Under the pieces are notes generated by a model. The model saw only the letters and a program-made list of their open reading frames with translations. It was not told the origin of the DNA and did no database searches. Of a stretch of DNA of 64,000 nt, positions 1 to 64,000 are shown in pieces. The stretch's first letter is position 1, and the number at the start of each line of letters is the position of its first letter. A program made the position numbers and the translations under genes. Source of the DNA: Enchytraeus crypticus (taxonomy: Eukaryota > Annelida > Clitellata > Enchytraeida > Enchytraeidae); NCBI GenBank assembly GCA_905160935.1, contig CAJHZI010000495.1, forward strand, positions 1,672,001-1,736,000. Reading direction: 5' to 3'.

Positions 1-50
1 TTTAGCTGCCGGTCTAACAAATGTCAAGCATATTGTTAGTGCGCACAGAA

Positions 51-290
51 TGTCTCAATGGTGCAGTGGTTAGAGGCGTAGAAAACGCCATAAAGTTTTA
101 AATGACAGATCCTGAGGTGATTGCACCCTCGTGGGTTCGAATCCCAGCCGCGCTGATCTGACAGTAAAATCTCGAACATTCACTGGACTGGTTATACCGT
201 AAATGGAATAAATTACCTAGCGGTAAAAATATGTGGTATTACAAGTGATAGATATCAAAGTAGTTGATCATTTCATTATAATGTGTGTGT
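51..290 (+). mobile_element. tRNA-derived SINE, family B, near full length
   Basis: The head has box A-like AGTGGTTAGAGGCGTAG and box B-like GGGTTCGAATCCC. The body contains GAGAGTAAAATCTCGGACATT-like sequence and the 3' end has a run ending in CACTATAATG. The same unit recurs in both orientations at about 12740-12973, 15735-15912, 27761-27969 and 47802-48032, which defines the family. No tRNA fold is expected beyond the head. Confidence 0.8.
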
Positions 291-480
291 GTGCATAAGT
301 AAAATAGCATCATAATGATCTAAAATATAGAGATGTCAGTAGAATTAAGTATAAAACCTTCTATAACATTAATATAGCAGTCAAATTAAGTTCAAGTCAG
401 AATATATCTTATCAGTTGAATTAAGTGCAAGTCAGAGTATAATCATCATCATCGCATTATGAAAAGAACATCAAACCGTT

Positions 481-575
481 ATCACAATTGTTATTATTGT
501 TATCAATATAATTTTCATTAATTAATTAATTATTTTATTATTACTATTATTTTTATTTTTACTATTTATTTATTA

Positions 576-607
<32 letters not shown>

Positions 608-640
608 TTTGTAACATTATTATTATAATTAATATTCAAC
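481..640. repeat. AT-rich low-complexity tract with (TTA)n
   Basis: The tract is nearly pure A/T with an ATT/TTA trinucleotide run near 575-607. Nothing coding is visible from 300 to 800. Confidence 0.8.
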
Positions 641-956
641 TCAAAAACCTATTGTAGTTTGGTATCTTTTATGGTAATATATATACAGCTGAGAGACCAA
701 CATTAAGATTTACCATTCAAATCAATCACAATTAAAAATCAAATCATTAAAATAAAATAAATTAAATAAAGTTATTATCACTATAATTATTATTTTTATT
801 GAGCAGTCTCATATAGACAGACAACTAACCAACCAGACTGGTTCATAAGTAGTCAGGTAGGCTAGGCTGATGTCAACATTCTTCACATGCATAAGAGAAA
901 TCAGAATACGTTGACGATTAAGACGTATCTGGAAATTCACAAAACTAAACAAGAAC

Positions 957-1025
957 CTGCGAGGACTCGGTTTAACGTTTTCAACCGGCTCTGCTTCCGC
1001 TTCATCTTCATCGTCGTCGTCGTCG

Positions 1026-1057
<32 letters not shown>

Positions 1058-4000
1058 GCTTTCTTCAGAGTCGGTAGACCTGAGCTCAGCGATGCTCGCG
1101 GAGAGAGGCTGAGTCTCGCCATCTTTCTGCGACGTGTGAATACGCTGACTCAGCACAGATTTACCAGGCGTCTTGCACTTGTCCAGCTCGGCCTTTTTGC
1201 TCGTGATGATCTTCTTCAGCAAGCCCGCGTCCTAGACGATCAGCGCATCAATAACTACCGTCAACATCTAAGGCCTCTGGTCTTCTCTTGCAAAATTTCA
1301 TCACATGTTAAGAAATGACGTGAGAATTTTGTATAATTGATGGAAAGTGTGAATTGGTGAGAATTAGTTCTGCTATAGATGCTTTGGTAAGATGAATACA
1401 CTCTAGATAATATTAGTCAAAGATTCATATAACATATAATGTCACTAATTCATTGGGCATTTAATTCGAGTACCAAGTCACATATAACAACGTCTGAAAA
1501 AATAGTAAGTAAATTTGTCAATTTCAAACAATCTATACAGCCAATTTTTAATGATCTTTAACCAAGCTGACTCTGTTATTTTATTACGCTTTTGTCCTTT
1601 TTCTAAAATATGCGAAATAAAGTTTTTTAAATTAATTTTTTATTTTATCATACATACGAAGTCCAATTGTAAGAAAAAAAACTATTAGAAATACAAATGT
1701 GTACAAGTAAGAAAAGACATCTTGAATGAAGAGAATGCATGTTTAAATATAAGTCTCATAAACCAATGAAACTCAGACTTTTATGAAATATTGACCGTAA
1801 TACTTGTCATAAATGATCAATAGGGATAAGAACAATATTAAGTGTATTTATAAAGCACCGCTCTATGCTAAATGCCACAGTAGCGCTGAATGTACAGTGA
1901 AGGTCAAGTATAGCCTAGTGGTAGAATGACACAATAGGGATGACAGATGATAATGAAAAATTACTTCGATAACAATTATTTTGAAAGAAAGATACCGCAC
2001 ACATTTAGACTATGAAAGTACTATATACGTATGTATGTTTATTATAAATACGTTGTATATGAAGACAGGAACGAGTGTTGTTGGATAGTGTAAAGTTCCG
2101 CTCATATGTAGACATTTTTACGAGTTTAGATATTAATTTAAATGTAATTGTTATTTAGCTTATGATTACTATTGAACTCTTTCTGTAAAGTAGTCTCGAA
2201 GACAGAATTCGGCCATGACACTGCTATATAAGTTTTTGTTGTTAATAATAATAATAATAATAATATCCATACAAGAAGTGCGTACCTTGTATATGAGAGA
2301 GCTGGGCTCGTTGAACGTCCGGGCGTTCTGTAGCATGAGCTGCAGGTCTGCAGACATCTCGTCCAGTGACGAGTACTCACAAGCCTGGATCTTCCTCGCT
2401 ATGCCGCGCAGATCCATCGGGTTCTTTATCACCTTGTAGTACTCGGCGTACTTCTGTACATACAATACAGTACACCAGTAATCAATGGTTACCATAAAAT
2501 TCATCAGTAATAAACAAGCATAATACTGTACACCAGTAGTCAATAAGTACAACATAGTACACCAGTAGTCAACAAGTACAGCATAGTACACTAGTAGTCA
2601 ATAAATACAGCATAGCATACCAGTAGTCAACAAGTACAGCATAGTACACCAGTAGTCAACAAGTACAACATAATACACCTGTAGTCAAAAAGTACACCAT
2701 AGTACACCAGTAGTCAAAAAGTACACCATAGTACACCAGTAGTCAATAAGTACAACATAGTACATCAGTACTCAACAAGTCTAGTCAATAAATACAGCAT
2801 AGCACACCAGTAGTCAATATATACAGCATAGTACACCAGTACTCAACAAGTCTAGTCAATAAATACAGCATAGTACACCAGTAGTCAATATATACAGCAT
2901 AGTACACCAGTAGTCAGCAAGTACAACACAGTACACCAGTAGTCAACAAGTACAACATAGTACACCAGTAGTCAATAAGTACAACATAGTACACCAGTAG
3001 TCAACAAGTACAGCAGAGTACACCAATTGTCAAAAAGTACAGCAGAGTACACCAGTAGTCAATAAGTACAGCATAGTACACCAATTAGACCAAACAATGG
3101 CTAGAACTCTACTGTTAGACTATATAATGACTAGAACACTACTGTTAGACTAAACAATAACTAGAACTCTACTGCTAGACTAACAATGACTAGAACTCTA
3201 CTGTTAGACTAAACAATGACTAGAACTCTACTTTTAGACTAAACAATGACTAGAACTCTACTGTTAGACTAAACAATGACTAGAACTCTACTGTTAGACT
3301 AAACAATGACTAGAACTCTACTGTTAGACTAAGCAATGACTATAACTCTACTAAATAATGACTAGAACTCTACTGTTCGACTATACAATGACTAGAACTC
3401 TAATGTTAGACTATACAATGACTAGAATTCTACTGTTAGACTATACATTGACTAGAACTCTACTGTAAGACTAAACAGTGACGAGAACTCTATTGTTAGA
3501 CCAAACAATGGCTAGAACTCTACTGTTAGACTAAACAATGGCTAGAACTCTACTGTTAGACTATACAATGGCTAGAACTCTACTGTTCGACTAAACAATG
3601 GCTAGAACTCTACTGTTAGACTAAACAATGACTAGAACTCTACTGTTAGACTATATAATGACTAGAACACTACTGTTAGACTAAACAATAACTAGAACTC
3701 TACTGCTAGACTAACAATGACTAGAACTCTACTGTTAGACTAAACAATGACTAGAACTCTACTGTTAGACTAAACAATGACTAGAACTCTACTGTTAGAC
3801 TAAACAATGACTAGAACTCTACTGTTAGACTAAACAATGACTAGAACTCTACTGTTAGACTAAGCAATGACTATAACTCTACTAAATAATGACTAGAACT
3901 CTACTGTTCGACTATACAATGACTAGAACTCTAATGTTAGACTATACAATGACTAGAATTCTACTGTTAGACTATACATTGACTAGAACTCTACTGTAAG

Positions 4001-7000
4001 ACTAAACAGTGACGAGAACTCTATTGTTAGACCAAACAATGGCTAGAACTCTACTGTTAGACTAAACAATGGCTAGAACTCTACTGTTAGACTATACAAT
4101 GGCTAGAACTCTACTGTTCGACTAAACAATGGCTAGAACTCTACTGTTAGACTAAACAATGACTAGAACTCTACTGTTAGACTATACAATGGCTAGAACT
4201 CTACTGTTAGACTAAACAATGACGAGAACTCTACTGTTAGACCTAAACAATGGCTAGAACTCTACTGTTAGACTAAACAATGACTAGAACTCTATTGTTA
4301 GACTAAACCATGACTAGAACTCTACTAAACAATGACTAGAACTCTACCAAACAATGACTATAACTCTATAGTTAAGCAACTCCAAACCTTTCTGGACGGC
4401 AGTACTTTGAATATATCACTCAGATTTCTATTTCCTGAAGTAGCGTTGAGAACAGCTGCAAATAGCTGCTCGTACTGAGTCATCTTATTAGCAGCTGATG
4501 AGTCATCGCTGCCTCCTGCTGCTGCAGCAGCAGACAGCTGTCTCCGGGTGGGTCCTCCAGTCAGTCGAGCTGAGGATCTACCACGCCGGGTCTTAGCTGA
4601 GGCAGGGGTCGTCGAAGTTGTCTCCTGAAAAACACTCATCCATGTTAAGTCATGTTTTGTCATTCAAATGAGGAAACTGACCTTAACATTAGCTTTATCT
4701 TTTTTCATCCATGTTATGTCATGTTTTTTTTGTTTAGAATCATTTATTTGTTCATCACAGCACAGATTATACAAACTATAGAAACGTGCGTGTAGTTCGA
4801 TAAACAAATAACAATACAAAAGAGGCTACCATAAAAGAGCCATAGCTCTGTTCGGTAATACTAAAATTAGTAGCTATAGAAGAGTCTACTTGAGTATGAA
4901 ATACAAAAAAATTTCAATTACATTACCAAGACATGTTTTTTCATTCGAGTGAGGAAACTGACGTTATCACAATATATAGGATGAGAACATTTACCTCTAT
5001 CTGCATATCCTCCACCTCCGATCCAGACGACAGAAAGCTTTGAGCCGTCTCCACCTCCTCCGATGTGCCATCCGGCCGTTGAGCCGCTTTTACCTCCGAC
5101 GCCAGGACTTCCCCGGTATTTGAACTCTCAACCAACGTCTCAGCACTCGACTGCTCACTCAACGTGACTGACGTTGTACTCAAAACCTTCAGCTTCAGAA
5201 CGGGCACTCTCAGCTGTCATATACAACGAGTAGTTGAAGAAAAATTACGTCAGAAATAACATCGCATATTTTGCCAGCGGATCAGAATCTATAATTATAC
5301 AGCAACTGTCTATTAGAAATATTCACCATTACCCCATCGCATCAACAAAATAGGTTAAATTTTACTACAAGCAATACACATCTGTACTGCTACACATATG
5401 CGAGCAGCACACTGAGCTCAGTCAATCATTTATTTAATTATTTCCTTAATTTAAGAAGTTTTACCATTCCACAGAATTTTTAAAGAATTTTCACAATAAA
5501 CTATTATAATCTATTTCTAGTGGGTTTAATGTCAATACGAAATTGTAAGTAGTAAGATAGCAGAACTGCACATTTTGATAATTCTATAAAGCAGAAATCA
5601 ATATTCTTACAAATTTCACGGAAGACGGATAAAAATAGAGTCAACAATATGAAAAGAGGAAAACTGGAATGTTTAGTTAATTACCTAAAAATTCCAGGAA
5701 AGGAATTTATTCTTGTTAATAAACTAATGGCAGAAAGTTAATGATAAATGATTCCCAAAAATCTTATATTGAAATGTTTTGAAGGTATAAACAAGTTAAT
5801 CCCTTCACAAATGACAATGCCAAAGCCATACCACATGTAGATTGGGAAATAGGCTTTTAATGTGGCTTTCCATTGCCTTTATCAATTTTTGCTTAGATGC
5901 CTCTTACGATACGTGCAGGTAACGGTTAGTCTATTCTCCAGTGTTCCGGACACAAAACGTAAAGAATAATAATAAAAAATTCTTCACAAATAAATAAAAT
6001 AATAAACAATCTTCATATGAATGACAACCATTTGCAGAAACATGATAGCACTGAACTACAACACCTCGTTCATACCTCAGGCTTCACAGGTTCAACCACT
6101 GGCTCAGCCACTGCGGTGCCCTCGCTTGACTCAATCAACGAGGATCTTGTTTCCTCGTCCGTGGCGTCGTCGTACTCGAATCCGCTATGACGACTCTCCA
6201 CTCGCTCTTCCAGAGTCGAGTCTCTCTCGTCGGGGTCATCTCCGGCGTACTGGTCCACCACGTCCTGTCCGAGCGCCACCACGACTAGACGTGATTTCTG
6301 CATGCTGAACAACTGCCAGAGGTCAACGGCCTGCTGGTGTTCTGCCGATGAGCTCTGCAAATATATATTAAAGGAATAATACTAGAGTTCTAGTCATTGT
6401 TTAGTCTAACAGTAGAGTTCTAGTCATTGTATAGTCCAACAGTAGAGTTCTCATCATTGTTTAGTCTAACAGTAGAGTTCTAGCCATTGTATAGTCGAAC
6501 AGTAGAGTTCTAGTCATTGTATAGTCTAACAGTAGAGTTCTAGTCATTGTTTAGTCTAACAGTAGAGTTCTAGTCATTGTATAGTGGAGTTCTAGTCATT
6601 GTATAGTCTAACAGTAGAGTTCTAGTCATTATATAGTCTAACAGTAGAGTTATAATCATTGTTTAGTCTAACAGTAGAGTTCTAGCCATTGTATAGTCTA
6701 ACAGTAGAGTTCTAGTCATTGTTTAGTCTAACAGTAGAGTTCTAAAAAAATATTACTAATAATAATAAAGGTTTAAGGTCTGTTTCCTCAAACAAGGATG
6801 ATGTCAGGGACGTCATATCAGTCAAAAGAATTATACGTTTTATTTTATTAAACAATTTCAAATTTAAACGAATGGAAGTCTTAAATAGGGATTGGCCTGT
6901 GGTGTTGTGTAGGACAGAGAGGATTTGAGACAGTCTATTCGTATCCCGACCCTGGTTAAACTGGGATTCAAGGGAAGATGATGATAATGATGATGATGAT

Positions 7001-8892
7001 GATGAAACAATTTATAAACTAAACTTTTTATTATCCGTAAATGCTTAGTTGAAGCTATATCCCTAATTACAACAAAACTGTAGAAAAAATGTAGCATTAA
7101 TATTGAAAATTGATGCAGCAGTACAAAGTTCTACAGGTTTAATAGTAAAATAGTGGCAATTTAACAAAAAATATGCATTAATTTAGGAACTTCATGAGTC
7201 ATATGCCAAAGAGCTGGTCTGTTCATTGATTGCGATAATTCAGTGAATCTCATTGAATTTTCACACGTTTGGCACTTTATACAGTGTTATCTATACCTTT
7301 TGAAAACAAACGGCACTATTAAAAAAATTGTAATAAATACCTCGTATGTAGCTTTAGCGTTGTTAACCATCAGTTTAACATCGTCGTTCATCTCACTGAT
7401 ATCACGATATTCCTCAGACTTGATCTTGTTTTCTATTTTTGTCATATCCATTGCAATCCTCACCTTCGTATAATATTCAGGCTCGGCCCTGCGGTAACAG
7501 AAAAGCTACAATTATAAAGTAATAATTATTTACAATAATAAGTAATAATAAATCATTATTTCTTAACTGCGTTCAGCAAGAAGTATGCGACCTGGAGTAA
7601 AAATCAAATAAATGAAATATAATAATGAAAAATGAGTGAAACAAAATTAGAACTGAAATTTAAATTAGCCTAATATAGATCTTCACAAGCTGCTACTGAA
7701 GCTAAAAAAGATGCATACTGGATTAAAGTGCCACTCAAAACATCTACACATTCTAAGTGCGGCAAATTCTGCCTTACAAAACTACAGATATTAGCCAGTC
7801 TGAAAATCCCTAACAACATCCCTGGATGAGGAAATGGACATTAAACCTCCATTACTTATTATTAGTCATAAAGCATAAAACAAGACAGAAGTTCCTCACT
7901 GTGACCTGCACACTACTTGTACACTTTCCATGTGTGATTTACAAACGTTTAAGAGTTCCGGTGGATCAGTTTAATTAGGACCTGTAATGTCTATTGAGAA
8001 CATACAGCAAGGGCACTCTAGAAACTCAATAGATACTATAAGATATTAGGAACGTAGGTTCTTTGGAACTTAAAAAGAGTGAAATAATAATAATAATAAT
8101 AATGGTTTAAAGGTTTAACGTCCGTTTCCTCATACAAGGATGACATCAGGGACGTCCCCCCATCACATGTCACTACAACGTCATGTCGCTACAAATTAAC
8201 AAGTAAGAACCTCTTCGTGGGAGCTCTAATGAATGGTTCACAGAGAAGTCGTCCGTCTGATGTCTTCTGATTCCTGATCACATCAAATAGAGCCTGGCAA
8301 ATCTCCTGCAGCTACAAGTTAATAACTAATAATTAATTAATAATTAGTAATAAATTAGTAATTAATTAGTAATAATAGTAATAAATTTATTTATTTATTA
8401 TAAATTATTAATTAATTACTAGTTAATTATTATTAATTATTAATTAATTATTATTAATTAGTAATTATTAATTAATTAATTTTTTGTTTTCTTTTTCTAG
8501 TAATTAGCATTTACATGCATGTTGTTCAGTTGAAGTGAAATGAAAAAAAGCATATTTCTCTCTCTCTCTATCTTATTAAATTAAGACCTCAACAATTTAT
8601 AAACAGCTTGGTGAAAGTTAACACTTTGTTTAGCATATGTATTTTTTAAAAATATTTGAGGCAAAAATTGCATAATATAGTGGGACAAACTTTCATGTTC
8701 AGCAATTTTAAGTCAAACTAATAATAATCAATGCAACAAATTCTTCTAATTCAATCAGCTGGTTTACAATGGCAGTACTCGATTCACTGCAAAATATCTT
8801 ACTCATTTACAGTGCCAACTGTTAGAAGCCAACGGTTAGAGGTGACAAAGTAATTGTTTTAATAATAATCACAATACCCCTAGTTTTATGAA

Positions 8893-8929
<37 letters not shown>

Positions 8930-9190
8930 CATACTAAGACCAATCAATCAATCAACAAGAATTTAACGTCCGGTTCCTCGCCATAAGGCAACGTCACGGA
9001 CATCTCTTCCAGACTACAAAAACAGGCGCCAGAAACAAGACCAGCAAGAACAGGAAATCAGTCTCACCTGACTATCATCCAGACCCGGATGCTTCTTGCG
9101 CTTCTTCACTGAGCTCGCTCCTGGTTCAATCTGCTCATCATCTGTTGCATCATCTCCCTCGGGCTCCTTTCTTTTCTTACCACTCGGCAT
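957..9190 (-). CDS. PBRM1: Polybromo (PBAF chromatin-remodelling subunit), N-terminal eight exons, 3' part outside window
   Basis: Polybromo is the bromodomain-rich targeting subunit of PBAF (SWI/SNF) and reads acetylated histones in the nucleus. Coding exons on the minus strand, 5' to 3': 9190-9068, 8311-8211, 7488-7341, 6354-6076, 5213-4995, 4624-4388, 2453-2286, 1231-957. All junctions are GT-AG and the phases chain, giving about 516 residues. The start ATG at 9190 opens a basic segment (MPSGKKRKEPEG). Bromodomain 1 (about residues 42-140) reads LQEICQALFDVIRNQ, then AEPEYYTKV, then NNAKATYE. It has Thr-Tyr where most bromodomains have the acetyl-lysine-binding Asn, which is also the case in vertebrate BD1. 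Exons 4-6 start and end with acidic linkers. Bromodomain 2 reads YEQLFAAVLN, AEYYKVIKNPMDL and NARTFNEPSSLIYK, with the Asn kept. The last exon ends in an acidic Asp run; the last codon is split by a GT donor at 956. The remaining bromodomains, BAH and HMG domains would lie left of position 1. Confidence 0.93.
1005..1058 (-). repeat. Coding (GAT/GAC)n microsatellite in polybromo exon 8
   Basis: On the coding strand this is a GAT/GAC run that encodes roughly sixteen consecutive aspartates after the motif STDSEES. Trinucleotide runs change length easily, so the Asp count is probably polymorphic without breaking the frame. Confidence 0.85.
2465..3085. repeat. Minisatellite, about 29-bp unit (polybromo intron 6/7 region)
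   Basis: About twenty imperfect copies of a unit built on TACACCAGTAGTCAACAAG plus TACAGCATAG. It starts about 12 bp upstream (minus-strand sense) of the exon 2453-2286 acceptor, so it reaches almost to the splice site. Confidence 0.9.
3086..4375. repeat. Minisatellite, 31-bp unit, with 531-bp higher-order duplication
   Basis: About 40 copies of a unit containing ACTAGAACTCTACTGTTAG and ACTAAACAATG. Variant units recur in the same order 531 bp apart (for example TATATAATGACTAGAACAC at 3121 and 3652, and GACCAAACAATGGCTAG near 3499 and 4030), so a block of about 17 units was duplicated as one piece. The array ends about 12 bp from the donor of exon 4624-4388. Confidence 0.92.
4732..4912 (+). 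mobile_element. Interspersed repeat, family E, copy 1
   Basis: This segment matches 51710-51890 almost throughout, including GAGGCTACCATAAAAGAGCC and CATAGCTCTGTTCGGTAATA. It is a two-copy interspersed repeat here, probably a retroelement 3' end; no coding part is seen. Confidence 0.65.
5880..5962 (-). mobile_element. Fragment of repeat family D
   Basis: The minus strand resembles the family D head (CACAAAACGT in plus; TGTCCGGA, GAATAGAC, CGTATCGTAAGAGGC in minus). It is diverged and truncated. Confidence 0.45.
6383..6743. repeat. 31-bp minisatellite in opposite orientation to the 3086-4375 array
   Basis: About a dozen units of AGAGTTCTAGTCATTGTTTAG with TCTAACAGT, the exact reverse complement of the unit at 3086-4375. 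It begins about 29 bp upstream (minus-strand sense) of polybromo exon 6354-6076. Confidence 0.92.
6752..6815 (-). mobile_element. Family C element fragment with (TTA)n tail
   Basis: In plus orientation an AAT run is followed by AAAGGTTTAAGGTCTGTTTCC and TCAGGGACGTC, the signature of the family C 3' end. Confidence 0.65.
6880..7006 (+). mobile_element. Family D element, 3' part with (GAT)n tail
   Basis: Contains CGTATCCCGACCCTGGTTAA, CTGGGATTCAAGGGAAGATG and a GATGAT tail, as in the copies near 23793, 31557 and 33690. Confidence 0.75.
8079..8195 (-). mobile_element. Family C element with (TTA)n tail
   Basis: AAT run, then GGTTTAACGTCCGTTTCCTC, ATGACATCAGGGACGTC and CACATGTCACTACAA. It lies just beyond the polybromo exon 2 donor at 8210. 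Confidence 0.75.
8322..8482. repeat. TAAT/ATTA low-complexity, self-complementary tract
   Basis: Almost only TAATTA permutations, so it can fold on itself many ways. Intronic in polybromo. Confidence 0.8.
8892..8930. repeat. (AAT)n microsatellite
   Basis: About 13 AAT triplets directly before the family C variant at 8942. Confidence 0.9.
8942..9050 (-). mobile_element. Family C variant with (TGATT)n tail
   Basis: AATCAATCAATCAACAAGAA followed by TTTAACGTCCGGTTCCTCGC and CATAAGGCAACGTCACGGAC. Its near-twin is at 42577-42672. It ends 18 bp short of polybromo exon 1. Confidence 0.7.
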
Positions 9191-9400
9191 ATTGCTCCAA
9201 TATCCTTAGGGAATACACGACTCTGCTTCTCTTATTCTACTCTAGAATAGAATGCACTCTGCAAAATATGCAAGCATATCATATGTACTTTACAGATGTT
9301 AGAGCTTATTAATCTTATTATATCATAAAGTTTGTAACTATAAACCATTAAAACATAAATTACCACAGATATGTGGCAATTTATGTCATTAATGGCTTAA

Positions 9401-9451
9401 CTCGCCTAACTCTCTCAGCAAATTAAAATTGTGCTGAGAGAGTTAGGCGAG
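9401..9451. repeat. Perfect 20-bp inverted repeat with 11-nt loop
   Basis: CTCGCCTAACTCTCTCAGCA at 9401-9420 is exactly complementary to TGCTGAGAGAGTTAGGCGAG at 9432-9451. It sits about 210 bp upstream of the polybromo start codon, in its 5' flank. Confidence 0.85.
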
Positions 9452-9659
9452 GGGAAGGAAAGGAGTGTATGCGCCGTGGCTCCAAGGTCTGATGTCCCAG
9501 AGCATATCCATAGGACAGACGAGCACAACCATTTCAGTACCTCGTAAAGAAATACACAAGTCACTTCAGTGTCAAGGTCTAAAATGAACATCCAATTCGG
9601 TAACATGTGCCGATGTGACTTGAAACCGAAGTGGAAAAGAACTGAATCGATTGGACACC

Positions 9660-9960
9660 AATAGAATCAGCTTCTTCTAAGCCTCTTCTTCTGCACTGCC
9701 AAACACCAGGTCCATAACATATACCTTTTCCAACTAATTCTACCCTCAGACTTCCTTTTCATATCTATATATGAATTTGTTATCAAATAATCTAACAACC
9801 TATATCTTTGTCTTCCTCTTTTCCCTTGCATAATCCTTCTATTACATCCATTAGTAAACCCCCTTATGATATGTCGTATCCAGCTTTTCTTTCTATTTAC
9901 TATCACAATTATTAACTGTCTATCCTACCGACACTTTCAGGAACTTGTTCTTATGTAATT
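9660..9960 (-). mobile_element. Non-LTR retrotransposon (LINE) ORF2 C-terminus, decayed
   Basis: The minus strand encodes a peptide with KKSWIRHIIRG, a basic GKRGRQRYRLLDYL stretch, SYIDMKRKSEGRISWKRY and a final WTW. This is the usual C-terminal tail of LINE polyproteins after the reverse transcriptase. Only this 5'-truncated end is present and there is no RT. Related tails occur at 33000, 39150, 46200 and 62255. Confidence 0.7.
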
Positions 9961-10624
9961 TTGTCAGTATCCTCCTCTAATGGACGTTCACATCCCTACA
10001 ATTAGTGTTGCCAACACCAAGATTTTCACAATCTTTATCTCAGTATTTTTCCCAATGATGAAAAGGTAATAATAGCTAGAATGGGCGTGCAGATGAAGTT
10101 GTCGAGGCAGTATCAATAAATCTAATTAAAAATTGGTTTTATAAGTAATAACTTAACTAAACTAATAACTCGTTAACAAAAAATTGTTAACGCATGTCTA
10201 ATCTACATCTAGAATTAGTAAGTTTAGATTTATGGCCTCTTGTTCTACAGCTATTTATTAAATTAAACCAAGTGATAAAATCAACCTAACTAAATCTCTT
10301 ATTAAAAATTTGTATAAGATCTCCGTAACTTTTCTTTAGAGACATTAATCCTGTATAGTTTAGACGGTGTTGACCGTAATATCATTTAAATTTCATTGCT
10401 GTTGTATCAATAATCTCCGCCAATTAGCCTATATCGATTTAATTCTTAAATATAAACTATTGTTTAGGAGAAATTAAGCACAATCTAATATAAATACCGG
10501 TATTATGAAGTAAATAAATGTAAACAAAGAAATAATTGATCAGCCAATCAGCATTCAAACAAGCTCTGGTGACACGGTAACTATAGCATGGGCTCTCATG
10601 CCGTGTATGCTAGTGAAAGTCCGA

Positions 10625-10945
10625 GATTCTACATTAACAAATTAGAAAATAAATCATTATTAATTAATTAATTAATTAATAATTTATTAATTATAATTAA
10701 ATTTAATTAATAATTAGTTATTACTTTGTTATTATTATTATTATTATTATTATAAATTATTATAATAATAAATATTATAATAAATATTATTATTTATTAT
10801 TATTATTATTATTATGAGAAAACGGACGTTAAACCTTTATTAATAATAATAATAATATTATTATAATATTATTATTATTACTTTTATTGTTATTATTTTT
10901 ATTGTTATTATTATTATTATTATTATCATCATCATCATATAAATC
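10625..10945. repeat. AT-rich microsatellite region with a family C fragment
   Basis: TTAATTAA and ATT/TTA runs fill the stretch. At 10815-10850 the plus strand reads GAGAAAACGGACGTTAAACC followed by TTATTAA, a bare family C 3' end. No gene is visible from 9960 to 10957 otherwise. Confidence 0.75.
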
Positions 10946-10957
10946 AATCAATGATGA

Positions 10958-11640
10958 TTAAAAGTTTTCGTGATGATGAACGAAGAGCACATCGCTGGTG
11001 TAGGCGTTGTCCCTGGAGCAAGCCTGCTCAACGCTGCGAGTGAGGGGAGGTGATCCACAGCTGAACACCCAGAATACATTAGTCGATGGAGGCTACTTCG
11101 ATCATGACGACTTTCAGGACTTCCGGTAAATCAGGTCGACCAGTCACCCAGATGAAGTAGACCTTTTTACACATCATGTCCCGATTGTCTCTCTCTGACC
11201 TGTGAGCAATATCCTTGAGGATAGAAGCGAATGGAATGACTCCAATGCCTCCACCAATCAATATGGACACCTCGTATTTACTCTAGTCCTGATGTCCTAA
11301 TCCATAGGAACCGTCCAGATACACCTTGGGCAGGGGTTTCTTGACCAGCTGACGGGTGTCATAAAGCTTTCGAATATTTTTCGTCCATGGACCCACGGCC
11401 CTGACATGCATGCTGAGGTGGTTTTCGTGGGGCGCCGAGGTTAGGGTGAGGGGGTGGTACTCACTGCCGCTGAGAGCCAGACAGGCTAGGCGCACCCACT
11501 GCCCTGAGCGGTACTCGAAGTTAAAAGGCTTCCTTAGCTCCAGGTATGTCACGTCCGGGGAGGTAGAAGTGCGCTCAGATTCCCCTCCCATCTCGCTCAT
11601 CTCTAACTCCGATATCATAGAAAATTGCTAACCGCCAATC
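10958..11640 (-). pseudogene. DUOX: Dual oxidase (DUOX) C-terminal fragment, disrupted
   Basis: DUOX makes hydrogen peroxide at membranes; this piece is the cytosolic FAD/NADPH-binding end. From 11618 the minus strand reads YRSGQWVRLACLALSG, EYHPLTLTSAPHE, HVRAVGPWTKNIRKLY and LDGSYGLGHQD. An in-frame TAG at 11285-11283 then stands where the family has Trp, and the frame resumes as [25 protein letters not shown] and [10 protein letters not shown]. After EVASID (about 11080) roughly 90 residues are missing and the frame shifts. The true family terminus follows: WVFSCG, then RSVEQAC, then VHHHENF and TAA at 10960-10958. A stop in the NADPH-binding region plus an internal deletion argues strongly for a dead copy. 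A TAG right before position 11640 could be an acceptor, so it may derive from exons rather than a retrocopy. Confidence 0.85.
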
Positions 11641-12070
11641 AGCTGACTAATGCGCTCCTGTTCCAGCAGCACCAGGCTGCTGTTGATGTAGCAGTGGCGG
11701 ACCAAACTGTTGCTTATCAGATCTCGTGGGAGCAGACTGAGCTCTACCGAGAGGCTGTATCAGAACGTTGATCTTTAGACAGGACGGACGGTTTACGTGG
11801 AACGGTGAGAGCAGGTCAGCCGTGGGTTGAACGAAACCATCCTGCGGCGGCTGAGAGGTGGCGGTGACAGGACGCAGATGAAACTGAGGGGTCAACCCAG
11901 CCGGTGAGCCGATCGGATTCTGCGTCAAGCGACCCGTGAACATCCACGTGGATCGCCTCACTGCCGAGTCACCCCTCGCAGTGGCCAGGCTTGAGAGCTG
12001 AGGCCCTACCCCTCGCAGAGGTATGTGGGTCGAGGAGTGCAGTGGGGGCAGGTGGATCCTGGTGGGCTCA
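11641..12070 (-). pseudogene. Unrecognised coding-like segment with frameshift
   Basis: One frame on the minus strand is open with protein-like composition (THIPLRGVGPQLSSL, STWMFTGRLTQNPIGSPAG, PFHVNRPSCLKINVLIQPLG). Near 11748 the sensible reading moves to another frame (LSLLPRDLISNSLVRHC, INSSLVLLEQERISQL) that ends at TAG just before the DUOX fragment. I recognise no family. GC content is clearly above the surroundings, which supports former coding. It may belong to the same lost gene as the next segment or be exons joined without visible introns. Confidence 0.5.
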
Positions 12071-12076
12071 CGGTTA

Positions 12077-12680
12077 ACACGATACGCTGTCGATCAAAGC
12101 CCTGATGATGATGTTGTTGCTTCTGGATATTGAAATAAAGCACCGGCTGAATCTGAAGCCTCCACGACTGCAACTTCTTCTGTTTCTTATGAAGTGTCTG
12201 ACGGCTGCGATTATCAATTCGGTCATGCTTCTCACGCTGTAGACGATGATTTTCAGCATGATGATGAGTTTCATGATGATTTACATCACACTGCAGTTCA
12301 TGATGCTTTCCAGCACCGAGCTGTTCATAGTAACCTTCAGCACCTTGCTGTTCATGTTGATCATCAGCACCGAGCTGTACATGATGATCTTCAGCACTAA
12401 TCTGTTCATAATGACCTCAGCACAATGCTGTTCATGATGATCTTCAGCACCGAGCTGTCTATGATGATCTTCAGCACCGAGCAGATAATGATGATCTTCA
12501 GCACCGTGCTGTTGATGATGATCTTCCCCTTGCTGATCATGATCAGCACAGCGATGTTCATGATGTACGTAGGCACTACATTGTTCAAGATGATCTTTAG
12601 CACCATATTGATTAGGATCACTTTCATGGGCTTCCGCTAATTGTTTTTCTCTTTTCTCTTGAATGCTAGCAGCTTATCGC
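12077..12680 (-). pseudogene. Unrecognised His/Gln-rich repeat-coding segment with a 1-bp frameshift
   Basis: The minus strand opens with IQEKREKQLAEAHESD and enters about twelve degenerate nine-residue units of the type GAEDHHEQL. One unit reads GAG GTC ATT ATG where a GAT codon should sit, so one base is missing and the frame is lost in the middle. Past it the restored frame continues with RLQREKHDRIDNRSRQ and QIQPVLYFNIQKQQHHH. The nucleotide repeat unit is 27 bp, a multiple of three. I recognise no family. It abuts the next coding-like segment, and together with the DUOX piece it makes about 1.7 kb of intronless decayed coding sequence. Confidence 0.5.
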
Positions 12681-12739
12681 TTTGTTCTATGCAAAATTTC
12701 GTACTTCCGTTGATCTTCTCGTCAGATAAAAAGTAAACA

Positions 12740-12973
12740 CGCATTATTGTGAAATGATCAACTATGTTGATATCTATCACTTTTTAATACCTCATGTTTA
12801 AACCGTTAGGCAATTTAATCCATTATCCTTGTAGCCAGTCCGGTGAATGTCCGACCGAGATTTTACTCTCAGATCAGCGCGGCTGGGATTCGAACCCACA
12901 AGGGTTCAATCCACCTCAGGATATGTCATTTAAAACTTCATGACGTTACCCCTACGCTATGAAGACATTCTGA
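12740..12973 (-). mobile_element. tRNA-derived SINE, family B
   Basis: Reverse complement of the family B unit: GATTTTACTCTCAGATCAGC, then GGGATTCGAACCC (box B complement), then ACCCCTACGCTATGAAGACA at the head. Confidence 0.8.
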
Positions 12974-13064
12974 TACACTTACACTTAGCGATACACTTAC
13001 CGCGGACCCTGGGGTTAGATATGTGAGGTTGCTACCCTGACTCTCTCCCAGAACTGACTTGATA

Positions 13065-13067
<3 letters not shown>

Positions 13068-13114
<47 letters not shown>
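13068..13114. repeat. (TTA)n microsatellite
   Basis: About 15 TTA triplets. Apart from this nothing recognisable is seen from 12974 to 14070. Confidence 0.9.
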
Positions 13115-13116
<2 letters not shown>

Positions 13117-14073
13117 AATAAGCAACGTTGTGTTAAAAGTAACAAGGTCAATTTACAAATATATTATTATTATTATTATCCCGTTCAAACAATACTGTCA
13201 AGATTTGAAAATGAAGATCCAAGACTACGTTTATTGGGAGTAGGATACGGTATATCATATCTCTTAATTATATTGCGCCGTGGTGTGTAGCGCGAAGGCG
13301 GGAGAATCCTGCACGGACGTCATTCTAGAAAATTCATGCCTGGACATTTTCACAAATCATTAAAATGCAAACGCCAAGTTAAAATGTGAGTTACCATCCT
13401 CATAACGATTGCGCCACTAAGAACACAAGAGCTTCCCATGGAAAATGAGGTCACAATACATAAAGCATGACATAAAGTCTGCTATACGATGATATATAGC
13501 CGATAAATGCAAGTGCTGTCTTCTCAATTCGATGCCATCAGACTCTTTTGCCGCTATGAGCGAGGTAACGTCATTCTCATTGAGAACGGGCTGCTTTTAA
13601 ATGTGTCAAGAATAGGATCAGCATCTGGACTGGCTAATTAAAAGTCTGGAAGCTCAGCCAGAATGGCTTTAATTGCGTACTGCTGCAAAGCTGCTGAATT
13701 TACTGCACCAAAGAGATCTCAAATTTGAGAAGATTTGAAAAGTTTAAAAAGTGAATGTAATTCGCTCTATGTATTATGTTTTCGTAGAATTCCAGAAACA
13801 GAAAGCAGCTTGCTCAGCATGCCTCTCTAGATCTTCCAACCACATTTACGTCTGCAGAACAAAATCCTCATCGCAGTGAATTCAATTCTTCAGAGCAAGA
13901 TGTACGTGTGCCCTACCGAAAGACTCCTCTGAACCAGATCTAGCTGTGAACGACAGAACTTCTGATAGAAGTGCACATCCAACTGTAGCCAATATCTTCT
14001 CTGAACAAACCGTACATGGCACTATAACTAGTATCACTCACGACCACATGCATGTACTGAGGACGTTCTCACT

Positions 14074-14199
14074 ATGAGAAAAAAGTTAGACGCTATAACT
14101 GAAAAGCTAAAATCTTCCAACAAGCAGATGAGAGTGCATGAATATCGTGCAAAGAGACTTAGAAAAAGATTACACTCGGTAAACGGCGTCATTAACTAG
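14074..14199 (+). pseudogene. Possible THAP-type protein fragment (coiled coil after the zinc finger)
   Basis: A 41-codon frame starts MRKKLDAITEKLKSSNK and continues VHEYRAKRLRKRLHSV before TAG. Basic coiled coils of this kind follow the THAP zinc finger in THAP proteins and related DNA-transposon transposases. The upstream 500 bp has scattered coding-like stretches but no CxxC...CxxH finger that I can follow, so any original protein is decayed. The identification rests on general resemblance only. Confidence 0.35.
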
Positions 14200-15461
14200 C
14201 TGCGAACTGGGAAGTCAAAAGATGATAACATTGAACTGCGAGACTGCTCTAAGAGCAGCGTTAACCGGAGTGCCGCATGACGTTATTCATAGAGTATTTC
14301 AACATAATAGAAAAACGATATGTAGGTCCTAGTCTTGTACTGCTTTTTGTACAACAAATTAAGTGTGTTGTCATCAAAATAACAGTCTTCTAATTTATTA
14401 CTGTTTTTGCATTTTTCTTGCCCCTGGCTGGAATGCGATCCTGATCTTTTATACTATTTAATAGATCATCCCGTTGGGCAACTTAGCAATTCATTTTCTA
14501 TATACTGTAGCGTCGAGCCCTGGAACTACTGTTGACATTACAGTTGCTGAATATCTAACATTTTGAATTAGTTCAAAACGTTAATTTTCCCCCGTCATTA
14601 ACGTACTATTAAAGCAGAAAACTCACGTTGAATTTGCCTTTATTCTTCTCTAAACATTTGTGATTTCTTTTGGAAATTCAAACATTTTCTTCTTTCCTAT
14701 TTAATGTCTTGTCTATTGATTCTTGGTACAATTATTTCAGTAAAATTATAATTACATGAATATCCTCAGCAACCGTAATGAATCCTTGATAAGCCTTGCA
14801 TTCATGAAGTGCATCAGATGTAGTATAGGCTATAATGCATAAAGTACCAGAAAGGATGATGTAATATAACATTGACATTTACTTGAGTGTTGTGGATTAT
14901 GATGTTTAAATCAAAAATTGTTTATTGTTAAAAGCATTTTTCCTTTGCTAGGTAGTAGGTATATATATATAGATGTGCTAGATAGATACTTGGAAAAAAG
15001 TAAACCTAATAAATTGGAATGTCTGAATGTAGTATAAAATGCCTACAGAAAAAGAAAACATTATAACCATATCTAATATAGTAAGTCTGATATAAGGCTG
15101 CAGGTGTCTATCATTTATAACTACGATATGACTGAAACTTTATTGTTTGGCAGATCAGTCATTATGCACAATTACATTTATTTAACTCTGAGGCTACCGG
15201 CCTGTTTTGTGGAAGTTTTTGAGGTACGTTACGTCATTACGTATGTTCCATTATCGAGCTATTGCCATTGTTTTTATTTATTCACGATACTAACGAAGAA
15301 TTTATCAATTTAATTCTAAAACTTAACAATAAATTAACTTTCATTAAAAAGAAGCTTTGCTGTGTGATATTAATTAATTGTTATAAAGAAAACAGTAACT
15401 TTTACTTTTAATCTTCTTACATACCTAACATATTTAATATTCTTAAATACCTACAGCTTAT

Positions 15462-15620
15462 GTAGCGGACCTTCACTGGACTGGATATACGGAAAATTGT
15501 CTAAATTGCATAACGGTTTAAACATGTGAGATTATAAAAAGTGATAGGTGTCAACATAGTTATCATTTCACTATAATGTCTAAAATAGAATGTCTAAATA
15601 GCGTAGGGATAACGATATTC
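15462..15620 (+). mobile_element. Two broken SINE family B pieces in tandem
   Basis: The tail half (TTCACTGGACTGGATATACG to CACTATAATGTC) is followed at once by a second copy's head (AATGTCTAAATAGCGTAGGG), which then loses similarity. Confidence 0.65.
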
Positions 15621-15734
15621 CGCTAGTAACCTTCCTTGGACTGACCACCCGGATTTTGGCTTGCGCCGTTTTTGCACCTCTCACTCTGCTCATATTCTTT
15701 AATTTAGTTCCACAGTGTTCGATGTTGTAATGGA

Positions 15735-15912
15735 CAACAGTAGCACTCTCGTGGGTTCGAATTTCAGTCGCGCTGTTCTGAGAGTAAAATCTCGGACATT
15801 CACTGGACTGGTTTTATGGAAAATTGACTAAATTGCCTAACGGATTTATCATGTGGTATTAAAAGTGATAGATATCAACGAAGTTGATCTTTTCACTGTA
15901 ATGTGTGTTGTT
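15735..15912 (+). mobile_element. SINE family B, head damaged
   Basis: CTCGTGGGTTCGAATTTCAG (box B), GAGAGTAAAATCTCGGACAT and the CACTGTAATG 3' end are present; the box A region is degenerate. Confidence 0.75.
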
Positions 15913-16026
15913 AATTTTACTTCATACGATAATCAGCGAAGATTAGTGTCATCTATTGCCACTTAACCGACCCAATCCAAGGTCGCCAGACATTAGTCAG
16001 CTAAACAAAGCTCGTAAAGCTGTATT

Positions 16027-16040
16027 CTGATTGGTTGAGG
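16027..16040 (-). promoter_or_regulatory. Inverted CCAAT box 1.8 kb upstream of NF-YB start
   Basis: CTGATTGGTTGAGG is the complement of a strong NF-Y site (CCTCAACCAATCAG). No gene is visible around it, and a 5' non-coding NF-YB exon could start nearby. The promoter role is inferred from position and motif only. Confidence 0.35.
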
Positions 16041-16519
16041 TAAACGGTAATACAACACTATTGACGGACAATAGAGGCTTACTGTGTAATTTGTTGGAAA
16101 AATCAACAATAACAAAGCGGTTAATTTTTATTATATTTTATATTTAGGGTTAGTAATATTTGTAATAACTTAAAATAATTCTTTGCTGTAGCGATCCGCG
16201 ATGACATCGAACAGGATTTATTCATAGCCATTTTAGTATAATTACTAATTTTCAATCTTAGAATAAAAAACTAGTGAGTTATAATATTGTTAAGATTTTG
16301 TTTCATTTCCTAAATGCCGTTTTGTATATTAATCAAGACCGGAGAGTATAGTACCTTAGAGTAATGCTGCATAAAATTAATAGTAGACATAATCGATTTG
16401 AATATTAAGAGTTAAGACAATCAAGTAGTAAGTTATAACTACAATTTTTATAAAACTAATAATGAGCTTTATTTTTATTCAAGAAGTTTTAAATGCTGGT
16501 CTCTGAAATAAATTGAACT

Positions 16520-16625
16520 CTAGAAGGTTCGATTCCTGACCGCGTTGATCTGAGAGTAAAATCTCGGACATTCACAGGACAGGTTACACAGAAAATGGAA
16601 TAATTTGCTTAACGGATTTAACATG
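16520..16625 (+). mobile_element. SINE family B, 5'-truncated
   Basis: GGTTCGATTCCTGACCGCG, GAGAGTAAAATCTCGGACAT and GGTTACACAGAAAATGGAAT match the family B body. Confidence 0.7.
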
Positions 16626-16692
16626 TACTATTATATCTTATCATTACCATATCATTCTCATTGCACTATAATATGTTCTATCATTATTAACA

Positions 16693-17214
16693 TAACATAA
16701 TTTTACCCTGTAACTCTGCCATCATATTACGGAATATTGACTGGTGACTGCAAAAAGTTTTTGAATTGAACCAAGAGAATCTGCCTAACCGAGTGATCTG
16801 AGATTTCACTACGCCCTTAAAAACATGGGGTGGATGGAGCGAAGAACAATGTAGAATTTGATGAGTGGATGTCTTTTTAAAAAATATTTTAGTATGAATA
16901 TGAGTTGATTCTTGTTTTCATGTTTAAAAATAGTGGTGTCCAAAAAATCTACCGAGTCTTTATGGATCATCGGTGTAACCTTAATTCCCGGGATCTTATC
17001 CAATGCTCTAAAGATATTTACAAGTTCCTCTTCATCCCCTGACCAAGTACCAAATAAATCATCCAAAAATCTATAACAATTATTCAATTTTTGACCTGCT
17101 TTTTCTCTCAATTGTTTTTGATTCCATTTTAGGGATCCTGATAAAAAACTTTTCTTAACATAATTTTACCCCATAACTCTGCCATCATATTAAGGAATAT
17201 TGACTGGTGACTGC
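16693..17214 (-). mobile_element. Penelope-like reverse transcriptase fragment between 59-bp direct repeats
   Basis: The minus-strand frame from 17111 reads NNCYRFLDDLFGTWSGDEEEL, then ALDKIPGIKVTP and KDSVDFLDTTIFK. This is the catalytic-motif region and downstream stretch of Penelope-like RTs, where YVDD-type motifs often appear as FLDD. A frameshift near 16880 moves the reading to a frame with THQILHC and LHPPHVFKG, the expected next block. Only about 110 codons survive, and the N-terminal RT and any GIY-YIG endonuclease are absent. Flanking copies at 16693-16751 and 17156-17214 (CATAATTTTACC... TGACTGGTGACTGC) are near-identical and in the same direction. Confidence 0.75.
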
Positions 17215-17845
17215 TGTGTAGTAGTATTGAATTAGACAGCAGTTTACATGTACTGTGCAGTGCTTCTCAGCGGCCATGTAAATATATTTGCATAAAATAT
17301 TTAACTTGTCTTCCTGTGATACTGCCATTATTGTTTACATTTCAACTTGATTGAAAATTGTAAGAAAATGCTGGAAGAAAGTTTGAACCATGAAGTGCAT
17401 CAGATGTTTTCAGGAAGGCCTAATATGGTTATATTTCAGTCCAAAATTAACGTGTATTTTAGGTATATTTACGTGATAGAGGAGAATAATGTTAATGCTA
17501 ATATAGCGTTATAAATGCATAGCATTAAATACAATATAGAAAGCTAAAACAACTTCACATCTCTTTAATTAATTTTTACAGAAGTGTGTGTAAGATTGTT
17601 TCCAGTGTTGTAGTTAATGGATCTTTTAATATACTAGATGGATGTTTCACCTCACAATAGATCCTTTATAAAATTACAAATTATTTACTATTTATAATTT
17701 GCTTCCATTTGATTTAGTCGTAGTTTTTCTATTTTTTTGAATGTCGTTAATTGAGAATTTTGATGAATAAAATTCTAACACAATTTTTTAAATTTCACAT
17801 TTTTATTAATCAGTTACAGATTGTAGCTAGTTTCATCGCTGAGAG

Positions 17846-20800
17846 ATGGAGAGCGGAGGTGAAGATGATGATCACAATGAACATGATCAGGAGGAACCGT
17901 TAAGAGAACAGGTTCGATTAATCAATACGTAAAGTATTGAACTCTCAAAGTAGATCTCTCAAAGCCTCTTAAATAAATATAGTACTGGCTGGAGCCAGTG
18001 GCGAAGTCGGTAAGATACTCGACCGTGGATCAGTAGGTGTGGGATTCAAATCCTGGGCTTGCCCGTCACTGACATCACTTTGAAGTGAGGAAACTGATAT
18101 TAACCTTACGTTTACCAGTTTTATTTAATAGTTTTATTGAGAACAGATAAATTACGTAAGCAATAAGAATTTTGTGTTGGTATAATAAAATGAAATTAGA
18201 TGTTAGTTTTAATGATGCGAGAGTGTTACAGTAGCATATGCTATAATACGTTATAGTAACACAAGTGCAATGGTTCTGCAGACTTTTACTTTTTGTATAT
18301 ATAGGATCTTCTTATTAGTACCACGGAATAATAATTTGAATTATTAGTACTAACGAATTGCTGTCACTGACAGATGATTCACTGAATCAAATCTACTCAG
18401 TGGTACATCCATGGTACATATTTGTACTCACATTCTGATTTAACACTCCATAAAGTGTGCGCGTGGTTAATCCGTAAGATTAAATGGATTAATTAATGAG
18501 TTATTCCATTCACAAAAGGCTGTGAATGGAATAATTTAATTCCATTAATCATTACTAATAGAAGGAATAGTTTAATTTAGCTTAATAGTTAATTTAGCCT
18601 ATAGCTTAGGGAAAATATGGCTTCTGGGATGGTTTCTCAGAAACCTCTTACAAAACATGCAATTTAAGGTGGGTCTATTCTTCACTGACTCGAACTCAAC
18701 ACAAGCATATATACTAAGCTGTGGTAGTTATATGTTATAAATATAAAACTGATCATTTCAATAACGTAAATCTGATATAAATATTGTGCAATTTTGACTA
18801 CACAGGATAGATTCTTGCCTATTGCTAATGTGGCTCGGATAATGAAGAAATCTGTTCCCAAGTCTGGAAAGGTCAGTTTTAATGGAACATAGAACTAACT
18901 ATATAAAGATTTACTTGCTATTTTAGTGCAGTTAATACTATTAGCGACTATATACTTGTAGTGTATTTTGCTGCTTTACAGGCAGACTGAAGTGTGTTTT
19001 TTGCACATGTCGGGGCATATTTACTGTCTGATCTTTTTTGTCCTACAATGAAGATGATTTAAGTTAACTTTTCTTGCTAAGTCGAAACTGCCATCTGGTG
19101 CTCAGTCATCATGGAAGTGGTATATGAAGGGTTGACGAGGTTTTCACAAGTACTTGCTTTTGCATTCACCGTATAGAGATTGCTGTTGTATTCACCGTAT
19201 AGAGATTGCTGTTGTATTCACCGTATAGAGATTGCTGTTGTATTCACCGTATAGAGATTGCTGTTGTATTCACCGTATAGAGATTGCTGTTGTATTCATC
19301 GTATAGAGATTGCTGTTGTATTCACCGTATAGAGATTGCTGTTGTATTCACCGTATAGAGATTGCTGTTGTATTCACCGTATAGAGATTGCTATTGTATT
19401 CACCGTATAGAGATTGCTGTTGTATTCACCGTATAGAGATTGCTGTTGTATTCACCGTATAGAGATTCGCAATTGTTTCTTAATTAAATGTCTTCTCAAA
19501 GATACATTAATATCTTTTAGAAAGTTTTTTAATAATCAATTAAGAAAAATAATTTGGTGAGTCTGTTATCATTTATAGGCTATATGCAGTGATTAAAATA
19601 AGAATTGAGAACTGTCACAAATTTTTGGGGCCTCCTTTCCCATTCCTATGGCTCCTAGTATCTATAATATGGGCCCCTAGCAGGTGAACTCACTTCAGAA
19701 AAAATGAGAGCTAGTGGAACCGAGTTACTTTACCTTCTTCTTCACTTTAGCCGCTGGCTATATAGCAAATACAATTATGCAGCCACTGGTTTACAAAGCA
19801 TTTCATGTCAACGCAACAATTTTAAAGAATGTCTTAGATTGCTATATTTGATTTACCTGTTTTTTGTATTTGGTGGTCTCAGATATACATTATAATGCAA
19901 AAGTGTTTCAAATATTTTTGAATTGTTTAAAGTGTAATTAATTGAATGAACAATACATTTACTTGTTAGATGCAAATTATATTCAGAAATTTTTTTCATA
20001 CAACATTATTGGCTGTGTGATTAGTGATTTTCGAAATTTATCTCAAATGAAAGCTAAAAAAACGTCAGTTTCCTCACTCGAAAGCGATGTCAGTGATGGG
20101 CGAGCCCAGGATTTGAACCCCGCACATACTGATCCGCGGTCGAGTGTCTTACCGACACTGGCTAGAGCCAGTGGCGAAGACATTCTGTAAAATGACAGTT
20201 AGATTGTGTTGTTGTTGTTATCAGATAGCGAAGGAAGCGAAAGACTGTGTGCAGGAGTGTGTGTCAGAGTTCGTTAGCTTCATCACCAGCGAGTATCCTT
20301 TATTAGTTACTACTACTAAATTATTTTTGTTATCTGAGGCTCGATGTTATTATTGTTTCTATGAATTTTTGTTATTATTATCATAAAGTTACTATATTAG
20401 TGTCAAAGAAATCTATATAAAAGTATCGAGTCCAGAATCAGTCTTTGAGATTAGTATGCATAGAAGGTTTAAACAGCGGATAGATTAAAATAAAATTAGT
20501 AAATATAGACCCTAATTTTTTCGTCATAGAATAGTTGATATTAAATTCGAAATATTAAGAGGATAGCTGTAAAGCTGTGCTCTTTGTATTGAAAAGTGCA
20601 TCGGGTTTAGCATGTGTTACCATAACTTAATGGACATTGCCAGCTACGGTCTGGCTAAGATTCTAACCGCATGCCTCCTGCTTCTCAGGCAAGTATGCTA
20701 TCAATATGGCCATCCTGAAATATAAAAGATCTAGAAAATGTAAAGAGCATATCCTACTCTTCGGAGATGCTGCCATGAAAATAGGCAATTTAAACTATAT

Positions 20801-23800
20801 AATCACTGTCTGTGACTGCAGTAGTTTATTATGTATTCCGTAGGTTCGTACCTTTGGCTGGAGCCAGAGGCGAAGTTGGTAAGATGCTCTACCACGGATC
20901 AGTATGGTCAGGATTCAAATCCTGTGCTCGACCGTCACTGACATCGCTTTGGAGTGAGGAAACTGACGTTAACCTTAGCTTTACTAAATCTTAAAGCAGA
21001 GGCTGACAGTTTTGCTGAAAATGTGGAATGATATCATGCGCTACAGGCATAAGACTAGGGGCCTGAATTATTTTCCAAAGACTGTTCCTAGTAACGCTGT
21101 GTATGGTAGAGGTGTGGTTTACAGTGACTTGATGTGCTGTAGTGTAAAACAAAAGGGTAAAACAGCATGACTCATTTGTGGCAAGACACTGTTGTAGAAA
21201 TTCTCTAAATTCACGCTTGAATTTCAGAACTTGCTAAAGGTAAACCAACCCACGTAATTGTATACTAGCAAACTTATAACTACAGGCTATGGTAGAATTT
21301 TAACATTGATGTCGATACTGTATGTTTGATGATGTTTATCCTTCAACGATGAAATTCAGAGCTAGTGAGCGTTGCCAGCAGGAAAAGAGGAAAACAATCA
21401 ATGGTGAGGACATTTTGTTTGCAATGGCAACTCTTGGTTTCGACAACTATGTTGAACCACTGAAAATCTATCTGCAGAAGTTCAGAGAGGTCAGTAATAC
21501 AGCAGTATAGTTCTTACAGATAAATACTAATAATAGCTATATGGTTAGGATTAACATTTGTTTCTCTATGAAAGTTGATACTGTCAGGGATTTTGGAGAT
21601 ATGAACTGCTGGTCTCCTGTTTTCTCAACATTCCACTCTATCCACACTTCTTCTTTCTAGCCACTCTGCCCTTCAGCCTGGTACCGGTCTTACTGCTGTT
21701 GTATATTTATTTATTAATTGCCTTATTTTCAGGCATAATAACCCATACATGAATATTACACATACAACAATGCAACAAGAACCAGAAAAGCAAATAGGCT
21801 GTACATAAATTGAGCTCTAAGATAATTACTTAAAGAATTAGGCATAAATATCTACAATAAGCTCAGACCATCAAAACACTTAACTAGCATATTAGTATTA
21901 TCCATTATCCTTGACATGTTAATCTTCTATATACTGATTATGTTTCATTGCATTAGGTATATCCACTTAGATTTATCCACTGATAATTTAAATTTTTAAT
22001 GTGGTAGTTGATTGTATTTACTGAAGTCTACAGCTATCAATTATAGTGAGTTTATTTGCGTGCAGTCGACTAAGGCTGAGAAGAATGTGATGGACGCGGC
22101 ACGTGACGGCTCTATGGATGATCTCGGAGGATCAGGCGACGAGTCATTTGGTAAGACTTTGTTGTTGTGTAACCCGCGTAATCGCCTAAAGAAAAGCGGG
22201 TAAAGCTAAGATTAACGTCAGTTTCCTAGCTCGAAAGCGATGTCAGTGACAGGCGAGCCCAGGATTTGAACCCCGCACATACTGATCCGCAGTTGAGTGT
22301 CTTAACCGACTTCGCCACTTGCTCCAGCCAAAGTGTTGTAAATAGCTCAGTGTAGTGTGTAGAGCATTAGATAGTCTCATATATGTCTGTTTTTTGCATC
22401 ATAGGATAGATTCCTAGTCGAGGTGATCGGAGAGTAAAGATAGATTCCTAGTCGAGGTGATCAGAGAGTAAAATCCCGGACGTCACAGGTTTTTTGGTAA
22501 CATTGACATTCTAGTATGAACTGCGTAACGATTTAAATTTGTGACTTTTAATTAGATGTCAACATGGATGATCATTTGTTATATTGTGTGTTTAGCTTTT
22601 TATGACTCTGAAATTATAGTAAACTTGTGGAAATATGATCATTCTATTTTACTGTTACAGTTACTCTAGAGTAATCTAGAGGAGTAGAAAGAGAAAGAAT
22701 TTATCACACCTGTAGAAACTGCGTTGTGCAGTTGTAATACCCGTATAGGAAAGGTGCATTGTTTTGATGTACGAAAATTATTGTTTTTTGCAAGTTTGTA
22801 AATAATTAATGACTTACAATAATTGGTTGGACCTCTGAACTAAAACCTGACAATAACAGAAAATGTACATTTGAGTGTTTCTCGAATGTTTTTCTTAAGC
22901 TGAATGCGTGTTTTTAATGCAGCTTAGGAATTTTTAAACTCATTGGCTCTGCTTTTAAACGTTAACCTTGCAACTTCATAAAGCCGTTAAGTGATTTGTA
23001 TTTTCTAGGAAATCTGCTGCCTGAGCATCAAGTTATTTATGCAACCGGTCTGGTTAACACGGTATGTTGCTCCTCATTAATACGAATGCAGTATTTTAAG
23101 TCAGTTTCAGATTAATCACATTTCAGCAGCTAATAGTGCCTTTGAGCTAAATACTGGTTTTTTGTGTATGGAATAAAAAAGCTGGTAAAGCTAATGTTAA
23201 CGCCAGTTTCCTGGTAGAGCTAATGTTTTATCTTTTGTCATCAGTATATGTCTCTTATTGCTGACTTTGTGTATTGTTTTTGTGTATATTTTGCTCATAT
23301 AAATGCTTATCTGATCCTGAGCTATACTGCCGCAAATGCTCATAATACACAACTTTTTTAATCTGAATGACTTTCCCTTTAGGCTTCATACTGCTACCCT
23401 TCTACTCTATATATAATTATATATGTATAATTTAATTTACTTTTATTATATACACGAGTTAAGAAACATAATTTTTCCCTTTTAATACCGTCATCAATCT
23501 AACAAGCTGCACACTGTAACAATATGACAGATAGCATAACAATGTAACAGATACAGGCAGAAATGCAACATAAAATCAAAATATGAGATGAAATAATCAT
23601 AAGAAGTGAAAAATCATAAAAAACTTTGAATATTAAATTTTTGTCTTGCTTAGTTATATGAAGTTATTTTTATAAGTTGCTAAGGAGTATAAAGCTAGCA
23701 ACATGCTGTAAATCTGATGTCTAGGATTTGTAAGCACTAATCTTCCAATGTTGCCAATCACTAAAATTGGTGTCAAAATTTTTGTAACCTTGTTGTGTCC

Positions 23801-24123
23801 GGGCTGCAGAAGAATAGAGGAACCATGGACTGCTAGTGCCGTAAAAGGCGACAAAACTCTAAGATCCATCGGTTGGTGTGCGCCTAGGCTTCAAAAATTG
23901 CTACAAATTTTTCTAGTCCCGACCCTAGTTAACTGGGATTCAAGGGAAGATGATAATGATGATGATATATGTTAAGAAATAAGATATGTTTATTACAGAT
24001 AAAATCCCATTGATTTTATGCTGTGTATAGTCCTACATATTAATTAAGTAGCAGCATACTATGATATTATTTATATGATATTATTTTCTCTGTTTCTAGG
24101 GACAACAACAGGACAACTTCTGA
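17846..24123 (+). CDS. NFYB: Nuclear transcription factor Y subunit beta, complete, seven coding exons
   Basis: NF-YB is the histone-fold subunit that pairs with NF-YC and recruits NF-YA to bind CCAAT boxes. Exons: 17846-17911, 18806-18871, 20225-20292, 21360-21489, 22066-22150, 23009-23061, 24100-24123. All are GT-AG with matching phases, coding for 163 residues. ATG at 17846 opens a short acidic tail ([19 protein letters not shown]). The histone fold runs from [15 protein letters not shown] (loop-helix 1) through [19 protein letters not shown] to [19 protein letters not shown] and [19 protein letters not shown], nearly invariant in the family. The C-terminus is short ([20 protein letters not shown] at 24121), so the protein is about 40 residues shorter than the vertebrate one and keeps only a trace of its Gln-rich tail. 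Introns carry family A and B SINEs. No AATAAA was seen close after the stop. Confidence 0.96.
17986..18118 (+). mobile_element. tRNA-derived SINE, family A
   Basis: GGCTGGAGCCAGTGGCGAAG start, box A-like GTCGGTAAGA, box B-like GATTCAAATCC, and 3' AACTGATATTAACCTTACG. It inserted 75 bp after the first NF-YB coding exon. Confidence 0.82.
18484..18552. repeat. Foldback (inverted repeat)
   Basis: TTATTCCATTCACA (18501-18514) pairs perfectly with TGTGAATGGAATAA (18521-18534) around a 6-nt loop. Outer sequences AATGGATTAATTAA and TTAATTCCATT extend the stem imperfectly. Confidence 0.75.
19157..19468. repeat. Minisatellite, 26-bp unit, about 12 copies
   Basis: Units of ATTCACCGTATAGAGATTGC plus TGTTGT, nearly identical (single changes only), so recently amplified. 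It lies in NF-YB intron 2. Confidence 0.92.
20050..20170 (-). mobile_element. SINE family A
   Basis: Complement of the family unit: AACGTCAGTTTCCTCACTCG, GCGAGCCCAGGATTTGAACC, GACACTGGCTAGAGCC. It ends about 55 bp before NF-YB exon 3. Confidence 0.82.
20855..20986 (+). mobile_element. SINE family A
   Basis: GGCTGGAGCCAGAGGCGAAG, GATTCAAATCCTGTGCTCG and GAGGAAACTGACGTTAACC are present. Confidence 0.82.
22200..22330 (-). mobile_element. SINE family A
   Basis: Starts ATTAACGTCAGTTTCC and ends GCTCCAGCC. It lies about 50 bp past NF-YB exon 5. Confidence 0.82.
22344..22600 (+). mobile_element. Diverged SINE related to family B with internal tandem duplication
   Basis: The head GCTCAGTGTAGTGTGTAGAG resembles the element at 53040. 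The segment GATAGATTCCTAGTCGAGGT with GAGAGTAAA occurs twice in a row (22402-22440 and 22440-22473). Confidence 0.6.
23178..23226 (-). mobile_element. SINE family A 3' fragment
   Basis: GCTGGTAAAGCTAATGTTAA and CGCCAGTTTCCTGG only, with the head missing. Confidence 0.6.
23793..23968 (+). mobile_element. Family D element with (GAT)n tail
   Basis: TGTTGTGTCCGGGCTGCAGA, TGGACTGCTAGTGCCGTAAA, CTAAGATCCATCGGTTGG and TGGGATTCAAGGGAAGATGA. The central stretch is slightly deleted. Confidence 0.75.
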
Positions 24124-24469
24124 GTGCTGTGCTGGTCTACGGAGTGACTATAACTTATTTCTACAAAGTGTTTTCATGTCTAGTTTGTCTGGACTGACTA
24201 TTGTTGCAGAGATAAACTATTGCGTATATGTGGCTCGTGGGTTGTTAAAAACAAAGACTGTGTTTTTTAGTAATTACCCATTAAGCTGAGCATGTATTGT
24301 AGATTTAGTTTCTGTTGTGGTCTATATTGTCTTGATAGGTTCATAGACTCTTTTGTGTATGCAAGCTATTCTAGTGAGTTAGTCCACCTACATACGAGAA
24401 CATGATATGAAGTTTAACTTAATAAGGACGATATGCTGTGCTCTTGACAATGCTGTTTTACATCCTGAT

Positions 24470-24655
24470 ACTACTACTACTACTAATAATAATAATAATA
24501 AAGGTTTAACGTCCGTTTCCTCATCCAGGGATGATGTCAGCGACGTTTCCAACACTACAGATCAATTCATCCAGACCAATCTGCAAAAGAAATGTGCTGA
24601 GGTGAAGTAAGGCTCTAAACGAAAGCCAGTCGGTGATCAAAAGTGGTCAGGGTAG
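24470..24655 (-). mobile_element. Family C element with (TTA)n tail
   Basis: AAT run, AAAGGTTTAACGTCCGTTTC, GATGATGTCAGCGACGTTTC and further body to GGTGATCAAAAGTGG. It is one of the longer copies, comparable to 54124-54300. Confidence 0.75.
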
Positions 24656-24865
24656 TGTAATTTAAACTAATAAGAGCTAATGTAATTAGTAATTAAATTT
24701 GACGGTCTAATTTAAATCAAAGTTAATCTGACAGACGCCAAGATGCTCGTTTTGTTTCCAGGGCAAACTTGTAATTTCAACGATTAACGATTTGACAAGA
24801 TTGCTTTTGTTACATCTAACATTGTTGATACAAGAAGGTCAAATTTTCAGCCTTTCTGCGTATTC

Positions 24866-25173
24866 TCTATATCTTACTGCCTTACTCAATATCTTACTCT
24901 ATATCTTAATCTTACTCTATATCTTACTCTATATCTTAATCTTACTCTATACTTAATCTTACTCTATATCTTACTCTATATCTTAATCTTACTCTATACT
25001 TAATCTTACTCTATATCTTACTCTATATCTTAATCTTACTCTATACTTAATCTTACTCTATATCTTACTCTATATCTTAATCTTACTCTATACTTAATCT
25101 TACTCTATATCTTACTCTATATCTTAATCTTACTCTATACTTAATCTTACTCTATATCTTACTCTATATCTTA
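24866..25173. repeat. Compound minisatellite, about 50-bp higher-order unit
   Basis: Permutations of CTTACTCTATAT and CTTAATCTTACTCTATA make a unit of about 50 bp repeated about six times. It abuts the family A SINE at 25183. Confidence 0.9.
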
Positions 25174-25314
25174 CTTCGCCACTGGCTGGAGCCAGTGGCG
25201 AAGTCGGTAAGATACTCGACCGCAGATCATTTGATGCGGGTTCAAATCCTGGGCTTGCCCGTCACTGACATCGCTTTCGAGTGAGGAAACTGACGTTAAC
25301 CTTAGCTTTACCAG
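25174..25314 (+). mobile_element. SINE family A with inverted head duplication
   Basis: A full unit from GGCTGGAGCCAGTGGCGAAG to CTGACGTTAACCTTAGC. Just before it CTTCGCCACTGGCT is the reverse complement of the element's own first bases, so the element begins as a 14-bp palindrome. Confidence 0.82.
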
Positions 25315-25378
25315 CTTTACCTTGCTTATTTCCATAGTGTGAGCCATAGATGATATACCTATGGAATGGATCACTGTA

Positions 25379-25469
25379 TGGAGTGATGCATAATGGATGC
25401 ATCACTCCATAAAGTGATGCATCCACTATGCATCACTCCATAAAGTGATGCACTTTATGGAGTGATGCA
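25379..25469. repeat. Chain of overlapping palindromes
   Basis: TGGAGTGATGCA alternates with its complement. The last pair is TGCATCACTCCATAAAGTG (25429-25447) against CACTTTATGGAGTGATGCA (25451-25469), with 19-bp perfect arms and a 3-nt spacer. Shorter stems overlap it on the left. Confidence 0.88.
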
Positions 25470-25689
25470 TCACTCCAATGTAAAATATTCTTTGAGGTAT
25501 ATGACCTATTTACGATATGACATGACTCTCATATCGTAATTTACTGATTTTTTTGAAATACCTAAACTGAACTTTCAGGATTGTGATTCTCATTCGCTGT
25601 GGTCAGAGAATAAATTCTCTGACATTCGATTCAGGCGGATAGGTATTTGACAAAAAGCTGCCTTATGGCTCAATCATGTGATAAAATCT

Positions 25690-26198
25690 GTGAAGTCGAC
25701 GTTGATGTCAGTTTTGTAAAGCGATATCGTTGACGGGCGAGCCCAAGATTTGGGCGAGCCCAAGATTTGGGCGAGCCCAAGATTTGGGCGAGCCCAAGAT
25801 TTGGGCGAGCCCAAGATTTGGGCGAGCCCAAGATTTGGGCGAGCCCAAGATTTGGGCGAGCCCAATTTTTGGGCGAGCCCAAGATTTGGGCGAGCCCAAG
25901 ATTTGGGCGAGCCCAAGATTTGGGCGAGCCCAAGATTTGGGCGAGCCCAAGATTTGGGCGAGCCCAAGATTTGGGCGAGCCCAAGATTTGGGCGAGCCCA
26001 AGATTTGGGCGAGCCCAAGATTTGGGCGAGCCCAAGATTTGGGCGAGCCCAAGATTTGGGCGAGCCCAAGATTTGGGCGAGCCCAAGATTTGGGCGAGCC
26101 CAAGATTTGATCTCGCACATACTGATCCACAATCGGATATCTTACCGTTATCGCCATCTTACCGATATCGCCACACTCACGAGCCACTTGCTCCAGCC
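25690..26198 (-). mobile_element. SINE family A interrupted by amplification of its own body
   Basis: The two ends match a family A copy in minus orientation: GTTGATGTCAGTTTTG and GACGGGCGAGCCCA on the left, CGCACATACTGATCCACAAT to CTTGCTCCAGCC on the right. Between them the SINE segment GGGCGAGCCCAAGATTT is repeated about 22 times. Confidence 0.88.
25735..26108. repeat. 17-bp minisatellite born inside a SINE, about 22 copies
   Basis: The unit is GCGAGCCCAAGATTTGG. All copies are identical except one with AATTTTT instead of AAGATTT near 25864. Because 17 is not a multiple of three all six frames stay open, which creates long spurious reading frames on both strands. Confidence 0.95.
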
Positions 26199-26436
26199 GG
26201 ATATTTTAAATGATAGATATTATCATGGATGAACATTATAGTGTGTGCGTGTCCTCTCGGCGAGAAAAGATCTGGATAAGATCAGAAGAGTTTTACATAA
26301 TAGCTAGCTCTTTGTAAATAATTAACACAGAATGCAGTGTGAATACTAATTTTATAAACCATTATTGAGTGGATGGATATTTATATCTTAAAAACTTCTA
26401 TTTCACATTCACAATTTTAAATACACGTATTAAGGA

Positions 26437-26509
26437 CTAAAGCCACGTTTAGCGTCAGTTTCCTGCCCACTAGCGTGTCAGCAACGGGGAGAGCACTGAA
26501 TTTGAACCA
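26437..26509 (-). mobile_element. Diverged SINE family A fragment
   Basis: GCGTCAGTTTCCTGCCCACT and GAGAGCACTGAATTTGAACC resemble an old subfamily also seen at 35745 and 61668. Confidence 0.5.
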
Positions 26510-26990
26510 TTTGCCTGTAGGTCTATATATAACCATTTTATTATTTAATTTGCATTATGATATAATCATATAACGTGAGCAAAGGTATCCCAGTTATTTT
26601 ATACTATGGGTAAGCTACTAGATTTAATTTCTAAATTGAAAATATCTAAATTCAACCTCAAACTCATAGACAATGAAAACAAATTTCATATGTAGGCCTA
26701 AGTAATTAATTCCATAGCACTTAATAAAAAAATTATTATTATCTTCATGTACACTTTGTCAGTTTATTTGCAATATTTCTGTAATCACATTGAAGCATTA
26801 CTTTTTTAATCAATATTTTCTACTTCAATATTGCACCTAATTGATACTGATTCATGATAAAAGGAACGAATAGTTCAGCGTGTAGACTGGTAGATCTAGT
26901 AAAATGGCACAGAATAGAATTGAACCATAAGCCATTACTAACTAAGTACTGCTATCATAAGCGCTGCCTTGAATTTATTTGGCAATACTG

Positions 26991-27007
26991 GCCGGCCAAT
27001 ATGGCGA
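26991..27007 (+). promoter_or_regulatory. Candidate TBCCD1 core promoter: CCAAT box overlapping a YY1-like site
   Basis: GCCGGCCAATATGGCGA combines CCAAT with AATATGGCG (YY1-like). It lies about 145 bp before the TBCCD1 ATG in a small GC-richer patch. Motif and position only. Confidence 0.45.
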
Positions 27008-27145
27008 TGCCCACTAATAAACAAAAATAAAGTTTCGGTGGACCATAGCGGTGGACGATTTGTTGGATGAAAGCTAATTGGTATCAAGGATATCGCTTAA
27101 CTTAAATACAAATAATACACAAATAATGGCATTAATATACAAATA

Positions 27146-30100
27146 ATGACTACTTCTACTTCTATTACTCTGTGGCTAAAGAGTGAGCCATTTACTATTG
27201 GAGCTCTACCTATTCCTCCTCATCCTAGGCTTACTGCATCGGTTGGTATTGAATATGTTGATAAAATTGCATGATTATATTTATTAAAGTATTAGAATCA
27301 GAAATATTAAAATCAATCACTCTCGTTTTACGGTTTTATCTCATACAGGTGTAGGAAGTATGATTCAAAATTAAATGCGCATTTCCATACAAATTTAATT
27401 ACACTTGGACTTTTATTCTTAGAATTATCTTTCCATTATATCATCGGGCTCTACATGGCGTCATTTTGTGGGCACTGGAATAGTCTCTCCAACCCTCCTA
27501 CTCCACTGAGCTTCTGCTGATATTCTATCTGATCCAGCACTTTAGTTGAGTTTTAGTTTATATATTGAATTCTTAACTTCCTGTTTATTGAAAGGAATTT
27601 CCATTTCCATTGGCTTAGTATCTGTTACATTTCTGCCTTCAGTTTGTTAAATATGTTTTTAAAATGCTCATTTATACTCTTCGTTACATACTCCTTACAT
27701 AAATTATTTTCTGATTTCCATTTATAAATATTTTCTCTTTTGGTTTGCTTTTATATTTTTAGAATGTCTAAATAGCGTAGTGTCATGAAGTTTTAAATTG
27801 CAAATTCTGAGGTGAATTGAATCCTTGTGGGTTCGAATCCCTGCTGCGCTGATCTGAGAGTAAAATCTTGGACATTCACTACGAAAATGAACTAAATTGC
27901 CTAATGGTTTAAACATGTGGCATTAAAAATGATAGATATCAACATGTAGTTGATCATTTCACTATAATGCATGTTTACGTTATATACTTTTCTTAATTTG
28001 AAAAGGTTTATTTGATTCACTTTTAGCTTGATTTAGTACTTCAATTTGTTCTATGTCTTTTTCTTCTAATTGTCGTTAAGTTTTTCTTTTATTTCCTTCA
28101 TAATCCTATTTTGTTCTGTATTTCTTTTTATTTCCCTTTTACATTCGCAAAGCTCCAAAATGACACTAGTTTACTACTATAGAAGCTCATAAAATTTTTC
28201 TTAAGGTATTCTCAATGTCTAAACAACTTTAATCCATTTTACTCTCTTACGGAGAAGTGAAAAATTGTTCTAAGTTGAAATCAGAATTGTATATATCACT
28301 TATAAAGCTTTCAAAAGTGCACTCTTAGTTACTCCTAAGTGCATAAGTGGTCGATATTGTCATGGATGTTATTAGCACTCCAATTGTTGTTATTATTATG
28401 TGCTCATAAGTGCATTTATAAGTGCATATGCACTCATAACAGCTTTATGCATCACTCATAAAGCTGTTAAATATTATCTTGTTCACCATGCTTAAAAAAC
28501 TTAGATGAATTCTAGACGATAACCTTCATCAAATCTCCAAACATTTCAAGCCAGTAAAAAAATTGCACAAATTTATGAGTGTGTACTCTTATGCATTAAT
28601 TAACATATGGTTTTTAGTTGTGACCAATATTTGTGTAACTTTTAAATGATTTTGATAGCTTGTTAAGTGACTGTTAATTTAATTTAGTTTGATTGTTTTT
28701 AGAATATAAGAAAAATTGTACCATATGCGAAGAGTAAGGGGTCAACTGGGTTCCCTCAGCTTAGGTTTGCATTGCTTCAATTTACACTTTGAGTCTTTGC
28801 TCAAAATAATCATATTATCTATTAAATAGCTTCCGCTAAACTTAATATATGATATATATCTGTGTAGACCTGATACCCTATCATGTATTACTGTATGAGA
28901 GTTGAGAAATCTTTTATTTTAATAAACTTTAGAGCTTTATTAAAGCATTTTGATAATAGCTGTCGTTTGGGATGCTTTGATTTGCTGAGACTATTTTTGA
29001 TATAGTTATTTGTGCTTTGATTGGCTGGGACTATTTTTGATATAGTAATGTGTGATTTGATTGGCTGGGACTAGTTTTGATATAGTTATGTGTGCTTTGA
29101 TTGGCTTAGACTATTTTTGATATAGTTATGTGGTCTTTGATTGGCTGGGACTGTTTACAGTCTTCTTGATCAGTGTGCTTTAGTTTACATTTTCTTTATT
29201 AACTAGATGGACTATATTTGATTTATGATACTAATTGTACACCAGTAAATTATATAAACATTCTGCGAGTCATCCAGTAATCCAGTATATTAAGAAGTAA
29301 TTTAATCTTTCTAAGAATTTATCAAAAAAGTAATCAATCAATTTTACTTATTTATTTTGCGCATGTGTTAATCATTTAATCATTTTTACTTATCAAATCA
29401 ATCAATCAATTTATCAATCAAATCCATTAATCGATCAAAAACAATCCATCAAATCAAACAATCCAATCAATCAATTTATCAAATCAAACAAATCAAATCA
29501 TTTTATCATAATCAGGTTAATCATTTAATCAAATCAATTGAAGCTTAATATATGTGTATATTATATTTACTTTTATTGCAGTGATAAATTATTGTGAAGT
29601 ATTGTACCCTATCTTCCTATGTTTTTAGTTATTCTGTTTGGAAGCACATCGCATGCAACAAGTTGCAGATACCTGAAGGACTCGCAAATGCGTGAGTATT
29701 GCAGATTCTTAGATTTCTAAAATATAACTAGCACTATTAATTACATATTCAACTTCAACGATCTGTGGGTTCTAGCTTCAATTTTAAGAACCTGCAGTGT
29801 CCCATATTTCCTGTAGAGACATTGAACACAGATTTGAAACTCCTCTATTGTATATAACCAATTAATTTTTTAATATATTGAAATTAAATAAGATATTTGC
29901 TGTAATTTAATAGAAATAGCATTATAGCATAGATAAGTTTCGTATTTTGAAGATAAAGTAATAATAATAATAATATTAATAATAATAATAACAATAATAA
30001 TAATAATCATAATCAATAAGTAGATTTATAGAAAGTAGCTTTACTAACTTTATATTTATTCTGTTTGGATCAACCAACTTGCCATTATTTGATATATTAC

Positions 30101-33100
30101 CCGTGAAGATGTTAGATCGATAATAAATAATAAGCTAAATTAAAATAATAAATAAAATAAATATAAATTATTTTATGTATAATAGTTGATAAAATTCCTA
30201 GTAGGAGTGTCGGTTATCTGTAATATTGCTTACTAATCTATATTCAATATTGTCATGGATGAAGCACGCACTTAAGCAGAGCATTTCTGTTATTAAAAAT
30301 TGTAATTATTTAATCACATTTGATCGGCTTAATCAACAGTCTACGTTATTAAATGCTGTAGCTATTTCATCACGTTTGATCAACTTAATCAAGACTCTAC
30401 GGTTTTGGAGGAAAGAGATCAAAGACTTTCAACTGCCTCCTTCAGACACGATCTGGGTATGTATTTTATAGTTATACCACTTTATTTATATTTTCTTAGG
30501 ATTATTTTTATATTATTTTTACCTGTTTTATTTTATTTTATTGCCAAACCAAAAAAATAAAAAAGTAAAGAGTAAAAGATATAAAAAAATAAAAAGTAAA
30601 AGTAAAAAATGGCAGGCTCCAGAAATTGTTACTAAATTTTGTAAAACAAATGGAGAAGTCAACTAGTTCCCAACCCAATCAAAACTTGGATTCAATGGCT
30701 TTGTGACTTTCATTGAATTTATTTTAGAAGTTCTTTCCTTTTACTGAAGGCCTCTTTTGCTTGTGCAATCCTGTTACATATTTTGGTCTCACATTTTCCA
30801 TCATCTGTTACAGTGTGATCTAAGTGTTTGAAACTCCTTACCTGCTTAAATTTCATACCACTTATATACCAGATTTATTTTCCCTTCAGGAGCATTGCAT
30901 GCTATATACTTTCAAGCAGAAAAATTGATGAGATGCAAAGATACAATAAAATATTCAAATACTTTATTGTGCAGATTACTTTATAATACTTAAATTATTA
31001 ATAGTTTAATCATTAATGAGATAATAATTAATTATATAAATAATAATTAAATTAAATTATTATTCTTGCATGCATACCATATCATCATCATCATCTTCCC
31101 TTGAATCCCAGTTTAATTAGAGTCAGGATACGAATAGACTGTCTCAAATCCTCTCTGTTCTACATCATATCATCAGTCAATCCCCTATTTGAGACTTTTC
31201 AATTTGTTTAAGTTTTTGTAGCAATTTCTGGAGCCTAGGCACTCACCAACCGAATGTTCTTTCTGACGTTGATTTAATTACTAATGAGACAATAATTAAT
31301 TATGGAAATGATAATTTAATTTAATTATTCTTGCATGCATACGTTATGTTTTTGTATTTTATCATAGTTTGATGTGTGTATAGAGGCTGTACTGAGAAGT
31401 CAGTCCGTGCCGACCCTGCGCTTTGTGCTCTATCTCTACGTTCAGCACATACACAAGATCTCACTCAGAGCATCACTCGTGTCAGGCAGCGATGAGTGAG
31501 AATCCTATTAGAATTCTTAGAAATAAGTCTGAGACACTGATTTATAGATCATTTCCCCGTGTTGTGTCCGGGTTGTTTGAAGAATAGACCAACTGGTGAC
31601 TGTACGTGTCGTCGAAGGAGACTAAAGATCCAAACCAACGTCAGAAAGGGCATTCGATTGTTGAGTGCCTAGGCTCCAGAAATTGCCACAAAATTTTCTA
31701 AAACAAATGGAAGAGATTTTGATATGGTATGGGACAAATAGGAGTGGAGAAGGTCCATTCGTATCCCGACCCTAGTTAAACTGGGATTAAAGGGAAGATG
31801 ATGATGACTGAATAATAGACCAACTGTAAACCGTGCGTGTTGTAAGCGACTGAGCAAGAACTGAGGTAGGATAGTGAAATCATCTCAGAAGCAGCCATTA
31901 TTCCAATACATAAGCTACATTAAAGTGAGTATAGTACAGGTTAATTTTTGAGACAAATTTTTGAGGCGCAATTTAACTTTTTGAATCTTGTGAGATTAGG
32001 CTTGTATCTGTATAATGTATAGATTGGGCATATCCAGCTGTGTGAGTAAGTATGTCTTGTCTTAAATGGATTCTACTGATAAATTACTTGTGGGAAAATA
32101 ATGGATAAAACTTCATGTCTTTTTAGAATAATTATTTCTTTACTTGAATTTTTTACTTTTGTTTTTAGATTTCTTTAAGTGTTGATTTTTTAAATGATTA
32201 TAATTTCTAGCATTGGTCTTGCTTTCAAAGTTTGTTCTAGATCTCTTGAAGGGAAATTGTAAAATTGTTTTATTCAGAATAATTGTGTGCTTTAGATGGC
32301 CTTCAAGAAAAAGAGCAAATGATCAGGAATCGCGAACGTCTAAGGTCTGTGTGAAAGAATAATGTTTAGATTTTGAACTGCGTGTAATTGTAATGTGTAA
32401 TGTATTTTCTCGCTTGTTACATTACACTTTTAATGTACCTGATATGAGAGCCCTCGTAATTGCCTATTCAATTTAACAGTAACATACTGCAATAATTCTG
32501 GGTCGTGATCTGTTTTGTTACTGAGTCTAGATTGACGAAAGAATTTAATAATACACTAAATTAGAGTTTTGCCTCTAAAAGGGTTTTGTAAATTGTACTT
32601 CATCACGGCAGTGATTTAAAATTTTTTTATGGGATGCAATGTAATTTGCATGTAGTATATGGCATTTAATATTGTGTGTTATGCTGCACACTGACATCAT
32701 CGCATGTTGTTAAATTTGGTTCTAGTCTAGTGAACCAAACGTGTACTGTATGCATGATTTTGATGTTTCAATTTCAAATGTTACTCTATCATAGGGGCTG
32801 TACGAGAATGCTCATTTGACTTTTTTTCTCGCCAACCTCAAGGAAATTCTGGACATTCTCAGTGACCCGGGAGACGCTGCAGATACGGGTTAGTTGATAT
32901 TTAGTATGAAAATAGAATAATCTATTCACTGTTAGAATATTCCTCAATCGTTTACTGAAACTGGAACTAATTAAGAAAAGATGAATGAAATGGGCTGGAC
33001 ATGTTATGCGCATGGAAGATAACAGAAACCCTTGAAATATATCTAACTATAAAGCAGACGCAAGAGAACAGCGGGAAGACCTAAAAGAAGACTTGAAGGC

Positions 33101-36100
33101 TGCTGGAGTTAGCATTTATGGAAGAACAGAAGGAAGAAAAAGAATGAATATTGAGGAAATGGCAAAGAATAGAGTTTTGTGGAGGAACATCATAGAGAAA
33201 TCATTGGCTGAAACCAGTCCCAGCATGATCACATGACATGATATGTTTACGGAACTTTTTACTCTATGTTTATCTTACAAAAGTTTTGCTTGAGTTTGAA
33301 TCATCACCCTTGGGTTCAAATTCTTTAGAATCTAAAAATCATTCATGGAGTAAACAATAGAGTCAATCAGTATTTTGTACAAGTATAGGCATATTTCCTG
33401 GCATCGCATTTTAAATGTGGTGCATAACATTAGTTCTTCATTGATTTAGGGATTGACGTTTGACTGTTGCACTTACATTTTAGGTTCTGTAGGCATTTAA
33501 TAAATAAGGAATTAAGAACTTTGCAGATTCATTACAAAGTGATGTCAGACTGTTGTGCAATGCCAGAATTTTAGCATTCTGACAACTGTGCTCGGACGTG
33601 GCTACTATAAAGTAAACGTATATCATTAAGAGCCTCATTCTGACCTGCGATTAACAGATTTCTCAGTTTTAACAAGATTTTAAAAGAGATGATGCTGTGG
33701 TTTGCACATGTCATAAAAGATGACAAAGTACTAAGATCCAAACCAACGTCAGAAAGGGTATTCAGTTGGTGCTTAGGCTCCAGGAATTGCTACTAAACTT
33801 TCTAAAACAAATGGAAAAGAAGGTCGATTCCCCATTGAACTGGGATTCAAGGGAGGAAAATGATGATGATGATTAAAAGAGATGATTAATGTGATTATGC
33901 TGCTTTATGATTGGCAGGTTTCACAGGAGCAGATGATATAAAGAGTGTTACTGTGGGACTGGATGCTGTCTATGCTCTGGACTTTCTCATAGCAGGGTCT
34001 ACTGATAACTGCAAGTATGAAATACTTGTGCTTTATCCTGTTAATATTATATTTTGTTTAGATATTAAATTCACTAAAGTACAGGATACTCCTTTGGTGA
34101 TAGTCTTTTATGATAGTCTATCAAAGATTTTGTTTATAGTCTATATGATAGTCTATCAAAGATTTTGTTTATAGTCTATATGATAGTCTATCAAAGATTT
34201 TGTTTATAGTCTATATGATAGTCTATCAAAGATTTTGTTTATAGTCTATATGATAGTCTATCAAAGATTTAGGCCTATGCCCCATTTTGCAATCGTCATG
34301 AATACAATGTGTGTGCTTTTAGCTAACATTTCGACTTGTGAATCATTGTGGTACATTTCTTGAAGTTATTCTTTTATTTTCAGAAGTATTTTGATGTTAC
34401 ATGAAGTAGCCACTCTGCCGATGCTACAACAGAAAACAGGATATCTGCAGGTTTGTGAGCTACAGGAATGATGTTAAACTTGGCTTTTGCTGTGTTCACT
34501 GTTCCATTATCTCTTCCTGTACAAAATTTTGTTTGAACATCTGTTTGAAAATATTTTTTGCACTTGTGTTTATTAGCGCACTGAAGGAGTGTAAACAGCT
34601 CTTAAGTTTATGCTGTGCAGCAAAGTTAATAGAAATTATTTCACTAGATGTCTTTTAATTCTGAAAATAATTCACTTATCAAAGTTGCATTTAGGCTCAC
34701 TCAGCCTGTTCTTGTAAATCTTAGATTAATAGTATAAATTGACTGTTCATATAAGCCCATGATATTATATCTACATGTGCTATGCTTTAACATTATGCAG
34801 AGAAGTTTTGACATCGATGCCCGTTACTGCAGTATTTCTATTGTTGTTGCAGCATTTGTGGTATAGACTTCTTAGCTACTTTATTTTCCTTTTTTTTATC
34901 ACGTTAAGATCATCTCACACTTAGCGTTCACTTTTAAAAGCTAAAAGCTAATGTTAACGTCAGTTTCCTCATTCGAAAGCGATGTCAGTGACGGGCGAGC
35001 CAAGGATATGAACCCCGCACATACTGATCCGCGTTCGAATAACTTTCCGACATCGCCACTGGCTCTAGCCAGTGACATTTTGATTTGTGACATTCAAGAT
35101 TCACTTTTCTAATTTGTGGTTTCACAGGCGGCGGAGAATTTCTCGTTGCGTAACTTTCAGGCGTGGCTGCGCTCTCACCTCACGATCAATCCTTTTGGTA
35201 TCATGACCTGCGACACCAGCGGTCAGCGAGTAGACTGGCCTCTCCTAGGTAAACTATTTTCTCTCACTCTCTCTCTCTCTCTGTCTATCTCCCTCTCTCT
35301 CTCTCCTAGGTAAACAATTCTCTCTTTTTCTCTCTATCCCTTTCTCTCTCTCTCCTAGGTAAGCAATTCTCTCTTTTTTTCTCTCTCGCTCTCTCTCTCG
35401 CTCTCTCTTGTGTTCTGCCAACTGGCAGGTTCAAGGTTCCTTCTCACAGTGTGACGTCATCCTTAGTAAGAAGTTAAGAACTCCATAATAAATAGCAAGT
35501 TACCTGCTTAGTTTCCTCTTGCGATATATGCAGTTTACCGTGGGTTAGTTCTGTAGTACTCCAGGTTCAGCACTGGATGAAATTCAAAGTATGAAGCAAA
35601 TATTGTTTGTCTATTTGTTTATCACACGGGCACCAAGCATTACTTTTCAAAACCACCTGTGCTTGCACACTGCACAACAACCGATTAAGGATACTGATTT
35701 GATTTTATAATCTTATTTTATTGAAATGGCTATGCCTATACTTAATAAAGCTAAAGTCATGTTAGACGTCAGTTTCCTGATCGATAGCTTACTGGTGAAG
35801 GGGAAGTCACTGGATTTGAACCCTGTCCACGCACTGGATTTGAACGCTGTACATACTGATATGCTATCAAATTACTAACACTTATACCAACAGCTCAGCC
35901 CAGCTTTTATGCACTTCTTAGCACATAAATAAATAATAGTAGATATATTTAGTGAAAATGAATATATCTACGATTATTTATTTATTTTTTTAGTTATAAA
36001 CTTTACTTACAGCTGATATTTTGGTGATCATGCTATATTCCTTTTATGGATATTGAACTTATGTTTCTTGTATTGGTAATTTGGTGATTTTTATATTCTG

Positions 36101-39100
36101 TAATTTAATTTTTAGATGATGAAGGTCAGAAGGTGGAACGTAACGTTAGAGGACGCATTACATCGAACGCTTATCTGACAGATCGAGAAGACGCAAAAGG
36201 GTTAGTTCATCAGATTAAAGCTGGTAAAGCTAATGTTAACGTCACTCTCCTCACTCAAAGGCGATGTCAGTGACGGGCGAGCCCAGGATTTGAATCCACA
36301 CATACTGATCCGCGGTCGAATATCTATCTATTTACTATTGTAGTCATCTTGATATAATCACTGATGGCCTTAGTATACTAAATTGTCTGTAATATTAAAA
36401 CCCGTATGACAGAGCGAGATATTGTGTGTCAGTAAATCAGGAAGTAAATTTATAATGTGCCACTCAATTCTAACTACCAATTGAAACAATAATGAATTAA
36501 TGCCAAAGTCACAACTGTGAGGCAGTTTCAGGGTAAGGCATTTCATTGATGTATTTTTTAGATTTCTATTTAGATTTCGTGTAAAATTTCAGGTATTCCA
36601 TTTTGCACAACACCAGTAAGAATGAAAGTATTCTGACTTATCAGGTGAAATGCTTGACCACAAAACTGTTTGCATCTGAAGCCCAATTGTCGGCTATATC
36701 ATCTTGAAATAATGAAACACTGATGAGAGAGACAGAGAGATAGAGAGAGAGAGAGAGAGAGAGGGAAATAGTGAGCTAATTAGAATGGCTATATTATTGT
36801 ATTTTATTTCATACTCTAATTTTCTTGTTTTAGAAATCGTGTGATAGTTGTTTCTAAAGTCTCAAGAGAAACCATTGCACGGGTACGTATTTCTCTCTCT
36901 CTCTCTTAGTGCACTGCCTACTGGCAGGTCCGTGGTATGTAACTAACTACTAGTTACCTCTCTCTCTTAGTGCACTGCCTACTGGCAGGTCCATGGTATG
37001 TACTAGCTACTAGTTACCTCTCTCTCTCTCTATCTTAGTGCATTGCCTACTGGCAGGTCCATAGTATGTACTAGCTGCTAGTTACCTCTCTCTTAGTGCA
37101 CTGCCTACTGGTAGGTCCATGGTATTTAACTAGCTACTAGTTACCTAGATTATTCTATTAACTGCTAGTTACCTGGTATTTAACTAGCTACTAGCCTATA
37201 CGAGGGTTTATAGCCAATATCATCTCTTCAAGCTATTTTCAATATTGATTAATGTTTTAATACAATTATTTCCTAGAATTGGGCTTATCTTAACATTTCC
37301 ACTTTTTCATCAACATTTAACTAAGACGTCCCTGATTGTAAGCTAGTGCTTTTGAGATCTATGTTTCTTGTTGTATGTTTCAACATTGGTAAGATATTCG
37401 ACCGCGGATCAGTGTGTGCGGGGTTCAAATCCTGGGCTCGTCTGTCACTGACATAGCTTTCGAGTGAGGAACCTGACGTTAACATTAGCTTTTTTGTTAT
37501 TATTTGATGACGATGATATAATTTGATATGTCCATTCCTTATATTCAGTAAAATGTAGATTAGTCCTACTGAAGATTGCGTCAAATTCCTTAAAGTTGAA
37601 AAATGCTGTAAGATCGCATGACACCAATTTATCGTCCATTTCTTCCCCTTTCGACGATATCAGTTATTTCTCTAATAACACTCTGACGTTACTAGCAACA
37701 CTGTGACGTCATTGGCAACACTGTGACGTCATTAGAAACACTCTGTGATGTCACTGTCAATTGTTGCTATGAGTTAGCTTGAATCGACACTAAAATGAGA
37801 ACTCGGATCTTTAGACTTTTGGATCAGAACCTGAAGAAACATTTACGGTTGAAGTTACCGGCGCATTCTTATAGCGATTAAATATGAATCAATGCTATTT
37901 CAGTGTACAAGCAATTTGGAAGACTCTACCATTAAGATTCACAGATGTCACTATTCTTACATCTACATTCTATCGCCTGTCAGGTACATTTCTCTAGCTT
38001 CTGTTACACTAATCAAACACATAACACATACATGTACATACAATGACTTTATTATGATATTAAACTGAAGAATTCTTAAAGCCTAATGTACATTTGACAC
38101 CAAACGGTGTTTGCAATTGCAAGAAATGAATCAGTTAATCACTCAGTTGTAATTGTTATTATATAATCAAAAGGGTTGGTTGGTTGACTTAACTGCCTGA
38201 TTTATTGATTGATTGACTGACTGATTGACTGATTTTTTGATTATATTGATTGTTCGATTGACTAATTGATTGATTGATGGATAATCCAATTTTTTAATTG
38301 ATTGATTTAGTGATGGATTAATTGACTGACTTATTGATTGATTGATTGTAGATCAGTTATTATTGAGGGATGTATTAACAGCACTGTAGTAGTGGGAGCT
38401 GTGGAGCTCTCGCTGGATTTAGTCAACTGTGAGACCACGACTGTCATGGCCGTCTGTCGTAGGTTCACCGCAGTGTACGTTTATTCTAGTCTACGCTATT
38501 TATTTATTACGTAAATTATGGCATATTTTAAATTTGTAAATTTTTGTTACAGTACATACTATTGTAAAAATTATATTTGTAAATTTTTGCAGGTAATTTA
38601 CTTTTAAAAAGTCGTACAAAAATATTACCATATAAATAACGTAAAATTGCTAAAAATAAAAATAAAATTCATAAAGGCTAAATTTTGGAATCCTTAAAAT
38701 GTTTTAACATTCAAGATAAACTCCCTTAATTTTTTCAAGTCAAGTCAAATCAGGTCAAGTTTGTAGTATATTTGCCTAACAAGCAGGAGGCTCGGGTTCG
38801 AATTTACTGCTGGAACACATATGTCTGTATCTGTGTCTTTAGACTCAGACATAAGACTGAGCTTTTACACTTAGACATTTTACTTACACATTTACTTATT
38901 TTACATTTTACTTAGACATTTTTTAGACATTTTGAACTTTTACACTTACCTTTACAGAGGCTGCAAGTCATGCACCATGTACCTGTTAACCCCCAATAGA
39001 CCCCTGCTGTTCAACGGCAACAGTGGGCTCGTGTTTGCTCCATTCAACACGTACTATGGAAAGCTGGAGGATCACATGCATATATCCGGTCTAAACAAGA

Positions 39101-42100
39101 GTCCTAATGTCTGGAACCTGCCTCTATATCTAGGTATCGTAATTCTACGTGTCTTTCTCAGTGCACTGTCTACTGGCAGGTCCATGGTATATAGCGCTTC
39201 CACTCTTCTCTGTCTTCCGCTTTCCTCCTCATTTCCACATATGAGTGGGTCTTTAAATCATCTAACATACCTAATCTCGGCCTGCCCCTGCCTCTTTTTC
39301 CTTCCATTCTACCTTCTATGACCTCTTTAACCCCCCCCCCCCCTTAGAATTTGTCCTATCCAACTCTTCATATTTATTAATACATTTATCAACTGTCTGT
39401 CTGAACCAACTCTCTCCAGAACTTCTACTTGTATAATTAAGTCTGTTATTAATTTCTCGGTAAATCAAATTAATTATTGTAGCTCCATCGGGCTTGAATA
39501 TCTATTGACAGGTTGATTGATTAACAATTTAGCCTTTAGTTAGACGAAATGATATATCAGGTGATTTCCCGTTTCCATCTATAGCTATTGTTTAGTCGTC
39601 TGTTACGCGCAGTCAGAGGCTGGTTTATTCGGCAACGGTCTGAACGCAACACGGATAGCGGTATACTGTATATGTATATATATATACATGTACGTGTAGA
39701 AAGTAAAAGTAATATTTAGTTTTATAGTGTAAGTATTGTAATTTATAATTAATTAATTGAATCATATTGGATACTAATTGTTGATTGAATCATCATCATC
39801 ATCTTCCCTTAAATCCCAGTTTAACAGGGTCGGGATACGAATAGAACTTCTCCAATCCTAAAGACTTTTGAAGTTTTTCTATTCGTTTAAATTTTGTAGC
39901 AATTTCTGGAGCCAAGGCGCTCACCAACCGAATGCCCTTTCTGACGTTGGTTTGGATCTAGTTTTAATGTCGCCTAGTTTTTTCTATATTTTGATTGAAT
40001 CATATAGTATAATGAGTACTGATTGATTCATGTAGGAAATGATTCAGGTGACGAGAAGTCAGTGTGGGAGTTGATGCATCCTGACTTATTTCATCTCTTC
40101 ACTATACCTTTTGACATCAAGGGCTCCACCAAGGTTTGTTACATTCCACCGGGTCGCAGAGTGTCTGTTCTTTATATCATTGAATTCAATATATCAACAT
40201 ACATATTGTATCAGTGTATTCCTTATTAAATATGCATAAACAATATTAACGACTCATTCACAATGCACCAATATATTCATGTCTCCAATATATTCTACAC
40301 CGTATTCACACTCGAATTATTAAAAAGCTAAAGCTAATGTTAACGTTAGTTTCCTCACTCGAATGTCAGTGACGGGCTAGCCCTGGATTTGAACCCCGCA
40401 CATGCTGATCCGCAATCGAATATCTTACCGACATCGCCACTGGCTCCAGCCAAATACGTATTGTTTTCAGAAATGATTTTGCCAAGGTGCCTCTGAGTAA
40501 CGGATGATTTAAATCACTGTTTAACCTGGTAATGCCGCACTGGTAGTAAGTCCAAATAAGAAGGATGGCATCAATTGCATCCCAGACGGGCTGAGTCTGA
40601 GATGCTAATCCTCTATGATACTAAATGGACTTTTTACTGAGCTTTTTAAGCTTTCTGTGATACTAAATGGACCTTTTACTGAGCTTTTTAAGCTTTCTGT
40701 GATACTAAATGGACGTTTTACTGAGCTTTTTAAGCTTTCTGTGATACTAAATGAACGTTTTACTGAGCTTTTTAAGCTTTCTGTGATACTAAATGGACGT
40801 TTTACTGAGCTTTTTAACCTTTTTTATTTTACTCCACATGCCAAACAACTAATCTTGTCTGGTCTTTTAAATGGCCACCATAAAGAAGTAATTGACTAAG
40901 GTTTTAGTTGACACTAAAAGTACCATTTGTTGAAACTATGAAAAATGTACGATCGTTTTCATCAGATAATTGCAGTCAGTCATTTGTAATTTTATTTCTT
41001 ATTGTCAAATACAGAATTTTAACAAGGCGAGGTAATTAACAGGCATCGATGTTAACGTATTACCAGGCAAATGTAGAATTATTGCCTAATTCTAATTTTG
41101 ATTGATCGAAATTAAATCTTAATCGACTAAATCGATTGATTCAATTTATTAACTGTTTGATTGATTAATCTATCTCTATTTGAATGCCTGACTTTAAGAT
41201 TCATTGATTTAGGAATCATTGATTTCTCTCTCTCATCAGTGCACTGTCAAGAGACCGGTTCAAGGTACATATTCATACTCAAAGTCTGCTTTCTTGTTCC
41301 ATAAGAGCACTCCTTGATCTTTGATTTATCTATTAATTAATTAGTTAATTAATAGATAAATAGTTAATTATTTAATTAATGGATTGTTGACTAGTTGATT
41401 GATTTATTGATTGATTGCAGACTGTGCCAGGAATGCTATCTAGCGAGTACCAGAGATCGTTGGACTCTAAGCTGCAGAGGATTCAGAACTGGCAGAAGAT
41501 TATGCACAAAACTAAGATGAGCCGAGAACATCGAGAAGCTTTTCAAGAAATTGTTGAAAAAAGATTTCAGGTAAATATGTAGCTCTTTTAAGTATCAGTT
41601 TTTGAACCTTCTCTCTGTTATGATTATGAATTATTTAATCGCAAGCTGTGATATTGCTATCAATATCATCATCATCATCTTCCCTTAAATGTGATGGGGG
41701 GACGTCCCTGACATCATACTTGTATGAGGAAACGGACTTTAAACCTTTATTATTATTAAATCCCAGTTTAACCAGGGTCGGGATATGAATAGACTTTATT
41801 CATTCGTTTTAAGCTATTGTAACAATTTCTGGAGCCTAGGCGCTCACCAACCGAATGCCCTTTCTGACATTGGTTTGGATCTTAGTGCTGTAGTCGCCTT
41901 TTACGACACGTGCATATTAATACGGTTGGTCTATTCTTCAAGCAACCCGGTCATCACACTGGGAATATTGCTATCAATATCACAACTATATTGTTTAGGA
42001 ATGGTTGATATCCTCTGTTGATGTTGTTGTTGTTGTTGTATATGAATGGTTGATATCCTCTGTTGTTGTTGTTGTTGTATAAGAATGGTTGATATCCTCT

Positions 42101-45100
42101 GTTGTTGTTGTATAGGAATGGTTGATATCCTCTGGATTAAAGACGGAAGTGGACAGTCTGGCTGCATGTGCCTCATCGAAATCCTTAAACCCTTGACCTA
42201 CATACAACACCCTAAAGCCTTGCCCTACATCCTACACCCTAACATATTTGCTCTACTAAACTCTTTTTATCCGCATTCATTGCCGCACGGACCCTAAACC
42301 CTTGAACTACTAAACAGGACGCCTCCTGAGTCACAACTGAATGTACGTATTGATTTACTGAGCCAGAATCATCCAGAAAATGTCCTACCCTCTGCTATCA
42401 GCGCTATAAATTAAGCCTAGCCTGAATTTGCCTTTGCTCATCACATTTAGATATAATATAGCATGTTTGAAAGAATGTATTAATGAGATACTGGCTTTAG
42501 TTAAGATAAAGGCAATTGTGATTATACTGAGACGTTTGGCAGAATTGTGACCTGAAAGCACCATCAACTGTAATCGATCAATCAATAAGAATTTAACGTC
42601 CGGTTCCTCGCCATAAGGCAATGTTAGGGACGTCTCTTGCAGACTCCACACAAACAGGCGCCATAGAATGAGCTGCAAACTGTTCGTCTAGGAAGGTGAT
42701 AGATTGTAGTAGCTGTATTATAGGCATATTACAATCAAACGTTGCAGTATAGCTTCGTGTAGTTTTTGAAGCTGTTTAATTAGTTTCTTAATTGTGAGGA
42801 ATTGTCTAGAGTTAATATAGTTGCTTGTATTTTATAGAATGTTTTGATTTTATCTATTACGTGTGCTTTGTTTTATGATAATCACTATTACAGATTGGTA
42901 CTGTAAATGTTATTTCTTTGCAAGATACGACATCTTTATATATACAAAAAGCTTTTATGCACGAAACATTTGTAGATAATACCCATTTGACCACTACGGT
43001 GTATTTTAAAACTCGCAAATTATACGGTTTATTATTAAACTTATTTGACGCTTGATAGGTCCAGACATATTGTTCGAATCTTTAAAAATTTGGAGAGTTT
43101 CATTCTTTGAAAATACAACCTACGGACTTTATTTCTAAAGTATTGCTGGTTTCTAAGTAAATCTGTGCTCTATGTACACTTATCTGGGACTGCATAAGTA
43201 AACATAAGTGCTTTTAATTTAAGAAGTAACAATTTTTGTTTTTATGCTGTAGTTTCTGTGTTTTGTTGAAATGAGGATTAACGTTCGTTTCGTGGCCTGA
43301 CGTCGACTTTAGTGACTGAGTAAAACTCTTAATGATTCGCTATAGTTCTTCGTACGGCCGACTCTGCAAAAAACTCCAATCCAAAATTTGTGTTGATCAA
43401 AATGAAATGTAGACTGTTAATCGCACTACGCCGGTTCCCTATTTTCGGCTGAAGATCCATTTTATTTATCAGATAAATTGCTGAAGATGTAACGAAGGAA
43501 GAATGCCGGGGAAAACTGACTGAGATATGGGATGCTAGAGTACTTAATAACACAGTGTATATAGAGATGAAAAACACTGTGAATATAGAGATGAAAAGAA
43601 AGGCTAAGGATGGAATTGGTTGTAAGAGATTAGGAAGTCTTCTTAGCTAATGTCGCACTCGTTCAATCGTCGTTTAGACATCACTTGACTGTTGACTGTG
43701 TTATGAGTATATGTTGAACGAGATTCTGTAAATTAGCTGAATTTCGGCCTAATGGTGAAGTGAAATAATTCGGCTGAGCTCGTCGTTAGTTACTTGCGAT
43801 GTCCCTCACGCGGAGTAGTTTGAGCATTGACTGACTGCGCTTTGAACCCAGGCCACTCGCATCCGAGGCGAACGTTCTAACTGTTACCCATATCCCTTCC
43901 TTTGCGGCTGTAGGGAAGGTTATGTCTTGGAGAATTATATACCAGTAATAATAATAATAATCCTTGGGCAGAAGGCAAGTGTATCAGCTGGGATGTCACT
44001 GTGACGGACACATTCTCAGCAAGCAATCTCAGTCTGTCATGCGCTGCTGCTGGCTCAGCTGCTGAAGCCGCTGCCAATAGGAAGACACTTAAATATGCCG
44101 CAGTCTCTAGCAGCTACATCTTCCTGCCGATTGCTTTAGAGACATTGAGCCCCATCAACTCTGCCGCGTCTGACTTCATTAACGAATTACGCAGGAGAAC
44201 CAGTGCCATTACAGGCGACCAACGAGAAAAAGCCTTTCTATGGCAGCGCCTATCTGTTGCACTCCAGCGTTATAATGCTGTATGCGTTCGTGGCACATTG
44301 GCGAATGCGGCCTCCCGGAGCGTAGAGGAACTATTTTAAATATTTTTCATCTTTCTTTTAATTAAATAAAGTCTTTTTTTATCTTATATTTTAGTCCAGG
44401 GCCTTATACAGCGCAGGGCATTCAAAAAAAAAAAATAATAATAATACTAAAGGTTTAACGTCCGTTTCCTTAATGTCATGTCTTAGTAATGCCATGCACC
44501 TGCGATTGGGCCGTACACTAAGAGAGAGAGAGAGAGAGAGAGAGTATGGTTTGGTGGAGACTGTCTATGAGGTAATGAATTATTACATGTGTGCGCAACT
44601 GCTTCTTCAAATATTCCTAAGAAGCCGAATTACATATGGAAATATCACCATTTTGTTTGCAGCTTAGCTTGGCCAGTTGTCAACTTTAAGCTTATTGGTG
44701 CTGATATTAGTTTTCTACTAATTCTTATATAATTCCTACAATTTTATACATCATCATCATCTTCCCTTAAATCCCAGTTTAACCAGGATCGGAATACGAA
44801 TAGACTTCGCATCCATTCGTTTAAGTTTTTGCAGCAATTTCTGGAGCCTAGGAACTCACCAACCAAATGCCCTTTCTGACGTTGGTTTGAATCTAGTTTT
44901 TATGTCGCCTTCTACAGCATGTGCATATTTACATGGTTGATCTATTCTTCAAGCAACCCGGACACGACACGGGGAAAACAATTCTTATACATGCTCTGAT
45001 ATAATCTATTGCTGGACTGGTAAAGGACCAGTTCTTATATATGGCTCCGGGTGTTTGCAGAAATCGTATGGAATTCCGATAGAGTTACTTTTAAAGGAAC

Positions 45101-45389
45101 ATTTGGCTTGCTTCAGAGGCAAACACGCTAATCGTTCGGCAATATCCCCTCCACAGTATGACATAGGCATATAACATACATAAAAACTTCAAAATTATTA
45201 CTTTTGAAATTTTAAAATTTTAATTTCATCTGTGCCTTTTCATTAGTATAGAAATGAAGACAGTTACAGATACATTGAGCAATGTTATTGAGCGGATGTT
45301 TATATTAATTTAATTAGTAACAAGAAAATGGTATTTTCTAGACGTTCGGATGTAGCTATTGGTTGCAGTGTAAGGAGAAGATGTCCTGA
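27146..45389 (+). CDS. TBCCD1: TBCC domain-containing protein 1, about sixteen exons
   Basis: TBCCD1 is a tubulin-cofactor-C-like protein of the centrosome region, needed in other animals for centrosome and Golgi positioning. The first exon starts at ATG 27146 (TLWLKSEPFTIGALPIPPHP). Later exons: 29629-29691 (VWKHIACNKLQ), about 30394-30456 (start unsure), 31368-31495, 32296-32344, 32795-32888, 33918-34014, 34384-34450, 35128-35248, 36116-36200, 36834-36882, 37904-37983, 38352-38474, 38958-39133, 40036-40133, 41421-41570, 45342-45389 (stop TGA). From 31368 onward all phases chain. The C-CAP/TBCC beta-helix is covered by STIKIHRCHYSYIYILSPV, SVIIEGCINSTVVVGAVEL, and NRPLLFNGNSGLVFAPFNTY. The end is shorter than in vertebrates. 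The exon 1 donor and the link between 29691 and 30456 do not fit standard rules; a stretch of about 15 residues before VWKHIAC was not found. Confidence 0.93.
27475..28150 (-). mobile_element. Decayed LINE reverse-transcriptase remnant split by a SINE
   Basis: The minus strand has, in shifting frames, EHFKNIFNKLK, PMEMEIPFNKQEV and DQIEYQQKLSGVG, the pattern upstream of LINE RT fingers, then AT-rich continuation. The block is interrupted at 27761-27969 by a family B SINE. Confidence 0.45.
27761..27969 (+). mobile_element. SINE family B, near full length
   Basis: AATGTCTAAATAGCGTAGTG, GTGGGTTCGAATCCCTGCTG, GAGAGTAAAATCTTGGACAT and CACTATAATGC. Inserted in the LINE remnant above, within TBCCD1 intron 1. 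Confidence 0.8.
28972..29156. repeat. 40-bp minisatellite, five copies, four with an inverted CCAAT box
   Basis: The unit contains CTTTGATTGGCTGGGACTAT and TTTTGATATAGTTATGTG. ATTGG cores (complement of CCAAT) lie at about 29020, 29060, 29100 and 29140 at exact 40-bp spacing, each in the NF-Y context CAGCCAATCAAA or close to it. The first copy (28980) has ATTTG and would not bind. It sits in TBCCD1 intron 1, about 480 bp before exon 2. Confidence 0.88.
29945..30012. repeat. (AAT)n microsatellite
   Basis: Interrupted AAT repeat in a TBCCD1 intron. Confidence 0.85.
30605..30715 (+). mobile_element. Family D fragment
   Basis: GGCTCCAGAAATTGTTACTA and AACTTGGATTCAATGG match the family D middle, with both ends missing. 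Confidence 0.5.
31082..31270 (-). mobile_element. Family D element with (ATC)n in plus
   Basis: CATCATCATCATCTTCCCTT, GAATCCCAGTTTAATTAGAG and TTTCTGACGTTGATTTAAT are the complement of the family D 3' part. The 5' end is lost. Confidence 0.75.
31557..31808 (+). mobile_element. Family D element, longest copy
   Basis: TGTTGTGTCCGGGTTGTTTG, AACCAACGTCAGAAAGGGCA, GAGTGCCTAGGCTCCAGAAA, CGTATCCCGACCCTAGTTAA and AAGGGAAGATGATGATGA. It lies 61 bp past the exon 31368-31495 donor. Confidence 0.8.
33000..33235 (+). mobile_element. LINE ORF2 C-terminal remnant
   Basis: Broken plus-strand frames give KWAGHVMRMEDN, a basic RGRPKRRL stretch and later RVLWRNIIEK-like residues, the typical basic tail of LINE polyproteins. 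There are stops and frameshifts. Confidence 0.6.
33690..33872 (+). mobile_element. Family D element with (GAT)n tail
   Basis: AACCAACGTCAGAAAGGGTA, GGCTCCAGGAATTGCTACTA and GGGATTCAAGGGAGGAAAAT. It ends 45 bp before exon 33918. Confidence 0.75.
34104..34271. repeat. 39-bp minisatellite, about four copies
   Basis: Units of TATGATAGTCTATCAAAGAT plus TTTGTTTATAGTCTA, almost identical. It begins about 90 bp after the donor at 34015. ATAGTCTATCAAAG can form small stems. Confidence 0.9.
34938..35070 (-). mobile_element. SINE family A
   Basis: AATGTTAACGTCAGTTTCCT, GACGGGCGAGCCAAGGATAT and ATCGCCACTGGCTCTAGCC. It ends 57 bp before exon 35128. Confidence 0.82.
35260..35460 (-). mobile_element. LINE 3' tail with expanded (CT)n
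   Basis: A CT run with three internal CTCCTAGGTAA repeats precedes TGTTCTGCCAACTGGCAGGT and TCAAGG. The same end is at 36888, 39150, 41225, 45605 and, in the other orientation, 46330 and 52800. The CTCCTAGGTAA copies duplicate the exon donor at 35249. Confidence 0.6.
35745..35875 (-). mobile_element. Diverged SINE family A
   Basis: GACGTCAGTTTCCTGATCGA, GGGGAAGTCACTGGATTTGA, and a short internal repeat of CACTGGATTTGAACCCTGT. Confidence 0.6.
36218..36325 (-). mobile_element. SINE family A, head truncated
   Basis: AATGTTAACGTCACTCTCCT to CATACTGATCCGCGGTCGAA. It begins 17 bp after the donor of exon 36116-36200. Confidence 0.78.
36888..37195 (-). repeat. LINE 3' tail amplified in tandem (about 75-80-bp unit, four copies)
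   Basis: TTAGTGCACTGCCTACTGGC, AGGTCCATGGTATGT and CTAGCTACTAGTTACCTC repeat with CT microsatellite in between. It starts 6 bp after the donor at 36883. Confidence 0.85.
37384..37493 (+). mobile_element. SINE family A, 5'-truncated
   Basis: GGTAAGATATTCGACCGCGG, GGGTTCAAATCCTGGGCTCG and GACGTTAACATTAGC. Confidence 0.8.
38190..38350. repeat. (ATTG)n-rich low-complexity polypyrimidine-like tract before an exon
   Basis: Permutations of ATTGATTGACTG precede the acceptor of exon 38352-38474. Similar ATTGATTG tracts precede exons 40036 and 41421. Confidence 0.7.
39140..39450 (-). mobile_element. LINE ORF2 C-terminus and 3' tail
   Basis: The minus strand gives basic GRPRLGM and KRKTEKSGSAIYHGPAS, ending in the TTAGTGCACTG-type tail (here TCAGTGCACTGTCTACTGGC in plus). 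It starts straight after exon 38958-39133. Confidence 0.65.
39788..39985 (-). mobile_element. Family D element
   Basis: CATCATCATCATCTTCCCTT, CCCAGTTTAACAGGGTCGGG, GGCGCTCACCAACCGAATGC and CTTTCTGACGTTGGTTTGGA. Confidence 0.8.
40323..40451 (-). mobile_element. SINE family A
   Basis: AATGTTAACGTTAGTTTCCT, GATTTGAACCCCGCACATGC and CGCCACTGGCTCCAGCC, with a small deletion in the middle. Confidence 0.82.
40610..40820. repeat. 43-bp minisatellite, five copies
   Basis: Units of GATACTAAATGGACGTTTTA plus CTGAGCTTTTTAAGCTTTCT. AAGCTTT/AAAAGCTT-like halves give weak palindromes. Confidence 0.9.
41225..41285 (-). mobile_element. LINE 3' tail fragment
   Basis: CTCTCTCATCAGTGCACTGT and CAGGTTCAAGGTAC-like sequence (CCGGTTCAAGGTACAT). 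Confidence 0.5.
41667..41960 (-). mobile_element. Family D element split by a nested family C insertion
   Basis: CATCATCATCATCTTCCCTT at 41667 continues only after 41757 with AATCCCAGTTTAACCAGGGT and on to GACATTGGTTTGGATC and AAGCAACCCGG. The two halves join perfectly if the insert is removed. Confidence 0.85.
41692..41757 (+). mobile_element. Family C element nested in family D
   Basis: GGGACGTCCCTGACATCATA, TGAGGAAACGGACTTTAAAC and a TTATTATTA tail. TTAAAT occurs at both joins and is a likely target-site duplication. Confidence 0.82.
42001..42135. repeat. Minisatellite of AATGGTTGATATCCTCTG with (TTG)n
   Basis: Four units, the TTG run shrinking from unit to unit (six, five, three, none), about 38 bp each. 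Confidence 0.88.
42577..42672 (-). mobile_element. Family C variant with (TGATT)n tail
   Basis: ATCAATCAATAAGAATTTAA, CGTCCGGTTCCTCGCCATAA and CAGACTCCACACAAACAGGC; twin of 8942-9050. Confidence 0.72.
43940..44440 (+). mobile_element. Retrotransposon polyprotein C-terminus with 3' UTR and poly(A)
   Basis: The open frame (from 43960 to TAA at 44337-44339) reads AEGKCISWDVTVTDTFSAS, AGSAAEAAANRKTLKYAAV, SSYIFLPIALETLSPINS, RRTSAITGDQREKAFLWQRL and SVALQRYNAVCVRGT. This WDVTV...VETL...GD.RE..FL.QRLS..QR.NA pattern is common at the C-terminus of reverse-transcriptase polyproteins in invertebrate genomes. After the stop come AATTAAATAAAGTC (poly(A) signal) and an A-rich end at about 44425. The 5' part is absent, as expected of incomplete reverse transcription. 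It lies in the last TBCCD1 intron. Confidence 0.72.
44430..44545 (-). mobile_element. Family C fragment and LINE tail with (AG)n
   Basis: AATAATAATACTAAAGGTTT and AACGTCCGTTTCC (family C, minus), then GGGCCGTACACTAAGAGAGA (LINE tail, plus orientation). Confidence 0.5.
44752..44975 (-). mobile_element. Family D element, near complete
   Basis: CATCATCATCTTCCCTTAAA, CCCAGTTTAACCAGGATCGG, CTTTCTGACGTTGGTTTGAA and CAACCCGGACACGACACGG. Confidence 0.82.
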
Positions 45390-45473
45390 GAAGATGATGA
45401 GAAGAGTTGAGCAAGCCTCTCTATCCATGATGCTGCTGGGTGAGATTTGACTCGCCGTTAACATCTCGGGTGT

Positions 45474-48400
45474 TTAGCAGGCGCCAGTGTGGGCGACCTC
45501 TACTCTCACGTTCTTGCTATAAAATATAAAAATTAGTAATTCATTAAAATTAATAAAATTAGCTAATTCTAAGTTAGTTGCTGAATTCATCTAGTTAAGA
45601 TCTATTCTCTCTCTCTCTTTCTCTCTTAGTGCACTGCCTACTGGCAGGTCCATGGTATATAACGCCTGCACTTTTCTCTGTCTATTAAGCAATGTAATTA
45701 TATTTAAAGAAACGTGAGCTATAAAAGGTTTAAAGTTTGTCTCCGTAACACAAGAGAAATAGACGAGAGCTGATCAAACCGGAATAAAGGTATCTTGCAT
45801 ACCAGGCAAGCTAACTACCTACTTAACCACAAGCAGATACAATTGATCTTTTCTATCGATTAATTATCTGACTTATTGGCTCTAGAATTCTTGATTTTGT
45901 CATCGGTGATGGTAGCACTATGATAACTTACGTGCAAGCGTGGGACTCGAGTTGGCAGGCGTTTCCATAGGTGGTTCCATCAGTGCCGCAGACTGGGTTC
46001 CAGTTCATCAGACAGGCCTGGTTGCAGGACTTGGGGACTGGGATAGCGGATTCTGTAATATTTAAAATAACTTAAAAAACTAAGATAATAAATAAGGCAC
46101 ATTTTCTTGGTTAAACAGGATAGTTTTCTCAGGGAATGACGCTCTAGCCCAGCAAATGTTAGTCGAAGCTGAGGAAGACATAGGGGACCCACCTCGTCAT
46201 AAGCAGAATCCCCCAAGAAAAATGGTATATCAAAAGGAATGTTATAGATGATTTAAAGATCCACTCGTATGTAGACATGAAGAGGAGAACGGAAGATAGA
46301 GATGAGTGGTGGCGTTATATATCATGGACCTGCCAGTAGGCAATGCACTAAGAGAGAGAGAGAGCAAATAAAATAACACAAATAACAATGTCGGATGCCC
46401 TTTCTGACGTTGGTATGGATCTTAGGGCTTATAAAAAATGAATCATATATGGATCTTAGTGCTTCTCTGTAATATTTAAAATAACATAAAAATTTAAATT
46501 ACAAAGATAGCAAATAGAAGAACACAAATAACATCAGTGTAAAGCATTCGTAAAGATACTTCAGGTGACCAGGCAGGCGGCAGGATTAGGAACTACTTGT
46601 TGTTTGTAAGAATAAAATATTAGTAGTGATCTTATAGAGAGATCGACAGATGGGATTGAAAGAGTTTATTTGATAGATTGGCAGACTGACTAACTGCTGA
46701 AATAATTATTAATTTAGTAGAGGCAATAAAGGTAACATGTTGATGGCTTTCTATTAAGCCTGTATTAAGAGCTATTGATTGATTTTTTGCGGGAATGATT
46801 GATTGATAATTTATTAATTGATCGATTGATTAATTGCTTGGTTCATGGATAGATAGATAGATAATTGATTGATTGATTATACATACCGCACTCGCCGCTG
46901 TAAGCGACAGCGATGTTGGACTTCTTCCTGTAAATAACAAAGAAAATCAAAATTTAATTGAGTCGCTAAATTGAGCTTAATGTATCCTATAAGATCAAAA
47001 AACCGACACTTAAGAGTCTGAATCAGATTCGTTCTTCCATGATCATCAAATTATAACGTCAAGAATAATCCAACTGTAAGTTTAGTGGATTGAGCTAAGT
47101 TTAATATAAAATCTTACTATATTTTAGAGTTCTGGATAATACCATGATTACATTAGTGCACAGCACCGGAATACAGTGTTTTGCAAAGTCGAAAATAAGT
47201 GGCATATGAATATCTAAAAGTTCAGGGCACTAATTTATAGTAAAAGCTTTCTGACCTGCTGAGCTAAATACTATACTATAATATTGATACTTATAATATT
47301 TATATTAATATATATTATACTATATAATATATCATAATATTGATTATTGAATGGAAAAGCAAACCACGATGTTATCATCTTCTCTTTGACTGTGTTTGAC
47401 TTAATGATAGCTAACACACTCTATATGCAAGCATTCTTGATATTAGACCCTGCCAGGCATAACTTCTAAATGTTTTAATGAATAACTTAGAGAGAAAAAG
47501 TGACTAATATTATTATTATAAATGACCGATAGTCTTAAACAAGCCTCTGTGCTTCCTGGCCCAGTGTGCCGTTATGTTTTTTTAATCATGGATAAAAATT
47601 TTTTTTAAAGTGCCAGATATTATCATGGATAACTTACAGGCAGGCAGTGCTCTCGAGCTCGCAGGCGTTGCCGTAGGTGAGACCGTCAGTGCCGCAGACA
47701 GGCTGGTAGTTGAGGGTGCAGGCGATGTTACAGGCCTGGGCCACGCACTCTCCGGAGTAAGCGACCACCACTGAGGTCTTCTTCCTACCATACAAAGTAA
47801 ACACGCATTATAGTGAAATGATCAACTATGTTTGATATCTATCACTTTTAATACCAAACGTTTAAACCTTTAGGCAATTTAGTCCATTTTCCGTGTAACA
47901 GGTCAAGTAAATGTCCGAGATTTTACTCTCAGATCAGCGCGGCTGGAATTCGAACCCACGAGGATTCAATTCAACTCAAGATCTGTCATTTAAAATTTCA
48001 TGACGTTACCCCGACGCTACTAAGACATTCTGTAAAATATATTAGAGAACAATTACAGTATCACAAAAAGAGATTCTATTGATATAAAATATAATTTTGA
48101 ATTGAAAGCGTTAAGCGAATGTAGGCCTATGTATAAGTGTTTCTAAAAAAGGATTCAAAAAATGCTAGAAGCTGTGGAACACTCGAGACGCTAAAAGTTA
48201 AAAGAGTTGGGTAAACGGACTGCATTAAATAAATACAAGTAGTTTCTCAATCTTTTGTTGTGAGTATGCAATAATAGTAATAAATAGTTAGTTAATTAAA
48301 AATAAATAGTTAGTTAATTAAAAATAAATAGTTAGAAAATAGTTAATAGTTAAGAATACATAGTTATTAAGAATAAATAGTTAGTTAATTAAAAATAAAT

Positions 48401-49580
48401 AGTTAGAAAATAGTTAATAGTTAAGTATACATAGTTATTAAAAATAAATAGTTAGAAAATAGTTAATAGTTAAGTATACATAGTTATTACAAATAAATAG
48501 TTAGTTAATTAAGAATAGTAATAAATTCACAATGTAATGTTTTTTTGAATATTACGACATACACAAAAGGTGTTCAATTTAACTTATGGTCGTGATTAAT
48601 AAACGACAAGTTAAACTACTGCAGCCTACAATTGGACGTGAAGTATCATTGAACTTTCTTCCTAACATTTTAACTAGTAATTACACAAAAGAATTTAAAA
48701 TTCATTTTCATTTTGCTATTTATTAAAATCAATCAATCTAGCAGTTAGTAGTGCATGAGGAAAGCCACATACAGGCAGTTGTTGACTTCCAGTTCACAAG
48801 CGTTGCCATAGGTCAGACCATCAGAGCCACAGACTGGCTGGTAGTTCAGGGTGCAAGCCTGGTTGCAGGCCTCAGCGGCCACAGCGGCTGTAACAGACGC
48901 ACAATATTACATTCTTCACAAATCTGATTAGTTAAATTTACTGTGAGAGCGAAGCGGAGATTGTCAATGCACGATACAAGGTTAGATAAGTAGACCGAGA
49001 TTTCAAATGTTTAATGAAAACTCTCATGGATTAATTTAGAGTAGAAATGTAATGTAGGCTAATAGGCCTACAGTAGGCAGAACCTAAGTTTCTGAAGTGG
49101 ATCCAGCCCACAACAACGTGTCAACCATTTATTCTGGAAGGCAGAGAAAGTAAAAAATCTTCATTAAACTTTGATGGGAAAAAATGTTACATTTACAACG
49201 TATTTATTTAACGATTACAGTATGCCTACAATCAATGCCTTTAGTAGAGCAATTATTTTGTAGACTTTATTTATGCTTATCTGCCACATATGGTTTCTAT
49301 ACATGTGCCTCAGAAATACTGCCTATGCGTAATTTTATGAAATGACTCTACACGGTAAATGTAACAGTAATTTGGCAGTAATTTAATGCCAACATGCTTG
49401 CATGATAATCAGCAGGGTATCTATCCGTTCGAATCTCTAACATTGTAGCATTTAAATAAAAGTTGAACTTAGATTTATAAATTTCTATAATCTCTGCGAT
49501 TCTCACGAGAAAAACAGACGTTAAACTGAACGTACAAAGTATGTACACTTACCGACAAGAAGAACGACTAGGGACAGCAT
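45474..49580 (-). CDS. Secreted Kazal-type serine protease inhibitor, three domains, complete
   Basis: Kazal domains block serine proteases by presenting a loop to the active site; this protein should act outside the cell. Exons 5' to 3': 49580-49553, 48887-48773, 47784-47638, 46927-46887, 46052-45932, 45516-45474 (TAA). All are GT-AG with chained phases; 164 residues. [17 protein letters not shown] is a short signal peptide. Domain 1 runs [20 protein letters not shown] to AYSGEC; domain 2 from [20 protein letters not shown] to AYSGEC; domain 3 from [20 protein letters not shown] to AHTGAC. Cysteine spacing in domains 1 and 2 is C-x3-C-x7-C-x10-C-x6-C-x13-C, the short non-classical invertebrate type. 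The residue after Cys2 region (NYQPVC, NWNPVC) places P1 near Thr/Leu-Met of the Cys2-Cys3 loop, so specificity is not obvious. A TATA box lies upstream. The 3' end faces TBCCD1. Confidence 0.94.
45605..45690 (-). mobile_element. LINE 3' tail with (CT)n
   Basis: CTCTCTTAGTGCACTGCCTA, CTGGCAGGTCCATGGTATAT; inside a Kazal-gene intron. Confidence 0.6.
46200..46365 (+). mobile_element. LINE ORF2 C-terminus and 3' tail
   Basis: The plus strand encodes [20 protein letters not shown] then [10 protein letters not shown] and TAG, followed by CAATGCACTAAGAGAGAGAG. It is the cleanest copy of the LINE tail in the window and ties the (AG)n-ending repeats to this LINE. Confidence 0.78.
46388..46425 (-). 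mobile_element. Family D fragment
   Basis: GATGCCCTTTCTGACGTTGG and TATGGATCTTAGGG only. Confidence 0.5.
47802..48032 (-). mobile_element. SINE family B, near full length
   Basis: ACGCATTATAGTGAAATGAT, GATTTTACTCTCAGATCAGC, GGAATTCGAACCCACGAGGA and CGACGCTACTAAGACATTCT. It begins 18 bp from the Kazal exon 3 acceptor. Confidence 0.82.
48280..48515. repeat. AT-rich tandem repeat (AATAAATAGTTAG units)
   Basis: AAAATAAATAGTTAG, TTAATTAA and GTTAAGTATACATAGTTATT modules alternate several times. Confidence 0.85.
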
Positions 49581-49697
49581 GATTTCTCGTTGTAATCCTA
49601 CGTAACTTGTGAAAGTAACAGACTTCTAGGAGCTGAATGAAAGCTCGATGGATATCTGTATGCAATGATGAACGCAATGATTCGACTAGCTGGCGAG

Positions 49698-49709
49698 CTT
49701 TATATATAC
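49698..49709 (-). promoter_or_regulatory. TATA box of the Kazal inhibitor gene
   Basis: On the minus strand GGTATATATAAAG lies about 120 bp before the ATG at 49580. A start site about 30 bp downstream would give a 5' UTR of roughly 90 bp without needing another exon. Confidence 0.65.
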
Positions 49710-49984
49710 CCCCAGGCCGGGAAGATACGCGACCACGGGAATAAGCAGATGTGCATTGAAACACGTCAACTACGACCACGACAGCTTATCCCATGCAGCA
49801 GTAGTATGTTGTTTGGCGACATTATCACAAAGCTTGTTATCAGTGATACAGTCGTAGGCTTATCTAACTGATGATAAGAGCTTTTCATAAACTAAAATAC
49901 CAGCGCGGCGATTAGTAACTTATATAGTTTGGAGATAATGGAATTATAAATATTAAGTGTAATTGATATGTACATGTATGTCAT

Positions 49985-50205
49985 TAATGCATGCAATAAT
50001 TATAATAATAATAATCATAATCATAATCATAATCATAATCATAATAATAATAAAGGTTTAACGTCCGTTTCCTCATAAAGGATGATGTCAGGGACGTCCA
50101 CGCGTCACATGTCACTACAAATCGATTCACCCCAAACGATCTGGAAAAGCATCTGCTAAAGAGACAGAAAAGGATCCTAAACGGTGTCGGTTCGGTAATA
50201 AAAAA
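49985..50205 (-). mobile_element. Family C element with (TTA/TCA) tail
   Basis: AATCATAATCATAATAATAA, AGGTTTAACGTCCGTTTCCT, GATGATGTCAGGGACGTCCA and AATCGATTCACCCCAAACGA. Confidence 0.78.
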
Positions 50206-50592
50206 AGTATAATGCATGTAATCTACATATAATATGTAGACTACGCGTATGTCGTTTTGGGTGAGATTTCACTTATTTTTCACTCTAGCACGTTTAAGAT
50301 ACGATGAAATATGAGAAAAGGTAAAAGTAGCTTATGGAAGAATCAGTTGACATGTTTTCTGATCATATCGGTGCAGTATTTCAATGCTGAAGACAATAGG
50401 GGGAGTAGACCCCGCATTCTCTCTTTTATTAGCTGTAAACCGCAACATCAAGGTTAATGTATCAGCCTGCGCTTTATAAAAGTCTCTAGGCCTATATCAT
50501 TAGTAGCTATCACTAGCAGATATTTAATGAGTAGCATTTGTGCAAGATTGTTACTTATAACAATTAACTAGCTATATAACTGCTATATAACT

Positions 50593-50722
50593 GCTGGAGC
50601 CAGTGGTGAAGTCGGTAAGATATTCGACCGCGGATCAGTAGGTGCGGGTTCAAATCCTGGGCTCGCCCGTCACTGACATCGCTTTCGAGTGAGGAAACTG
50701 ACGTTAACCTTAGCTTTACCAG
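50593..50722 (+). mobile_element. SINE family A, full length
   Basis: GCTGGAGCCAGTGGTGAAGT, GGTAAGATATTCGACCGCGG, GGGTTCAAATCCTGGGCTCG and GGAAACTGACGTTAACCTTA; good match to the consensus. Confidence 0.85.
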
Positions 50723-51435
50723 CTTTAAGTCTGGATCTAATACAACCCTCGTCATCTTACATGTGCTAAATATATATTATCGCCCACATAACTTTGATAT
50801 AATTTATCTCCCCTCGGTCTCAATAGTACGAGCACTGTTGAATTGCAGAATCATGACACATATTTCTACCCTTCTCTATAGTATGTGCTGTCGAATGACA
50901 GGGTCAAGATACACAATTCTACTCAAATCAACCTTCACTATCAGGAAGAGTAAGAGGAATATATGAATTTATAAAATCTTTTAAGTGACATCTTAGACAT
51001 CTTCGAGAGCGGAGATTAATTTAAGTTAATCTATCTATCATTGACTGATTGTTGGTTTGTTTGATTTATTTAGGTGTTTTGGTAGATCCAAAAAGAAAGT
51101 CAAAAATCTCTCTCGTGTTGATTTTAGATTTTACTATCATTTCATTGAAAGTTTAACGTCTGTTTCGTTCAAGTAAAATGGCAGATGATAGAAGATAAAA
51201 GATAGATCGAGGTTATACTGACTAGAGCTGATATAGGCCTAATATATAAAATATATGACCTTACACAAGAAAATCATTATGAAGCATTTCTTTATTAAAC
51301 ATAAAGGCAGACAGATAGATAGACTGAGGGATAGAGACTATGTGAATAACCACGGAACATGTATATTGCCTGGAAATTTCAGGCAATATAGCCTAAATAT
51401 TTCCAGATTTTTTCAGGCCATATGTAGGCCTACAT

Positions 51436-51439
51436 AGGC

Positions 51440-51497
<58 letters not shown>

Positions 51498-51541
51498 GTG
51501 TGTGTGTGTGTGTGTGTGAGTGTGTGTGTGTGTGTGTGTTG
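51436..51541. repeat. (TA)n then (GT)n microsatellite
   Basis: About 30 TA dinucleotides followed by about 20 GT dinucleotides. Open frames here are artefacts. Confidence 0.95.
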
Positions 51542-51709
51542 TATATAATGTATACCAAAATAAATATATGATTTTTTTTCCTGATTTTTTATAGTCATTT
51601 CTAAACAAATTGCCAAACTCGGACAACCGCCAAAATTAAAATATGTATTGTTTCATTGTCTGTAGCAAACAGCCGCATTAGCTCTTTTTAATTCATTTCT
51701 TTTTTAGTT

Positions 51710-51890
51710 AAGTATCGTTTATTTGTTCATCACAGCACAGACTATACAAACAATAGGAACGTGCATGTAGTTAGATAAACAAATAACAATACGAAAGAGG
51801 CTACCATAAAAGAGCCATAGCTCTGTTCGGTAATACCATAATTAGCAGCTATAGTCTACTTAAGTCTGAAATACAAAAATTTAAAATTTA
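51710..51890 (+). mobile_element. Interspersed repeat, family E, copy 2
   Basis: Matches 4732-4912 closely (CAAATAACAATACGAAAGAG, CATAGCTCTGTTCGGTAATA). Confidence 0.65.
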
Positions 51891-52349
51891 ATTTAAAATT
51901 TGAGTCTTTCTAATTCATTTGAGTAGTTACCATAGAGAACTCTACATCAAACGAGATACAAAGAGAACTAAACAACTCTAGAGTATTATTTAGCGTTTTA
52001 TTTGCATAAGATTTGAGTTTGAAATCAGCCTGCAGCTGATGAACCACAATGAGACAATACGGTAAAAGCATTAGTCAATTTAACAGATACGATATAAAAT
52101 AAAATGGCAACATATCATTTGTAAGCAATAGGACAACAACATGATCAATATCTGAACTAACATTCTCTATATATGTTGAACTCTAAACAATCATCGTTTC
52201 AATAGGCTAGGTTATACGATAACGTCCCAACTTTAGGACTAGTCTTCATTTAAACTAAAACAATCCACTGGAACTGGCATAACGTTTAATCTATAGAAAT
52301 AATAATCAAAAGTAATTTCTGGATTGAAGACACAAAGTAAAAGTAAAAA

Positions 52350-52472
52350 AAGCTAATGTCAACGTCAGTTTCCTCACTCGAAAGCGATGTCAATGACGGG
52401 CGAGCCCAGGATTTGAACCCCGCACATACTGATCCGCGGTCGAATATCTTACCGACATCGCCACTGGCTCCA
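52350..52472 (-). mobile_element. SINE family A
   Basis: AATGTCAACGTCAGTTTCCT, GACGGGCGAGCCCAGGATTT and CATCGCCACTGGCTCC. Confidence 0.83.
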
Positions 52473-52534
52473 AGTCGTACATGTACTTTAAGTTTAAATA
52501 CTCCAATCTTAAGTTCCGTAATGACGCAAGTTCC

Positions 52535-52665
52535 GGTGTTGTGTCCGAGAAATTCCCGTGCGGCGTCCGGGACATTGAAGAATTGACCCATCGTTAACTG
52601 CGCGTGTCGTAAGAGGCGACTAAGCAGGAACTAAAGAAGACAACTGGAAACCACCCCAGAAGCCA
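52535..52665 (+). mobile_element. Family D fragment, 5' part
   Basis: GTTGTGTCCGAGAAATTCCC, GAAGAATTGACCCATCGTTA, CGCGTGTCGTAAGAGGCGAC and AAGCAGGAACTAAAGAAGAC; resembles 31845-31900 in its downstream part. Confidence 0.55.
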
Positions 52666-52789
52666 TATTTTTTGCCAATCTATAGCCTATAGGTATGGAT
52701 AACGCATTGCTTTTTGTGAAGTGATTAACTTGCTGATCTATGAAGTTCTCTTGATGAAGCGTGAAAGCTGACTATAAATATGAAAATGT

Positions 52790-52817
52790 ACCTTTGAGTT
52801 GCCACTTGGCAGAACAC

Positions 52818-52850
<33 letters not shown>
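52790..52850 (+). mobile_element. LINE 3' tail with (AG)n
   Basis: TTGCCACTTGGCAGAACACT followed by 20 AG dinucleotides. Confidence 0.55.
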
Positions 52851-52853
<3 letters not shown>

Positions 52854-53039
52854 AGAGGAAAGGGGGAGAGAGAAAGGCGGATCAGAAAATTTAACGAAAT
52901 TTCTGATTGTAGCAGAATCAATCGAATTTGCGACACTCCAGTTGGCATAAATTCCAAGACAATCGTTCATCGAAACACTTAGTAAACAACGTGTCTAAGC
53001 GCCACAATCTATTAGATCACAAAATGGTCTGAAAGTAAA

Positions 53040-53215
53040 TATAGCTCAGTGTGTAGAGAGTCAGGTAACGTCACAAAAGCTTACAGGATCAATCCTGATC
53101 TTAGATCTCTGGATAAGGTTAACAGTCGCGGATTGATATAACGATAGGAGTCTAAACTCTGTCATTAAAAGTGACAAATATTATCATGGATGGACAATCA
53201 TTTCACCGTACTCAA
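53040..53215 (+). mobile_element. SINE related to family B (second subfamily)
   Basis: The head ATATAGCTCAGTGTGTAGAG resembles 22344. The 3' end GTGACAAATATTATCATGGA and ATTTCACCGTACT parallels the family B tail. Confidence 0.6.
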
Positions 53216-53219
53216 TGTA

Positions 53220-54120
53220 AATGAAATTTAACACTGTTAACACTATCGATATAACACCGCAGACACTAGGCTCTACATGTCACTAATCTACGTAAAATAC
53301 GGGAAGAAGCCGATTATCTACTCTCTTATATCAAGTCATGGACAGCATAGGCAGCATTGTCACAACATCTCTTAGAAGTAAGATAACAGTCACGTCTACC
53401 GGAGGACGAACATCCACTGTGACCTAACATAACCAGATGTTAGTACACGTCTAATGTTGTCATAAAACACAACGAGGGTAACAGAGTAAAACGATAAAGC
53501 AGAAGGGAAGGGTAGTTGAATTTAACTGGGGTTATATTCCCTCAATGATTGAAGAAGCATGTGAATGCTAAATTTATCTTAAGATCGTTAGGCATTGTTG
53601 TATAAGAACCCTTGAGTCTTTTCTTTAATTACTTTTCGTTTCATTCTCTTTAATTCCTTATCACTAGACTGGTTTTCTCGATTTTGCACCATATTTGGAT
53701 CTTTTTGCTCGTCAGGTTGGATTTGGTCCAATAGTACTCAGTGATGACAGTAGCAGTCTAATAGCTGTTGTTTGTTTTAAAAATCTTCACAAAGTAAATT
53801 CTTATGTATCATCTCCGAAATTCTGAAAACTAGAGAAAACGCTTTACAAAACACCAATATTTAAATTATTCGACGGTTTTTAGTGGCAACTACTAATTGG
53901 GTAGAAGAAATTTTTAAAATAACTACTTAAATAACAACAATAATTATGATTATATAAATTAATGTAGCTACAGCATGCAAGTATGATAAACATCTGAAAA
54001 TAAGAAAAACTTAAATAAAAACTTGCGAAATACTTTTAACATTCGCGAATAAATGTCAATCAGTACAAGGTAGCTTCAAACTTGACAAATATAGCCCCCA
54101 ATTCTGTCAACCCATCAATT
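53220..54120. other. Intergenic, no recognisable feature
   Basis: Nothing coding or repetitive could be supported here on either strand. Confidence 0.6.
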
Positions 54121-54123
54121 CAG

Positions 54124-54300
54124 AATAATAATAAAGGTTTAACGTTCGTTTCCTCATCCAGGGATGATGTCTGGGACGTCCCCACAGCATACATCACTAC
54201 AGATCAATTCACCCGAATCAATCTGCAAAAGAAATGTGCTGCGGAGAAGTAAGGTCCTAAACGAAAGCCGGTCCGGTGATCAAAAATGATCAGGAAAATT
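54124..54300 (-). mobile_element. Family C element, long copy
   Basis: AATAATAATAAAGGTTTAAC, GATGATGTCTGGGACGTCCC, AATCTGCAAAAGAAATGTGC and CGAAAGCCGGTCCGGTGATC. Confidence 0.8.
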
Positions 54301-55084
54301 CAGAATTATTACCGAAAGACAGCTAAAATTGTTTCAATTTACAACAGATTCTATCATATTCGCACATAATCCAATTCCTGTTTGGATATAATGCAGGTGA
54401 ATAATAATCCAAATTAAGATCGAAATTAATCCAAACAAAATGCAAAAGAATTAAACAAAAACGTTAATAATTTGTAGATTTTAAGCAATCTAATAACATA
54501 TAAAATTGGTCAACTTCAGTAAACCACTTTTTAATAAAACTTATAAAAGTTTCTCTGACATGATAACTCAGCAAACCAAACATTCCACATAAAATTGTAT
54601 CTAATAATGGATACGGAAAAAAGCAAAAAATAAGAAATTCGTAAGTTAACAATTGGGAGGTCGCAATATTGGGCCACCTTTTATCCTGAATAAAACATGA
54701 TTGCGAAAATGACAGCGCTAAAATATTCAAGTAAACATCACACTAGTATACTCGTATAAACACATAATACTATATGAAACAGTGAAGCAGCTACACAGTT
54801 CAGTTTTTTAACCAGCGCAGAGGGTAGACAGTCACTGCTGTACAATGGACACACCATTAAAAGCGCAGAAACAGAAAACGAGTTAGAATGGTTATGCAAA
54901 ACATTACACACGCGCAGTCAGAATCGCAGATGGTATGCATGATTATTATAAACGAAATAAAACAAATAAATATTGAGACATGTTAGAAGCACATAAGTTG
55001 TGCACATACTGGCTTGGCGCATCAGTTGGAATCTTGACAATAAATCGAATTACTTCAATGATAAACCACCTCATCTTTTCAATG

Positions 55085-55425
55085 ATAAACTACCCCATAT
55101 CTTTACTAACTACCACATTTCTTCAATGGTAACTAGCCCGTTTCTTCAATGATAACTAGCCCGTTTCTTCAATAACTAGCCCGTTTCTTCAATGATAACT
55201 AGCCCGTTTCTTCAATGATAACTACCCCGTTTCTTCAATAACTAGACCGTTTCTTCAATGGTAACTAGCCCGTTTCTTCAATGATAACTAGCCCGTTTCT
55301 TCAATGGTAGCTAGCCCATTTCTTCAATAACTAGCCCGTTTCTTCAATGATAACTAGCCCGTTTCTTCAATGGTAGCTAGCCCATTTCTTCAATAACTAG
55401 CCCGTTTCTTCAATGGTAGCTAGCC
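55085..55425. repeat. Minisatellite of TTTCTTCAATGATAACTAGC plus CCG
   Basis: About fifteen units of 17 or 23 bp; shorter units lack TGATAAC or carry GGTAG. Confidence 0.9.
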
Positions 55426-56295
55426 TGCTTTGCTATGATTTTTACTAAATAGACAAGATGCAAGACTCATTCATACTTAGAACTCAAAATTCTAGACTAA
55501 TTGAAAAATTAAAAATACAGAATATCTACTAAATTCTCCACAAATTGAGTATAAATTATGCATTTAATGAATTAAAGTAAATATTCTCAATAAACAATAA
55601 TGTTAATCTACTAAATATGCTCGTAAGTACGCAGTTCATACCCATAGACCGTTGCTGATATGCTTTCAGGCAGAATACAACCTTAAACCAGCCTCTACAC
55701 TAACAACGCTGCACATAACAGCTAAGCATTAGCTAGGTTTAATGTCCCTTCTCAGCATCATAACAACCACAGTCAGATACAATTCTGCTTGGATTCAACT
55801 CAAAGATCTCATACTTGTCAGGCAAGAATGTCGCCGACTCAGCCATCCAACTGCCACAAGTACACATTATGATATGCACACTTTCAAATATATTCACTCG
55901 TTTGTCACGTCGAACCTACAAATGAGCTAAAGCGCACACATTTAATACCAATTATACAACATTACTGCACGCTCGTTAATTAAATTGTTCTACCATCCAA
56001 GCACAACACCAAGTATAATATTTATCACGTACTTCAGCATGCATATTCACACGTGTAGACGAATATGCATTCAACATGCACGCATACTCACTCATACTTG
56101 AATAATTTCTACTACATAAGTTCATACAACATTTCTCCTCATAAGACACACACACATCAACAATTCATTTCCTCATATATTCTATTAATTCACAAACTTC
56201 CTCAAACACATAAACAGCTCTCACAAACAGTAGAAGAGTTGAGAACATTTCAAGCGCCCTGTCATGTAAGATTCTAGACCGGCCGCTCGACTGCG

Positions 56296-63744
<7,449 letters not shown>

Positions 63745-63764
63745 CTACGAATAGAATAACATAG

Positions 63765-63815
63765 TCTCTGTGATGTTAGCATCTCGTAGCAGTATGGCCC
63801 TACGAATAGAATAAC
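63765..63815. repeat. Partial duplication of the PAK exon 63744-63573 start
   Basis: TCTCTGTGATGTTAGCATCT to AGTATGGCCCTACGAATAG repeats 63693-63728 plus 63746-63760, missing the 17 bp AGGACTGCGGCATGCCC that contains the exon's first codons. It includes a copy of the acceptor. Confidence 0.85.
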
Positions 63816-64000
63816 TTAGAAGAGCATTACGATGAAAGTCGAGATGCTATCGAGTAGTATAGAAATTACTGAGCAGTAGTATACTTAGTATAAGCTGTGT
63901 ACTAATGAGTTACGAACAATAAGTGGTTAAGTATATAAAGCCTAAGCCGTATCCAACATCTCTTTGTGCGTGCCTTACAATAGTCACAATAGTTTAACAT

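Follow-up and report, generated by a model that had tools for sequence, protein, structure and literature searches.

Minisatellites derived from transposable elements (TEs) are already well documented. In the human genome, 7,276 TE-derived arrays have been reported, of which 2,663 originate from Alu, and one AluJo array of 17 × 52 bp is shown (Ahmed and Liang, 2012; PMC3389668); according to that paper, known mechanisms account for only about 6% of the TE-derived cases, and the start of such arrays is mostly unexplained. In the mouse, (GGCAGA)n, a minisatellite from a segment of the SINE B1, is named as a VNTR family with a 6-bp unit (Bois, 1998, as listed in PMC6947457 and PMC9659126), and the repeats Hy/Pol III of Hydromantes and Satellite 1 of Xenopus, which these two sources list as satellite DNA or as a tandem family, come from a tRNA-related SINE-like region (PMC9659126; PMC6947457). 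The array described here, located in the annelid Enchytraeus crypticus, resembles the human Alu-derived minisatellites in that SINE segments have expanded in place, mostly at single loci, and differs from them, as far as the set in PMC3389668 with its units of over 20 bp is concerned, in its 17-bp unit, in the tRNA-like head of the SINE, and in the family and organism involved. It shares with the mouse B1 repeat an origin in a SINE segment and with the Hydromantes and Xenopus repeats a tRNA-related, SINE-like source; unlike the former, each array here has a unit of its own, and unlike the latter, it is a small array at a single locus. A literature search returned no paper on a SINE B box with an internal duplication or on a tRNA-derived SINE with a tandem array and, judged by the titles listed, nothing closer than papers on TE-derived minisatellites. 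The array is notable mainly for the recurrence of such expansions within one SINE family.

The locus lies within the window, i.e., the whole stretch of 64,000 nucleotides that was analysed (GenBank assembly GCA_905160935.1, contig CAJHZI010000495.1, positions 1,672,001 to 1,736,000 of the forward strand), and comprises the following features, numbered from the first nucleotide of the window:

25690 to 26198, minus strand: family A SINE insertion with a tRNA-like head, split by the array (nhmmer, alignment with 12 other copies, ends read from the sequence).
25690 to 25734, minus strand: 3′ remainder of the SINE, consensus positions 83 to about 122, with a 6-bp deletion (alignment).
25735 to 26109, minus strand: 17-bp minisatellite of 22 units plus 1 bp (TRF and unit-by-unit listing).
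25854 to 25870, minus strand: sole variant unit (unit 8), plus-strand GGGCGAGCCCAATTTTT, with two adjacent substitutions (unit listing).
26109 to 26198, minus strand: 5′ remainder of the SINE (A-box side), with extra duplicated sequence, about 30 bases beyond the consensus (alignment).
26139 to 26173, minus strand: second, separate tandem duplication in the A-box region, a 17-bp unit present 2.1 times (TRF, alignment).

A search with nhmmer matched the left flank (25692–25752, minus strand) to positions 66–132 of the SINE model, its 3′-half (E = 1.5e-7), and the right flank (26092–26156, minus strand) to positions 18–83, its 5′-half (E = 2.2e-13). The two matches overlap by 18 model positions, about one unit, and both halves are in register. 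Alignment of the locus to 12 other family A copies, a check proposed in the preliminary description, placed the array unit at consensus positions 66–82 with one base changed, a segment that covers the latter portion of the B box together with the sequence immediately behind it. As in other TE-derived minisatellites, the repeated sequence belongs to the element that is found on both sides of it. The preliminary description had regarded the flanks as both halves of a normal family A SINE, the repeat unit as the SINE sequence between them, and the whole as a 17-bp body segment grown into a 22-copy minisatellite; TRF, the unit listing and the flank alignment bear this out, and the end points it had given, 25690 and 26198, lie close to the SINE ends read in the sequence.

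The array unit is GGGCGAGCCCAAGATTT, and 22 whole units span positions 25735–26108. As had also been described, all copies but one are identical (21 of 22), the exception, unit 8, differing at two adjacent bases, and the array is open in all six frames because its 375 bp contain no stop codon on either strand. The six stop-free frames that cross it measure 134–170 aa from stop to stop, which is relevant to annotation, and a Pfam scan covering one of them found no family for that frame. Rfam matches inside the array, to the plant miRNA models MIR8024 and MIR904, fell below the gathering scores; these were set aside and taken as reflecting self-complementarity. Across the unit junction, the sequence at the B-box position is CGCCCAAATCT and not GGTTCAAATCC; with its B box disrupted in this way, the array is not expected to act as a Pol III element. 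The possibility that the array is a cluster of working B boxes was ruled out by this reading of the units, and no function is indicated for the array by its sequence.

The family A consensus, about 132 bp in length, was derived from the repeat at 25175–25320 and 11 further copies in the window. BLAST identified 12 copies in the window in addition to the copy split by the array, and these 12 differ from the majority consensus by 1.6–11.6% over the SINE body; a profile search showed further, weaker SINE matches in the window (e.g., 58498–58591 and 26437–26508). The 17-mer of the family unit, GGGCGAGCCCAGGATTT, occurs at 14,394 places in the genome (7247 forward and 7147 reverse; reversed control, 0), a figure that counts occurrences of the pattern by itself. 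High copy number and dispersal on both strands are what is expected of a SINE family. The A box, TGGCGAAGTCGG, and the B box, GGTTCAAATCC, fit what we take to be the Pol III box motifs. In the one copy tested, at 50597–50665, the tRNA resemblance of the head is weak: the alignment to the Rfam tRNA model extends from end to end (1–71) but scores 14.5 bits (gathering score, 29) with E = 1.3. ARAGORN called no tRNA within the window. The SINE-like tail, GAGGAAAC(T/G)GACGTTAA, also occurs without the head and stands five times before a (TTA)n-like run, and no LINE reading frame was tied to it. A search for target-site duplications found a word of at least 8 bp across the ends in none of 13 copies, a search that had no positive control and concerned diverged copies with uncertain tail ends; shared end words averaged 5.23, compared with 5.09 for mismatched pairs. 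Because no target-site duplication was found in these 13 copies, family structure and copy number are the grounds for regarding the insertion as a SINE, and the element is given this name with reservations. Several SINE copies (25175–25205 and other 5′ ends) start with the palindrome CACTGGCT-GG-AGCCAGTG, or nearly so, which extends into the flank.

The distribution of the array was analysed in the assembly of 524,188,772 bases in 802 contigs. The array 17-mer, GCGAGCCCAAGATTTGG, was found at 24 places in these 524 Mb, 20 in the array and four as singletons, and the reversed pattern at none, which excludes chance for the array. All four singletons were read, and each lies in a single-copy SINE (L001, L002, L003 and L009). 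A flexible pattern for two adjacent units matched only the array and one other locus, L030, a SINE in which a 22-bp unit covering nearly the same segment as the array unit is present twice. Of 91 candidate matches to the right flank (26110–26330), 40 were scored: the match at its own locus was the single one to span the whole flank, and the remaining 39 covered the SINE part alone. Since the genome-wide pattern searches and the right-flank comparison match the array here alone, it is a single event at one SINE among thousands; it occupies a single locus, with unexpanded copies of the element elsewhere, again as in a TE-derived minisatellite. The finding against which the preliminary description had set its own reading, a 17-bp array occurring genome-wide without SINE flanks, was not made with either the exact or the flexible patterns, and the SINE origin of the array therefore stands. 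In addition, an exact SINE-piece pattern had no matches in viral and bacterial/archaeal collections, and an exact two-unit pattern had none among viral contigs.

The array is not unique in kind: independent arrays of other segments are present in other family A copies. A pattern for a doubled tail matched at 31 places in 22 loci (reversed control, 9) and a pattern for a doubled B box at 55 places in 39 loci (reversed control, 0), with loci grouped by hand and the two counts not normalised against each other. Flanks were read for three of the 39 B-box loci (L053–L055) together with the one in the window, and for two of the 22 tail loci (L051 and L052); the rest may include sequences outside family A. 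L051 (an 18-bp unit present 6.1 times) and L052 (a 20-bp unit present 6.0 times) are arrays of the tail segment with clear SINE flanks. At L055, a 26-bp unit of the B box is present 7.7 times and is followed by the SINE 3′ part (E = 2.6e-11), and at L054, where a 13-bp unit is present 8.1 times, the match to the SINE 3′ part that follows is weak (E = 3e-5). L053 contains at least 20.7 copies of a 29-bp unit, the units matching positions 47–79 of the SINE model and the evidence for a SINE on the 5′ side being weak; within L053:76–681 (C795), at least 14 exact GGTTCAAATCC and at least four GGTTCCAATCC B boxes were counted, a possible B-box cluster. In the window SINE at 35745–35879, the B-box region is doubled with no further expansion. 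A survey of split SINEs in the window and in 20 stretches sampled from four hand-chosen contigs (190 readable kb) identified 42 SINE matches spanning the unit region, 14 in the window and 28 in the sampled stretches, and three split pairs on the same strand, namely the array, the doubled B box at 35745–35879, and L010, in which two tail pieces lie 150 bp apart.

The window as a whole contains 15 minisatellites (period of 10 or more, 3 or more copies, 80% match), which cover 7.54% of its bases, compared with 5,223 bp of about 185 kb (about 2.8%) in 19 sampled stretches, the half-N stretch L013 having been left out. Two of the arrays, at 3085–4368 and 6383–6744, share the same 30-bp unit in opposite orientation about 2 kb apart. 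The minisatellite at 24891–25173 stops no more than about 10 bp from the 5′ end of a SINE (25181), and an unrelated one at 57619–57845 lies within about 10 bp of the SINE tail fragment at 57591–57614. Matches to miRNA models on both strands at 25371–25448 and 61502–61582, below the gathering scores, were read as long inverted repeats. Exon-like pieces near the array include, according to the Pfam scan, a bromodomain, a FAD-binding domain and, slightly under the cut-off, a protein kinase match.

The best explanation of the array is, in all likelihood, that a 17-bp segment of an old minus-strand family A SINE was duplicated locally and grew in place to 22 units. The segment, which starts midway through the B box and stops shortly beyond it, would first have undergone a single tandem duplication in a short local event, such as slippage or template switching; additional slippage or unequal exchange would then have brought the duplicate to 22 units. 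An early stage would resemble the two-unit SINE L030. We infer both the engine, slippage or unequal exchange, and the initiating step. The microhomology at the unit ends amounts to one base (G); since this falls short of the direct repeats of the Haber and Louis model, given as 5–10 bp in one account of that model and 5–20 bp in another, slippage or template switching is named as the initiating step only tentatively.

As for the age of the expansion, the 5′ SINE piece, including one unit, is off the consensus at 9 of 65 aligned positions (13.8%) and the 3′ piece, including one unit, at 8 of 51 (15.7%), the two highest values among the 13 copies measured, namely the 12 BLAST copies and the split one. 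The array units depart from their common sequence at only 2 of 374 positions. Because the flanks are far more diverged than the units, either the array grew long after the SINE had inserted or its units have been homogenised. The recent expansion proposed in the preliminary description is supported in the sense of recent relative to the SINE insertion; homogenisation by conversion or unequal crossing-over, however, would give the same picture as recent growth.

The seed that had been proposed for the expansion did not hold. The array unit differs from the family at a single base, CAGG to CAAG, and the change to “AAGATTTGGGCG” cited in the preliminary description was a misreading, since the following unit begins with the GGG that stands behind TTT, which makes this a unit junction and not a mutation; after the last unit, the sequence continues with GATC. 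The idea that a change made the segment self-joining is not supported by L001, L002, L003 and L009, in which the exact unit followed by GG is present in single copy, and it is further disfavoured by the expansion of other segments of family A without that change. These four unexpanded SINEs rule out the base change as a sufficient seed. The changed base is also present, with one further difference, in the window copy at 61077, which is not expanded.

The alternative that survives best, although it is unlikely, attributes the expansion to hairpin folding: the self-complementary unit would fold back on itself during replication, making expansion particularly likely in this segment, and the fold would be strengthened by the single base change. 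The unit contains GGGC-GA-GCCC, and CCCAA-GAT-TTGGG is formed across the junction. As single-stranded DNA, six units reach −35.3 kcal/mol (z = −9.07 relative to shuffles), an energy reached by 40 of 1000 and 17 of 500 shuffled-unit arrays in two trials, and lower than the −31.5 obtained with the family base in place of the actual one. Per base, the array folds best of the 13 window arrays tested (−0.350, compared with 0 to −0.122), and the fold of the two-unit L030, a duplication of almost the same part of the SINE, is fairly strong too, its energy being attained by 27 of 500 shuffled-unit arrays. However, the five other SINE-segment arrays fold ordinarily, with shuffled arrays at least as good in 108 (L051), 303 (L052), 382 (L053), 500 (L054) and 423 (L055) of 500 trials; moreover, the four single-copy SINEs with the exact unit have not expanded, and the second hairpin, as read from the sequence, exists only after duplication. 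Because these five arrays of the family fold unremarkably, folding may help at the array locus but is not a general cause of SINE-segment expansion.

An assembly artefact that inflated a shorter duplication would account for the identity of 21 of the 22 units, but it is very improbable, since the variant unit 8 marks a specific place in the array and since SINE-segment arrays with other periods are present in the same assembly. An independent satellite, into or next to which a SINE inserted, was rejected as scarcely credible: the window is indeed rich in minisatellites, but the unit is itself SINE sequence, both SINE halves flank it in register with the 18-position overlap on the model, and the exact and flexible patterns found no such array elsewhere in the genome.

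Local duplication and growth in place within an old SINE thus remains the preferred reading of the locus. A broader proposal, that family A is a recurrent source of minisatellites from its B-box region and tail (units of 13, 17, 18, 20, 26 and 29 bp) and that some of the arrays, such as L053, bring together binding sites for Pol III factors and might thereby recruit TFIIIC and influence chromatin, is very unlikely. The locus itself is a clean case of minisatellite birth, with one array set against 14,394 places of the same segment, and the source segment, the two-unit L030 and arrays of other segments are all present in one genome. Such a SINE family would allow rates of duplication and expansion to be estimated segment by segment, which bears on how TE-derived arrays start.
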